DNA from: Tricholomella constricta
Taxonomy: Eukaryota; Basidiomycota; Agaricomycetes; Agaricales; Lyophyllaceae
DNA: 64,000 nt
Direction: 5' to 3'
NCBI GenBank assembly: GCA_013368375.1
Contig: JAACJP010000019.1
Coordinates: 721,020 to 785,019, forward strand
The position numbers and the translations under genes were made by a program. The notes under the pieces were generated by a model that was given only the letters and a program-made list of their open reading frames with translations, ran no database searches and had not been told where the DNA came from. Below are positions 1-64,000 of this stretch, piece after piece; the first letter of the stretch is position 1, and the number at the start of each line of letters is the position of its first letter.

Positions 1-366
1 GTGGGTTTCTTGTACTGCCAGAATGCCAATTTTATTATCTCTCATGACTTGGTTGATCTGTTCCCATTTGTTTGAGGTTTGTCTTGAGCCTCCTCCTCTA
101 ATGTTGTAGGATCCGATACGAATGTTGGCTCGGAGAATTTTCTTTTTCTGGCTTTGCGTGGGGGGATTGAAGTAGTCGGTTATCGTTCTGGGTTGGTGCG
201 TCCCGGGGGTGACGTTGTTTTGTTGATGGGCGTTGGGCGCCGATGAGATTGTATGGTGCTCGTTGGTTGGGGTGATTGTTGAGGCGGTTTGTGGTGGTTG
301 GGCGGCGGGCTCTGTGGGGAGCCCAGTGTCGCCATTCCCTAACTGTCTCCTGGCCTCGATTTGCAT
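1..366 (-). CDS. LINE ORF2, N-terminal part (APE endonuclease), runs off left edge
   Basis: Minus-strand frame opening at an ATG at 364-366, after an upstream in-frame TAG near 497, and still open at base 1. A Pro/Thr/Gln-rich leader of about 80 residues is followed by the start of an apurinic-endonuclease-like domain, with GSYNIRGGG and, 25 residues on, IGILAVQETH. In LINE elements these are the first two endonuclease motifs (the Asn of SYNIR and the catalytic Glu of QETH), which nick target DNA. The reverse transcriptase would lie outside the window. It lies downstream of ORF1 on the same strand, the usual two-ORF LINE order; a Tad-like clade is likely but not proven. Confidence 0.85.
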   Translation of the reverse strand, partial: MQIEARRQLGNGDTGLPTEPAAQPPQTASTITPTNEHHTISSAPNAHQQNNVTPGTHQPRTITDYFNPPTQSQKKKILRANIRIGSYNIRGGGSRQTSNKWEQINQVMRDNKIGILAVQETH

Positions 367-1162
367 TGGACCTGGGAGACAGTTTGAGGTGAGACTCTCC
401 TCCCCCGTCGTGGTAGGGGGGGGCGGGTCTCGGCGGCAGTCATGAACAGGAACATTGCAGGAGGGGGGTGTATTATTTGTAGGGGTTGCACGTAACTACT
501 CGAGCGGCAACCACAGCTGCGAGTAGGGGCCTATTTTTCGTCCCGGGCTGCCTCGGACAGAAACCTTGTCGTGGTCTCTGGAGCGCGCGTTCCAAGTTCC
601 GCGTCTCCCGAATTTACGACTTCGCCGACACTCGGCCTGGTGGTCTCAAGCCTAAAAAAGCTTCCAGGGGTGCGCTTTTAGCGTAGCGCTGGTATGATAC
701 AGTACGTATCGACTTGTAGGCTTTCCTGTCCCCCGTAGGGCAGTATATTTGGGCCTACAAGTCCGTGGTCTCGTCGAGTGCTTACGGCGACGGGCCCCAC
801 TGCTCTTGGGCGCGGTGGATTGGCTACTCTAACATTTTTTTAGGTTTCTTCGGGGACGGCTCTTCAGTTTTTAGGTCAAACGAGGGGTTTTCTATTCAAG
901 GGGCAAGACAGGTAGGTAGTACAGAGGTCGTTTGCTTAAATATAGTGGTGGTGGCTGTGGTAAGGGAGGTACATCGGGACAGGGGGAGGGGAGGTAAATA
1001 TTCGACGGCTAGAAACCTTAGGCCGTGTGATAGGGTCGTAAGTCAAAGTAGTGAGCATCAGGGGGGCATGGGGTAGGTCCGCGCCGCGACTAGTAGCTGA
1101 GGGCCGAGGCGTCGTGGTCGTGGGCTGGAGGGAGCAGTTGTCGTTGTGGGGTGGGATGGGAT
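367..1162 (-). other. LINE inter-ORF spacer
   Basis: About 800 bp between the ORF1 stop and the ORF2 start. I see no protein motif in any frame. The spacing is long for a LINE, so part of ORF1 or ORF2 coding sequence may have decayed here. Confidence 0.4.
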
Positions 1163-3052
1163 CTATTGGCGGCCTTGTCCTCGTTGAGCGCCGCGTCCTC
1201 GTCCTCCCCGGCCCCTAGCGATTTGCCAGGTGCTGTTGCCGAGGGATCGGGAATGGTTGGTGTTAGCGGGGGGGTCGCCAAAGCCTTGGCTCGAGGGGCC
1301 GAAGGTGAAGGAGGCGGGAGGTGTCGACGATGAGGGGTAAGGGGGCAGGGAGTGAGGTGGTGGGTTAGGAGCGTTGGTGGGAGTGGGGATGATGAGGCCT
1401 GGGATTTTCTTGAAGGGGCATGCGCTGGTTGGGTGGTCCCGTCCTCGGCAGATGCCGCACCCGAAATCGGTATCACGGGCTTTGGCTGTCCCGTACGGGC
1501 TCCAGTACCTGCCTTTGCGGATGATGGAGTGGAGGGCCTTTACTTTGACGGGGTCATCGATGGGAGGGGTAAGGTAGAGTCGAAACACGCTGGAGTTACG
1601 GTTTCAGATGCGGAGGTGGCTAACGTAGATGTTGTTGACGGTGTGGTTTGCCCACTCTAGGATGAGGTCGTTGGTGTAGGTGATCCCGGGTTCCTGGTTA
1701 GTTGGGTCCCGGAACCAGTTGAAGAAGTCGTCGTTCCGCATGAGGGCTACGGCAACGATTTCGGCGATGGCGCTTTCGCCTTCGGGATTTTCGGCGTGTC
1801 CGGTGCCGCCGATGGTCATGACGAAGTGGGGGGTAGTGGCTGTCGCAGAGTGAAAGAAGAGGGTTCTGTCTTTGAATGCGAAGACACGATGGTCGATAAG
1901 GGTGTCAAGGATATTCTTGGGGGTGTTGTATACGAGCATGGGTTGAGGTGTAGTGCCGTGAAAGCCGGGGGCAAGGGAGCAGACGGCTACTTTGGGATGT
2001 ACGTCGTCGGGGGTGATAAGGTCGAGGTAGCCGTGGATACGGGAGATTTCGCTTGATTCGTATTGGTTTGTGGGGCGAGCGTTGGCTACCGTGAGGAGGG
2101 CGACATCCCCGTCTTCTTCCATAATAATGTGTTCCCAGCCATCGAGGGAGGGGTTGTCGAGTTGAGAGGTGAGGTATACGTCGTCGGCGCCGAAGGTCTC
2201 CGGCCATCCCTCATCGGGGGTGGGGAAGAGGGTGGAGGCGGGGATGGTGTTACCGTTGATGATTGTGACTTCTTCAATGGTGGCAGGGGGCGGGGGGGAG
2301 TTTCAGTCAGCTGGGGAGGGGACGGGGTGATTGGGCTGGGGGAAAGCGCCGCCGCCTGTTTCCTCTTGGTGAAGGTGGGAAGGGGTTTCTTGGGAGGCGA
2401 GCTTTCCTTTTTCTAGGAGTGGGGGTTAGGGGTTTTTTAGTTGGGGCGAGGGTAGGTAGTTGGGGGGGGGGCTTACCGGCACAGGTTCTTTGACTTTCCC
2501 TTTGGGGTCTGGTGGGGGGGAAGACTTCGGTTTGGGGGCGGTGGGCGACGCCGGGTTTGAGGGCAGTGGTTGAGAGGGGGCTTGGATGGGGGTTATCCCG
2601 GGTTTGGTATTGGCGGGTGTCAGGGGGAGGGTCGCGGGGGGGATGGGGGGAGGGGGCGGGGTCAGGGTTGTTCCGTCGGTCATGACGGTGTCGGGGTTGT
2701 TGGAGGGAGGGGCTGCTGTGGTGACCTTCTTGGTGGGATTGGGGTTGGTGTTAGGGAGGTCCATTTCGTCCGCTCTTCTCTTTGTGGGTCCGGACTTTGT
2801 CGTTGTGGGGGGGGTCGGGGTGTCTGTTGGGGGAGGGGGAAGGGATCGGTATCGAACTGCAGGGGGGATGGAGATCTTCTTGGGTTTCGGTTTCTGGTTG
2901 AAGTAGTTGGAGATGGGGTTCGTGTTTGCAGTGGAGGGCTGGGTTTCGGTCGAGGGGTTCGTCGGCGTGACGAGGGCGGTATCTGGCTGGCTTGCGAGTG
3001 CAGCGAAAGCATTAGAGGGGGGGGTCGGGGAGGTTTTGGGGCGGGAAGACAT
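1163..3052 (-). pseudogene. LINE ORF1 (gag-like, CCHC zinc knuckle), three in-frame stops
   Basis: One minus-strand frame runs from the ATG at 3050-3052 to 1163 with no frameshift but three stops: TAA at 2426-2428, TGA at 2303-2305 and TGA at 1604-1606. The first 200 residues are Pro/Ser/Thr-rich and basic. A folded middle follows, and a single CX2CX4HX4C zinc knuckle (CGICRGRDHPTSAC) sits near the C-terminus before a Gly/Arg-rich tail. Such ORF1 proteins coat LINE RNA. Each stop can be explained by one C-to-T change (CGA to TGA, CAA to TAA), and the frame reads sensibly on both sides. Dead copy of a once two-ORF element. Confidence 0.8.
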
Positions 3053-3716
3053 ACGTTTAGCTGGGGGGTTTGCTCGTGGGTGGGGGGGAGAGGGTCCGGG
3101 AGGATTGGGTGCTTGGCGGGGGGGGTTTATAGCCAGTTTTCCCTTTGTTGTGGCTGAGTGGCGTGGAGGGTTGGCATCTCATAGTGGGCCGCGTGTAGGG
3201 GAGCGTGTGCTTAGTAGATAGGAGGGGGGAGGGTGGGCGGTGGTGCGATCTCTTTCATCGGGGTCGGGTTTCGGCGATGTTTTTGCCTCGTGGTAGGGGT
3301 GTGTTGTTGCGTCTTGGGGGGTCGTAGGGGGAGTCGTACTGGTGGGGAAGGGTGTCGGGGGATGTAGACGGGAGGTAGAGGTATGTGGGTTGTAGAGTTT
3401 GTTCGAGTGGGGGTGGTTGGTGGGTGGGGAGGTTGGTATGTCGTTCGTTACGTGCTGTGTCTGGTCTTAGGGTAGCGCCTTTGTGAAGTCTGCTTACACG
3501 AACCGGAAGCCCTAGGGCTTCACCCACTCGGTCGTCGTTGCTCGTGTGGGGGCGGTCATGTCCGACCACTGGGGTGTACAGCTGGTCCCGGGCATTTACA
3601 TGCCCAGCAGAGTACGTTATCGCCCCGTTATCCTGTTTCCCTGGCGTGGGAAAACTTCCTATACATGGTGGTATAGGTCAAAGGAGCCCCCCAAGACAAG
3701 GTACTTTTTGACAAGG
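3053..3716 (-). other. Probable LINE 5' untranslated region
   Basis: G-rich on the plus strand, upstream of ORF1 on the coding strand. Only short unsupported ORFs are seen. The LINE 5' end is somewhere before the solo LTR target duplication at 3717; I could not place it exactly. Confidence 0.35.
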
Positions 3717-3721
3717 TACTT

Positions 3722-3942
3722 TGTAACGGGGTTACAAGATTGGGGACCTTGCTGTGCACGCTAGACGTAAGCTTGACAAGTCTGTCGATTGCTACGTATA
3801 GGTGTACAAGGTCTACTGTTTAATTATGTAATGTAAAGGATTAAATAGGCAACACCGGAAGGTGTTGCCAAACAATAGCGTAATCGTGTCGATAAGATAC
3901 GATTAGATCAGATTAGTCGATAAGATAATAAGCGCCCTTACA
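3722..3942 (-). repeat. Solo LTR, 221 bp, with 5-bp target duplication TACTT
   Basis: Third copy of the 221-bp repeat also found at 38438-38658 and 44487-44707, all exactly the same length. On the minus strand it begins TGTAAGGGCGC and ends with TTACA, the TG...CA ends of an LTR. It is flanked by TACTT at 3717-3721 and TACTT at 3943-3947, a perfect 5-bp target duplication. It contains the same 9-bp hairpin (GGCAACACC / GGTGTTGCC) as the other two copies. No internal retroelement sequence is attached, so it is what remains after LTR-LTR recombination. Confidence 0.93.
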
Positions 3943-3947
3943 TACTT

Positions 3948-6640
3948 TTTCTTCATTGATGTGCCCCGTATAGCTCTAACGTCATCCTCATTAGGCCTTT
4001 CAGCTTATCGACAAGGGGTCATTTCAAAGGCTCCTCAAGTACCTTCGTCCGGCCCTCTCTGACAAGGAAATCCCGCATCGCACCAAGCTTCGTCAAGAAA
4101 TTCTTCGCCGTGCTCAAGACATTGAAGTCCGCATTTGTGAACGACTTGGTGGTATTCCTGGAAGAATCTCCTTCACCTTTGATACTTGGACCTCTGATGC
4201 CGGCGATCCATATTTGTCCGTGACGGGACACTACATTTGGGCCTCTGAAGATCAGCCAATGGATTGGTCCTTGAAGACTGACCAGTTGGCTTTCACACAT
4301 CTCGAAGGTAATCATTCCGGTTCGAACATCGGCAATATTCTTGTTCGCACCTTCGACCACTACAACCTGCAATCTAAGGTATGTTGTGATTTTATTTCAG
4401 CTGCGTCACTTCTAACAACATGTCAGCTTGGATGGGCGACAGCCGACAATGCACCAAACAATTTTAGAGGCATCCGCGCAGCTGCCACTATCATAAACAC
4501 TTCTCCCGGCCTCCTGCAGAAATGGGATCCTGCCCAGCGTTACATCCGGTAAGGATTTTTTTGTTGTCATCAGTGGCCTGGCATTAATCTTCTTGTTGTA
4601 GGTGCATGGAACACGCAGTCGATCTTTCTGCCCGCCACTTCGTAGCAACTATATCGCCTTCGGTCAACGGCAACCAACTCCAGAAAATCAAGAAGGCACT
4701 CCAGGCCGTAGATATTGAAGACAAGGACTTAGATTTAGGCTTCCTCAATGAGCAACTTGCAGGAATTGATGGCGCAGACGATGAAGCAGATGATGACGAT
4801 GATATCGACAATGTGTCCAATGAATTCGAAGCGGCCGATCCTCTTCTCGACTTTGCCAATTCTCTTGGTAAGGCACTCGCCTTGGTCAAGCAGGTATATT
4901 AATTTTATACATCCCATTTTATCCTTCCGCTTATATTATCCTAGATACGTGCATCTCCACAGGCTCCTGCCTTCTTCAAGAAGTCCTGTGTGCAGAACAA
5001 TGTCCCAACTCTTCAACTTCTGTTGTGGATCTGAACTCGATGGGCCTCGATGTACTCTTTTCTTGACCGCATGCTGACGGTCTGCAAGGTGTGTTCAATC
5101 TCATCTCGACGGCTTATCTCGGCTTCATATTTTTCTTTGATATAGGCAATCAATCATTTTGTTCAACTTGCCGATGATAGCGACGAAGTACCCACCCTGC
5201 GTAGAAAGTCGTACGCAGACTTTCGACTTGGAAAACAGGACTGGAGAAAGCTTGAGTTGATGCACGAGGTGCTGAAGGTATTGTTCTCTAATTTCATATG
5301 ATAATTCCGTATTTGAAAACATCGTTACAGGAGCCTGCAAGTGCGAAACAGACCTTCTCAAGCTCCAGGGAGCCAACAGTTTTCCGCACAATTCCTGTCC
5401 TAGAATTCCTTCAGGAGTCGTGGGAGAACATGGCGGATCTTCCTCGCTTCTATGAAGTTGAAGATGCCCTCCGCAAGGGCCTTGCTAATTTAGAGAAGCG
5501 GTATCGGAAGGTGTCTGACGTGGATGCATATTTTATATGCCTCGGTGGGTTCTATTCATTTTATTCTAATTGTTCGCTATTTGTCCACTAGTTCTTGATC
5601 CCAACATCAAGACAGCATATACCGAGGATAAGTGGAAGCCCAAGTTCCACAAGGCTGGTATGAAGCGCTTGGGGGAAGTTGTACGTCATTTTATCCTTAT
5701 CTGACTGCTACGTATCTAATAAAACTTTTAACTAGTTTGACGGGTATTATATCCCACCTCCGCCGACTCCGAATCAAACTAGCACCGTTCCCGACACACT
5801 TGCTCCTCGTCAGTTTACACATGAATCTTTATATTTTCTCTACTAATTTTATGCTACAGGGGTTCCGAGCAAGGCAGAGGGACAATATGGTTACTCCTGG
5901 ATACAAAATGCGGTCCGAGCTCGTGTAGAGGCTGAGCGTGTCATGTCCAGCCCTCGAGACGAGCTCAAGCACTATCTCGAAAGTCCCCTCAAGAAGGTCA
6001 ATGATGTCATCCAATACTGGGGGGTAAGTGTGTCACTATTCGCATCAGCTCAAACGACTGACAGTTTCGCGCATAGAGAAATTCTGGTCCACTGCATTAT
6101 CCGACACTTGCTCGTATGGCCCGTGACTACTTGGCCATCCAGGGCTCCGCTACTCCATCCAAGCGTGCATTCTCTGGTGGTAGCCTAACTGGAGTTGCTC
6201 TTCGTAACCGGCTGGATGTGCAGGTCTTCGAAGCACTTCAGCTCCTCAAGAGTGCGTACCGAAATGGACATATCGATGCAAACTCCGAGGCACAGAAACA
6301 CTTTGACGCGGTGTGAAAGGATGACAATGTAGATGTAGAAATGACCTCGCTCGAAGACGAGTCCTCGCGGTATCTCAATTAGACTACTGTTATCGGTGTA
6401 TGCATAGAAATAGATTGTATAGACGTTAGATACATTGTACTATAGCTATAGTTGAATTGGAAAGCTTATATATGTAGTATTATATGCGTTCGAACTTATC
6501 TGAACTTTGAACTGAACCTGTTTGAACCTGAACGTGTGGTCCAGTCCAAGGTCTGACTGTTCTTCAGAACCGAACCTCAAGTCCAGTCCAAGGTTCACCA
6601 GAAATCAACATGAACTGGACTGAACCGGACTTCGGCATCA
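3948..6640 (+). mobile_element. hAT DNA transposon, 5' end lost or disrupted
   Basis: Contains a degenerate hAT transposase and a right end near 6640. There the minus strand reads TAGTGATGCCG, close to the CAGTG-type ends of fungal hAT elements, with subterminal repeats of GTTCAGTCC/CCTTGGACTGG type at 6490-6630. I did not find the matching left end; the solo LTR and the LINE lie there. Confidence 0.6.
3995..6316 (+). pseudogene. hAT-family transposase, intron-rich, in-frame TGA
   Basis: Plus-strand exons join through at least nine small introns. Diagnostic stretches are SFTFDTWTSD followed by YLSVTGHYI, LEGNHSGSNI, then GWATADNAPNN, an acidic insertion of about 40 residues (positions 4770-4860), and a C-terminal dimerisation region (ARDYLAIQGSATPSKRAFS) near 6115-6180. 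This is the RNase H-like hAT catalytic core plus the Dimer_Tnp_hAT tail. A TGA at 5032-5034 interrupts the phrase LLLWI-stop-TRW, where the family has Arg, so it is probably a decayed CGA. The N-terminal zinc finger is missing, lost upstream of 3995. Confidence 0.82.
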
Positions 6641-7148
6641 CTACAAATACAGTCTCCCAGTTTCCTTCAGTTGCCTGGCAGACCTCGACAGCAATCTTAC
6701 CTTCAACAATGATTTGGCACAGAAGTTCATTTGGACAAGCATTGGAGGGCAGACAAATGATTAGGACTATGATGTTGTTCATTAAATCATGCTGCCAGTA
6801 GTCGATACAAGTCAATGCGCAGAGTGGAAGCAAAACTATCGAAACGCGGCCAAGTCCAACCAAAAGTTGCAAAATTCGACTAAGTCCGAAATCAGGATTG
6901 GCGGGCTGTCACGCCTCCTGCCAAACCGGCGACCAAGTTTTCCAGTCTGCTAGCAAGCTCGCACCTTTCAATCTCCGCAAACAAAAAAGGTGCGGCTTGC
7001 ATAAGCAGAATAACTGGTAGAGCGAACCGCACCATACTAATTTGAGATGAAAAAGGAAAGACGCGACACACCATTAACCGGCGCAACACCTACATCTTAA
7101 AATGCAGCACTTAGGATTACCACCGTCCCCACTCCCACTCACATTGCA
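6641..7148. other. Intergenic, no gene recognised
   Basis: Lies between the hAT right end and the membrane-protein start. I see no coding or RNA signal. Confidence 0.4.
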
Positions 7149-8221
7149 ATGGCAAACAGCTACTCCAGACTTGTAAGCACCACCTTCATAACAACCCGCT
7201 ACTCGTGCCTCTCGTTTCTATTCTTCCTTCCTTCATATTACTTGTCGCAGGCCATGCCCGTTCTATCCGCGGTCGAATGTCTGCACCTCGAACGCGACAG
7301 CTCCCGTATTCCATTCACCACCTATTCTTCCAGCAATACTACTCGGGCTGCTCAAACCACCGGCTTGATCAATCATCCGAATCGCGAGGATATCGAGGCA
7401 GGGAAGCGCAACGAGTTCTATCGCTCAACCGGAACCCGCTTATAACAACACGCAATCAATGGTCTCGCCACCCTAGTCGTCATCAGCAGCCTCCGAATCT
7501 CTTAGGTTTCTAAGAATCCATTCAAGCTGGCGCGCTTATATCGACGCCCGATACCAAGAATGGGTCATTGTCGCTGCGTCCGCCGTCACCTTGGCCACGT
7601 GAGCATCTTCCTTCAAACACCTTGCAGCACCAGTCTGATTTTCGTTGAAGGGCCTCTGCCCCCTTCTTACAGATGCTGGACCACGATGATCCTCTCATCC
7701 GCTCGTTAGTCTTCCTCTCCATCTCACGCGCCATCTCTGCAATCGCCTACGCGATGGTTTTACTCCTGCATTTCCGCCACGCCCAAGCCAAGTTTGGACA
7801 ATTCGCCGTGCGCTGGTTCCAGGTACGTGCATTCCTCGATTCGTTGAGGTTTACATCATGCCGATCTACTTCATAGTATGTCAAGGTCCACGAGAACTCT
7901 GTCTTTTGCATGCCGTGGACTATCTTGGCCATGCCTGCTGTAGCCCTATGCTGGTGCGCTCCTTCCACTTGGCTCTAACCTTACATCACTCATCCTCATC
8001 CCTCGATGACCAGGGGAGTGATCGCTCTCTTTTGTTCCATCTGGCGAATTGGCTTTGTTCAGGGTCCCCCTACGCCACCTACCACCACCGACATCTACTT
8101 GTCAAACATCTTTATGCGTGTCGTCATCACGGTATGGTCCGTGCTGGACGTCGCATCAATTCTCTGGTTTGTGAAGACATTGAAGGAGCTGACTCCGGGG
8201 CAGTCCTACGCCGGTCATTGA
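7149..8221 (+). CDS. Multi-pass membrane protein, unknown function
   Basis: Begins with an ATG at 7149 (MANSYSRL) and a first intron ending at GTCGCAG. After about 60 hydrophilic residues an exon gives SSWRAYIDARYQEW followed by a hydrophobic span. Later exons give SLVFLSISRAISAIAYAMVLL, a further span after YVKVHENSVFCMPW, and another in IFMRVVITVWSVLDVASILWF; about four membrane helices in all. The layout resembles a common Agaricomycete family of uncharacterised four-helix membrane proteins. The join near 7675 is doubtful because two frames both look protein-like there. The TGA at 8219-8221 may be the true end or a decayed codon, since a protein-like frame continues for about 20 residues. 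Confidence 0.5.
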
Positions 8222-8569
8222 CATGTTCACAGGGTCTTTGACCGGACACCGTACGGTCATGACGACTTTGGACAACCCCGATTCTATGTGCATGTACGTT
8301 GTTGCGCTTGTATATTCCTAGAGGAAACGATATGTTGACTATTAGATGTTTTATCTCATTTTCAAACCTTAACTTGCTTGCTACCAATCATCTCTGTTCG
8401 TACTCTCATGTACCCGAACTTCCCCCGCGTGTACACTGAATGGATGTATTGCAACGAACTGCGACCGTTTGAGAATTGTAACAATAACACTCCCCTTTGT
8501 TATGTAATTTTTCAGATCGAAACAACTCTATTGAAAAAAGCGCAACAACTCTTGACTACGGGCGTTTGA

Positions 8570-9345
8570 TCTTGTCTTCAGCTAGCGTCTATCGTTATCG
8601 TGCTTCTTATGTGTCCAACTCCCACCATCACCTCAATAACAATAACTACCATCCCTGGCGTCTCCGAAATATACTCCAACGCCAATTGCAACGCGCCAAC
8701 CGCCGAACCACGCACTGCGCGTTTCATCCCCAATATTATCCAACATGATCTCGACTTCGCGACCTCAAAGCTCAGCGCTTATCGCAGAACTGACTCTCCG
8801 CGACTTCGCGAAGATCAGGATCAGCACCTCTCGCAAGGACAAGCGCGAGGGCACTCCTCTCGGACGACATTCCTGAACCATGCGATCCTAGTCGAGTCTG
8901 ATCATCTATATGTTCTTGAACGCCTTGTCGATCGTGGAACAGGCGGCGGAGGACGATCGTCGGCTGCGCTCGTGTGCGCCAAGCCGTCCGTGCAAGGATC
9001 GCGGCTGCCCGCAATGGAACGTTCAACGAGGAACGAGGACCTGCTTCTCGCAGGGGGTGGCGCAGGCGAACGTGGGAAGAGCTCCGAGTCCGGTGGCGCC
9101 GATTGGTTTGCAAGAACAGGTTCATCAAATGGCTGAACTTTGTCGCCTCCGCCAAGCATGGCGAACATAACCGTGGTAATCGCGGAGCGTATATTGCGCA
9201 TCGAATGTGGGAACTCGTTGCGCGATTTTTTGTTGGTAAGCGCTTTGACATGAATTTTGAGGAGAGTTGGTACTCAATTCCTGAGAAGAGCTGCAAGTTT
9301 TGCCACTTGATGGCGTGTGTGCGTTGTGCTCGACACCGTTTGTGA
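8570..9345 (+). other. Possible gene or gene remnant, unresolved
   Basis: Two protein-like stretches on the plus strand. One near 8590-8790 has a short hydrophobic start then TITTIPGVSEIYSNANC. One at 9005-9345 is basic and aromatic (KNRFIKWLNF, YIAHRMWELVARFF) and ends at a TGA at 9343-9345. They lie in different frames and I could not join them with convincing introns. They may be the C-terminal part of the preceding membrane-protein gene, or a separate decayed gene. No family recognised. Confidence 0.25.
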
Positions 9346-9612
9346 ATCTCAAACCCTGACCGACCTGCAGTTTCGACACCTCTTGCGCTTTCAAGCTTTA
9401 AAACCAGGTTTTGGCTAACATTCTACTATACATTCTTCTGCACTGCTATATCATTCTTGTGGAACTAATATTACAACGTTGATGCGTAAGAAGCCTACGG
9501 AACACAGTAAAAGTAGAAAACCCAAATCACAGAATTTTTTGTTGATTCTTCATACCGCGTGACCGTCTCAAGCCACACTTTTTGTAACTTTCCAGTGCTT
9601 CAAACTTGCTCA

Positions 9613-12600
9613 TTACTTGGTGACGGGAACCTTTTCGATGTTCCAGTAGCTCTCTGCGTACTCGTTGATAGCGCGATCCGAGCTGAATTTGCCCATCTAT
9701 TGGACGGGAAATCCCAGGTTCAGCCTGGCGACAGAAAGAAGAAGATGATGCGAACGTACCTTGGCCGTCGTGCGGATAGACTTCTTGACCCATTCTTCGC
9801 TGTCACTGTACGCCTCATCGACCATGCCCAGCGCCGCGATATCTGAAGTACCACATAAGCAACTCCGCACTGTACTGAACAAGGAAGCTCCTTACAAGAA
9901 TCGAAATCGTCAGAAAGCAGGTAGTAGTCGCCCTGCCTGACAGTGTTGAGAAGTCTACGATAGTAACTGAGGTTAGAAGTAGGAGACGAGTGACATCATG
10001 AGGATACTGACGGTTCATAGACATGACCGTCGCCAAAGAGGCCTGCGGAGACCTGGTTGAGGACGTGGGCAAGGGCAGGGCACTTTTGCTCGAGAGGAAC
10101 AGGGTGGTAGAGGTGCTGGAACCTCAGATCTTCGACAGCACTTTAATCGCACAAGGGATTAGTCATAGTCATTAGCTCATTCCACAAGGCCAACGTACGG
10201 GGTAAGGTGACCAAAGAAGACTGGACAAAAAGGGAGTTGGTATAAACGCATTGCACGAAGAAAAAGGGCGGAAACACTGACAGACATTGCTCTCTCCAAC
10301 CTCCTCGGCAATCTCAATGTTAGCTCCGTCAACCGTGCCCAGAAGGAGCCCGCCGTTGAGGCAGAACTTCATGTTTGACGTGCCGGACGCCTCAGTTCCG
10401 GCAGTGGAGATGTGCTGGCTGATGTTGGAAGCGGGGATGAGGACCTCGGCGAGGGAGACGGAGTAATCAGGGAGGAAGTAAAGGGTAAGATGGTCCTTGG
10501 TGTCGGGATCGGCATTGATAATGCGCGCAACGTTGACAATGAGGCGGATCGTCTGCATATTTGCATTAGTAAATCGCAATGGCATCCGGCCAAGGGATAG
10601 ACGCTCACGAGTTTCGCGATATAGTCTGCAGGATGTGGAGACAGTTGCTCAGTTATTTCAAAGGTAGGGAACGGCAATGACAGGCTTACAGGCAGGAGCA
10701 GCCTTTCCAGCGAAGAACACTACGCGATTGACAACCTTCTTTCTCTTAGCAGGAGTCATATTCTTCAAGGTGAGATACCTCTGAAGGAATATGTCAGCAA
10801 GCAATGTGGGTGACGCGAGTAAGGCCTACATGGATGACTCCCAGAATGTTCAATGTTTGGCGCTGGTGGATCACATTCGTTAGCTGTATCAATTGAAGAC
10901 ACAACTCAACTATACCTTATATTCGTGAAGACGCTGCGGGATTAAACGTAGCATTTGATTGGCGCTGGGAGCATATACAGCAAGGGAGCGACGCACCTTA
11001 ATCTGCACATCGAACAATGCATTCGTATTGACCTTCAGGCCCAGTGTAAGCTCGACATGGTGAGCCAAGCGCTCCTTGTTGCGCTGCTTGATGGCGGCCC
11101 ACTCCTTACAGAACGCCTTGTCCTCGGTAAATGGCAGGAGCCCTTCAAGCTTGGTGAGGTCTTTGAGCCAAACAGTCTTGTCCAGCTTGAGTGTCTTGGA
11201 GATGAGCGCGCTCAGCTCGGGGTTGCACTGTCAAATGACGATAAATTCGGCGGAGAGTTGGACAAGACAGAGAGTGGCATACCTGGTCGAGCCATCTGCG
11301 AGGAGTAACTAAAGGCATTGTGATATGTGGTGGGACATAGAATGTATCAATGATTGACTTACTGCCATTGGTGACATTGCCGAACCTATGATCAAAGATT
11401 AGTTACTTTCTTCTTGCGCAGCTCGGAGAGTGCGCACTTGCTGATCCCTTCGAACTCAACGAAATCCTTCAAAATGGTCGTGCGAACGAGGTCAGAGTGC
11501 AACTATCGACACCGTTAAAATTAGACATATAGATTTTGTATCGAAAGAGCGGAGTAAACACGCACCTCAGCCACACCATTGACCTTCCTGCTCCCTACAC
11601 ACCGGCGACACCCTTCAGTCTTTTATGCGGAGTCATAAAGAAAGCGAAACGTACCGATACAGGCAAGGTGAGCCATTCGGACCTGCTTGGGCTGGCCCTC
11701 TGTTGTATACCGTATTGAGCAATCACAACACATTTGATAAACAACGAGTTACCTTCAATGAGCGACATGCGCGCAAGCCTTTCCCGGTCGTGAGGGAACT
11801 TCCGCTCGACGGCTGCACAGAGGATAGCTTAGGCCAGCTGGCAGAAGGGTGACTACAAAGGACTCGCCTTGCAGGAAAAACCTTCGGATCACAGATGTAG
11901 TTAGTTTGCATCTCCAATGTTCATGAAGGCAAAGCTCACAAGTTCTAGAAGAAGACGCGTCAGAAAGTGTACGGGTCAAGAAAAAGGATCGTAGGCTCAC
12001 GATATCATAGATGATCTGCATGTGCCTTGGCAACACATGCTCGATCAGCGGAACAGGCCACTTCTCCAGGGCTTCCTGAAGGGACGAGCAACCGCACAAA
12101 ATCAGATTTTCGTTGGCAGTACGAGGAATATATGAACACGTACAGGGAGCACGGTGTGGTTGGTGTAGAAAAACGTGTTAGTCACGATACCCCAGGCAGT
12201 GTTCCAGTCAAGTTCCTCTTCGTCGATGAGGACGCGCATGAGTTCCGGGATCGCGAGCGTCGGGTGGGTCTGCGGGTCAAGAGGTAAATGGGAAGATCAA
12301 AGGTGATGGATGCAGGGGCCGTACGTCGTTAAGCTGTATGGCAGCATCTGTCAAGTACATAGCGGTGACGATTACGACTCGGCTGACAGTGAGGCAACAA
12401 GGTACGCACATTCCGGGAATTCGGTTATGGGTTTATCGAGGTTCTTGAAACGGCGAAGGATGTCAGCGAGACTCGCAGCAGTCCAGAAACTATCCCAATT
12501 TGTACATCTCAGTATCCATCCATGGTTAGGAAAGACGAAAATGCGATGACGTACTACTGCTGTTTGAGACGAAGCTCTTTTCCAACTGCACCAAATTAGT

Positions 12601-14173
12601 TAGTCATTGGATGAATGGATATTGAGGAGCAGGTTTCTCACAAGTCCTATACGAATGAGGGTCAGTGACGTGAATAGACCAGACAGCTAAGACTTACGTA
12701 TGATCATTGGGATAAAGCACGGATGTGATTGCCTCAGCTGAGTTGGATGACTCAACGGCACCCTCGTAATTACCAGCTGAAGGGAATCAACCAATCTGCA
12801 TTGCAACGCGCATAAACCAAGCCTCAACGCACCATTGAACGAGTTCAAATCAAAACCTCGCTTGGGCCTGCTCTCCCAGAGCCTCAAGTTGTTCGTGGTC
12901 TGCGTCCCATAACCGGGAATCATGACGTCATAGGCAATCGCCAGGACCTCCTGGCCACCAGTCCATTGCGCGCGTCCCTTGCCATCAAGCCTCTCCGCTT
13001 GGCCGTAAAACCGAACATCGTAAACGACGTCGAGACGCGGGAGCTGCACAAATTGATATCAGGAATGATGACATTTGCAGAAGAGGAATTTCAGTCGTAC
13101 CTCCCATGGATTTTGATGTTCCAACCAAGGGTCGGGTGCCTATTCACGTTATTGAGTGATTCTGGTTGGCCATTACAAAGAGCGCACCTCGAGCTGGTTG
13201 CCTTCAGGGGAGATCAGTTGCTGGAAGATCCCGTATTTGTACCTCAGGCCGTACCCCCAAAGCGGGAGTTCCTGTCAGAAAATATCGATAAGTTGACTCC
13301 GTAGCATGGCGACCGCACGTAAAACAACCTGCGATGCCGAAGAATCAAGGTAACATGCTGCGAGACGGCCGAGGCCGCCATTCCCAAGGGCGGCGTCGCG
13401 TTCTTGCTCGAGGATGTCTTCGATGGAAAAGCCAAGACGTTTGATGCCATCCTTGTATTCGTCCTTGAGCCCGAGGTTAAGCAGCTGAGGGCATCAACGA
13501 CACATAGTGTGAGTGGTGCGATGTTTACAAAAAGAAAGCCGGACGTACCGCGTTGTCCAGCGTACGGCCCATCAAGAACTCGAGGGAGAGATAGTAGGCG
13601 CGTTTCGGCGCCTTACGCGTGTACTGGAGCTGGGTTTCATTCCAGTTGAGCTGTGAATGCGTCTTTTAGTTACTGGGGAGCAGGAGGAAACGAAACCAGG
13701 GAATCTGACGATGAGGTTGTCCCGGACAGATAAGGCCGCGGCCTGATAAGCACCGAGGTCATCTGCCAGAAGTTGTCAGCCAAGACTGAAACTCATGAAA
13801 TGCGCATATAGCCACCAAGATTGTGCGGCTGACGCGCCAGCGAGGTCTGCACATGGTGCACAACGGACTTGGTGATTGAGCCTACGTCTAGATGAAGTCC
13901 AAATTGGCGATGAGGGGTTTATGGAGTGAAGAACGTGCGCAAACCTGTGTCGAGGCCGCGTAATGCCGATCTCCATTCCTTCTCGTCTCCACGGGGCCAT
14001 TTCTCCTTGCCAGCGGCGTCTTTCTCAGGTAAGAAACCTATGTAACGACAAGCGTGCTTTGCTCAGCATATGAACCCTAGACACCTTGTAAAGGCCTCAC
14101 CAGTCAATGATCGGACATGACGACGAGGGCGGGTGGGTCTGCCGATGGTCTTGGGATCGATGGTGGACGTCAT
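9613..14173 (-). CDS. GPH1: Glycogen phosphorylase
   Basis: Minus strand, ATG at 14171-14173 ([13 protein letters not shown]) to TAA at 9613-9615, with more than a dozen small introns. It releases glucose-1-phosphate from glycogen in the cytosol using pyridoxal phosphate. Family blocks appear in order: [18 protein letters not shown] near 13600, [21 protein letters not shown] near 13350, [13 protein letters not shown] near 13230, a block with [17 protein letters not shown] near 12900, the [14 protein letters not shown] region near 12230, FGNVTNGITPRRW near 11370, [16 protein letters not shown] near 10900, and the cofactor site [10 protein letters not shown] near 10370, whose Lys binds the cofactor. 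The C-terminus ends [10 protein letters not shown]. All conserved blocks are present with no interruption seen, so the gene looks intact. The N-terminal tail [14 protein letters not shown] is Arg-rich, a plausible phosphorylation-control site as in yeast, which is inference. Confidence 0.95.
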
Positions 14174-15653
14174 GGTGTTGGGGAGTAAGAAAGGGCAGTC
14201 CTTTATTGTCCGCGCGAAGGTTGGCGGCTTTTATAGGATTTTGCGATCAAAGCTACAAATCAGCGACGTCATTCATTGGATCGCCGAAACAAGCGTTCAA
14301 CGTTGGAACGCGTCTTGCCTCTTTCCATTCAACCCGCATAGAACACTTCCAGGCTTCATGAATTCCTTCCTCTGAGACTCCTCCTTTGTACCTCGCTGCT
14401 CCAGGAAATTTATCAAAGTAGACTGAGCATTGAGTGAGGTATGGACGGCGCGGCGCCATAGGAGATGGTGCGGTCGTTGGCAGGTGCGATCCAAATCTTG
14501 GACGCGACGGGGCCACGGAAAACATGAGAAAGATCATGTTACCTGATGCCGCGTACCTGGTGCTCGGACTACATGTCGCCTATTTAAATTTAGCCAGAGC
14601 ATATGACAAGGTCAAGCATCAGTTCGTCGTGCCTTGCGGAAGCACGAAACTTCGCAAGGGCACAAAATTCAAAGTTTCAATAAAATGATCCATTTGAGTC
14701 CTTAGGCCTTATTGCCGGATTGTAGTCGTACGCCATCGCCAATGACCATCTATTGACGCCTTTCTGCGCGGTAGTAGTAGATGCGTATAAATTTAGACCA
14801 AGACGCGGTTCCGCGGAGGCACCACGACATAGGGCTCGTCGTGCCTCAACAGCGGGCTCATGTGTGGATGTCAGGATCGGAGTTGTGTGACGCTGACCCG
14901 GAGTCGCGTTGAACGGAAAAACTTGCTCGGTAAAATTTCAAGTAATAGATCGTATACGACTGGTCAGCTCTTAGCCAAGATTTACGCAGCGCTCGTCGGT
15001 TGCGGAATCATGGTGGCGTCGGTCGGTGACTCCACTGTCTTATACTCATTATGAATCGTAGGTCAGAAGGACGGAAAAGGCGAGGCAATAGTGGAATTGT
15101 AATATTCGAACGTAAATAGAGGTGGGGCGCACATGCACGGGGAGTGAGTACTTGTAGCGTAGACATGGCAATACACATCTCAGGAGATAGGGAGGCTGGA
15201 CAGGAACCAAAAGAGGTAGCACGAGTGTCCAAATTCGAAGCGAGGAGGGCAAGTGTGAGTGAGTGTGAGACGCCGCGGCGCGAAAATGTGAAATCCGTAC
15301 CAAACACCGACACGAACAGAACGACTGAACAAAGCATTAAAAAGGAAAGAGAGGTGGTGTGGAAATTGGTAATGCATAATGAGATCATGAACGACTGCAA
15401 ACAGATGGAGGTGGGCTGAGATGGGAAGAGGTTGCGTATCCATCCAACGAGAACGAGAACGAAATCGAGTCATAACAGAGGGTATCCAAGGATATTATTC
15501 TGAGTTTCCGAGAGGGTGAAGCCCACTCAAGGGTATACCGTTATATGGACGGAGAGCGGCTTCTATAGGCGACCTCGAAATTAACATCTGCGAAAAACGA
15601 GGAAGGTAGAGGAGGCAACGTACCACGAAAGGGGAATATTCATCACAGTTTCC
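14174..15653. other. Intergenic: glycogen phosphorylase promoter side and MSB1 3' side
   Basis: About 1.5 kb with only short unsupported ORFs. A TATTTAAATTTA stretch at about 14580-14591 is the most TATA-like element upstream of the phosphorylase start, but it is 400 bp away. No RNA gene recognised. Confidence 0.4.
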
Positions 15654-18600
15654 TCACTCTTGGGGCGTCAGGGCGCTCGAGGTGGTATCATCAGTATCTG
15701 CGGATATATTCGAGTCCGGATGGGCGCTCGTTTTCTCAATAGGCTTTTCCTTCGGCTCCTCTGCGGCTTGGACGGGCTCCTTTTCACCATCTAAGAATGA
15801 TGATAAAAAGGCCATTAGAAGCTCGTCCATAGATTGTTGAGGAAAGCTTACCAGCTGTGGGAGCAGCAGTATCATCACCGGCCGGCTGAACAATGGCGTC
15901 ACCCTTTGGTGAAGCCTCAACCTCCACGGGCGCATCAACAGGAGCCTCGGTTTCTTCTGCAAAAACCATCAACAACTGTGCTAATCAAGGAATCAAAGTC
16001 CTCACCTGTCAGTGCAGAGAGGTCCTCCTCAGGTTTGACGGGCGCCTCCTCATTAACGGGCGCAGCTGTAACTTCTTCTTCGACATGTGCGGGCTCCTCT
16101 GCGACCACCGGCGACTCTTCAACAACTGGCGCAGTAGATTCCACCTCAACAACAACGGGCGCAGGCAGCGTCACGCCCTCGTCGATCTGGTCCTCAGGGA
16201 CATTGAGTGGTTCGGAGTGTACTGGCACTGGAGCTACTTCGGGCTCAGACTCTGGGACCACGACAGACTCTTCCATCGCAACAGGCACTTCCACAGCGGG
16301 TTGGGCTTCAACCTCTGGCTCAGGTTCCGCAGCAGCGGACGTCACATCAGGGACAGGCGCCTCCTCGACCACAGCGACCTCTGGTTCGGGGACAAGCTGG
16401 GCAGCTACTTCCTCTATTGAGGTTGAAGTTTCGACGGCGGGAACTGAGGCGTCGGTTGAACTTTGTTCTTCGACGGCCGCCTCATCAGTAGCAGGTGCTG
16501 GCTCGAGGGTATCAGGTTCGGCAGCAGCAACCGTAGCCTCAACTTCGGGAGCAGGTAGAGGCTCTGCAGTTTCGGGTTCGACTGGCGAGACTTCGTCCTC
16601 AGGAGTGGCAGCCTCAGGTTCGGTGGGCGTCGCATCAGGGACAGGCGCCTCAAGCACAGCGGGAGCCTCGGGTTCAGGGACAAGCTCGGCAGCTACTTCC
16701 TCTGTTGGGGCGGGGACTGGGGCGTCGGTTGAACCTTGTTCTTCGACCACAAGTGCTGGCTCCCCGGATTCAGATTCGACAGCAGCAACTTCAATCTCGG
16801 CAGCAGGAACTGAGGCGTCAATTAAACTTTGTTCGTCGACTGCCGCCTCGTCAGCGGCAGGTGCTGGCTCGAAGGATTCAGGTTCGGCAGCAGCAACTTC
16901 GAGAGCGGGCTCAGCAGTTGGTGCAGCTTCGGGTTCAACTGGCGAGGACTCCTCCTCCGCGGAAGTGACAGCCTCAGGTTCAGCGGGCGTCGCATCGGGG
17001 ATAGACACTTCCTCAACCACAGCGGCGGGAGCCTCTGGTTCGGGGACAGGCTCGGCAGCTACTTCCTCTGTTGAGGCGGGGATTGGGGCGTCGGCTGAAG
17101 CTACTTCTTCAACCGCCTTCTCATCGTCAGCAGCAGGTGCTGGCTCGAAGGATTCAGATTCGGCAGCAGCAACTGTCGCCTCGACTTCGGGAGCAGGTGC
17201 AGGCTCAGCAGCTGGTGCGACTTCGGGTTCAACTGGCGAGGGTTCCTCCGTAAGCGTGGCGACCTCAGGTTCGGTGGGGACGATTGGAGTAGCCTCTACA
17301 GCCTCTTCTGGAGCAACAACAGGTTCGGTTACAGCGACCCCGGGAATGGCCTCCTCAATCCGGGCCTCCTCTTCGACATCTGTCTCGACAGCAGCAGATT
17401 CGTGTACAACCTCTGGTTCAGCGACAACGGGCGCGGATTCCTCATCGGCTGTTGCTTCAGTTTCCGCCACCTCAGATGAAGGGGGTGTGGATTCGACAAT
17501 AACTACCGGTTCGGGTGTCTCCTCAACAACCAGAACCTCAGGAGTAGCCTCAGGTTCGGCTACAGCAGCAGGTGCAGGCGATGCGACTTCTTCAGCATGG
17601 ATTTCTGGTGTGGCTTCAGGTTCCGCTGCAGCAAGTTCTACGACGGCAGCAGGGCCGGAATCTTCTGCAGGGACCTCCGCTGGGGTGATTGAAGGTTCGG
17701 CTGACTTGCTCTCGACAGATTCTCCGGCTTCGACCGAGGGAGCGACGGGTGTGGGTTCGACGGGCTCTTCCACCGCAGGGATAGCTGGGGCGGGCTGAAT
17801 GACCTCTCCCGCGGGGGCAGGTACTTCAGCAGCCTTGGTGTCTTCGACGGCAGTGGTAGGTTCTGTGGGCTCCTCCACAGTGAGCTCGGGTTGAGGAGCA
17901 GGTTCGACAGCAGGCACGAGCTCTTCAACCGCTGCTTCTGGCGTAGGTGCTCTCGCTGAGGGATTGGCCGGACTCTGGACGAGATCAGCCTCAGAAGGTG
18001 CAAGAGCAGCCTGGTCAGCGGGCTTCTCAGGAGCGGCGGCAGAGACCTCCACTTCCTGAGTCTTGGCGGATCCGTTGGTAGCTGCAGCCGTCTCCTCTGC
18101 AATTGCTGCCGGTGCGACAGTGGTGGTGGTCACAGGGACTTCAGGGACAACCGGCTCTGTAGAAGGAGCAGCCTCGGCGGGAGCAGTAGGCTTGACAGCA
18201 GCACCGTTCGTTGGCGCAGCCTCCTCAGACTTCACAGTCTCTGAAGAAACGATAGCAGCCACTGCCGCAGCGCCAGTCACAACCACAGCAGCACCCGCCG
18301 CGAGCCCAGCAGCATCGACCCCATTAGTCTTGCTCGCAACATCCATGCTCTTCTTCCCTGCATCCACCGATTTCCTAGGCACGTCCGCCGACTTCTTCGG
18401 TTTCGGCGACGGAATCCTCACTCTGACCGTGCCCGTATCGACCTTCTCTTTCTTAGTCTGCTCCTTTGCCTTCTCCTTCTCCTTGTTCTCGTCCTCCTCA
18501 GCAAGGATCTCCCCCATTTCACCTACACGCGGACTCTGCCCAGCCTTCTTCTTACTCTTTGTCCCTTTCTCGGAAGATATGGATGTGCGTCCGGATGTGA

Positions 18601-20849
18601 AGAAGCTGAAGCGCTTCCTTGTGGAGCTGAATGTCATATCGGACTTGAACGACTTGGGTGAGGAAGGCCTAGCGCGGCGGGCCGACTCAGAGGACGTGGT
18701 GGCGGTTTCGGGGGATACGGGCGTCGGAGGGGCCGGTCGCTTGAATGTCTGCTCAATGACAAGCCACTCAAGGCGTTTGCCATCGATCTCAACGCCGGCT
18801 AGAGTCGTTTTGAGTTTGCAGATGATGAAGGCGGGCCAGGTCGATGAGATGGGGTCTAGGAGAGCATCGCTCCAGAAGTCGATGAAGGCCTCGTCCAGCT
18901 GGGTCAGCGAGACATGAGTGGACTTGGAGACAGTCTTGACGCTCTCCTCGGGCTTGGGCTCTTCAGCCATGGTGAGAGTTCGAGGTGCGTCCAATGACTT
19001 TCGCCCGTTGGCAAGGGAGGAAACTATGGGCTTGGAACGGGGGGCGGCCACCTTCTTGGGCACGGTGACTTCCATGTCCTTTTCCTTGTCCAAGAGCGTC
19101 GCAGCCAGGGGTGCTATGTCATTCTCGTCCTCGAAAAATCCAGAGGTGGAGAATGTTGCCCAATCCGTTCCAATCGCAGGGACTGGCGTTCCGGAAGGGT
19201 CAGTAGCAGGTTTCGCGTGCTTCAAAATCCCGTTACTGGTTGCAGTCGCTGTGCTTGCAACATTGCTATCCTTCTGATTCAAGGAGAAAGAGCGCCTGCG
19301 GGTAGGTCGTATAAACAAGTTAAACGAAGGTGAAGTAGGTTCCTTTGCTCCGTTTTCAATGGGAATGAGAGAGAAGAAACGGAGAGTCTCATCAGCGAAG
19401 ATGCGACTGAGTCCAGGGTAGGAACCAGGGGAGGGATTGCTTTCATCCGTGCCCGCCTTCCTGATAATTTCCCATATAGTGACATGCTCTCCAGCGTCGG
19501 CGGTCGCCTCAGCTCTGAACGCCTCAGAAATGAGTCGCAGGGGATGGTGAGCAGGCTGATCAGCTGTAGCTGATAATTCGGTCTCGATGCGAACAAATAA
19601 TGCATCATATTGACGCGTTGAGAAACGAGGACGGGCGAGTAGATCCGTCTCGGGGGAGGGCGCCTTATTGTAAGGGTATTGTTTGACGAGCTCTAGGAGA
19701 CGCGTAGGCATTCTGGAACCAACAGCTTCGTTCCTGTTGAATGGTTAGAAAAAGTAGATTGGCAAAGACCTCTCTAAAGACGAACCTGATTCGTGAAAGG
19801 AATAAATGCTCCAGTATGCGACCAGTACGCTCCCATCGAGCGTAAAATGTAGCCCAATCGTCGCTCTCATGTGCTCTCTGTACAGTCAAAAGCCAAAGGC
19901 CAAAGAACTTTGAAAGTTTGCTCCCAGATATACCGTTAGCCTCTGCATGGGCCGCCAAAGAGGAGAAAATCTCCAAAGTGGCTGTCAGCAATTCGAGATG
20001 TGACGCAGGAAGTGTAGGGCCAAGTATCGTAGAAAATCCGTTTGCGGGATACTCGGACGATCGCTCAGCGTCGAAGAAGGTGTTGTACCACGTATCTTCC
20101 TTGCCAAACGAATTACCTTCCAACTGCAAGTGTCGTAATCCCCAACGAAGCACGGCAGCCACGTCATGGGGAGAGCGGGTGGAGGATATTTCGGACTCGA
20201 ATGCGGTGACAAAGGCGGAGGGCGTTGGAGAGAGCGTGTTTATGGGGCTTTTGGGAGCCAATGATTGAATGAAGAGCGAAATGAGTTTCCTTTGAATCTC
20301 CGGGGACGCAGAGTACCAATGAGGATGCATTATACCGAGGGTTTCGAGGCCTAGAACTGCTGATGAGTTTACGACGTAATAGGCGCTGGGTCAAAACGTA
20401 CCTCGCGCGGTGATCGCCTGTGAACATGCGCGGACTAGTATAAGAGTCTCCAAGGGATTCAAGCGACGACTTCCGATGGCTGCGTCGGATAGGAGGATCT
20501 GAGCGTCGAGGTCGGCTTCGAAGACAGCTCCTAAAGCGCGCGAGGGCGAGTCGCCCTTCGGGCCAGGGAGGTTCAAAGACAGGAGCGGAATATTTACACG
20601 CTTCTCATCAATGTCGGGAGAAGCAGGTCGAGACTTTGTTCGAAAGAGAGTAAAGCTAGCATCCTTCTCCTTCTCCTTTCCTTGTCCAACGCCCTTTCCG
20701 TTGGCAACCTCTGGGAACTTCGTAGCGCTTGGAGAGACTGATTCGAATTTTCCATCCAGAAGTTCTGGGTCAGACACACGACCGGGCGAACGTGGGGACT
20801 CCTTGTCGTCCTTCTTACGTCCAAAGACCTTGGACAGAAACGAGGGCAT
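15654..20849 (-). CDS. Msb1/Mug8-domain morphogenesis protein with very long acidic Pro/Glu/Val/Ala tail
   Basis: Start MPSFLSKVFGRKK at 20849, stop TGA at 15654-15656. Exons by eye: 20849-20402, 20350 to about 19787, about 19733 to 16006, about 15960-15852 and about 15792-15654. The first 400 residues match the Msb1/Mug8 family (LETLILVRACSQAITARG, then LETLGIMHPHWYSASPEIQRKL, then FGLWLLTVQRAHESDDWATFY), proteins linked to polarity and Rho signalling in yeasts. From about residue 700 to 1560 follows a low-complexity tail built from E, P, V, A and T (phrases such as EPEATPE and VEPEAAP) with no fold visible. Total about 1,650 residues, longer than most family members because of the tail. A long antisense ORF over the tail is a by-product of composition. 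Confidence 0.85.
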
Positions 20850-21866
20850 GGCGTGGCCTTAATAAAAATGAGCTGCGTGGCCGGAAAATTAGGGTGATCC
20901 TGATGGGTAGACCTGAGGGACGGTAGACTTACAGGTCAATGCAGACCAAAGGCCGAATTCCGTCGGGTTGCCAGAGGTCACTGCTGGAGAAAGTGACAGT
21001 CACTCGATGTCAAAGAGGAGAGAAGATTCAACACGCCACGTGCCCGCCTCGCTTGCGTACCGAAATCTGGCTCCGACCATTCAAAGCCAAAAAGGTCCAG
21101 AGTGCGCAGTGCAATTGCAATTCAGCTTTCCATTCACTTTCAAGTTTTCAAGTACTGCATAAATTTCCAAGGACAAGCGGAGCCCTTCGGCAGAGTCTGA
21201 ATCTTCTTCTTTGTGGATCGTCGCTTGCAATCGCCTCGCGACGACGAAAATCCCATCGCGCGATATCTCCGTCAGAAGATAAGTCAAGCTTAGCGATGAC
21301 GGCCAGCATGCAAGCTTGCGAGAGTTATCTATTTCCAAGATATGTAGTACAGCATGAACGTCTATGACAAAGCTCGACTTCTTCACTTCAAGCGATTTAT
21401 ATTATCGAGGGCCAGGCGAACTAGTCACACTGGTAGTAATAGTAAATCAAAGGATATCGGAAAGGGAGCAGATAGATAAATATATAAGAATCGATGCGAG
21501 ATTAGATACGAGATGGGGAGTGGTGGATCATCACAGCGATGAGGGAAACAGGTTACGGTTACTAAAAAACAGGGTTGATGATGGACGGGATGTATGGTAT
21601 TGAACGGAGACAAGCAGTGATCAGAAGAATAGCGACATCAGATAGCGAAAAGCACCGAGGGGAGCATGCTTCTTCCCGTGAACGGTTAGGTGAGGAAAGC
21701 GTCAATGTCGTGAAAACATACTGGAGGGGGGATGAGAAAATTAGGGTTATAGATGTAGATATCGCGTGCGTTGATTAAGTTCCGAGTGGAGGGGATATAA
21801 TATTGTCGGGAAACATATAAAATCCGGTGAAGTATACCAAGGGAAATGGGGTCGATCGAAGCTGGT
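20850..21866. other. Intergenic, MSB1 promoter side and STE12 3' side
   Basis: About 1 kb. Nothing coding recognised. Both neighbours are on the minus strand, so this holds the STE12 terminator and the MSB1 promoter. Confidence 0.4.
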
Positions 21867-24800
21867 TCACAGTGTCGCATGTTGGGGATGGGAGTAATAG
21901 GAGTCCTCGTCCATGCTCTGAAGCACGAACTGATTCTGGTCTTGCATCGTCCCATCCATAGTAAACGATCCATTCTGCTGCTGCACGGGCCCATATTGCT
22001 CCGGCCCAAACTGGGGCGGCAAATCGGTGTTGAACGCCGCAGGCGAGTCGGTCTGTATGAACGGCGAGTCCGTGCGGTAGGTCGAGGCCTGCTGATTGCC
22101 GTCCATGCTAATGCTCATCATCTGCCTCATCTGCTCCTGCATCCCGTTTATATTTGAATTACGCGACTCCGATCGCCGCATGTTCTGTTGGGGGTATTCC
22201 CCTGCAAGTGGTATCGAGAACGCCGATGGGCTTGAGTGCGTCGAGCCGGCGCGTGAGTTTGAACCATACGCGGCGTAGGGGTGATATCCCCTTCCGCCCC
22301 CGAGGACCAGTCCACTGGAGCTACCGGGCGAGTCGTTGCCGTGAAATTCACCAGTACTGTTGGCCGTCATGGGCCTCCGGATGGACTCGCCGTTGCGCAT
22401 CACGGACGGCGTCATGCTCCGGTGCCGTCTGACTGGGCCAGGTCCACCAGCGGCAGCAGAGGCAGCTGACTCGAGCATTCCGGTAGGGTACAGTGTAGCA
22501 TGATCAAAGGCTTGTTTATGGGAGGGTGCGGATATGGACGTGACGAAGTCATCTCCATAGACAGAAGATGAGGCAGAGGACGAGGAAGAATGCGTGCGAT
22601 AGCCAGAGGGTGCGGAAGCAAGCGAAGAGCGATTGCTGCGAATGTGAGGTATGGAACCTGGAGGGGGCGAGGGCGCGTTGCTGAACGCCGGGCTGGGCTG
22701 AGCACGAACAGCCCAGGTGGGGTCAAAATCGTTTTGCTGTTGCGTATTGCCACTATTGATGGCATAGTTTGTCGGGGTCGGATAATACAAGTCTTGTCCG
22801 AAATTCTGGCCAACGCTATCTGCGCGCATGACGAGACCATCCTCGTCGCCAGACACATCATGCAAATCGCCCTGAACCTCTACCTCACATATCTGCGGAT
22901 CAATATCGGCGCCATACCCCAGTGACGAGGAGCCACCAAGGGCAGTAGCATTGAAGTCCGCCATGCCCATGCCCATCGCCGTTGAACCAAACATCCCCAG
23001 GCCAAGCTGGTTCACATTGGCCGAGAACCTCGACATGTCCTCGCCCTCCAGCTCATCAAAGTCGCTCTCCACCCCGCCCATATCATTCTCCCCACCCTGA
23101 CCACCTCCGCGCCCATCTGCACTTCCCCCACTCCCGCTTCCATCCCCATCATCACCGCCGTTATCGATCCACTCCCCGACACCAAGGCCCAGGGCACCCC
23201 CCGGGCCCACCGCTCCGTTCGAGCCCCGCCCATGCGTCCGCAGATGTTGGTTAAGATTATCGCTCCTCGAAAACCGCTTCTTGCACTGCGGGCACGCATA
23301 TGGCCTCTCCATCGTATGTGTCCTCAAATGCCGCTTCAAGTGCTCCATGCGCTTGAACATCCGGCCACACGAGAAAAGGGGGCATACGAACGCCTTGGTC
23401 TTGGCCATCGATGATGGGTCGGGGCTTTCAAACGGGCCTGACTGTTGCGGTAGCCGTTGTGCAAAATTCTGAGAGTTGTATCCCGGGGACATGGCCGGGG
23501 CTGCAGTGGCAGGTGGTGGCGCCAGCGGGTACGTATGTCGGTGGGGCTGTTCATGGCTTCTCCCTCTGTGATGGCCTCTCATCATGTCACCTCCAGGCAT
23601 CGATGGAAAGCGTTGTCCCTGCGTCTGCAGCTGTCCTCCATCGCTGTAGTACAGGCCAACCTCTCCAATCGGCTGCGTCGGTCGCGGTTTGCGCACGACC
23701 CCATCGCCCGAGACGAGCTCTCCGTGGGCCTGCATCACGAAAAGATCTGCCGCGCTGACCGAATCCGCAGTATTAGATGGATATTCGTCGCCCATCCGTT
23801 CTCGGCTGACGCTGAGGCTCCCATAGCGCTTGTGCTCCCCGCCCCCTGTGCTCATGGGTCTCCCGCGCTCCTTCATCTCTTTCTTCTTCCGTATCTTATA
23901 ATCGGGGTTCCCTATGATCCACGAACTGCCCATCCCAATGGTCCCTTGCAGTGCAGGAGGAAGACTGTGCCGCCGGTTGTCACCCTCGCCAACGCCCATG
24001 ACCTCGCCAGCATCGCTCGTCTCACTGTCATCCGCCCCACTAGCATTTCCGCCGTCATCCGCGGTGGACGTGCGAGAACCCTCCTCAATGATACGCACGG
24101 CAGCCTCGAGCTCGCCTTCCCCTTCGCGTCCGCCCTGTGCTTTGCTGAATTGCTCGTAAAGGCTCTTCTTCGGGTCATAGGTGAATGACAAAGCAGGTTC
24201 GCCAAGAATATGCGTCGTAGGTTCCTGACCCATCTTCTCGCGCTTGAGATCGCGCTCGAGGGCGTCTAGGAAAAGCCGGTCATGGGGGACTGAAAACCTG
24301 CATTCCACGTAACATTAGTATTGGATGATCATCACAGCGTTCAAATTCTTACCAATAAAACACCTTCTGCTTTTTTTGAGTACGAATACATTGGTATTTA
24401 AAAAGGAGGTCGAGGAAAGGACTCTGTTAGGAATTTAACCAGTTCATCAGTTCTATTGTTATGGGGAAATGAATCAAGAAAAGGACAGTGAACGTGGCGA
24501 AGTTGCAGGCACATCCGTTCATTTGATAGCGGAACAATAGTTATGACGCTGATCGAACCTGGAGTCAAGATAAGGAAATCAGAATGCTCACCTTGGGCTC
24601 CTCCAAACACGCATCTATGCCTGGCTTCAGGTTGCGCAGATCACTGAACACGCCCTCCTCAAACTTCTTCATATTTCGGACAGGCCGCCCAAATGCCTGT
24701 GTATGAGAAGCTTGTCAGTGACCATTTCTCCGAAGAACAGTTCAAAAGATGCAATGATCACATCATTCAAGAGAAGGCCTAGAGCAGGCATCGAGTATTC

Positions 24801-25659
24801 ATGGAACAAAGGAACTCACCTCGAAACGGAACACGAGTGCTCTCACAATATCCGTGCCCGTGATATGATATAGCCCGTTCCAAAGGACACACGACACGAA
24901 CTCCGACGACGGTAGGCAGAAGCGGTTCAGCGCGGGGTGGGCGGGCGCGGGCGCCCCAGGAATGCCCATGTGCCCTTGGGCCGGCGTGTGCATCTGCATC
25001 GACTCATTCCCGTTCCCTGCAGAAGCCGACGGATAAGAGTTCGGACGGGGCAGCCCATTAGGACCCGTAGATGAGTTTGCATGAGAATCAGAGCTCGACG
25101 TTACATCCCATTTCGACGGTGCCGTTGCGAGAAAGAACTTGAGCCTGTCCAGAGTTGCCAAGCGATCTTGTTCAATGGACTTAAGGGGCCGCGTAAGCCC
25201 TCCCGAAAGCCCCGGCGTCGAGGTGGTGAAGCTGCTGTCCCGTCTACTAACGTCCTGCGTTAGGTTAGAATTGTGGTGGAGCATATCCCCATTCATGGGT
25301 ATGTTGGATAGCTGCGCAGATTGGTGTGGGAGAGGAGGGAGTGGCAGCGTCTGGGAGTGGAATTGAGCGTGGTGATGGGCATTTCCTGGGCGAGCAGTGC
25401 GCTCATTCGGGTCGTGCTCGTGAGAGGTATTAGTTGATACATGTAAAGGACCATAAGAAGCACTTTTTGACTGTGGCGGGCGTGCTGGCCGAGGATGTGC
25501 ACTCGAGTAGGGGTTCGGCTGCTGGTACGGGTTCTGGTAAAGATCGAGCTCCTGAGGGTAAGAGAGGGGCGACGACTGTGTGGAAGAGGGGTTGGAGCTG
25601 AGATAGTTGGCGTACGATGCAGGCTGGTGATACATGGGGTGGTGCTGGTGCTGGTCCAT
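21867..25659 (-). CDS. STE12: STE12-type transcription factor with two C-terminal C2H2 zinc fingers
   Basis: ATG at 25657-25659 (MDQHQHHPMYHQ). Exons: 25659-24820, 24696-24592, a 70-odd-base exon around 24350-24420, and 24300-21867. Exon 1 ends in SSEFVSCVLWNGLYHITGTD and the next exons supply FGRPVRNMKKFEEGVFSDL, PFLDLLFKYQCIRTQKKQK and SVPHDRLFLDALERDLKRE, the complete STE DNA-binding domain. Two fingers lie near residues 640-700 (CPLFSCGRMFKRMEHLKRH and CPQCKKRFSRSDNLNQH). It acts in the nucleus downstream of the pheromone/filamentation MAP kinase cascade. The STE domain is split after FFLATAPSKWD by a Ser/Gly/Pro-rich linker of nearly 60 residues. About 1,150 residues. Frame intact; splice sites are GT-AG and joins are in frame. 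Confidence 0.95.
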
Positions 25660-28600
25660 GGCGTACGACAGGTTGACAGCAGAATGCAGCTCCGTTTATG
25701 AGTCTAGTGACGGGATCAGTTAGCGTCGCTACCCAGAGAAATTGAACGCGGGAAACTTGCAGCACATACCGTCAATGATATCGCGAGTGATAGCACCAAA
25801 TAATAGGGAGCTCGGGTGAGAACAAAGGGCTATTGCGAGAGTGCTGATCCGGGTGCTTTGCCGATATATATCATGCGCTATAGAGGGGTGTGCGCCGTCT
25901 GGAAAGTCGGGGAGTTGTAGGATGAAATTAAAGAAGGAAAGCCAGCATCAACAAAGCAAGATTCGGAAGAAGAATCAGCAAGAACTGCTCAAGTCTGCAC
26001 AGGTTTGATCACAGCAAATCTTATCCCGCCTGATCCAAACCAAACAAGCCACAAACTGTGACCTCCCCAACTCCGCATCATTCGCTGCCCTCACTCGGCC
26101 CTCGCCACTCCCCGCTAAGAACGAGGGAATGAACCTGGCATCACACAGCATCCCCGCCTACACCCCTGCAACGTGCCAACTTATTTCTCCGGTAATTTAT
26201 CCGCTCGCCAGACGTCGGCGCTCTTGCTTTGCCGCGGCTGAGCGACACGCAAGCACGCGTTCTCCGTCGCACTCGGCTCCGCAATCCTACCCTTCACCTC
26301 TTCATGATCAGTAAGCTATTTATCTACTGAATTTACTATAGGCTGAAAGCTGCCCTGACGCCCTCGAGGACCTATTTTTTTTGCAAAAGTAAAAACGAGG
26401 ACGAATGATCAGTGCTACTTCACTGTGAGCGCCGCATCTTCAGTGGCGGCACTGCCACAAGGTACCATAGAATACCTCCATCCAATTTCCATCAACACAC
26501 CTCACCAACGACCTTGAAGCATGACAGAGACCCGAACTGACTCACATTTCAAAAAAGCTATAGACCCAATGAAATTCTTCCATTCTAAGAATATCTTCAC
26601 ATTTGCATGCCTTCGCACCATGTGGAATGACTCCACGAAGCGACATCGCTCTCAGGGCATTTGATAGCACCCACGCCAATTAGCCAACCGAGTCAGTAAC
26701 CTGAATGGAGCAGAAAATAAAAATAAAACTCTGCCCATTTCATGATCATCTCACTCGAGTCCATGGATTTCTCGCAGTTGCTCCCACCACGGAGTTTCGC
26801 AACCATGACAAAATGTACTTCTTCGTCCCCGACGTCCTCCTGCCTGTACTAGAGGGTGGCACATATTTCCGATGAGTCTGGAGAGTGCAAGACGTCCACC
26901 ACTTCGGATCCGGATGGCAGATCCTTGAATTCTCCATCCCCATGCGCCCAGAAGGGGTGAGGCTTGAGATGAAGAATGATGTTCACACTCGGGCCCCAAG
27001 ACATGATGATCTTCACGGAGCCACGATCCGACCATCGCCATCCGTTGACCCGTCTACAGTGTGACGACGTGGTCGTCAAGCATTGTACGCCGGAGATGAA
27101 AAAAGGAGTTACATAGCTACCTTTAGCTACGCGCTCTGATTCAACGGAGGCTAGCCGACCATGAGTCGAGCATAGGTCCTCTGTCAAGATTGTAACGAGT
27201 CATGATGTGTCTCTTCGCCACTTCCGGACTATCTCCTCCGCACATAGTCCTCACACGGGCTAGTAATCGCCTCGTCAAAACGTCGTACATCGGTTCTTCC
27301 TAGATAATCATCATGACGCTCCTTACCTATCTCCCGACGACCTCGCACCCTCCCGCACGTCCACGGCTCACCTTTGCATTCACAGACGAATCGTCCCACA
27401 GCCCCCCGGGCCAGCTGACCATGTGCGCGGAGCCCATCGCCCGCTTAATCTATTAATTCACAATTTTTTACGTGCGGATCCCTGCAGATCCTGCCATGGC
27501 GCCTTGATGCATACTGCATCATGATCTCCCCACTCATCATCATCATCATCACTGCCATCGCCCGAGCGGCCGCCCCCCGGACCTCCGAGCATCATCTATC
27601 AATCCAACTGGATAATGAACGATCCTGAAACTATCCTTTATTGTACAAATTGCGGTCACGCCTCACACTATCTTTGCACTATCTACAGGTAGGGTTGGCG
27701 CGCCTGAACTCCGACATATCGTCCTTTCCACCACATCGTCACCTCCCTAAAATGCTTCCGGAGTGATCGATCATCGTCGTCCCAAAATGATGCGGACACA
27801 GGCAACCACGCGCCATGTGTCCAGCTGAGACATGATCGAGCGGACCCTAATCAATTGTGATCAAATTTCTTTCGTGCGTTTGAGCCTCGGGCTACGGGGT
27901 CTCCCAGGGGTGTGTATCGTTGCCTTGGATTCGGAGCCCAACGCTAGCGTTTAAGCGGATGTGTAAGTATAGATGTTCGTCTTCCGTGTTGCGGGGTGAT
28001 GCGCCGTGATGAGAGTGTCTTATGCGACGTCGGAGGGGACTTCAAAAACAGATTTCCGACGCTAGAACCTGGAGTTTGGAGAGTGGACCGTGGATGGTCA
28101 TTGAAAAGGTCACGATTCAATATTCAGCATTCAAGCTTCAAGAGTCGATAGTAAAATATGCAAAAATGTTGGACACGGAGTTCGAGTCCTGGCGTGGAAG
28201 ATGTGCTGGTCACCAGTGTTGGCAATGCCAGTGGCTTACCCGTGTTAACCACGAATCCCACGAAACATGGCTTGCCAGTGGCTTGCAAGCCAGTGTTTTT
28301 CGCACGGGTTCGCACGGGACATGCCTCAGGGCCGAGCAAGTCATGTCTGCCTAGATAAGGATATGCGATACGAGCTGATAATTGGGAATGGGTCTCCTGA
28401 GGTTCGCAACAGCCAATACCTTTCAGTAATCAGTGCATTATATATATTAAATGGATATACAAGATGGATCTAAATATTGGAAGACAACTCATTCATTTCC
28501 TGAAGAACACCATCAAGCTCCTCATCGTCTTCCCCCGCAGCATCTAAATCCACGAGTTCGTAAAATTCCTGTTCCTCATTTAGACCCCTCAATCATTCAG

Positions 28601-29783
28601 GGGAGGAAAAGCCCTTTTCTGACAATGACTAACCGTAAAAGACATGCATGACCAATGACTACTTCCTGGGTACTAGGTAGAGAGCGGCTTGGATAAAAAT
28701 AAGGGTTCGCAGATCGAGTTAGTCTCACTAGGGCACCCCACACCGCAAAAGGAACCCAGGTGCGCGAGATGTCTGAACATACAAGCCTGCATCAACGAGT
28801 TGTGAATACGAACACTTGCACAACGACGGCCAGAAACCGCAGCCGCGTCCTTGGAAGAAAGCCAAGCCTGAGGGGAAACGTGTACTGATTCAGTTCCACC
28901 GGACATCGAGCATGCACTCGCCAGGACCCGAAGAAAACCGATATTAGCGCGCGGTGAGCGTCACGAGCGCTAAGGGAGGCTGCTTGTCGAGACCGCCGGC
29001 TCATCGGGACAGCCCTGGACGCGGAACGGCGCGCGCGGAACAAGGCCCGAAATATGGAAGCCTTTAGATCAACACTGCACTCATCCATGAAGTCAAGAAT
29101 GTCAGAAAAGCGAACGCTCGAGAGCTGTTTTACTAGAATGAGATCTTTTTGCGGTGCGTAGATGATTACCGCTGAACGCTTCTTTGAAGGATTGTAAATT
29201 GCTTGATGACGATGTATCCTGGTATGTATTGATGAGGATATGATGATCATTAACAGTACTAGTAGGGCCTTGCATTCAATGGAATGCGTGATGATCGAGG
29301 TGTGCCGAGTATCGTTATAGCCGATCGCCCAAAAGGGATGTTCAATGGATTTTCCTTGTCATTGCGTGCAGTGTTGACCAGCCCGAGCTCAAAATGTGAC
29401 ACAGGCAACGAAAGACCGCATCAAGGAGGAGCCTCACTGTGGAGTCGGAGTCAGACATGTAATGATGTCGTTCCTAACGATGCACAGCAATGCGCGAAGA
29501 TACCCCCCGGTGCGGTAATTAAGGCCACCGGAAAGAGGAGGTCCGTCGACGCTGCTCCGATAAATAATACAAATGGCGGATTCGTCGTTGCAAACGGCTT
29601 CGGATGTCCGTGGCGCTATATTTGTCATCCCCTGAGGTGCGAACGAGTCATGCACGTTGTAAGATCCGAGTTCAAGTCATTAGCACTAGCTTCAAGTCCT
29701 TGAGAATCACCTTGCATCAACTTGAACCACGATGAGCGGTCAGTTCACGAGCATCTCAGATGGAGTGAAATTTGGACTTACGA
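25660..29783. other. Long gap (4.1 kb) upstream of STE12 with no convincing gene
   Basis: Contains the STE12 promoter and leader, a short ATC microsatellite at about 27535-27555, and a small cluster of GCCAGTGGCTT direct repeats at 28228-28290. ORFs such as those at 26849-27187 and 28792-29250 (minus) have no recognisable motif, and I do not call them genes. Long upstream regions are common for fungal morphogenesis regulators. Confidence 0.4.
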
Positions 29784-30368
29784 ATGAATATAGTTGCGCA
29801 AAGTCACCTTGACTTCCCGTCGAATCTACCGGTCCCCGTCGACGATGGCGCATGTGCCCATCTCAATGGCATTACCCTTCCATCGTTTACATTGACGTCG
29901 ACATCAGCCGGCACAGTCGACCTCTCCTCGCTCAAAGGCTTGACAATCGTATTCTGCTACCCACGCACAGGCGCACCCGGCGAGACAGTTCCAGAATCGT
30001 GGAACCTAATTCCTGGAGCGCGTGGGTGCACGCCGCAGGCATGTTCGTTCCGTGACACCTCCGCGGAGCTTCGCGGACTGGGAGTGTCGCATATTTTTGG
30101 ATTCTCGACCCAGGACACGGCATATCAGGCTGAGCTCAAAGAACGTCTACACCTCCCGTATGATTTACTCTCTGACGAAGAGCTGAAGTGGGCCGAGGCG
30201 TTGAAACTGCCTACTTTTGAATGGGAGGGGAGGAGGCTCGTCAAGAGGTTGGCTATTGCTGTGGAAGACGGAAAGATTGTCAAGACGTGGTATCCAATCT
30301 TTCCACCTGATCGAAGCGCACACGAGGTAATAGAGTGGTTGAAAGGCGCGAAGAAAGCATCTGAATAG
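29784..30368 (+). CDS. PrxQ/BCP-type peroxiredoxin
   Basis: Single exon, 194 residues, starting at the ATG at 29784 (MNIVAQSHLDF). It reduces peroxides with a cysteine thiol. The active site is GARGCTPQACSFRD, with peroxidatic Cys and resolving Cys five residues later, the spacing of PrxQ/BCP proteins. Upstream is the usual beta strand (LTIVFCYPRTGAPGETVPE) and downstream the Arg-containing region (GRRLVKRLAIAVEDGKIVKTW). Between FCYPRTGAP and the active Cys there are about 10 extra residues (GETVPESWNL) relative to bacterial BCP. No signal peptide seen, so a cytosolic or nuclear location is likely. Confidence 0.9.
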   Translation: MNIVAQSHLDFPSNLPVPVDDGACAHLNGITLPSFTLTSTSAGTVDLSSLKGLTIVFCYPRTGAPGETVPESWNLIPGARGCTPQACSFRDTSAELRGLGVSHIFGFSTQDTAYQAELKERLHLPYDLLSDEELKWAEALKLPTFEWEGRRLVKRLAIAVEDGKIVKTWYPIFPPDRSAHEVIEWLKGAKKASE

Positions 30369-30948
30369 ACATTGACAAGCTAGGCGTTCAGCATTAAGAT
30401 TACCTATCGCACGTCGTCAGTGGATACCCGGAGGCAAAGACAGTTTGCGACTCTGTTTGTGACTTATGATCGTCTTGAAGTGAAGGTGACATGATCCTGT
30501 GCAGAAAAGCGTCAAAACAGATGCCCAAGTGAGCAAGCTATCAATGGGCTGTCTCGCGCGAAGCATTGTGGATGGATGGATGGATAGACGTTAGACAAAG
30601 TGGTGGTATTCGCCGATACATTAGAGCTGGAAGTGTCTGCGCAATATAGTATCTAGAGTTGATGGGTTGCGCATGCTCAAATAAGCAGCATTGCAGCGAA
30701 GGCATTAATAGAAAATGCGCGCGTTGGTAATAAAAACGACTTTATATCGCGTGTGACTTGTCACATCTTGATGGGCAAATCTAATAGTGCAGCCCTGATA
30801 GCAGGAGCCGCTAGAAGTCAGATGCGGCCATCTCTCAAGGCTGTCCCAACTGGCAGCTGACGCACAAGATAGCGCCCGCCAGCTATCTTCAACAACAACT
30901 CGCTCGTGCTCCTCAGTGAGGAAGCCGCAAGGACAGACATCAGCTATC
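30369..30948. other. Intergenic, no gene recognised
   Basis: Peroxiredoxin 3' region and promoter of the next gene. The short TGGATGGATGGATAG tract near 30570-30590 is simple repeat. Confidence 0.4.
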
Positions 30949-31632
30949 ATGCCGTCAACGACAGGCCACTATGACCAGGACCTCCTTGCTGCCGCTCCAG
31001 CAGCAACCAAAGCACAACTTCAGGTGAGCATCTAACTTCACGAATTTATTGACAAGAAATAGAGGCTAAACGGACATATATACCTTTAGGAAGGATATAC
31101 CACAGATCTATTAAACCCAGACCATGGAAAGGCCACTCCTCCAGCCTCGGCATCGCAGGCAGATCCCGAACTCGGGCACGTCCAGAAAGAATCCACTAGC
31201 CACGTACCAACGACGCGGACGCTTCCCTTCTGGCGCACGAAGAAAGGGATGATCATCATAGCTGCTGTGGCCTCAGCAATTATAGTAGGAGCCGTTATTG
31301 GGGGCGCAGTGGGAGGCACTGCACACAGGAGGAAGAAGGACACTTCTGAGGCAGGGCAGGGGCAGTCGCAGGGATCGGTATCGACGGAAAGCATTGTTGT
31401 TGGTGGGACGGGCACAGAGCCACCTCCGACTGCGACGATATCCCAGAGCACAGCGTCTGACCCGAACGCACCCACTGCAATTTCGCTCCCCTTCCCCGCT
31501 ATCATGACCAGTGCAACCCCAGGTCCAGGCCAGGGGCAGGGCCAGGGCACGAATGCGAATCAAAACCCTGGTGCGGAAGACTCCATTTCTGGTCTCGAAA
31601 AATCCAATGTCCTTGCTGGACTTTCAAGTTAA
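30949..31632 (+). CDS. Small single-pass membrane protein, unknown function
   Basis: ATG at 30949 (MPSTTGHYDQDLLAAAP), exon 1 to 31023, GT-AG intron 31024-31089, exon 2 from 31090 to the TAA at 31630-31632; about 205 residues. Residues 1-75 are polar. One transmembrane helix follows (GMIIIAAVASAIIVGAVIGGAVGG) directly after WRTKKG, with RRKK on its other side. The rest is a Gly/Gln/Ser/Thr-rich tail with a GQGQGQG run. The layout (polar N-terminus, one helix, low-complexity tail) is common in basidiomycete surface or vesicle membrane proteins. No domain recognised; the intron join is in frame and codon use looks normal. Confidence 0.65.
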
Positions 31633-31656
31633 TCAGGTGTGTGGTCTTGGTGCGGG

Positions 31657-31783
31657 ATGTGGATGTGATGGAAGGGAAGGTTGCAGAGGACTTTATGGCG
31701 TATCTCGTATCTGGTGTGGCATGTGGATGTGACGGAAGGGGAGGTTACAGAGGACTTTATGCCTTTCATGTCATTATGCCGAC
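31657..31783 (+). repeat. 64-bp imperfect tandem duplication in the 3' flank
   Basis: ATGTGGATGTGATGG... at 31657 is repeated as ATGTGGATGTGACGG... at 31721, a period of 64 bp, including the GCAGAGGACTTTATG / ACAGAGGACTTTATG part. It lies just after the stop of the small membrane-protein gene. Confidence 0.8.
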
Positions 31784-32089
31784 TGATTTTTATCATGTAA
31801 ATTCTGACTTATGGAGTTCGCTGAAGGACATATTTATACCCGTACGAATCGAGCCTATATGATCATTGTGCTTGGTCTTCAAGATGCGTCTCCTCGGCCA
31901 GATGCGCAATTTATCACGTACATGTGTAAGTATGTCATATCATTTGCAGACCATAGTTACCTATGTCTAAAGTACAAGTACATAAGTCAAAATTGTAAAT
32001 GCATGGAGAACAACTACACAGCAAGTCCATCAAACAACGCTGACACTTGTCCACTGGTACAGTATAGTACTTACGTGTATATGTATACA

Positions 32090-33823
32090 TTACCCCATCA
32101 CACTCGCCCTCGTATACCGCGGCGGCGCCGGCGACTCCGCCCTACTAAGCGAACCGACCGAGCTCGAGCTCGCATGCGCCCCTGCAGTGGGCGGCCGCGC
32201 TCTGACGGGCTGCGGGCTCTGCATCAGCACCGCCGCGACCTCCCTCGCGAGGGCATGAATATTAGGGCTCTGCACCCCACCGTCAACGTCGCCCGCAAGG
32301 GGCATTGTCGACACCGCCGCCACGGGGGGCAACGTGCCCGCCGTGAGCGGCAACTTCTTGTCTGCCAAAGGCGGCGAGGCGGGACAAGCAGCAGCGGCGG
32401 CGGCGGCGGCTAGTGGTGGTGGCGCAGGGAAGTGGAGGGCGGTTTGAGCAGCTGGTGGATGCATCCGCATTGGATGCGCGCCTGGGGAGTTAGTCGGGGT
32501 AGAACCCGCGCCCTGGGCAGTGGCGATACTGGTGCGGGAGAGGTTCATGGGGTTGACGGCGGGTGAAGCCCGTTGGGGCACGAGCGCAGACGGGACCGAC
32601 GCCGGGGAAGACACGGTGCTCGGCGGGAGGGCAGTCCGGCGTGCGCGTTCCGGGGTGCTGGTCGCCGAGGGAACGGGCTTCGCAGAGACAAACATGTCCC
32701 TGTCGCCGTGCGTATTAAACTGGGGCGTCTGGGCTTGATAGCGGAAGAAGTCTTTCGAGTCGGGGCGGTCGGGGCGGTTGTGGCGTCTCCGGAGGAGGAT
32801 GAAGGCGAAGAGGGCGAGGAGGACGAGGAATATTGTGCCGCCTGCGACTGAGCCGCCGATGGTGGCTCCTTTGTTGGAGCGGGCTTCGTTGTGATCAGAT
32901 GATGCGGTTGCGGTTACGGATGTCGTGGTGGGAAGGGGAAGGTCGTTTGTTGATGAGGTAGGTGCGGAAGTGATGAAGGCGGGTACTATTATAGTCGTCG
33001 TCACGGTGGCGGGTGGGGCGGACGGGATGGCGGAGTTTGTGGCGAACGCGCCTTGGCCTGGTAGCGCTAGCGATGGAGAGGGCTTGAAAACCATGCCCTA
33101 AGCTTTAACGTATGGAACAGAATACAAAGCGAACGTACGGGAGGGACTGATACACGTTTCGCCGCAGCGACGTATTCCTGATACAGAGGGATTGACGGGG
33201 GATTTATCGCTCTGATACGGAGAACTAAGATATCATTCCTTGAGAGTGTAGGTTGGCTAAACTTACCCTACCATCCCAGCGGCACAGTGCAGTACAGGAA
33301 TGGTGTTTCCACAATAGAACCAGAGGCCTTCGCATCGTTAAAATAGATTGGTTGATTAAACTCGGCACCAGAGGGAAATGAAAAGACGAGATCACTTACC
33401 ATCACTGACGCTAGTGATCTTGAGCGTCCAAACGGGAGGCGGAACGGAGTCGTTGGCCCGCTTTACAACGCCGCTATCGAAGCCCCCCGGCAGCGGAACA
33501 CAGGGATTGCTCCACGCGGCCTGCACCACGCTATGAGCCCTGGGGGGAGAGGTCGGCTCGCAAAGGAGATTACTTCGAGGAGGAAAATGACGTTGTAAGA
33601 CTCACGGGCCGACGAAAATAAAATTGATCGTATCGTTCAAGGCTGCAGAAATGGTTGCAGGGTTGTAGAAACTCCCTTCTGCCCCGACGTGGACCTAAAC
33701 GAGATATGAGAAGGACGACGGAGGGTTGCGAGGATGAGCACTTGCATCGTGCGTTGTTTGGGCGAGGGCCACACGCCAGTAGATAGCACTAGCACCGGCG
33801 AGATATGTCGTCCAGCGAGGCAT
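32090..33823 (-). CDS. Secreted-side cupredoxin domain, one transmembrane helix, Pro/Ala/Ser-rich cytoplasmic tail
   Basis: ATG at 33821-33823 (MPRWTTYLAG..., signal peptide ending near ALAQ). Exon 1 is 33823-33746; exon 2 starts at 33694, giving TTHD then VHVGAEGSFYNPATI; later exons give AHSVVQAAWSNPCVPLP and LWFYCGNTIPVLHCAAGM. The His of HSV, Cys of FYC, His of LHC and Met of AGM are the expected type-1 copper ligands. After a spacer comes a helix (IFLVLLALFAFILL) followed by RRRHNRPDR, then about 220 residues rich in Pro, Ala and Ser ending at 32090. The protein would sit in the plasma membrane with the copper domain outside. The splice between AAGM and GMVFKPS (33100-33250) is uncertain; a 39-base exon may lie between. 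Confidence 0.85.
33695..33745 (-). other. GC-AG intron in the cupredoxin gene
   Basis: The donor reads GCAAGT and the acceptor TTTAG. Only this junction keeps the frame and gives the conserved THD-VHVG strand; the nearby GT shifts the frame. Length 51 bp. Confidence 0.75.
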
Positions 33824-34504
33824 AATCTCCTGCAGTCGTACAAGATCACACTATGCGCCAAATGAGGCGGACACAGAAACCGAAAAGACGAAGGATTACA
33901 ATCCAGGAACGAGAACGAAGACACAGGTGAACGAAGGGGGAGGAGGGCGGTGGACGTCGGAAGTAAAGTCAGAGAGCTTCTTCAGAAGCGCGACACATCG
34001 ACGTCGAGTTACCACAACAGCCAGCGTCCAAGTCAGGGCACGACAAGCAGGTCATAACAATCCGTTATGTATATGATATACATTCGACATGATCTCATGC
34101 TTCATGGGTCGCCACAGCCATCAGGCCCTCGAAACGTGGGACGAATACGCTTGCAAACGTAGGTGGCCAATGGTAGCACGCGAAGGCAGGCCGAGATCAA
34201 TCCATCATGGGCATACATAGCTCTTTATGAACTGGTTCAGATGTTAGATTCTGATATCAACAATCAACGAGAAGAAGATGTGGGGGTTCTCACCGCCGGA
34301 GAAGCATAAGGCTATATATGTACATAGGACGAGGGCGTCCCAGCCTCAAGTCCGTCGTGTGTCAGACCCATCAGATCCACTGCGTGTGCTGCTGAAATAC
34401 GCTAAACACGCTAACTGGATCGTTGTTGTAGAAGCAGTGCCAGCCCAAATTCCAAACATCGGACTTCCCTTAGCACACAGATGTCGCAGTTGGACGCGGA
34501 GGAC
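33824..34504. other. Intergenic, upstream of the cupredoxin gene
   Basis: No gene recognised. The last bases, CGGAGGAC at 34497-34504, are the left target duplication of the following element. Confidence 0.4.
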
Positions 34505-35590
34505 CAGTGTTGTTCAAGTCGGGCCGACTGTGAGTCGGCGTAGTCAAGTCGAGACAGTCGGGTCAGCGCAGCCGACTAGTCGTGACTAGTCAAGGAAAAC
34601 CGGCCCGGGAGGTCAAGTGACCTTTTTTCATCAGATTAGATAACCTGCTAACCACGTCCACCGATCGCAAGATTCATAACTGACATCCTCGCGCTATCCT
34701 CACCCGTAAGTCATTTAGAAGTCATGTATGTGGAATAAAATCAACAGAGATTTTCGGATACCCCTACATTACTCCCATGAGTCGAAACCTCCACTTGTCC
34801 TGGGCATATCTCTCACGGATGAGCAACCATACCGTAACAATCACTCGAACAAGAATTCCTGGTGCATCGTGTGCCTTGATCACCACCGTAGCTTGATATG
34901 TTAATTTGATGTTATCACTGCTATTAGATATAGGTCAAGGTCGAACCCCCAAAAAAACGGAAGCACAAGGTAAGCTCATACACCTAACAAAAAACTGAAC
35001 ACGATTAACATTATTGGCCCATTAGCACGGCTCGACTCACCTTCAATGGCTTCAAAGCCAAAGCAAAACATGGTTCCACACCTGTCTGATTGCATCTATG
35101 TTTCACTGGACATCAGAGCTCAAGCTCAGGCATCGAGGACGACATCTGTGCTAACAAATCTGACCCCGACACCATCGATGACATGCCCTCCTGGTTTGGC
35201 ACATTCTCGCAGCTGGTCCTCCGGAGAGCAGCCATTACTTCCGCCGCACCACCTCCTCTTGACACCTCCTTTCTTTCGTCAGGTCTACCGCAACCTGCCG
35301 AATTCGGGGCCAAACGACGCCGTACAATCAGAGCGCTTCGAGACAGGGGGCTCACCTCTGCATGGAGGATGGACCGCTTGGTGCAGAAAGACTTTGGCGA
35401 GGACTTTTCGGCCTCTGCAAATGCGATGGATGAGTCTTGATAGTTTATCTGTACTAGATTACAGGTGTTGCTCGATATGGTAATCAGACCCTTGATGGAC
35501 CCTTGATCAGTCGGACTGAAAGTCGCGACTATAGTCACGGCGACTCAAGTCGGCCGACGACTCAGTCGGACTGCAGTCGTGACAACACTG
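34505..35590. mobile_element. Non-autonomous hAT element, 1,086 bp, 8-bp target duplication
   Basis: Left end CAGTGTTGTTCAAGTCGGGC at 34505; right end on the minus strand CAGTGTTGTCACGACTGCAG, ending at 35590. The first 9 bases match perfectly (CAGTGTTGT). The element is flanked by CGGAGGAC at 34497-34504 and again at 35591-35598, the 8-bp duplication diagnostic of hAT. Both ends carry clusters of GTCGACT/AGTCGG-type subterminal motifs, likely transposase binding sites. Inside, the only longer ORFs (35046-35483) show no transposase motif. The perfect duplication argues for a fairly recent insertion. Confidence 0.92.
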
Positions 35591-35837
35591 CGGAGGACAC
35601 ATAACTTCTACATCAAGGTCCGCCACTGTACATGGAAAGCTTTCGTAAATGCCGAACATGCATATGATGGAGCGTTGTGAACTTTGTCTTTGAACTCATT
35701 GGCGTGTGACGGCTTCGAGTTCCACGAGGCTAAAGTTGACCGACGACGACACGTTAGACACCATGCATCGAGGGCTGGGCCATGATACCCGGGGTGCACT
35801 GGTAACATCTGTGTATCATCAGAATCAAACCTGATGG

Positions 35838-36011
35838 CCTAGAAAGGACACGAGTAGATAATCCTCAGTGTCAGGAAGAAAGGAATGACGACTATATTAA
35901 TACCTAGAAAGGACACGAGTAGATACTAAAGGTCCTATCAGTATAGTAAAAGGAATAAGTAGACGAGAATGCACTTACATCCTCAGTGTCAGGAAGAAAG
36001 GAATGACGACT
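35838..36011. repeat. Interleaved direct repeats near a Copia remnant
   Basis: CCTAGAAAGGACACGAGTAG occurs at 35838 and 35903. A 33-bp unit starting ATCCTCAGTGTCAGGAAGAA occurs at 35861 and 35979. They lie just beyond the 3' end of the Copia coding remnant and may be a rearranged LTR. Confidence 0.6.
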
Positions 36012-36126
36012 GAGGATGAGGACGCGAGGACGGTATGCTAAGTCACGTGCGACTGGTAACGTAAGCGATGAGAGTAGACACAACCCCATCATCGCGGGAG
36101 TGAAAGAGAACGAAAAATAGAAGGAT

Positions 36127-36775
36127 TTAGGAAGGTTGAATGGAAGGTAAAGGAACTAGTCCGAGTGCGCGACAATGTTTAAGATGTAATGGAAGTGGAA
36201 GAAGTTTGGTAAGAATATCCGCGGTCATGTCCGTAGTAGGAACCCAAGAAGTGGAAAAAGAACCGGAACGAAGGTGCTCACGAATGTAATGATAGCAGAT
36301 ATCAATGTGTTTGGAATGGGAAGACGTGCTGTCTGAGTTGGCGATTTTGAGAGCGCTCTGATTATTGCATAGAAGAGGGAAGGAGTGGGTATGGGAAGAT
36401 CGAGTGAACAAGTGAATTGTCGAATCCAAAGCACCTCCTTCATTGCATGGGAGATGGACATGTATTCAGCCTTCATAGAAGAGAGCGCTACAGTGCATTG
36501 GTGAACAGAGCTCCACGATATGAGACTGGAATAAACAAAAAAGGCATAACCAGAGACGCTCCGTCAAGTATCCTCATTACCAGCCCAGTCGGCATCCATC
36601 ATGCCGCAGTTATGAGGGACAAGGACGGACGGGGGGGAACCAACAGGGGATTGACTGAAGTTGTACTCCAAAGCCAGGTCAGCAGTGCCCAAGAGGTAAC
36701 GAAGGACGAATTTCGCAGCAAGGAGGTGAGAACGAGTTGGATGAGCGTTATTAACAATTGTCCAAGCGACATAGC
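36127..36775 (-). pseudogene. Ty1/Copia pol remnant (end of RT to RNase H)
   Basis: Minus-strand frames give AAKFVLRYLLGTADLALEYN, then DADWAGNED, then RSVSGYAFFVYSSLISWSS, AEYMSISHAMKEVLWIRQF, NQSALKIANSDSTSSHSKHI and a closing ADILTKLLPLPLHLKHC. This is the linker and RNase H region of Copia polyproteins in the right order. A TGA at 36564-36566 replaces an expected Arg (NEDT-stop-RSVSG), and one frameshift lies near 36470. Gag, integrase and most of RT are absent. No function expected. Confidence 0.85.
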
Positions 36776-37029
36776 AGTCATCAGGAAAACTCTGGTGTCT
36801 TTTGCCGCGCCTTTTGTGGCTTATAAAAGCCGAAAAAGACGAAAAGCTGGAAAGACGTCGTGGCTTTCACAAGCCCAGTCACTTTACTTGACGAAGCCGA
36901 ATTGTACTTGTGGAAGGCATGAAAGACGTACTAGAAGTATAATTGGATTTTAAAAGTACATCATACTTTCAAAAGCCTTGCTGAAAAGTACAGTGAAAGT
37001 TGCAAAAGATCGGTGAATTTGATGGGCTA

Positions 37030-37461
37030 CTAGTATTGACGTATGTAAGAATCTATCAAAACCTCTGCATCATCATCTCCCGCCTCAGAAGCCCAACACG
37101 CACCCACATCTCCCCCACCCTTGCCGCCACATGCACCCATTTGTCCCTGCTCCCATCCCCTTCCTTTCCCTCCCCCTTCCCTTCCTTTCTCTCCTTCTGG
37201 CACCGCCCACGCCTCCGCCACCCGATACCCCTTCACTGCCCTCGCCCCCTCCCCCCTTGCATGCGCAAGCTGGGCATGCAAGAGCGCCAAATGCGCGGCG
37301 TACATTTTGAAGAGGCCGTGTGTCCGGGTGTGGGCCATGAGGACGTCCAGTGCATGTTGGGCAGCTGGGAAGTCAGAGCACATTGTTGAGATCTGGTGGA
37401 TGGGAGGAAGGAAGGACAGGGGCGTCAGTGTCTGGAGATACAGTTGCGGACAGCCAAACAC
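37030..37461 (-). pseudogene. Fragment resembling cohesin loader Mau2/Scc4
   Basis: Minus-strand frame containing DFPAAQHALDVLMAHTRTH and LALLHAQLAHARGEGARAV, helical TPR-like repeats rich in Ala, Leu and His, followed by a Gly-rich stretch. The phrasing recalls basidiomycete Mau2 proteins, where such helices pair with the cohesin loader Scc2. Only about 100 residues are present, with no start and no continuation on either side, and transposon debris flanks both ends. I treat it as a captured or stranded gene fragment; a low-complexity accident is possible. Confidence 0.3.
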
Positions 37462-37793
37462 GACAAAATTATTGCTCGAATTATGAGCACCGCTGCAAAC
37501 AACTGAGAGCTCCAGAAACAGTCAGAACATGTATCCAGAAGCTACCTGAAGACGTTTGTACGAGTCGTTTTGCTCAATTTGATTTTTTTTTTTGAAAACC
37601 CCTCAAAAATTTGGCCACCCTCAAAATAAGTCACTAAAATCATGAAAAATAGCGGAATCGAGAGAGCTCAGTCTGTAGCGCATGAATCCGGAAGAAAGGA
37701 ACACAATAAGTTTGTAATTGATCCGCAAAATAATTTAACATTTTTGCCCGTCAAGTGCTCCTCCTGCTCGTGTCCAGCTTAGTTGAACCTCCT

Positions 37794-38437
37794 ATGGCAC
37801 ACGGCCAGCCTCCTAAATGTCCCAGACACACTGGAGGACTTTGGAACCAACAAGCCCATGATGTCCGCGACCTCGAGAACCTGTCGAGCGATGATGAGAG
37901 CCCCGATGCCGAGTCCGAAGATGAAGTGACTGATGCCGAGCTCCTTTGGGAAAGAGCAGAGGTGGAAAATGGAGAGCAAATGGTTGATGGGCTGGATTCA
38001 GATGTGGAAGTGGAGGAGGATGAGGGTTGGGAGGATGAGGAGCTCCAGGAAAAACTGGTTGCTGTGGCTGAAATTGAAGGAGATGATCTCAAGGATGAAG
38101 TATGGCTGCCATTCCATCTTAGAAGGAAGAAATTAAAAACAGGTAAAGTACATCACCAGAGGAAGAATACACACTGAAGAAAACACCCAGGATGACCCAA
38201 AGAATATATAAAAGGTCCGGATGTCATGAGCAAGTCTGAGCGCATGAAAAGACGATATCGCAAGTCCACGCGAGGTCAACAATCACTCACAGGGTTCTTC
38301 CAGCCAATTCGGAGGTCGGGATCTCGCTTGCATGCAGGGTCATCGTGCACAGGGCCATCGTGTGCAGGGTCATCGCACACAGGATTGTCCCACACATCAG
38401 CATCGTTGAGTGCGCGCGTCAAAGAGGGCATCGAGAC
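37794..38437 (+). pseudogene. DDE transposase, N-terminal part, split by LTR element
   Basis: ATG at 37794 (MAHGQPPKCPRHTGG), exon to 38142, GT-AG intron 38143-38214, second exon with KSERMKRRYRKSTRG and QSLTGFFQP, a basic region plus the short FF motif seen at the N-terminus of a large Agaricomycete DDE transposase family. The middle of exon 1 is strongly acidic. The frame is cut at 38437 by the LTR (VKEGIET then LTR). Its continuation is the minus-strand piece starting at 44481: with the retroelement and one GAGAC copy set aside, the codons continue in phase (GIET then VHSQNELS). Confidence 0.8.
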
Positions 38438-38658
38438 TGTAAGGGCGCCTACTATCTTATCTAATATCGGTTATCTAATCGTATCTTATTGAGACGATTA
38501 CGCTATTGTTTGGCAACACCTTCTGGTGTTGCCTATTTAATTCATTACATTAAATAAGTATAAACAACCTTGTACACCTATACATAGCAATCGACAGACT
38601 TGTCAAGCTTACGTCTAGCGTGAACAGCAAGGTTCCCAAATTCTGTAACTCCGTTACA
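38438..38658 (+). repeat. 5' LTR (221 bp) of the hairpin-rich retroelement
   Basis: Begins TGTAAGGGCGCC, ends CTCCGTTACA. Preceded by GAGAC (38433-38437), which recurs directly after the other LTR when read on the minus strand (44486 down to 44482). Contains the perfect 9-bp inverted repeat GGCAACACC (38512-38520) / GGTGTTGCC (38525-38533). No standard tRNA primer-binding site is evident just after it; the sequence there is TTTTTTTAAGCTACC. Confidence 0.93.
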
Positions 38659-38813
38659 TTTTTTTAAGCTACCTTGCTTTCTATTGCTGCGTACCCACAA
38701 CGTCACGCAGACCCACATTCCATTTAGAACACCCATCAACAAAAGAACCCACGAGATCCAGACCCGATGACACCAACTCCCACATCCGGAAAGAGCCGAA
38801 CCCCTGTCCTTGA

Positions 38814-41800
38814 GGATGCGCTCACAGTGCTCCATCACAACTCCCACTGCAACCAGTGGAAGTCGGATTAGTCGCTGGTGGACAAAGTCCACCAGTGCAG
38901 AATACACTAGGATTAGAATCGGAGGAATTTTGGCCGACAGCAAGCACCAATGTGCCTGGGAGCTTGGCCGACGAATTGGCCAGGTCACAACGACCTGGCT
39001 CCACGTCTGGAAGCAGATGGCCAGACAGCCATCTATCAAGCAGAGCATTCGGGGCGTCCACCCTGAGCATAGTCAAGATGGAGTCGGACGAAGACGACTT
39101 GTCCGACCCCGAGGCCAATGAAGAAGAAGCCAGTGAAAGGGAATTGCTTGCGCTACAAGTGAAGCAATTCTGGGACACCACCAATGTTTTTAGCGAGCAT
39201 TGACGAAGGCGACTGGAGGAACGAGCGGATAGGCTCGTTCTACGATCAACCGGAGCACAATCCGTTGGAGAAATGGTCGCACAGGATTACACCGACCGAT
39301 ACTTGGAAGCGCTGTCCGTAGTAGTTACGGAATACAGGAAGAAGTACCCTAAGGGAACTTCGAATTCAGCAGTCAGTTCGATCGCTGGGACTCCTGTACC
39401 TAAGAAAGCTCCGCTCAACAAAGGAAAAGATCATTGGGATGACCTTTTCACTCCTCAAGCAGTGGCCTCTGGATCGAATCAGCCTCTTGATGAGGCTGCC
39501 ATGGCAGTATCGGCGCTGCATCAAGCGCGCCAGTTAGGAGAATCTGACGACGATTATCGTCGTCGGGCCGCGGCAGCGAAACACGAAAGAATGACTCGTG
39601 AAGAGCATCTTGCGCAACCACAAGGTTCCCGATGGGCCCCTGTTAGTGAGTCTACATTAGACCCACCCACTGAGCATAAGGACACAAATTCGCAACCAGC
39701 TGGCAACGAAAGTGTGCCAGCTATTCAAGTACCTACGGAGGCTAAGGATGGTCGTGTTCCATTAGCGAAAGAGTGGAACAACCGGATTGCTTACCAGCAT
39801 CTGAGAAAGGCTGATCTATCATGGAGCAAGTTCACGAATTATGACGACCAAGGAGTCGTCTTTGAAGGATATGCCTGTGGATGAGATGGCGAGGCAATGG
39901 GCCTTGCAAACTCAAGGTTCGGATGGTGGGTTGGTAACTGGACCTGGGGCCGTCGGAAAAAATAATCCGACAGCGACAGCTAACGGCCGTCAAGACATGC
40001 GGGTTCGAATAAGTGAACCCGCGGAATATGCGCAGCTGCGAGCTCAGACTCGAGGCTACTCAATGCCTGCTTCGATCCGCAGGAGTCAATCAATTGCGGA
40101 TGGAATACATGCTGCCAGAGAGCAGCATAAAACTAAGATGCATGAGCGATTGCATCAATTAATGCACGAGCGCTTGTCGGTACAACTGTCGCTTCCGGAC
40201 GGGATGAAATCTCGGCGTGCGGACTCAAAGTCCGTAGGCACTTATAGTGGAAGTGCAAAGTTCGGCGACTTAGAAGAATGGCTGTCGAGCCTTGTCGTTA
40301 TGCTGGCGGTGAGCCAGTTTGGAGGAGAAGAACGCGACCAAGAGCGCCTTCTGATAACATCCGAGTTTCTCGATGGCGAAGCTCGAAAGTGGTACAATCG
40401 CCACGTTATACATGTGAACCGTGAGAAGCAGCTCTGGACGTTTGAAGATGTCGTACTTGGGTTGTATGACCGGTTCGTGCTGCCCTCAACCATGCAAGAT
40501 GCTCGTAACGACTTCAATGCCGTTACTTACTCGGTGAGCAAAGGAATACAAGGTTTATATGATGACCTTGTGGACCATGCCATGAATATGGCAGCAAGAA
40601 CGGACGATTGGATGTTCAGAAATTCCTCAAAACACTCCCGCGTGAGATGCGGAAGGCATTATTCGATGACGGGCTATCACCCGAAATCAACACGGCCCGA
40701 GAGTTCCTAGCGGTGGGCTTAGCACACCAAGCCACCCAGAAGACGGCTGATTACTTTGAGCGGAACATAACCGCTCAGCGAACTCAACCGAGTCAAATGC
40801 GGAAACCAGATGGGGGGCAAGTAAACACCCCACAAAACAATTTCAACAGGCCTCGACGTGTGTATGGCGCATTTAATGAAAAGCCATACACCAAGCCAGC
40901 GTATCAGGATCAAGCTGGACGTGGAGAGCAAACGCTCCACGTCGAAAAACCAGCGGTGAAGACGGGAGATCGTCCGCGTTACGATCAAACCAAAAACCAC
41001 AATCATCACAATCACCTTCCGGGTGAAGTGTGCTTTAATTGTGGAAAACTAGGGCATTTCCCAAAAGATTGCAAACAGCCCAAGAAACAGCGAGCGTTCC
41101 TACGGGCCGCACATACAGCGGCACCTGACGCAGCAAGTGAGGCGGACGATGAAGATACGTCTCCCGAGGACCCGGATGGATGAGACAATGGACGCCCTGA
41201 TACAGAGGCGGACAACGAAGACGAAGGCGATGAGTTCGTAGACATGGAGGTCTACGAGAATGAATACTATGCTCGGGACGATGAGACCGAGCGTATGTTT
41301 GCAATGACAGAAGTAATTGCGTCAGAAGAATGCAATGATAAACAACCAGTTCGCAAAGTGAAAGTGCGGATGGGTAGGGACAAGATTGTTTGTCCCGTAG
41401 TTCCGATAAAGGACAAGGAGTGCCTTGTCACCTACATTAACGTAGGTGGACATGAGGCTTGGACCCTCTGGGATTCCGGGAGTACGACTACCGGACTTAC
41501 GACGTCATTCGCTCAAGTGGCCGATATTCGAGTGTTCCCGCTGGAGGATCCATTAATCCTCCAGCTCGGGACTAAAGGAAGTCGGGCCACAGTAAATTTT
41601 GACACGACGGTGGAAGCCGCCCTTCCAGAGTTTAAAGGCAAGGTTTACATGGACCTTGCTAACTTTGATCGATACGACGTGATTATAGGCACGCCGTTTA
41701 TGTGCGCAAATAACATCGTGCTGGACTTTAACCGTGACGAAGTTGTTGTCAATGGAGTCGCTACACCAGCGACTAAAGTAAAAATGGAGGATACCGATGG

Positions 41801-41843
41801 CCGAGCTAGGCGCCATCGATCATTGGAGAAACGAAGAGAATGA
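38814..41843 (+). pseudogene. Ty3-like gag and protease, degenerate
   Basis: Three linked frames. The first runs from 38814 through a TGA at 39201-39203 to about 39860 and includes DRYLEALSVVVTEYRKKYPK and ESDDDYRRRAAAAKHERMTREE. A frameshift near 39860 leads to the capsid core (DLEEWLSSLVVMLAVSQFGG, DGEARKWYNRH, VVLGLYDRFVLPSTMQDAR). A second frameshift near 40610 leads to a CCHC knuckle (CFNCGKLGHFPKDC) at 41031-41073. After a TGA at 41181 comes a retropepsin (ETWTLWDSGSTTTGL-like, here AWTLWDSGSTTTGL) with the flap-end motif DVIIGTPFM. The order gag-CCHC-PR is that of Ty3 elements. Both stops can come from CGA. Nonfunctional as it stands. Confidence 0.85.
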
Positions 41844-42507
41844 CTAAATGTAACAGTAGAAGATGACGAAGATCCTGATAATGAGGGTAGGCCGATAAAC
41901 AGCCTACCGAGGATCACCCAGCACTTCTATTATCCGATGAAGAGTTTCAAGAAACTCTTAAGGAGGGGGATAAGCCACTTCCGAAGAAGAGAAAATCCCA
42001 ACGACGACAGCAGAAGGCACAAAAAGAGCCTTCGAACGAACGAGCACAGACTAACGAGCCATGCGAAGAACGTCAGTGCAATAATTAAGCGCGTAAGACG
42101 AGCGATGCGGACAAGGATACGGAATCAGAACCGTATACGAATGCGAGTAATCGGTTTGGGCGACTTCTGGCGACGGGCCGTGAGATGGACAGCTTCTGGA
42201 TAGACCAAATCCACATCCACAATATGAGTGGATGTTCGACCCACGGATGCTGCACGAGTGGAACACAGTAATAGCGTCAATGTGGGCTCACGAAGGAAGA
42301 AATGTAGGCACGCTAGGACAAGTGTACCGAAATCCACAGCCTGAGGAAGTATCGGAGCCAACAGAAATGAATTTTCCGGTTAATATACAACGGGCTAAAC
42401 AGAAAACACTCTTACTTCAATAAAATTATGACTTTTCAAGGTGGCCAAATCTTTGAGAGAAATTTTCCGAATTCTATGTACCTCTGTGAGGCCTAAGGTA
42501 CCCTCAA

Positions 42508-44481
42508 TCAGTTTAGAACAGCCTCGATAGACATCAATGCCTGCTGAGAGATCTGCTGATGCTGCTTCTGCTTGCGTACAGCCCACGCAGCTGCCTGTCT
42601 CGTGAGACCCATCTGATACGCGCTCATAAATCTCCAAGAACGATTGATAAAATGCCGAATCACGACGTCCGGGCATGCATTAAGGTTCATCTCTGCCAGT
42701 TCCTTCGCCTCCGCGAAGGTCTTCTTGGGGACCTCTCTGTAGCGATATTTGACCCACCCCCAGTACTTGATAAATTACATGAGAATTAGTTTTGAAATTG
42801 ATCCGTTAAAAGAATACGTACCATTTCGATTGGATTCAGTTCACAGTGAAATTTTGGAAGGAAAATACACTCGTGTCCCGCTTCCTTGATCAACATCTCA
42901 AGCTGAGATTTTTGGTGCTTGAAGTCATCCTGTTGGCTAAGAAGGCGAGCCATGCAACAGTTGACACTGTTGGCTGAACACACAGGTGAGCATTTAGCGC
43001 GCAGGTTCCTCACTGAGAAACCGCACTCCTCGAGCACTGCCTGAAGGCCCTTTGGATCACCATTGGGCAGTGTCATCTTCTGTGACTTGCCTCGATACTG
43101 GGGGTCGGGGTTTGTCTGCGGGATCACTGTATCGGTTTGCTTGCGCTGTTTACCACCATTGGACTTGTTCATCTCGAAGGCCTTCAAAGCATCAGGAGGG
43201 AGCGAGGCGTGAGCAGAGGATTGGTCAAAGATGAAGAGTGAGATACAATTGGGATGCTGCTTTTCAAAGACCTTGATGGCATGCTTTACTTGCTCGAGAA
43301 GCTGAGGTGCATCCCACCATGTGTCGCCATGGATCCTGGATATATAATTCTTCGTGCTTCATCTAAAATTCTGCCATCAGGATCACGGTGGACAAGGCGA
43401 CCCGTCTCAGGATTTATAAAATCTGGAACGTGAATAAGGCGGCCACGCCCTTTCTTCTGCAGGATCGTTTGACCTCCTTTAACCTGAGGAAGATGAGATT
43501 GCTGTGTCAGCATCATTTGGGTTGTTGAAAACTGAAATTACTGACCATGCTCATTGCTTGTACTCATTTACTGTGAGGCAAGATTTGTCTTGAAAGTTTG
43601 CGATGACTTCTTTCTCCCCAGGACGCAAGGTTGGCGGGACACGTTTGAGATCAGGGCCCTCATATTTGGCCATACGTGCTTCGAATTTGGCCATTGCTGG
43701 AAGAAAGACGTTCTGATGATACTCGACCACATCTGGCCGCTCATGTCCATCCATGTACACTCCCTTTTGCAGCTCCTTGTGACTCCATCCAAGTCTGATG
43801 AGCCATCGACGAGCGGTCCGTTCACTCAGTGGGCGCTTGAGGGTAATTGCCAAACTCGGGAGCACAATCGAATTCAACGCGTCGCAAAACCGCCTGGGCG
43901 TGACTTCACCTGCAGGCTGGATGTTGAGCCAGTTCCGTGCCTTCATCTTAACACGCTCATCAAGAAGGAGGGTGCGAGCCTTGCGTGCCCCACCACGCTT
44001 CTCACGCGGAAGCTGTTCGAAGACCTGGTAATGGCGGGCGAGAGTGCGCATGCGGCGCGCGAAATGGACTCCTTCTCCTTCATGCCACTGACACGCAATC
44101 TCGTCGCTTGCTGCAATTTGACCCAGACCCTTTAGACGCAGTGTCGCGAAATTTCGGATGACCAAAAGCTGATTGACATGAGAAACCGGTAGAGTTTTCC
44201 CGCCTTTCTTCAAGTCTGACTTGATCTGGTCTCGCAGATCCTTCCAGGGCCGGATCTCCACACCAGCAAGCAAGGTCTCGTCAAGCTCATCCTCCCATGC
44301 ATCCTCGGGGCTCGTCAAGCTGTCATAATCAACGTCTGCTGGTGGGACTGGGACCTCGATACTTTCCATGGGCACGGCATCTGCTGGTGGGATCTGGACC
44401 TCAATGCTCTCTTCCCGGATTCGTACATCATCATCGATCGGGGGAACAATCACCATGCTCAACTCATTCTGACTGTGGACA
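42508..44481 (-). pseudogene. DDE transposase, C-terminal part, inverted relative to its N-terminus
   Basis: Reads from 44481 downward. Blocks in order: HVNQLLVIRNFATLRLKGLG, EGVHFARRMRTLARHYQVFE, RTARRWLIRLGWSHKELQKG, VYMDGHERPDVVEYHQN, KKGRGRLIHVPDFINPETG, FIFDQSSAHASLPPDAL and FLPKFHCELNPIEM, then YWGWVKYRYREV after an intron at about 42770-42825. FDQSSAH and CELNPIE supply the second Asp and the Glu of a Tc1/mariner-like DDE fold. Broken by TGA at 43551-43553 and a one-base loss near 43335 (PGS then shift to GDTWWDAPQLLEQ). The missing N-terminus is at 37794-38437 on the plus strand. Confidence 0.85.
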
Positions 44482-44486
44482 GTCTC

Positions 44487-44707
44487 TGTAACGGAGTTAC
44501 AGAATTTGGGAACCTTGCTGTTCACGCTAGACGTAAGCTTGACAAGTCTGTCGATTGCTACGTATAGGTGTACAAGGTTGTTTATACTTATTTAATGTAA
44601 TGAATTAAATAGGCAACACCAGAAGGTGTTGCCAAACAATAGCGTAATCGTCTCAATAAGATACGATTAGATAACCGATATTAGATAAGATAGTAGGTGC
44701 CCTTACA
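44487..44707 (-). repeat. 3' LTR (221 bp) of the hairpin-rich retroelement
   Basis: Same length and ends as 38438-38658 but inverted. Read on the minus strand it is preceded by the purine tract AAAGAGGGG plus TA, the expected polypurine primer for plus-strand synthesis, and followed by GAGAC (44486-44482) and the transposase codons. This makes it the 3' LTR of the element whose 5' LTR is at 38438. Confidence 0.92.
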
Positions 44708-45063
44708 TACCCCTCTTTAAGATCGTGTGTAGCGATCTTCACCAGGGAGTTGGGCAGGAAAAGAGAATAAAAGGAGGGTCTAGGTCCCGGCGACCTAGAC
44801 CTATCAAATAATGCAAGAATACGTAGGTATGATACGTATTCTCGACTTAACGACAAGTGGATGCATTAGCTCCACTGCATGGCCTCAAAATGCCGTGCGA
44901 CGATGAGTGGTGGTGAGGACATCCACTGTTACGTTTATACGCAACCTGTGGAGTGCTCCTCGGGAGTCAGGTGGTCTGCACCTGACAATGGCGGTCACCC
45001 TGACGGTACACCCTATGTGTCGAGGTCGGTTCGTTGATGGGGGGGTTAGGTTGTCTCCCCGAC
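44708..45063 (-). promoter_or_regulatory. Polypurine tract and hairpin cluster between unknown ORF and 3' LTR
   Basis: The polypurine tract lies at 44708-44720 (AAAGAGGGG on the minus strand). Perfect inverted repeats: 44719-44725/44733-44739 (7 bp, loop 7), 44777-44786/44792-44801 (10 bp, loop 5), 44818-44825/44833-44840 (8 bp, loop 7), 44966-44973/44979-44986 (8 bp, loop 5). Confidence 0.75.
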
Positions 45064-47811
45064 CTATGACTCCATCACTGTGTCGGGGTTGGTGGTGTTG
45101 TTGTCCACCGGACCCTGGCTGGTGGTAATCAACGCCAGTGATAAAGGCCCTGTAAGGGCCGACACGGGGTCCACTTGGGTTTCGGTAGCTCCAGTTGGAG
45201 CTGCCACGACTGTGGAAGGTGTCGCGGGGGCAGGTATAGCTGCCGACGGGTCCGCCATTTCGACGTTGATGGACGTTGATCCCGATGAAGCTGGGTGGTG
45301 CAGGCCTGGGGGAGATATTCCCCCACCCGAACACGGAGTCCTCGGAAGTGTGGGTCTTCACCCACAAACATCCATTCCGAGCTCACTAGACAGTCTAGTG
45401 ATTCGGTCTGGAATTCCACGTGTATCAGCGTTTGGATGCGTGTGATGTCATCGGTGGTAGGATGGTACCACCCATCCCACTCAGGAATGGCGGGCGGGAC
45501 GCCCATTTCATCTAGGCGACAAACTCGATCGTCGTCAACATTGCGGAACAGGTCCTTATAGGGACCTGAGTTAGAATAGTTATGGTCTAAATAATGTAGA
45601 CCATAAGTGTAGCTATGATGTATCCAGCTTACTGGAATACCAATATTGATAAGGTGTTGCAAGACACCTTGTTCAGTGATCCGCACCTCCGGAGGGATTA
45701 CCTGGATGCGAGGTATGGTAACCTCAGGGCCTTCGATCGGTGTGAAAGGCCGATCTGGATTGGCCTCGTTATGGGCAGCCACAGCCTCTGAGTAGAGGTA
45801 TGGCCGCGCGGTAATGGTTGTTAATAGTCGCATGAACCATGACCGCATGCTGTGGGTAGTTGGCACAAGTACATTCACCAACAAGTATCCCCAAGTTCTG
45901 CGCCTATGTACGCGGAACCGGTAATCCATGACGATTCCTCCGTATTGGTTCTTTGAACCAATACGCTCATGGTGAATCATGTGTCGGCACCAGTGCTCGA
46001 CATCGAGGGCATGGTCGGGGCCTGGCTGAGGAAGGCCAGCGCCTTGTGTAGGCTTGTCCGGCCTATATTCGAAGGCCTTCCCAGGCCGCCTAATTGGTGC
46101 GGCCTGCCAAATGGGTGACCGTGTATCGAACGGTCAGTCGACGCTTCTAAATTCATCCATGGCAGCTCGAGCCATGGATCGGTCGCGCAAATGGGGCGCT
46201 ACCGATAGGGATACTCGACGGAACTCCCTGAAGAGCATAAAGGCCTCTGCCCACTCTTCATCAGTCACACCGGGGCGCCGATGGTTGATCAGTGCATACA
46301 ACTGATCAACTTCACGAGGGTTCATTGGGAACCCGCGTGGTGCGATGGCATATAGCCGTCCTGATGGGGGACGAGAATTGTGTCCCGTCCCCAACTCGCT
46401 TTCGGATACTCGAGCTGCGGTGCCTAGTGCATAGGCACGATTCTGGGCGGACAATACATACATCGTCCGCACTAACATATCCCAAAAGCGGTTGTCCCTC
46501 TCGTGGCGGTCGTTGATGAAGACCACCCCGAGCTCGTCAGGGATCCGCCCCGGCATCTCCTTCTCAGCTTTGCGAGCCATATTCTCGCGATGCTGCTTTT
46601 GCCCGGCAGCCTTCTTCTTGCTGACAGGCTTGTCGTTGTCGGACGACTCGCCCCAGTCCGATTCATCCATAGCCTCGGCATATGGATCCGAGGCCCTCTG
46701 TTTGCCTTTGGATGGCGGCGTTGGGGGCTGCACCATCGTACTAGGTGGTGCAGGGGCTGGCGCTGGCAACATATATTTGCCAACAGGTTCCTTCTTCTGA
46801 GAACCTCGTTCTGGGTTCCGCACCCGGCTTTCTCCCGGGGGCGGTAACGCTCCGGATAAGTTTTGCAGCTTTGTTTCTGCTGACGTCGACGATGTCGACG
46901 CCGTGCGCTCGATTTCTCGAGCAGGTAAGGGACGCACTTCGCACGTCCCTTGATTTTCGCGGCGCTCTTCCCGTTGAGAACCATAATCAAGTGGGCGTTC
47001 ATCACGCCACACTTCCTGGTCAGGGTGGTGGTTGTACCGCTGATTCTCCTGTTCCAGGCGTCGTTCCGGACGCCTGGGCTCCCTCCTCTCTTGTCGTCGC
47101 GGCTCGTAAGAGGTGCATTCTTCTCGACACACCTCCGTTTGCTGCCTTTTTATGGGTCGGGACAATGGTCCCTCCCCGCGATCCGGTGACGTTACTGCCG
47201 GCCAGGCTGAGTTGCTCAGCCATGGCCGCTTCTCTTGCTTTCACACATCTCAAATCCGCGCGAGCTCCATTGTATGCATCAAGCAGCTGGGTTATGACCA
47301 GCTGTGCCATTCCATCGTCCAAAAAATCACAAAGTTCGCGGTGAATACCCGCGTCTTCCAATCGGTCCAAGAGAGAAGAAAGGAGACCATCGTCTGCAAA
47401 TGGTCTCCTCAAACTTGAAGCAGGCGATACTCTGCGATCGTCTGCCATCCTCCGCGAACTCGACGCAGACGATGCTTTGTCGTCTGCATTCAGTGCGACG
47501 TGTTGCCGCAATGGTTCACCGCGCACCACTTGCGCCGGCAGAACATTTGCTTGCAGACGACTTTAGTCGTCTACCTCCATCTTCTCCGACTCGTTGTACC
47601 GCGTATTGTGCGGTACAGGCTGCATGGGCATTTGGGGGTACCACGTCGGTTGCGGGTACCCCATGAAACTTGCCATTGATGGCATCTGTTGGAATGCCAG
47701 TCTTGGCGGATAAAAACCACCCATAGGTGGTTGTTGCCCTTGGTGGTGCGGTTGGCTCATATGGCCAACCGTCGGGAATGATTGTTGCCCCTGGTGGGGC
47801 AGTTGGCTCAT
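45064..47811 (-). pseudogene. Unrecognised long ORF of the hairpin-rich retroelement
   Basis: Starts MSQLPHQGQQSFPTVGHM at 47811, Gln/Pro/Met-rich. A TAA at 47563-47565 follows MEVDD, then the same frame continues with VVRGEPLRQHVAL and a helical stretch (LLSSLLDRLEDAGIHRELCDF, LITQLLDAYNGARADLRC). A frameshift near 47140 leads to an Arg/Glu-rich region, an acidic/Ser linker, then a folded-looking domain: DRHERDNRFWDMLVRTMYVL, LYALINHRRPGVTDEEWAEA, HRRRTWGYLLVNVLVPTTHS, YGLHYLDHNYS, LIHVEFQTESLDCLVSSEW. It ends in a Pro/Ala/Thr tail at 45064. I recognise no catalytic motif. Its place just before the 3' LTR is where some LTR elements carry an extra ORF. Similar proteins may exist in other mushrooms; the function is unknown. 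Confidence 0.55.
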
Positions 47812-47890
47812 GTGGCCAACCGGAGGATATTGGTATAATTGCAGGGCAGGGCACTACAATGTAATGTGACCAACGCTCTAGCGGGCTCAC

Positions 47891-48082
47891 ACAGTGTACC
47901 GTAATTGACGCATTGAGCGGGTCCTCTGTGCCATAGCGGACGCATTTACAGTGTGCTGTTGTTAACGGAGCAGCGGACCCAATACACTGTAGGGTAGGTT
48001 ACGACCGCGGCGGGCTCGGTACACCACCCAGAGAGCCCTCATGGTCAAACCATTACCGCCGCGGCCGGCTTTTCTTCTGAAT
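47891..48082. other. Junction between the rearranged retroelement and the KDZ region
   Basis: Contains ACAGTGT/ACACTGTA motifs (47895, 47950, 47982), possible ends of an element. The right inversion breakpoint should lie near here. No gene. Confidence 0.3.
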
Positions 48083-48610
48083 CCGTGTACTCCGGGTCGA
48101 GATTGGATATCCGGATTAGCATCCGGGCAGGGCATACCTGGCCTCTATATCAATCCGTGCATTCGGTACTTTGCTCTGGGTCCATTACTATCGCGGCCTG
48201 CCTTACTTCCGGATCCGTGTACTCCGGGTCGAGATTGGATATCCGGATTAGCATCTGGGCAGGGCATACCTGGCCTCTATATCAATCCGTGCATTCGGTA
48301 CTTTGCTCTGGGTCCATTACTATCGCGGCCTGCCTTACTTCCGGATCCGTGTACTCCGGGTCGAGATTGGATATCCGGATTAGCATCCGGGCAGGGCATA
48401 CCTGGCCTCTATATCAATCCGTGCATTCGGTACTTTGCTCTGGGTCCATTACTATCGCGGCCTGCCTTACTTCCGGATCCGTGTACTCCGGGTCGAGATT
48501 GGATATCCGGATTAGCATCCGGGCAGGGCATATCTGGCCTCTATCCGTTCAATCTGTGCACCCATACCGGCACACATGAGTTGACATTGAATATCTGGAA
48601 CAGCATTCAG
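48083..48610 (+). repeat. Minisatellite: four 132-bp units
   Basis: Units begin CCGTGTACTCCGGGTCGAGA at 48083, 48215, 48347 and 48479, a constant period of 132 bp. The last is truncated near 48545 and followed by degenerate pieces (ACCCATACCGGCACACA at about 48560 and 48647). Copies differ by very few bases, e.g. CATCCGGGC versus CATCTGGGC. Because 132 is a multiple of 3 and no stop occurs, the array keeps two frames open, which is not evidence of a protein. Confidence 0.93.
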
Positions 48611-48944
48611 GCAGTACATACTTCTGTATATCAATCCGTCTGTGCACTCATACCGGCACACAGGGAGGGGGGTTCAGTATTGTTCCAGAATTGGGAAATC
48701 CGGATCCGGACTCCAGCAGCGGAATGTGACCCGCAATTCACGTATACTTGAGGTAACGCAGTTAACCTCTCATTGTGGATCTGCACACTTTCAGGCAGCA
48801 TTATTTATTTTGTAAATCTAATGTCACACACACTCCAGTGGAGATTGATTGTGATAGGATAGTTTCAAGTTAATATCACGGTGCATAGATACAGCAATCA
48901 ATATTTTCAGGATAGTAATGACACTTTTCCTTCTCTAGATCATC
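48611..48944. other. Non-coding stretch between minisatellite and SDFDF gene
   Basis: AT-richer, no ORF of note. It would be the 3' flank of the minus-strand SDFDF ORF. Confidence 0.35.
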
Positions 48945-49917
48945 CTAATTATCTCCTTCATTGTCTGGCTCATCTATGTCTTCACCTAAAATAAGTGCAT
49001 CAGAGAAGTCGGCGAAATAGGCAGCAGAGTAGGGGCCGTGGAAGGCGATGTATAGATCCGGATTCGTATCCGGGCTCAAATCCGAATCCGACTCCGGGTC
49101 TGTCTCTGGCGTCTCTGCTGAGTCCGTATCTGCATCGCCATCCGTTCCTGTGTCCGCTTCTGTGTCCGTGTCACTTTGATGGTTGGGTGAGCTTTTATGC
49201 TCATCAGTGCCCCCTGTGCCTACGCTTACCTGATTGTCGATGTCCATTCGGTCAGAGATGTCGAAGTCAAAATCAGATCCGGCTTCGCTTGGGAGGGCTA
49301 CCGGGTCCGGCAAGTCCCGCTACCGCTGTGCTTGGGGCCTGGGCAACGGTGTTGGATATTGTGGGAGCGGCGGGTGACATGGCGAAGTCAAAGTCGGATC
49401 GCGCCTCACTCGCAGCACGGATGAAATGGCGAGTGGGTGACATGGAGAAGTCGAAATCGGAAGACGCCTGACTTGCAGCGCGTATGAACCGGCCGGTTGA
49501 CGGGACTGCAAAATCGAAATCAGAACCCGCCTGACTGCTGACTCTAGGCAGGTGTGGGCCAGGGCTAGTAGTGTGGTTGGTGGGAAAGGGGGCAGCTGCC
49601 GGACCAAGATTGGGTACAGTGTTGACGTTGAAGTCAAAGTCGGAACCCGCCTCACTTTGAGGACTGGGTTTGCGGTCCGGAATTGCATGCTCGACATCTG
49701 AACCCGGCTTGCTTGCACCATGAGCCGGGGGAAGTTGACCAACTGATGGCACGGAGAAGTCGAAATTTGAGTCAGCCTGGCTTGCAGCGCGAGCCGGTGG
49801 GTTTTGACTGGCCGACGGTACGGAGAAGTCAAAGTCCGAACCCGCCTTGCTTGCAGCGCGAGGGGCGGGGACCGGAATGGCAGTCAAAGCCGGAGAGATG
49901 GAATCGGCCACTCGCAT
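48945..49917 (-). pseudogene. SDFDF-repeat protein of the KDZ region, one frameshift
   Basis: Minus strand, from about 49917 (MRVADSISPALTAIPV) to 48945. It holds eight spaced copies of a short motif of the form (A)ASxAGSDFDFxxPS, for example KAGSDFDFSVPS, QADSNFDFSVPS, EAGSDFDFNVNT, QAGSDFDFAVPS and EAGSDFDFDISD, about 20-30 residues apart; one copy has drifted to KPGSDVEHAIPD. A frameshift near 49317 separates the eighth copy and an acidic tail rich in D, T, S and E. Regularly spaced aromatic-acidic motifs in a disordered chain look like repeated peptide docking sites. No family recognised. It may be the 3' part of a longer gene beginning near 50890. Confidence 0.55.
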
Positions 49918-49942
49918 GGAACAGCTGGAGTTTGAGGGAGGC

Positions 49943-50890
49943 CTAACATCCCTGCCTTGATCTTTTTTGGCCCTCCTTCCCTGCCGGGTGGCAAGAGTTT
50001 GCTTGGGGGGGGGGCCAACTCAGTCCTTGGCGGTCGGATGGCACATGAGGTGGGTCAGGAATCTGGAATGGGAGGGGAGGGGGTCCGGGGGTCGGTGGCC
50101 GGTATGATGGAACTGCGTGCCAATCCGGGAAATTCTTCGGATTCAAGACCGGAGGGGGGGCATTGTCTTCCGCGACCTCCTCAAATCGCGGCCGCCGGGT
50201 CCCCTGCATGGACTCAGCTTCTGACCATTCACCTGTCAGGGTTCCCACAGATAGATCCCGCTCGTAATCCGAAAACATTCCGTCGATTGCTGCAGGCTGG
50301 AAGGCTGCAATGGCTTCCGCCCGGGTTAATCGAACGGGAGGGATCCGGCCACTGGAATCCAGATCCGGTATTCCACCGCTCAAGCCCGCCGTTCCTGACA
50401 TTCCACGTGCTTCCGCCACATGCTTCTCCTTGAGCGCACCAATGAAGTGGAGTCGATGAAATCCGGCGGTGAGTCGGAGACCTTGCAAGCGGCGGGTGCA
50501 GAAGGTAGAGTGAGTCCCGTGTGCTTGAAGACGCATGTCCAAGAATGAATTTGCGGTTGCGGGTGGGGCAGTGTTGGCACAGACAACCTGCCAGAGACCG
50601 GGGCCTGACTCCGATGCAGAGCAAGTGCATTTGCAATGTTCTCGCTGTCCAGTAACGGAGAATCCGAGAATCCGGCCCACCAAACGCACTCGTAGTTTTC
50701 AACCCGGCGGGAAGGATGACCGGATGGCAACCCGACATCGAGGACAGCCCGGATTTCGGGTGACAAAAGCCGAGTTAGTGTCCATCGCGGACGGTAGAAG
50801 AGGTTGTTTGTGAGAATTCGGATAAGCGGGGGTACATCGCAAGCATGTCCAAGGACTGCGGCTGCACCGGTGTGTGCCAGGACAAAATCC
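49943..50890 (-). other. Probable coding remnant upstream of the SDFDF ORF
   Basis: Two minus-strand frames look protein-like. About 50890-50380 includes TRLLSPEIRAVLDVGLPSGH and ENYECVWWAGFSD, and 50425-49943 includes LTRAEAIAAFQPAAIDGMFS and a Pro-rich end. They probably belong to one gene broken by frameshifts or unrecognised introns, continuous with the SDFDF ORF. No domain recognised. Confidence 0.35.
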
Positions 50891-51362
50891 TAAGCAGCGG
50901 TCAGCAGGACATACACGCAGATCACAGAATTGGTTACCAGTTCGGCCGAAATGTTTTGCACCGCGAGTGATTTTTGTGTGTCGGTTAGATCTGGTGTACT
51001 TATTACACTCGCGAATGCACAGCGGAGACGAGATTCGACATAGTATATGACTTCCTGGGCAAATCTTGCATTTTCAGCATGGTTCCCCAACTGTAAGTCA
51101 AGTGGCGTTGTCGGGTATAGTCGAGTGTAGCTTGAAAAAGATTGGATTGTTGAAGATCAGATTGCGGCAGATAACAGTCTGTGTGACACATGTGACACTG
51201 CTTGATTACCCATATTTGGGTTCACTGCGGAATGAAAAGAGCCCGGATCCGTGACCGGATTCGCATTCAGGAACGTTTGTCCGTTCCCGGACATTTATCT
51301 TGTGTATAATTTACGGTAGACACAGGTTCATCCTTCATGGCATTTGGAGTATATATAGCTAT
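50891..51362. other. Spacer, 3' of the KDZ transposase
   Basis: No gene recognised. A short CCGGATCCGTGACCGGATTCG cluster lies near 51242-51262. Confidence 0.35.
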
Positions 51363-54300
51363 CTATGATCTCAAAGATGCGTATTTTGGATTGATTGTGA
51401 GAAAGGTTTGATCCGCCTTTGTAGCCAGGAGCTCATAGGCCGCAACTTTCCGTGCTGCGTATGCAGCGGGCCCGGCTTCCGTGCTCATTCCGCGCTCCTT
51501 CCAGACATTTGACTGATGACAGAGGTATCTTACCGTCCAATCCATTTCATATCCCAGCAGTTGAAACTCTTCCCCCCAACGCTGCCGTTGTGCACGAGCA
51601 CGCAAGAAATGAACCCGGTTGACTGAGTAGAAGTTCAGAAACACATAGTCAGGTGAACAAAATACATACACTCAACAACTGCCCGCGGGTTATCTGCAGG
51701 AAGGTCATTGACCCGCCAGATCCACGAGAGACGTTGGGTCGATGCACCTGCAAGATTTAGATCCCGGATTGCTGTACTGCTGTGCAGATCCTGTGGCTCC
51801 AAGACCTTGTACATTTGCAAAATATCCCGGTGGGCACCAAGGGCCACTAAAGCAGCCCGACACCTGCGGTATAAGCGGCCGAGCCCAGCAATTTTGTCAT
51901 TTGTTTTTAATAATGTGCCATGGACCTGGGTCCGGACAACCTTCCGTGGCGCAACCCGGAGCACCTGAGAATACAAAAAAGACTTCTCGGCAATGAGCTC
52001 CCGGAGAGTATTGAGAAGTTCCTCAGCTTGCGTTATGCGGAGTACAAGCTCAAGTTTGGCTGCGGGTGACTTTGTGTCCCGGGTAGAGGACGGCAATGGA
52101 ATGGTAATCCGTTCAGGCAGAACATTGGGATAAGCTGGTGTTTCCGGGATGTCATTCCGTGAAACCAGGTTCGGGGCCTCATCCGGATTGTCAAGGTTGT
52201 CAAAGGCTCCCACGTCTAACGGATCAAGGGTGTCTACAGCGGCATGCCCAGTGTAGCCGGCACGCGACTGCAGAGTGGTAAGCACGAGTAACTGCCCATT
52301 TAGGGTGCCTCTGTCAACCTCAATGGATTTCCGGTCCTCCGGCCGAGGATCCATGGAAAGCCGCTTGACCCGGTCCTGGATGTCAATTCTTCAAGAGAAT
52401 AAATACAGTGTATCCGCTGCAGGGCATCGATACAAACATACTGCGATATTTCGAGATCTAAAGCAAGCTGAATCCATTCTTCATCCACTGTTGAGATGTT
52501 GTGTGAACGGGTAGATCGCTGCCTGACAGTCACTTCCGTGGTACGGGCCCGGAGGATGTCCATTGCTGTGATGTCGTCGAGCCGGCAATCCTCTGCAGCC
52601 TTGATTTCAGCCTCCCACACCGCTATGGCAGCCGGATCCATGGTGGCGACCAATTCGTCGTGATATGTTTCTGTCGCATCCCGCATTTCAGTGGCCCGGG
52701 TGAAACATTTGCACAGGGCGGCCGCTGGGACATTCCGGATTCAACCGGGTTAAACGGATTCGGGTTGGGCGGGATCAGTAAAGGCCACTCACGCATGTCC
52801 AGGAGCTTCTTCCAGTTAGAATCATTCATGTGGTCATCCAATATTTCTGCCCGGTGTGCTAACGTTGCTGTCCGGGTCATCAGTTCAAAACCGACCATAA
52901 GCTTTCCAGTATCTCCCCGGCCACAATTGCGGCCCCGGGAATGAAGGATGAAGCATAACGGAGAAAACACGCATCCTTGTGTCCGTGGACGTGCATGAGA
53001 CCTATAGCACGTTCAATTAGCAACCCGGGTGGTAACTTGTCTCCAATCCGGGCCATGAGGTGAATGATGTACTGGCAGACAATATCGTAAATGAAGAGGA
53101 CAAGCAGAATGGGCCCCATATTGGTGGTTTTCAATGCCTGAAGGAACGCCCAGTCGGTCACAGCTTGCTTTTCACCGGCATCCATGTTCGTCAGACTGTT
53201 CGGGGCAAAGCACCCGTGGCGGGCACAGGCAATCGCAACAATTCCGGTGACATTGTATGCCTTTGAGGTGAGCAACATGCCTTTGAGGTGAGCAACACTT
53301 GTTCTACAGCCCGAAATTGGTTCTCGCAGGGCGCCTTCTATTTTTGTGAATGAGTAGCAGGAACAAATGATGATGCGCAAAGCCTGCCGGTGCAATCCGG
53401 ATTCCGGATTGTAAGTTCCGGATTCTGGATTCTGGATTCCAGCATGAATTCCAGGACAGATTCCGGAATCAGGGCTTTGGGAAGAGTAGACAGACAAACT
53501 CACCGTCGGCTTCTCCACCGCATTCGCCAGAAACTCCTTATAATCCGCATCCTTTGCCATCATGCCACCACCCTCCGACAACCAAACATCCGGTGCCGGA
53601 TTCTTATGGCGCACATGGTCGGCCTTGAAATTCCCGTCTGCCACAAAGTTCCGCATATACACTTTCCTGAGTGGCGAGTTCAAACAAGCGGTCCCAGAAA
53701 GAGTGCCATGCTTACTTATTTGGGTCTGTTTCCCAGTCGGGACAGAGATTAACACCGGGTTGTGAACAGGTAGGACAAAAAATTGCGAGCTCTCCCGGGA
53801 CCGGATTCATTGGGTCCGTTTTCCCGTGCCCGTATCCGGCCCATTTGATTTTTTTTAACCATCGCCAGCATCGGGAAAGCCGTCGCAATTCGCGGTAGAA
53901 ATTATCGACATCTGCTGAGTTGCCAGTGAGGGAAGTTAGGTGACCCAGCTTCTGCCAGTACTGAAAGGCCGATGCTTTGCATTCCAGGTTGGCGAGCCGA
54001 TAGTCATCCAGTACGGCTGTCGTAAAGAGAGTGCGATACCGGGCAAAGCTCGTTGGCACGAGCCGGGAATGGATTAAATCCATAGGAGTAGAGCCCGGCG
54101 TACATTTACAATAGACCAAGGCGATGTAGTGAACACCATTAATGTGTACCACACGGACATAACTGTTGTTCATCCCGTCATGCCGCAGTAGTGCAAGGTC
54201 TATGGGTTCTAGGACGGCTTCTTCTGCGGCTTCATTTGCACAGCCGTCGTCATCGGGTTCCAGGCCATAGAAGTCTCCCATGTCACCATCGTCCTCGTCA

Positions 54301-55133
54301 AGGAAGTTCGTAAGAAGGGCGGGGAGTCCGGTCTTGGGTCCGGGCCCGGGATCGGATTGGGATGCACACACTTGATCACCATCAGATTGTGCCACAGTCA
54401 CTGACACACCACTCTCCCTGTCCTTTTGTTCCTGATGCCGCTCCAATTGCTGACATTGGAACACAAGCCCTGGACACAATGGCTCACTGGAGCAATGCGG
54501 GATGAGAATGTATGCTCCGACCTCCCAGAGGTCGGCCCTACGGAAGAAAGTACCTGTCCAATACTCAATCCGGTGCAAGGGGTTTTCGGAATGGCTCCGG
54601 CGCATACAGCCACGGCATAGCAACCTCGGCGCAATGCAATCAAGGCAGCGCCATTCACCTCTGAAGTCATCAGGGCACATTGGACAGGGTGTTACTGGAC
54701 TTTTTGCTTCCCGAGCTAGCAGTCCTTGCAATAGTTGTGGTGCATGGTTGACAAATTCCATGATGTAGTCATGCTGCCTCTGAGTGGAATAATTAGGACC
54801 CATGGAGAGAGGGTCATACTTGTCACATACTTTACGTTGCCTGTTGGCATTGACCTGATCAACCGAATCATCTGGATAGCCTTGACCATCGATATGTGGA
54901 GCCGTGCCATGTGCACTGTCGTTATTGAGGAGGTCAGTCACCTCTACAGCATCACTGACTGGGAACGTGTCTGGCACAGGCTCGGGTGTCATCCAACGGA
55001 AAGGGACCTGGGTTCTCTGGATATGGTGGCCTGTTGGAGTGGTTCGGTCTTCAATGACCTCCTCCACAACACCAAAGTTGTCATCCTCATGGAATTCATC
55101 GACATCGCGTCTTCTTTTCTTACTTCTGCGCAT
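51363..55133 (-). pseudogene. KDZ-family transposase with CxC2 zinc-binding N-terminus, frameshifted
   Basis: ATG at 55131-55133 (MRRSKKRRRDVDEF), final stop TAG at 51363-51365, with at least five introns. The N-terminal half has the CxC2-type Cys cluster that accompanies KDZ transposases (CPMCPDDF, CLDC, LLCRGCMRRSHSENPLHRIEYW). The RNase H-like core follows: first Asp in FVADGNFKADH, CENQFRAVEQ, the block GIVAIACARHGCF, second Asp in YDIVCQY, HVHGHKDACFLRY, and the Glu in GEILESLWSVLN followed by TRTATLAHRAEILDDHMND. The helical C-terminus (QAEELLNTLRELIAEKS) runs to 51363. A perfect 20-bp tandem duplication at 53257-53296 shifts the frame inside the core, so this copy should be dead. A divergent companion gene starts 270 bp away on the other strand. 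Confidence 0.88.
53257..53296. repeat. 20-bp tandem duplication that breaks the KDZ frame
   Basis: ATGCCTTTGAGGTGAGCAAC occurs at 53257-53276 and immediately again at 53277-53296. One copy fits the conserved block (LLTSKAYNVTG); two copies shift the frame by two bases. Confidence 0.9.
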
Positions 55134-55403
55134 TGTAGTTGAGAGAAAAAAATAAAATGGGGGGCAGCCCTGGTGACTCTTATTATTGACATTCAGCGCG
55201 TGGTGTACTGCGTGAAGCCATGCAGCAGGTCATGCTGCTGATGCATGTGTTGCCTCATTTGGCAATTGATTTGCCAAATGCGGTATCAGAAGTGGATCCG
55301 GAGTATTCACGGATCACGGGTCCAACGAGTCCTCAACGGACGGAATGTTCCGCGACACAGGGGGCCTTTATATTATTCATGCCAGCACATCTTGCATCAT
55401 CCC
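55134..55403. promoter_or_regulatory. Shared divergent promoter of KDZ transposase and companion gene
   Basis: Only 270 bp separates the two opposite starts. It contains a CATCATGCTGATGCATG-type palindromic area near 55225-55245. Divergent pairs like this are usual in KDZ elements. Confidence 0.45.
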
Positions 55404-56662
55404 ATGTCTGATCAATGCGGGACCGGGCACCTGCCTGCCCCAACGGTGCAGCAGCCTGAGCCGGATGGAGTGTCACCGGATCCGGCCGGTCTTCTGCCTA
55501 CCGCGGAAAAAACAAAGAATCCGCCGGCTTACCCGGATGACGAGCGGAAAGTTTTGAACAGGTATCGTCATGAATACCGTCAGCAAACAATCCGTGAAGG
55601 AAGGGCATCAGTTATGAGGAATAAAATACTTCCTGCCTTGTTCAACTATAGGCAGATCAAGGGTATTACACATAATGCTGCTCAATCCAAACAAGAAGTT
55701 CGGGTGAGTCCTGAACATATTCACCTGGAGAAATTCTCTCACAAAAGGAACAGAAGTTGGGTCAGTATGTAACCAACACTTGGCGTCCCTACACGAGGGC
55801 AAACAAATGTGGTAGAACCATCAATGTAACGCTGCAGGATGTTGTACAACGCACAATGGCCGACGGGATCAATGAGGAGTTGGAGAACATTCTCCTTGGC
55901 ATGGAGCATGGTAAAGCCTTTGAGCAGTACAACAAGGCAGTCGCTCGTGTCATGCAGGCCTTAACAGAAGAAAGGCGTGCGCAACTCGAAGCCCAGGCGA
56001 GGGAGTGGAGTTCAGAAGGTCTGCCACCTGAGGAGCAACGTCGGTATGTCTTCCCGGTTCTACATCATCATTCCGGGTTCCTGTGTTGTGTCCGGTTCCC
56101 AACCCGGACCCGGACCCGGGCCCGGGTGGGTTCCCGAGCTAGGACTCATACATTTCTCAGGATTGCAGCCAAACGTGGTATTCGAAAGGTTCGGGATGTG
56201 GACTTACAACGTTGGCGGGAGATGGGAATGCTGTCCTTGACATTTGTGGTGTTCACAGGGGATGATGGAAAGCTTACTCTGCGCTGGTATGTACTTGTCC
56301 TTGCCGTACCATCCCGGCCGTGAATTACATCCACAGCCACGATCAAATTGCGGAACATATGGGCGCAGTCAGTCCACGATTTGGCGACATCTACAAAGCC
56401 CAAGTTCACGACATTAAGAGGAAGCTCATTGACTACGTAGTGTCACTGAAGGAGTCCATGGCCCCACACTCCCTCAAGAAACTGCCAACAGCAACAGAGC
56501 AACGACCGGATCTACAAATCCGACTCACAGATTCCGGGTTTCCGATCCTACCTGACCTTCCCGGGGATGGCGTTGAGCAAAACAAGAAACAATTGGAGGC
56601 CGTAGTAAGGAATTTTTTGAATCAACACTACAGTATGCTTTTTTTAGCATTGCATGAGAAGC
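55404..56662 (+). pseudogene. KDZ-element companion protein, 3' end cut by an LTR
   Basis: ATG at 55404 (MSDQCGTGHLPAP). Exons join by GT-AG introns at about 55704-55753, 56044-56167 and 56287-56330. Recognisable blocks: RKVLNRYRHEYRQQTIREGR, ALFNYRQIKG, RPYTRANKCGRTINVTLQDV, KAFEQYNKAVARVMQALTEE, a later acidic/hydrophobic stretch, and EAVVRNFLNQHYS near 56600. The style matches large companion proteins encoded next to KDZ transposases in mushrooms, presumed to help transposition; that role is inference. The reading frame is cut at 56663 by the TGTCACGACC LTR; the downstream part is not seen here. Confidence 0.55.
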
Positions 56663-57020
56663 TGTCACGACCGCCCCTAATGACCACCCCTAAAACTCAC
56701 ATCCACTACGTTTTCCCACGCACGACCACTGTATATATATGGCACCACTTCTCTGTTGGACTCTTTACCTCGATATTACCATTTGTTACGACTAGTTCCC
56801 GTTCCCGTTTCTTATTCTCTCTTACTCTCTCGGTTTACTCAGCTCCGCAATTGTATCACTTGTGCTCACTCGTTCGAATAAGCTCCTGTGAACATCCTCG
56901 TCAATGCTCACGACCTCCGATTACCCTATCGGAGCCCGTCTTCCTTGACGACGTCAGGCCTGTCCGCTTTGGTGGTCTCGGAATAACTCCGCAACCAGCG
57001 TGCTACGCAAGGTCCTAACA
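56663..57020 (+). repeat. 5' LTR of Ty3/Gypsy element 1
   Basis: Starts TGTCACGACC and most likely ends GGTCCTAACA, with a TATATATATGG box at about 56731-56741. Gag follows at once. The partner LTR is not in the window, so the 3' edge of this LTR (358 bp) is inferred from the TG...CA rule. Confidence 0.65.
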
Positions 57021-57049
57021 TAATATCGAGGTCTCCCCACCCACCGGAC

Positions 57050-59914
57050 ATGTCCTCGACGATAGTGGAGCCCAACACCACAGTCCGCTATCAAAACTTC
57101 GAAGGTCCCTCTTTCACACAAAGAAGACCTTCACCACCACCTTTCGGAACCTCCCCTGCCTCAACAGGACACATGATGCAAGGGACCTTCAGAACCAACA
57201 GGTCCAGGCTGGAACACAACATTTTCCAACCAGGCCAACACGAGGGGGACTTTTCCTCAGCCAGTCAGGACCCTCGACGACCCCTACCCCGGACCCCCTC
57301 AAACGTATTCAACCCGTCCTACCAACTCGCCACCCCCAACTATCCCCCCTTACCACCATCCGCAACGGCCTCCGGACCTCCGCCTTCAAGTAACCAGACT
57401 CCCGGGTCATACTACGAAAGGTTGAGGCACCCGGAGATGTTCCAGAGGAGGGATAGGGCTCGGGAGGAGGGACAGGGACACTTCGCTCGTCAACAAAACC
57501 CCTTCCTACATGGTTCAGACCACGAAAGAATACTCTACGAGCTCCGCATGATGCGGGAAGAGTTTTCACGACAAGCGCACGAGCTCCTAGTCGAAACCAT
57601 GGGGATGGATCATCAACCCCGAACACCGGAACAATGGGCCAACCTCGTGTTGTCGACCATGTAACTGCACGAAGCCCATCGATTACCCCCACAACTGACG
57701 GTGTTGCTACAAATGGGGGGAAACGAAAGAAGGTTACACGCCCTGGCTGGAGAAATCCAGACGTCCAACGAGGGAAGAAGATTCTCCGACCCCCAAAGCG
57801 CGGGACGTTCCTTCCACATGCCAATTCAGGAGCCCGTTCCCTCCAGAATCGAAACTAGATTCGAAGAACCTCCACGAGCGACAAGCACGGTCAATACGCA
57901 GACAGCTTCGGCTCTACTCAGGAGGATGAACCAAGGGAACGCACCCCCCAGCCAAGAAGGGTTCGAACCCACCGTCACACCAGGGACAGACGCTCGAAGA
58001 GCTCCGACGTTCGGGTTCTGGGGAGCCCACAACTTACAAAGAATCCCCGAAGAGAACCCCTCTGTCGAAGGACCGTTTTCCAGGCCAAATTCGGGTTTTC
58101 AGGGCCCACAGAGGACTTTCGCAAACCAAGAAGGAGTACCTCCGAGGGAACCTGAGAACATTCCCCTACCTCCGTCGGAACGGGGAATCCCAACGCCACT
58201 GTTGTACGCCCACAGCTACGAACTACGCGAAGAAAACTCGGAAAGAAGAGAGGGAGCACCCCCTAGGGCACGAGAAGACTGGCGCCAAACACCACCTCAT
58301 CTGGCAAATCAGAACAGGAGGTCACCGCAAGGCCCACGCCCAATCTCCCCAAGAGAACGACGTGGAATCGGAGCGGACCCCGGCCCCGGTCAAAACGTAA
58401 ACATCCTCGACGGAAGGCAAGGGACCCAACAACAATTTCCCCAGTTCGAACAATACAGAACTGGCTACAACCCCGGACCAGCCCCACCCATACCCGGCGG
58501 ACGACCGAACCCCCAGTACAACGGACCACCTCCACAGCCCCAACCACCTCCGGGATCTTCGGGACCACCTACCCCGAGAGGAACTCAATGGGGAAACGGC
58601 CCTGGAGGACCAGGAGGGGGAGGAGGAGGTTATTGGGGAAACGGCCCCGGAGGAACAGGAGGTCCTAGAGGAGGGGGAGGTCACGGAGGATACGGACCAC
58701 CACAAGGACCAGGAGGCCCGGGAGGCCACGGAGGTCCCGGAGGGGGAGGAGGAGGCCACGGAGGAGGAGGAGGAGGAGGCCCACCCGGAAATCCGGGAGG
58801 AGGCCAATTCGCAAACCCTCAACGACCCCCACCTCCACCGCAACAGCTCTTAGGCCCAAACCAAAACCTGACCCCGGAACAGTACTGACACCTCCTAAAC
58901 CTGGAATCGAAAATCGACATCAGGAAACTGGACCCCTTCACTGGAAAAGAACCGAGGAGATGGAAAACCTTTGTCACGGAATGCCTAGTAACGTTTCAAG
59001 CCAAGGCGATCACCTATGAACAGGATCACCTGAAGGTGTCATTCGCGAGCTCCTAATTAAAGGACGGAGCTATGGACTACTTTTGGCTACAACTCACGTA
59101 CAACCCCCAACACCCAATGTTCACGAATTGGGAAGGATTCGTACACGAATTAGGATCACGCTTCGGAATACCGAACTCGAGAGTGGAAGCCGAGAACAAC
59201 ATTTCGCGACTGAAAATGAAGGAATGGGAAAAGTTCACAGCATTCATCATCAAGTTCGAACAAGAAGCGTACGAAACAGGCTGGAACTGGGTAGCACTAC
59301 AGTTCACACTCCGGAAAGCGCTCCCCCAGCGAATCCTTAACGTCCTGGCCATCGCACCAAGCCCCAAAACCTACGAAGGTTACCGAGATCTGGTCACCCA
59401 AATCGACCGGAGGTACTGGGAACATCGCATAGAAAATCCAGAGTCCTACAAACCCCTCTGGGCGAATAATGCGAACACCTCCAACACCTCCGCACGACCT
59501 CCGATGGGACCTTCGGCCGGACCCGCAAGCCGCACGATGCCGCAAACGGCTCAAGGGAACAGGAACGCACGCTTGAACGCCGAAAGTCATGATCAGGACC
59601 CGGACTCAGGTAAGGAAGGTAAGGCGCAAGGCCAAGAAATCGCATGGGATGACGAAGAGGCCCTACAAGCCAACAACTTCGGGTTCAAGAAGTCAACACG
59701 CCCCTGGGTGAAGATCGACGAAGACGTAAAGCAACAACGAATTCGAGACAAGGCCTGCATCCTATGCGGTGATCTGGAACACTGGATGCGCGACTGCCCA
59801 ACAGCAAACACCATGGGCAGAGCCACCTATCTCATGGGCGACGATATCTTCGAATTCCATCACAAGACAGAAGAGGGAAACGCGGGGGCGATTCAGGACT
59901 TGCCCGGGCTCTGA
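57050..59914 (+). pseudogene. Ty3/Gypsy gag, element 1, three in-frame stops
   Basis: One frame from MSSTIVEPNTTVRY at 57050 to TGA at 59912-59914, interrupted only by TAA 57662-57664, TGA 58886-58888 and TAA 59054-59056. Each makes sense as CAA or CGA before decay (STM-Q-LHEAH, EQY-R-HLLNL, SS-Q-LKDGAMDYF). The N-terminal 600 residues are Pro/Gln/Arg-rich and end in a long Gly-Pro tract (58590-58800). The capsid domain follows (LDPFTGKEPRRWKTFVTECL, FTNWEGFVHELGSRFG, EKFTAFIIKFEQEAYETGW). A CCHC knuckle (CILCGDLEHWMRDC) lies near 59757-59800. No protease or pol follows; element 2 begins at 60052. Confidence 0.88.
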
Positions 59915-60051
59915 ATCGCGAAGATCTAAAACCGGACCTTGACACTAAACTACGTGCAATGGCATTATCGACAACGGACACCCGCACAGTAACTCTCTCC
60001 TCCCATTCATCACTGGCATTTCTAATACACCTCACGCCAAACGGAGGAGGA
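59915..60051. other. Remnant between Ty3 elements 1 and 2
   Basis: 137 bp with no motif. Element 1 loses its pol here, where element 2 inserted. Confidence 0.4.
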
Positions 60052-60441
60052 TGTTAGGAGAACACCCGTTCATGCCCTCCTACGCTCATCGACTGCCCCT
60101 CGACACGTGTGATCGCTCCTGCCTGATCGCGATCCCGACCCTGATGCTCTGACTCCTGTCGTTTCCCTCCCTTCCCTGTTTAGGCCTGACACTGTTTTCC
60201 GATCACCCGACATCCCGACGACGGTTACCATCAGACAGCATCCGGAACCGCTCGTTATTATCACATGTACAGTACACTCGTATATAGCCGGCCCCCTGGC
60301 ATCTGGGAATCCTTTACACTATTCTCTTTGGATTCCCCTTTGCCAGGTAAGCCTTACTTACCTTCGTTTGCTGTACATCAATATAACTTTGGATTCCCCT
60401 TTGCCAGTACGACTAAGCTCTGCTCTAAGGTCGCCCTAACA
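60052..60441 (+). repeat. 5' LTR of Ty3/Gypsy element 2
   Basis: Starts TGTTAGGAGAAC and ends GTCGCCCTAACA; the ends are inverted copies of TGTTAGG. It contains the unit TTTGGATTCCCCTTTGCCAG twice, 61 bp apart (about 60328 and 60389). The five bases before it are GAGGA; the matching copy would be beyond the window. Confidence 0.75.
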
Positions 60442-60567
60442 GCAGAATAGTGTCTCTTAGAAACCCGACGAAGCCGACCGACCAGCTTCCACGCCGAAAC
60501 ACGCGTCTGCTACACGCGACCGTCCAACGCGCGCTCGCTCCGATCGCCCGCCCAGTCCCGTTTCGAG

Positions 60568-61812
60568 ATGTCCGAATTTGGTGACATGCCACTCGAACGA
60601 CCGTTCTCTCCCTTCCTCACGACGGAGGAGCGGTTGGCGAATATGGAAGCCACGATTTCGGCTCTCTCCGCCTCCAACACCTCCAACACGGCCTCTATGG
60701 ATCGCCTCTCCGCTCTTTTCGAAAAACTCATGTCGGGGACACCCCCCAATCCCACCCCCGCTGCTCCTGAAGCAGACACGACCCCTTCGCCGCCTGACAC
60801 GGTCCCTCCGCCGCCTGAGACGACCCCTCCGCCGCCAGGCTCTCTGCGATCGGGATCGCACCACCTCCGACCGTCGCCCCCTCCCATTTACGATGGCGCC
60901 CGTTCGGGCGGTCGCGCATTCTGGAACGCCTGCAACCTCTACTTCTCCTTGTGCGAGGGAAGTTTCGCCGACGACCACGCCCGAATCGTATGGGTGCTGT
61001 CGTACATGCAGCACGGACGAGCTGCCGACTTTGTCAGTCGGGTATTCCAGTTCGGAACCGCCAAGGACGTCTTTCCCGCCTGGAAGGACTTCGAAGACAC
61101 CTTCCGCGGCGAGTTCTTCCTCTTCGACGAAGTCGCCGACGCCGCGCTCACCTTGGAGTCGACGGCGTACTTCCAGAATGGTCGGTCGATCGACGAATAC
61201 ATCGACTCGTTCCGATCCCTGTGGGTCAAGGCAGGCTACCCCGATGGGCGCCACCTGGTCCTCAAATTCCGTCGGGGAATGGACCCAAAGCTTTCGAGGC
61301 AACTCGGAAGCATCACCACGGGTCGCCCGCACGACGAGAAGATTGAGGAGTGGCTGAGGATCGCCCGCTCTCAAGATTTCATCATGAGGTCGGAGGACGA
61401 CTTCCACCGTCGGATGGTCCCGACAAAGGCGCCGGACAGCCGCCCGACCACCGCTGTAGCTGCACGATGGGCGTTCGCTACTGCCCCCACTCCCATTCCC
61501 ACTCCCGCTTCCGCTCCCCCCGCCCCTTGCGCTCCCATCGCACCGGCCCCTAGGCCGCTCCCCCAGGGCGTCCCGATGGATGTAGATCGGATGCGCGACC
61601 GGGTCGCACCTGCCGACGACCACTGCTTCCGATGCAAGAAGAAGGGTCACTACTCGCGTGACTGTCCCTTGCGCTGGGACGTGCGCCACATGCTCGATGA
61701 CGAGCTGGAGGCGCTCATCATGGAGCGTCTAGCCCGCAAAGACGCAGTTCCCACCGACCAGACTCCATCGTCGGCCGACGCGGGTGCCTCTGACGCCGAG
61801 GAAGGTTTTTAA
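60568..61812 (+). CDS. Ty3/Gypsy gag, element 2
   Basis: Uninterrupted frame of 414 residues, MSEFGDMPLERPFSPF to TAA-like stop at 61810-61812. A short coiled helix region (EERLANMEATISALSAS) and a Pro-rich linker precede the capsid domain (YDGARSGGRAFWNACNLYF, AWKDFEDTFRGEFF, DEYIDSFRSLWVKAGYPDG). A CCHC knuckle (CFRCKKKGHYSRDC) lies at about 61623-61665. Gag forms the virus-like particle and binds the element RNA. Unlike element 1, this frame is clean, so element 2 is younger. Confidence 0.93.
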   Translation: MSEFGDMPLERPFSPFLTTEERLANMEATISALSASNTSNTASMDRLSALFEKLMSGTPPNPTPAAPEADTTPSPPDTVPPPPETTPPPPGSLRSGSHHLRPSPPPIYDGARSGGRAFWNACNLYFSLCEGSFADDHARIVWVLSYMQHGRAADFVSRVFQFGTAKDVFPAWKDFEDTFRGEFFLFDEVADAALTLESTAYFQNGRSIDEYIDSFRSLWVKAGYPDGRHLVLKFRRGMDPKLSRQLGSITTGRPHDEKIEEWLRIARSQDFIMRSEDDFHRRMVPTKAPDSRPTTAVAARWAFATAPTPIPTPASAPPAPCAPIAPAPRPLPQGVPMDVDRMRDRVAPADDHCFRCKKKGHYSRDCPLRWDVRHMLDDELEALIMERLARKDAVPTDQTPSSADAGASDAEEGF

Positions 61813-64000
61813 TCGCACAACGGGTGGAACGTACGCCCCCGTTGTCTAGTCGTAATCGGTTCACTCCACTGTCCGTAGAATATGCCAATACACCTATTAT
61901 TGCTGCTATTCCTACGAGTGAACCGACCAACAAAGACGTACAAAACCCCTCCGACCCGACGACACCAATCGCAGTCGCAAAGCCGATCGCTCCTCGCGTC
62001 GTGGCCTACCCCGCTGGGAAAAGCGACTTCCTAGTCGCTTCATCGCCGCTGCCTCCCCCTGCCCCAGATCCCTGTGGCTCAACGTTGAACTGGAGACCAC
62101 CGACACCCAGGAGTCGCACGCCGTCACTGCGCTAGTGGACAGCGGAGCGACCGGAAGCTTCCTCAACATCGCTTTCGTCGAGAAACATAAGCTCACGACC
62201 AAGGTGCTTAGTCGGCCATCCCCTGTTTACAACGTAGACGGCACCCTCAACGAAGGCGGTTCGGTCTCTTGCATCGTAGAAGCTGTCTTGCGATACAATG
62301 GTCACACCGAACGAGCCGTCTTCGGGGTCACCCAGTTAGGCAAGCACGACATGATCCTCGGGTTCAACTGGCTTAAAAACCACAACCCCGAGATCGACTG
62401 GGAGACCAAAGAGGTGAAGATGAGTCGCTGTCCGACGCAGTGCGACACCTGCAAGGACGAGGTCAAAGCCGATCGGCGCGCACGTACCAGAGTGCGCGCA
62501 GCAATCCGCGCCTGTCGAGCTGACGGCATCCCGATGACTGAGCCCGACCTACGAGCCCCGACCAACCCATACGTTGAGAACGACTCTGACGATGACGAGT
62601 TCCTCCCCTACACTCCGATCCTGGAGGAACCCGACCCAGAGTCCGACGACTTTCTGGTGGAAACCTTCCTGAACAGCGATCGCATCTTTGCGACCGCGAT
62701 CCACCCGACTCCGACCGTGGAACATATTCGGGCCAGCCAAACGACATCGCAGCGACTTGCGGAAGCGCACGCTGCTAACTCCGTGCCCAAAACGTTCTGT
62801 GACGCCGTACCCACCCACCTCCACGACTTTGAAGACGTCTTCTCCAAAGTCGCGTTCGATGAGCTCCCAGAGCGCAAGCAATGGGATCATGCCATCGAAC
62901 TGGAGCCGGGCGCGTCGCCGACCGGCACGAAGGTCTACCCGCTGTCACCGGCGGAACAGGTTGAACTCGACGTGTTCCTCAAAGAGAACCTCGAGACAGG
63001 TCGTATCTGACCGTCCAAGTCGCCCATGGCATCGCCGGTCTTCTTCATCAAGAAGAAGGACGGGTCGCTCCGACTGGTACAGGACTATTGGACGCTCAAT
63101 GCACTCACAGTGAAGAACCGATACCCGCTGCCCCTCATTAGCGAACTGGTGAATAACCTTCGCGGCGCGCGGTACTTCACCAAGCTGGACGTCCGATGGG
63201 GGTACAACAACGTTCGGATCAAGGAAGGCGACGAGTGGAAGGCAGCGTTTCGGATGAACCGCGGTCTCTTCGAGCCGCTCGTCATGTTCTTTGGCCTCAC
63301 GAACAGCCCCGCCACATTTCAGACCATGATGAATGATATCTTCCGCGATCTGATCGCCGAAGGTGTTGTTTGCGTGTACCTCGACGACATCTTGATTTAT
63401 ACCAAGACTCTAGAGGAACACCGTCGGGTCGCGCGACTAGTACTGGACCGACTCCGCGAACATCAGTTGTTCTTAAAGCCCGAGAAATGTGAATTCGAGC
63501 AGACCAAGATAGAGTATCTCGGACTGATCATCTCGCAAGGGCAAGCGGAGATGGACCCTGTTAAGGTCGCTGGGGTGTTGGAATGGCCGGCGCCGAAGAA
63601 CAAAAAGGAAGTGCAAGCGTTCCTAGGCTTCACTAACTTCTACCGACGGTTCATCCAGGACTTCTCGCATCACGCCCGACCCCTGTTCGATCTGACGGGC
63701 AAGGACGTCGCCTGGCGATGGGGAGAGTCGGAGCAGTCAGCCTTTGGCCTTCTGAAGTCGGCGATCACATCGGGGCCCGTTCTCATGTTCCCTGACGACG
63801 ACCGACCGTACCGCATCGAAGCCGATTCGTCTGACTTCGCAACGGGCGCGGTCCTGTCGCAAGAGTCGCCGTCCGATGGCAAGTGGCACCCGGTCGCGTT
63901 CTACTCGAAGAGCTTGAACGCAGTCGAGCGGAACTACGAGATCCACGACAAGGAGATGCTGGCGATCATCCGGTCTCTGGAGGAATGGCGACACTTCGTA
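61813..64000 (+). pseudogene. Ty3/Gypsy pol (protease, reverse transcriptase, start of RNase H), element 2, runs off right edge
   Basis: A leader in another frame (NRFTPLSVEYANTP near 61855) shifts near 62060 into the pol frame. Protease has ALVDSGATGSFLN near 62130 and ILGFNWL near 62353. Reverse transcriptase starts after a TGA at 63008-63010 that interrupts GRI-stop-PSKSPMASP, where Arg is expected. It has RLVQDYWTLN, FTKLDVRWGYNNVRI, FGLTNSPATFQ and the catalytic YLDDILIYT near 63385, then KCEFEQTKIEYLGLIIS. RNase H begins with RIEADSSDFATGAVLSQ and NYEIHDKEMLAIIRSLEEW and is open at base 64000. Integrase is outside the window. FTKLDVRWGY differs from the usual LDLRxGYN, probably harmless. 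Confidence 0.9.

What the first reader, a model, noticed from the sequence alone, without database searches (positions are those of the whole stretch)
38438..47890. Retroelement coding sequence saturated with short perfect inverted repeats
Both parts of one LTR element (38.4-42.4 kb and 44.7-47.9 kb) contain a perfect hairpin about every 100-150 bp, inside reading frames as well as in the LTR. Examples (stem/stem, loop): 38875-38883/38887-38895 (9 bp, 3); 39219-39226/39233-39240 (8, 6); 39999-40006/40015-40022 (8, 8); 41940-41948/41951-41959 (9, 2); 45581-45589/45597-45605 (9, 7); 45941-45951/45955-45965 (11, 3); 46155-46163/46171-46179 (9, 7); 46284-46293/46301-46310 (10, 7); 46927-46934/46944-46951 (8, 9); 47381-47390/47400-47409 (10, 9); 47465-47472/47480-47487 (8, 7); 47595-47602/47610-47617 (8, 7); 47749-47756/47764-47771 (8, 7). 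I counted about 50 stems of 6 bp or more by eye. The neighbouring KDZ, hAT, LINE and other Ty3 elements do not show this. Perfect stems despite coding constraint suggest selection for RNA/DNA structure, or a mutational process (template switching that perfects quasi-palindromes) acting on this family.
Basis: partly seen in the sequence, partly recalled or inferred. Interest (0 to 1): 0.88.

Follow-up and report, generated by a model that had tools for sequence, protein, structure and literature searches.

The report
Fungal retrotransposon saturated with perfect hairpins
A jumping element of a mushroom-type fungus carries a short, perfectly self-complementary hairpin about every hundred bases through its genes, apparently kept by natural selection while the element is copying itself; the feature is real and strong, and its purpose is still unknown.

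Summary
All 13 listed stems are perfect. The two parts hold 29 and 36 stems of >=7 bp (loop 3-12) against 1.8 each in shuffles; the rest of the window is near background. Codon-preserving shuffles of gag-PR, pol and ORF3 from other copies give about 2 where 30, 28 and 35 are seen. The window copy is a broken member of an ~11 kb Ty3 family; 29 of 29 other copies read share the feature. Two families at 58% and 72% pol identity show it strongly and weakly, mostly at other positions; 8 loci of distant Ty3 families do not. Stem arms change 1.2-6 times less than other third codon positions between clades, loops mostly do not, and private mutations hit arms at the neutral rate: selection in the transposing lineage. 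Fixed changes show no G-U preference and compensation is rare at unconstrained pairs, so neither sense-RNA wobble structure nor template switching fits well. Best reading: a GORS-like, largely strand-symmetric hairpin array under selection; its function (probably keeping single strands self-folded) is inferred.

The parts
38433..38437 (+). target-site duplication GAGAC, 5' side
38438..38658 (+). 5' LTR (221 bp); holds hairpins 38476-38500, 38512-38533, 38534-38556
   Evidence: inverted partner 44487-44707; 2 differences of 221; stems
38438..42400 (+). part A of the element: 5' LTR, leader, gag-protease region (frames broken in this copy), start of pol; hairpin array of 29 stems >=7 bp
44487..44707 (-). 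3' LTR of the same element, inverted relative to the 5' part
44482..44486 (-). target-site duplication GAGAC, 3' side (inverted)
44487..47841 (-). part B of the element: most of ORF3 (about 1000 aa in open-frame copies, frames broken here), 3' untranslated region and 3' LTR; hairpin array of 36 stems >=7 bp counted over 44487-47990
38875..38895 (+). hairpin 9 bp, loop 3
39141..39170 (+). hairpin 9 bp, loop 12
39219..39240 (+). hairpin 8 bp, loop 6
39999..40022 (+). hairpin 8 bp, loop 8
40918..40943 (+). hairpin 9 bp, loop 8
41540..41565 (+). hairpin 10 bp, loop 6
41940..41959 (+). hairpin 9 bp, loop 2
44777..44801 (-). hairpin 10 bp, loop 5
44816..44842 (-). hairpin 10 bp, loop 7
45580..45606 (-). 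hairpin 10 bp, loop 7
45941..45965 (-). hairpin 11 bp, loop 3
46155..46179 (-). hairpin 9 bp, loop 7
46284..46310 (-). hairpin 10 bp, loop 7
46927..46951 (-). hairpin 8 bp, loop 9
47054..47077 (-). hairpin 9 bp, loop 6
47381..47409 (-). hairpin 10 bp, loop 9
47465..47487 (-). hairpin 8 bp, loop 7
47595..47617 (-). hairpin 8 bp, loop 7
47749..47771 (-). hairpin 8 bp, loop 7

Best explanation
An ~11 kb Ty3-type LTR retrotransposon family (LTR, gag-protease, pol, a third ORF of about 1000 aa, LTR) carries an element-wide array of short perfect hairpins (6-12 bp, loop mostly up to 12, one of >=7 bp per about 100 bases). SHOWN: the array is far denser than codon-preserving shuffles, is family-wide, occurs in two more distant families mostly at other positions, and its paired arms are conserved between clades but hit at the neutral rate by mutations private to one copy. 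SHOWN: among changes fixed between clades all mismatch types are about equally disfavoured, with no preference for G-U. INFERRED: selection favours local self-complementarity as such, wherever it can be built from synonymous choices, not particular hairpins. INFERRED and less sure: the benefit lies in a single-stranded phase in which both strands count (genomic RNA and minus-strand cDNA, or sense and antisense transcripts); keeping these strands folded on themselves would limit hybridisation with antisense or small RNAs (RNA silencing), or compact the nucleic acid in the particle.
For: Density: 30, 28, 35 stems >=7 bp against 2.05, 2.23, 2.36 in 300 codon shuffles each of gag-PR, pol, ORF3; non-coding 915 bp, both LTRs counted, 10 against 0.4. 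Family-wide: 29 of 29 other copies hold 26-38 stems in part A. Constraint: third positions of part A, clade I vs II, arms 5/174, loops 9/69, other 163/955; vs III 26/174, 24/69, 310/955. Interior arm sites of part A, I vs II, 5/416 against 287/3447, p=1.5e-9, while private mutations in all 30 copies read are 54/11224 in interior arms and 438/98465 elsewhere, p=0.55. No wobble preference: interior single changes obs/exp 0.38 G-U, 0.35 A-C, 0.35 transversion. Compensated pairs 11 against 2.31 permuted, maximum 9 in 2000. Protein not sacrificed. Folding: z -14 to -16 against codon shuffles, two Ty3 controls about -1; MFED 25.5 and 27.7%.
Against: One-sided, pair-breaking changes far outnumber compensated ones (464 against 68 over all directed clade comparisons, which count some changes repeatedly). 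Compensation at freely changing pairs is rare. In one search non-compensating double changes are also doubled (5 against 2.50), so part of the excess comes from regions that evolve at different rates. The second pol piece shows hardly any arm constraint between I and II (third positions 9/65 against 74/436) and its loops change least (1/27). Terminal pairs of long stems are not constrained (34/512=0.066 against background 0.046). In clade I the within-clade singletons are fewer in arms (10/555 against 107/3136). MFED is somewhat higher in sense than antisense for I, III and V, opposite for IV, so strand symmetry is not complete. The single-genome G-U/A-C comparison is noisy: for family I it gave 9.0 and 7.9-fold but 5.9 and 9.8-fold. 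Family V has only 6 stems >=7 in pol against 1.6. Nothing measured here bears directly on silencing, packaging or cDNA.
Confidence: 0.6

Rival explanations
1. Mutational process: during reverse transcription the nascent strand folds back and copies itself, perfecting quasi-palindromes; the hairpins are a by-product without function.
For: Fixed changes show no wobble preference, as copying would give. New pairs next to stems arise at 35 of 638 (0.055) against 0.0247 for random mismatched pairs, while terminal pairs of long stems are lost at or above the background rate. Loops are short, falling off above 12 in clade I, less sharply in II and IV.
Against: Arm-to-arm copying should give many compensated changes where both sides are free, but 3 of 208 (3-3 pairs) and 1 of 249 (non-coding pairs) pair-by-lineage cells are compensated, with single changes about halved. 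Overwriting would change the protein at one arm; over all of pol arm codons are as conserved as others against 80 homologues. Eight loci of other Ty3 families in the same genome have no excess.
Confidence: 0.12
2. Sense-RNA hairpins recognised by Gag, dispersed packaging or assembly signals as in RNA phages.
For: Array runs through the whole genomic RNA; loops are A- and T-rich relative to other codon-matched sites; sense MFED a little above antisense in I, III and V; in some single-genome counts G-U is slightly ahead of A-C (families I and II, III).
Against: No G-U tolerance in fixed changes. MS2 and Qbeta show a G-U lead with the same stem counter, from few stems (8 and 10 observed). Hairpin arms of L039 show little common sequence (nearest-neighbour similarity 0.79 against 0.76 for random segments). 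Positions are mostly not shared with families IV and V. Family IV has higher antisense than sense MFED.
Confidence: 0.18
3. Paired sites are simply protected from mutation during the replication cycle (damage or copying errors hit unpaired bases), so structure accumulates passively without benefit.
For: Arm changes are reduced by a similar factor at synonymous, non-synonymous and non-coding pairs and for all mismatch types; loops change slightly more than non-stem sites (0.246 against 0.204).
Against: Protection does not explain the elevated gain of pairs or compensated pairs above permutation, nor why 8 loci of other Ty3 families lack the feature.
Confidence: 0.1
4. Chance, base composition or codon usage.
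For: None found.
Against: 0 of 100 dinucleotide shuffles of each part (highest 7 and 6) and 0 of 300 codon shuffles of each ORF (highest 9, 8 and 6) come near the observed counts.
Confidence: 0.01

Closest known systems
[quoted passage not shown]
   Same: Structure distributed over the whole genome, many consecutive local stem-loops, pairings that differ between relatives while overall folding is kept; PMC7642675 (passages seen, part of the abstract among them) gives MFED 7.5-10.7% for HCV, about 15% for SARS-CoV-2 and 23.4% as the highest recorded vertebrate RNA virus value.
   Different: Here a retrotransposon with a DNA phase; MFED 25.5 and 27.7% in family I by a similar but not identical procedure; pairing is carried by perfect contiguous Watson-Crick stems, fixed changes show no wobble preference, and the antisense strand folds nearly as strongly; most pairs are kept among clades I-III.
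Hairpin-rich RNA phage genomes (MS2, Qbeta)
   Same: Excess of perfect local stems (MS2 7 against 1.87, Qbeta 16 against 2.43 of >=7 bp).
   Different: Excess is 3.7- and 6.6-fold there, 21-fold here (105 against 4.9); the phages' stems with one odd pair favour G-U over A-C (small numbers), this element's do not consistently.
Yeast Ty3 genomic RNA structure (SHAPE-MaP study PMC11381356; eight passages seen)
   Same: Same superfamily; the paper reports stable structured regions making up to 30% of Ty1 and Ty3 genomic RNA.
   Different: In the eight passages that I saw no saturation with perfect hairpins is described.
Template-switch perfection of quasi-palindromes (recalled; search listing only)
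   Same: Would yield perfect short inverted repeats with short loops.
   Different: Expected compensated changes at free pairs and protein changes at one arm are not seen.

Membership tests
Ty3/Metaviridae LTR retrotransposon, chromovirus-like | PR, RT, RNase H, integrase in Ty3 order between LTRs | tested here: met
   RVP_2 in ORF 41184-41843, 24.1 bits over cut-off 20.3; RVT_1 2e-27, RT_RNaseH 8e-27, Integrase_H2C2 9e-18, rve 6e-9 in L039 pol; LTRs and 5-bp target duplication
Ty3/Metaviridae LTR retrotransposon, chromovirus-like | C-terminal chromodomain | tested here: inconclusive
   PF00385 E=0.00093, 19.5 bits, below the cut-off of 25.1
GORS | Folding energy well above shuffled controls throughout the genome | tested here: met
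   mean MFED 25.5% (21 fragments) and 27.7% (39 fragments), sense; three Ty3 controls 1.2-1.7%
GORS | Pairings not conserved between relatives although folding is | tested here: inconclusive
   Largely so between I and IV or V (14 of 352 and 22 of 363 mapped pairs shared); not so among I-III, where most pairs are kept
GORS | Genome of a positive-strand RNA virus | tested here: not met
   Integrated LTR retrotransposon
GORS | Association with evasion of host RNA recognition | not testable with these tools
   needs experiment
RNA-phage-like packaging signals | Sense-RNA helices tolerate G-U | tested here: not met
   fixed interior changes: G-U 0.38, A-C 0.35, transversion 0.35 of expectation; single-genome counts are noisy
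RNA-phage-like packaging signals | Hairpins bind the coat or Gag protein | not testable with these tools
   needs binding data
Template-switch quasi-palindrome perfection | Compensated change at pairs free of coding constraint | tested here: not met
   3 of 208 and 1 of 249 pair-by-lineage cells
Template-switch quasi-palindrome perfection | Clustered multi-base change of one arm in new copies | not tested
   no series of new insertions was available
Known Rfam RNA family | Match over a gathering score | tested here: not met
   0 matches in 38400-48000

The most novel reading that the evidence does not exclude
A lineage of fungal Ty3 retrotransposons has evolved an element-wide, Watson-Crick hairpin array selected in a phase in which both strands matter (cDNA, or sense plus antisense transcripts), i.e. 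a structural code overlaid on all genes that keeps its single strands from pairing with anything else, for example as a passive shield against RNA silencing. The ten paper searches that I made listed no such system for retroelements.
Probability: 0.35. Interest if true: 0.9.

Novelty: new variant of a known kind. Interest (0 to 1): 0.8.

Why it matters
Genome-scale structure is known from RNA viruses. Here it appears, by a similar measure at higher strength than the highest vertebrate virus value quoted in PMC7642675, in an element that also has a DNA phase and has left dozens of copies in one genome. That allows a test RNA viruses do not offer: changes made in the transposing lineage can be compared with neutral decay after insertion, and pairing rules can show whether RNA or DNA is the selected molecule. 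Families with and without the array live in the same host, so its link to silencing, copy number or packaging is directly testable.

Tried and rejected
Chance and codon usage: rejected. A dispersed hairpin cassette: arms of the hairpins of L039 are hardly more alike than random segments (0.79 against 0.76; 6 against 2 arms with a near-identical partner). Regular spacing: gaps are more even than random in part A of I and II (p about 0.01-0.02), not in their pol-ORF3 part nor in III and IV, so no claim. Sense-strand bias of folding: not consistent. A broad property of fungal Ty3: a 37%-identical relative (L050, from a lichen MAG) shows a mild excess over dinucleotide shuffles (8 against 3.1) but none over codon shuffles of its longest frame (2 against 1.35). 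Relatives in viral contigs: none confirmed; genome contigs: only L050. ORF3 has no Pfam match at E 0.1 and no PDB match at E 1; two homologues, both Lyophyllum, were found in a search that scored only the candidates sharing most words. Structure prediction of ORF3 could not be queued. Literature: 10 searches listed no paper on such arrays in retroelements; I saw passages of PMC7642675 and PMC11381356 and the abstract of PMC3950689, otherwise listings only, so absence from print rests on these searches and this library alone.

Limits of my own analysis: the 30 best of the 41 matches were fetched for part A; part B was compared in 9 copies and pol in one copy per clade; clade III rests on one element. 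L001-L008 are eight loci but few families. The inferred ancestor is a two-of-three vote, so clade III changes and changes on the I/II stem are not told apart; one search repeats the key counts with changes in I and II only. One search used 11 chosen copies; one search repeats it with all 30. L029 alone gave 214 of the 442 private differences; leaving it out gives 36/10862 in arms against 246/95308.
Full report
WHAT IS THERE. Window 38438-42400 (+) and 44487-47841 (-) are the 5' and 3' parts of one copy of a Ty3-type LTR retrotransposon. Both LTRs (221 bp) differ at 2 positions and are flanked by GAGAC, so the 3' part seems to have been inverted after insertion (inference); most of pol is missing, and transposase-like remnants (DDE_3 and HTH_33, both below their cut-offs) lie between. 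Copies with open frames elsewhere show LTR, gag-protease, pol (RT, RNase H, integrase, weak chromodomain), then a third open frame of 997 codons and the 3' LTR. In L034 and L036 gag-PR ends in TGA followed by CTA, with pol continuing in frame.

THE HAIRPINS ARE REAL. All 13 examples are exact. Part A has 29 and part B 36 stems of >=7 bp with loops 3-12 against shuffle means of 1.78 and 1.84; the highest single shuffles gave 7 and 6 (100 shuffles each). Non-coding sequence (5' LTR and leader, 3' region and 3' LTR, so the LTR counts twice) has 10 in 915 bp against 0.4. In clade I the excess starts at 5 bp (1.45-fold) and then grows about threefold per added pair (4.7, 14, 37 and 160-fold at exactly 6-9 bp; the shuffle expectation at 9 bp is only 0.1); stems of 2-4 bp are not in excess in I-III; in clade I loops above 12 fall to near background, in II and IV there is a small tail to about 18.

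FAMILY-WIDE AND BEYOND. One search lists 41 matches to part A at 38 places; the 30 best were read (one is the window copy). The 29 others hold 26-38 stems of >=7 bp, the window copy 29. Most fall into clades I and II (about 92% identity in part A, 84% in part B), with clade III (one element, L045/L046) at 80-89%. A search with a Phanerochaete homologue found two further families: IV (L048, 58% pol identity) with 26 stems in 4.5 kb against 2.1 and 19 in pol against 2.15 codon-shuffled; V (L049, 72%) with 10 against 2.15 and 6 in pol against 1.6. Eight loci of distant Ty3 families (32-40% identity in the seven measured) have 0 or 1. Stem positions are mostly not shared: 14 of 352 mapped pairs between I and IV and 22 of 363 between I and V at stems >=6 bp, against shift controls with means 0.68 and 0.60 and maxima 10 and 11. 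The saturated state is thus held by a lineage while individual hairpins turn over.

SELECTION, NOT MUTATION IN THE HOST. In part A third codon positions differ between clades I and II at 5/174 in arms, 9/69 in loops and 163/955 elsewhere; against III at 26/174, 24/69 and 310/955. The same holds more weakly elsewhere (I to II, third positions): first pol piece arms 7/92, loops 7/40, other 78/535; part B 35/197, 33/78, 203/712; the second pol piece shows little (9/65, 1/27, 74/436). Interior arm sites of part A differ at 5/416 against 287/3447. Mutations private to one copy, presumably mostly post-insertion, hit interior arms at 54/11224 and other sites at 438/98465 over all 30 copies. The constraint therefore acts in the lineage that transposes. 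Interior pairs are constrained, outermost pairs are not (0.213 against 0.204 for non-stem sites). Over the whole of pol, arm codons are as conserved in protein as other codons against 80 homologues (0.578 and 0.603 against 0.587); in the RT part they are a little lower (0.635 and 0.599 against 0.677) and in the integrase part a little higher (0.680 and 0.702 against 0.614), within about 1.5 standard errors. So hairpins are built from synonymous choices; accordingly the pairing phase with least synonymous freedom (1-2, 3-3) is under-used, 23 of 93 stems against 34-44% in the codon-shuffled ORFs.

PAIRING RULES. If sense RNA helices were selected, changes to G-U should be tolerated more than changes to A-C. 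Among changes between clades they are not: 57 observed of 118.5 expected for G-U, 68 of 128.6 for A-C, 67 of 137.1 for transversions; at interior pairs 0.38, 0.35, 0.35 of expectation. Counting stems of >=8 with one non-Watson-Crick pair in single genomes is noisier: family I exceeds shuffles 9.0-fold for G-U and 7.9 for A-C (15 shuffles), 5.9 and 9.8 (30 shuffles); III gives 8.6 and 6.1, IV 6.6 and 9.5, V 1.0 and 1.7; Qbeta gives 7.1 and 2.9 (10 and 4 stems), MS2 6.3 and 3.3 (8 and 5 stems). The phages thus lean to G-U and the element families do not consistently. Folding excess is strong on both strands: z -14 to -16 sense and -12 to -15 antisense in I; MFED sense/antisense 25.5/21.1% and 27.7/23.3% in I, 23.4/20.3 in III, 22.6/26.3 in IV, 18.4/12.2 in V, three Ty3 controls 1.2-1.7/2.8-4.1. 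My MFED uses 350-base fragments as in PMC7642675 but other steps and shuffling, so the comparison with its viral values is approximate.

AGAINST THE COPYING EXPLANATION. Perfect pairing without wobble is what a foldback copying process would leave. But unbiased arm-to-arm copying would turn arm mutations into compensated pairs wherever coding does not forbid it. At 3-3 pairs 3 of 208 pair-by-lineage cells are compensated and 24 single changes stand against 47.8 expected; at non-coding pairs 1 of 249 and 15 against 36.7. Overall 11 compensated pairs exceed a permutation mean of 2.31, but other double changes are also doubled (5 against 2.50), so regional rate differences make this test generous. 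Against my own reading, new pairs next to stems arise at 35 of 638 (0.055) against 0.0247 for random mismatched pairs, while terminal pairs of stems of >=8 bp are lost at 0.066 against 0.046; this imbalance could reflect positive selection on gains or a mutational contribution, and I cannot separate them.

HOW IT MOST LIKELY WORKS. Shown: a dense array of local self-complementarity, constrained in the transposing lineage and strong on both strands. Inferred: what counts is that any single-stranded form of the element folds on itself at short range. A function that needs both strands explains the missing wobble tolerance: a G-U pair in one strand is an A-C mismatch in the other. Genomic RNA plus cDNA, or sense plus antisense transcripts, are the candidates. 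Shielding from hybridisation and hence from RNA silencing is the function I consider most likely (about one in three), by analogy with the report that structured viral transcripts escape host RNA sensors (PMC3950689, abstract seen); packaging or compaction is next.

STATUS. The element is an ordinary Ty3 retrotransposon by its enzymes. The array resembles GORS and is best filed as working like it, not as a member: it is not an RNA virus and most of its pairings are kept among clades I-III. The ten paper searches that I made listed no report of such an array in retroelements.

Noticed in passing
window 38433-38437, 44482-44486: Same 5-bp target duplication beside two inverted LTRs: one element whose 3' part seems inverted, with transposase-like remnants (42786-44591, - strand) between.
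   Followed up: partly
window 38438-42400 versus 44487-47841: Part A is closer to clade II (93.8% to L016, 91.8% to L034) and part B to clade I (92.7% to L039, 80.4% to L047): the window copy looks like a mosaic of the two clades.
   Followed up: no
L034 4908-4913, L036, L016: gag-PR and pol are separated by one in-frame TGA (followed by CTA in L034 and L036), a context recalled as favouring stop-codon readthrough.
   Followed up: partly
L039 3582-6572; window part B: Third ORF of about 1000 aa after integrase without Pfam or PDB match; only two homologues found, both in Lyophyllum, one of them annotated as a tannase/feruloyl esterase with PF07519.
   Followed up: partly
window 47993-48751: Translation shows tandem repeats of about 44 codons next to the element.
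   Followed up: no
L044 (C70:22200-29500): A clade II 3' part lies directly downstream of a clade I copy, suggesting nested or tandem insertion.
   Followed up: no
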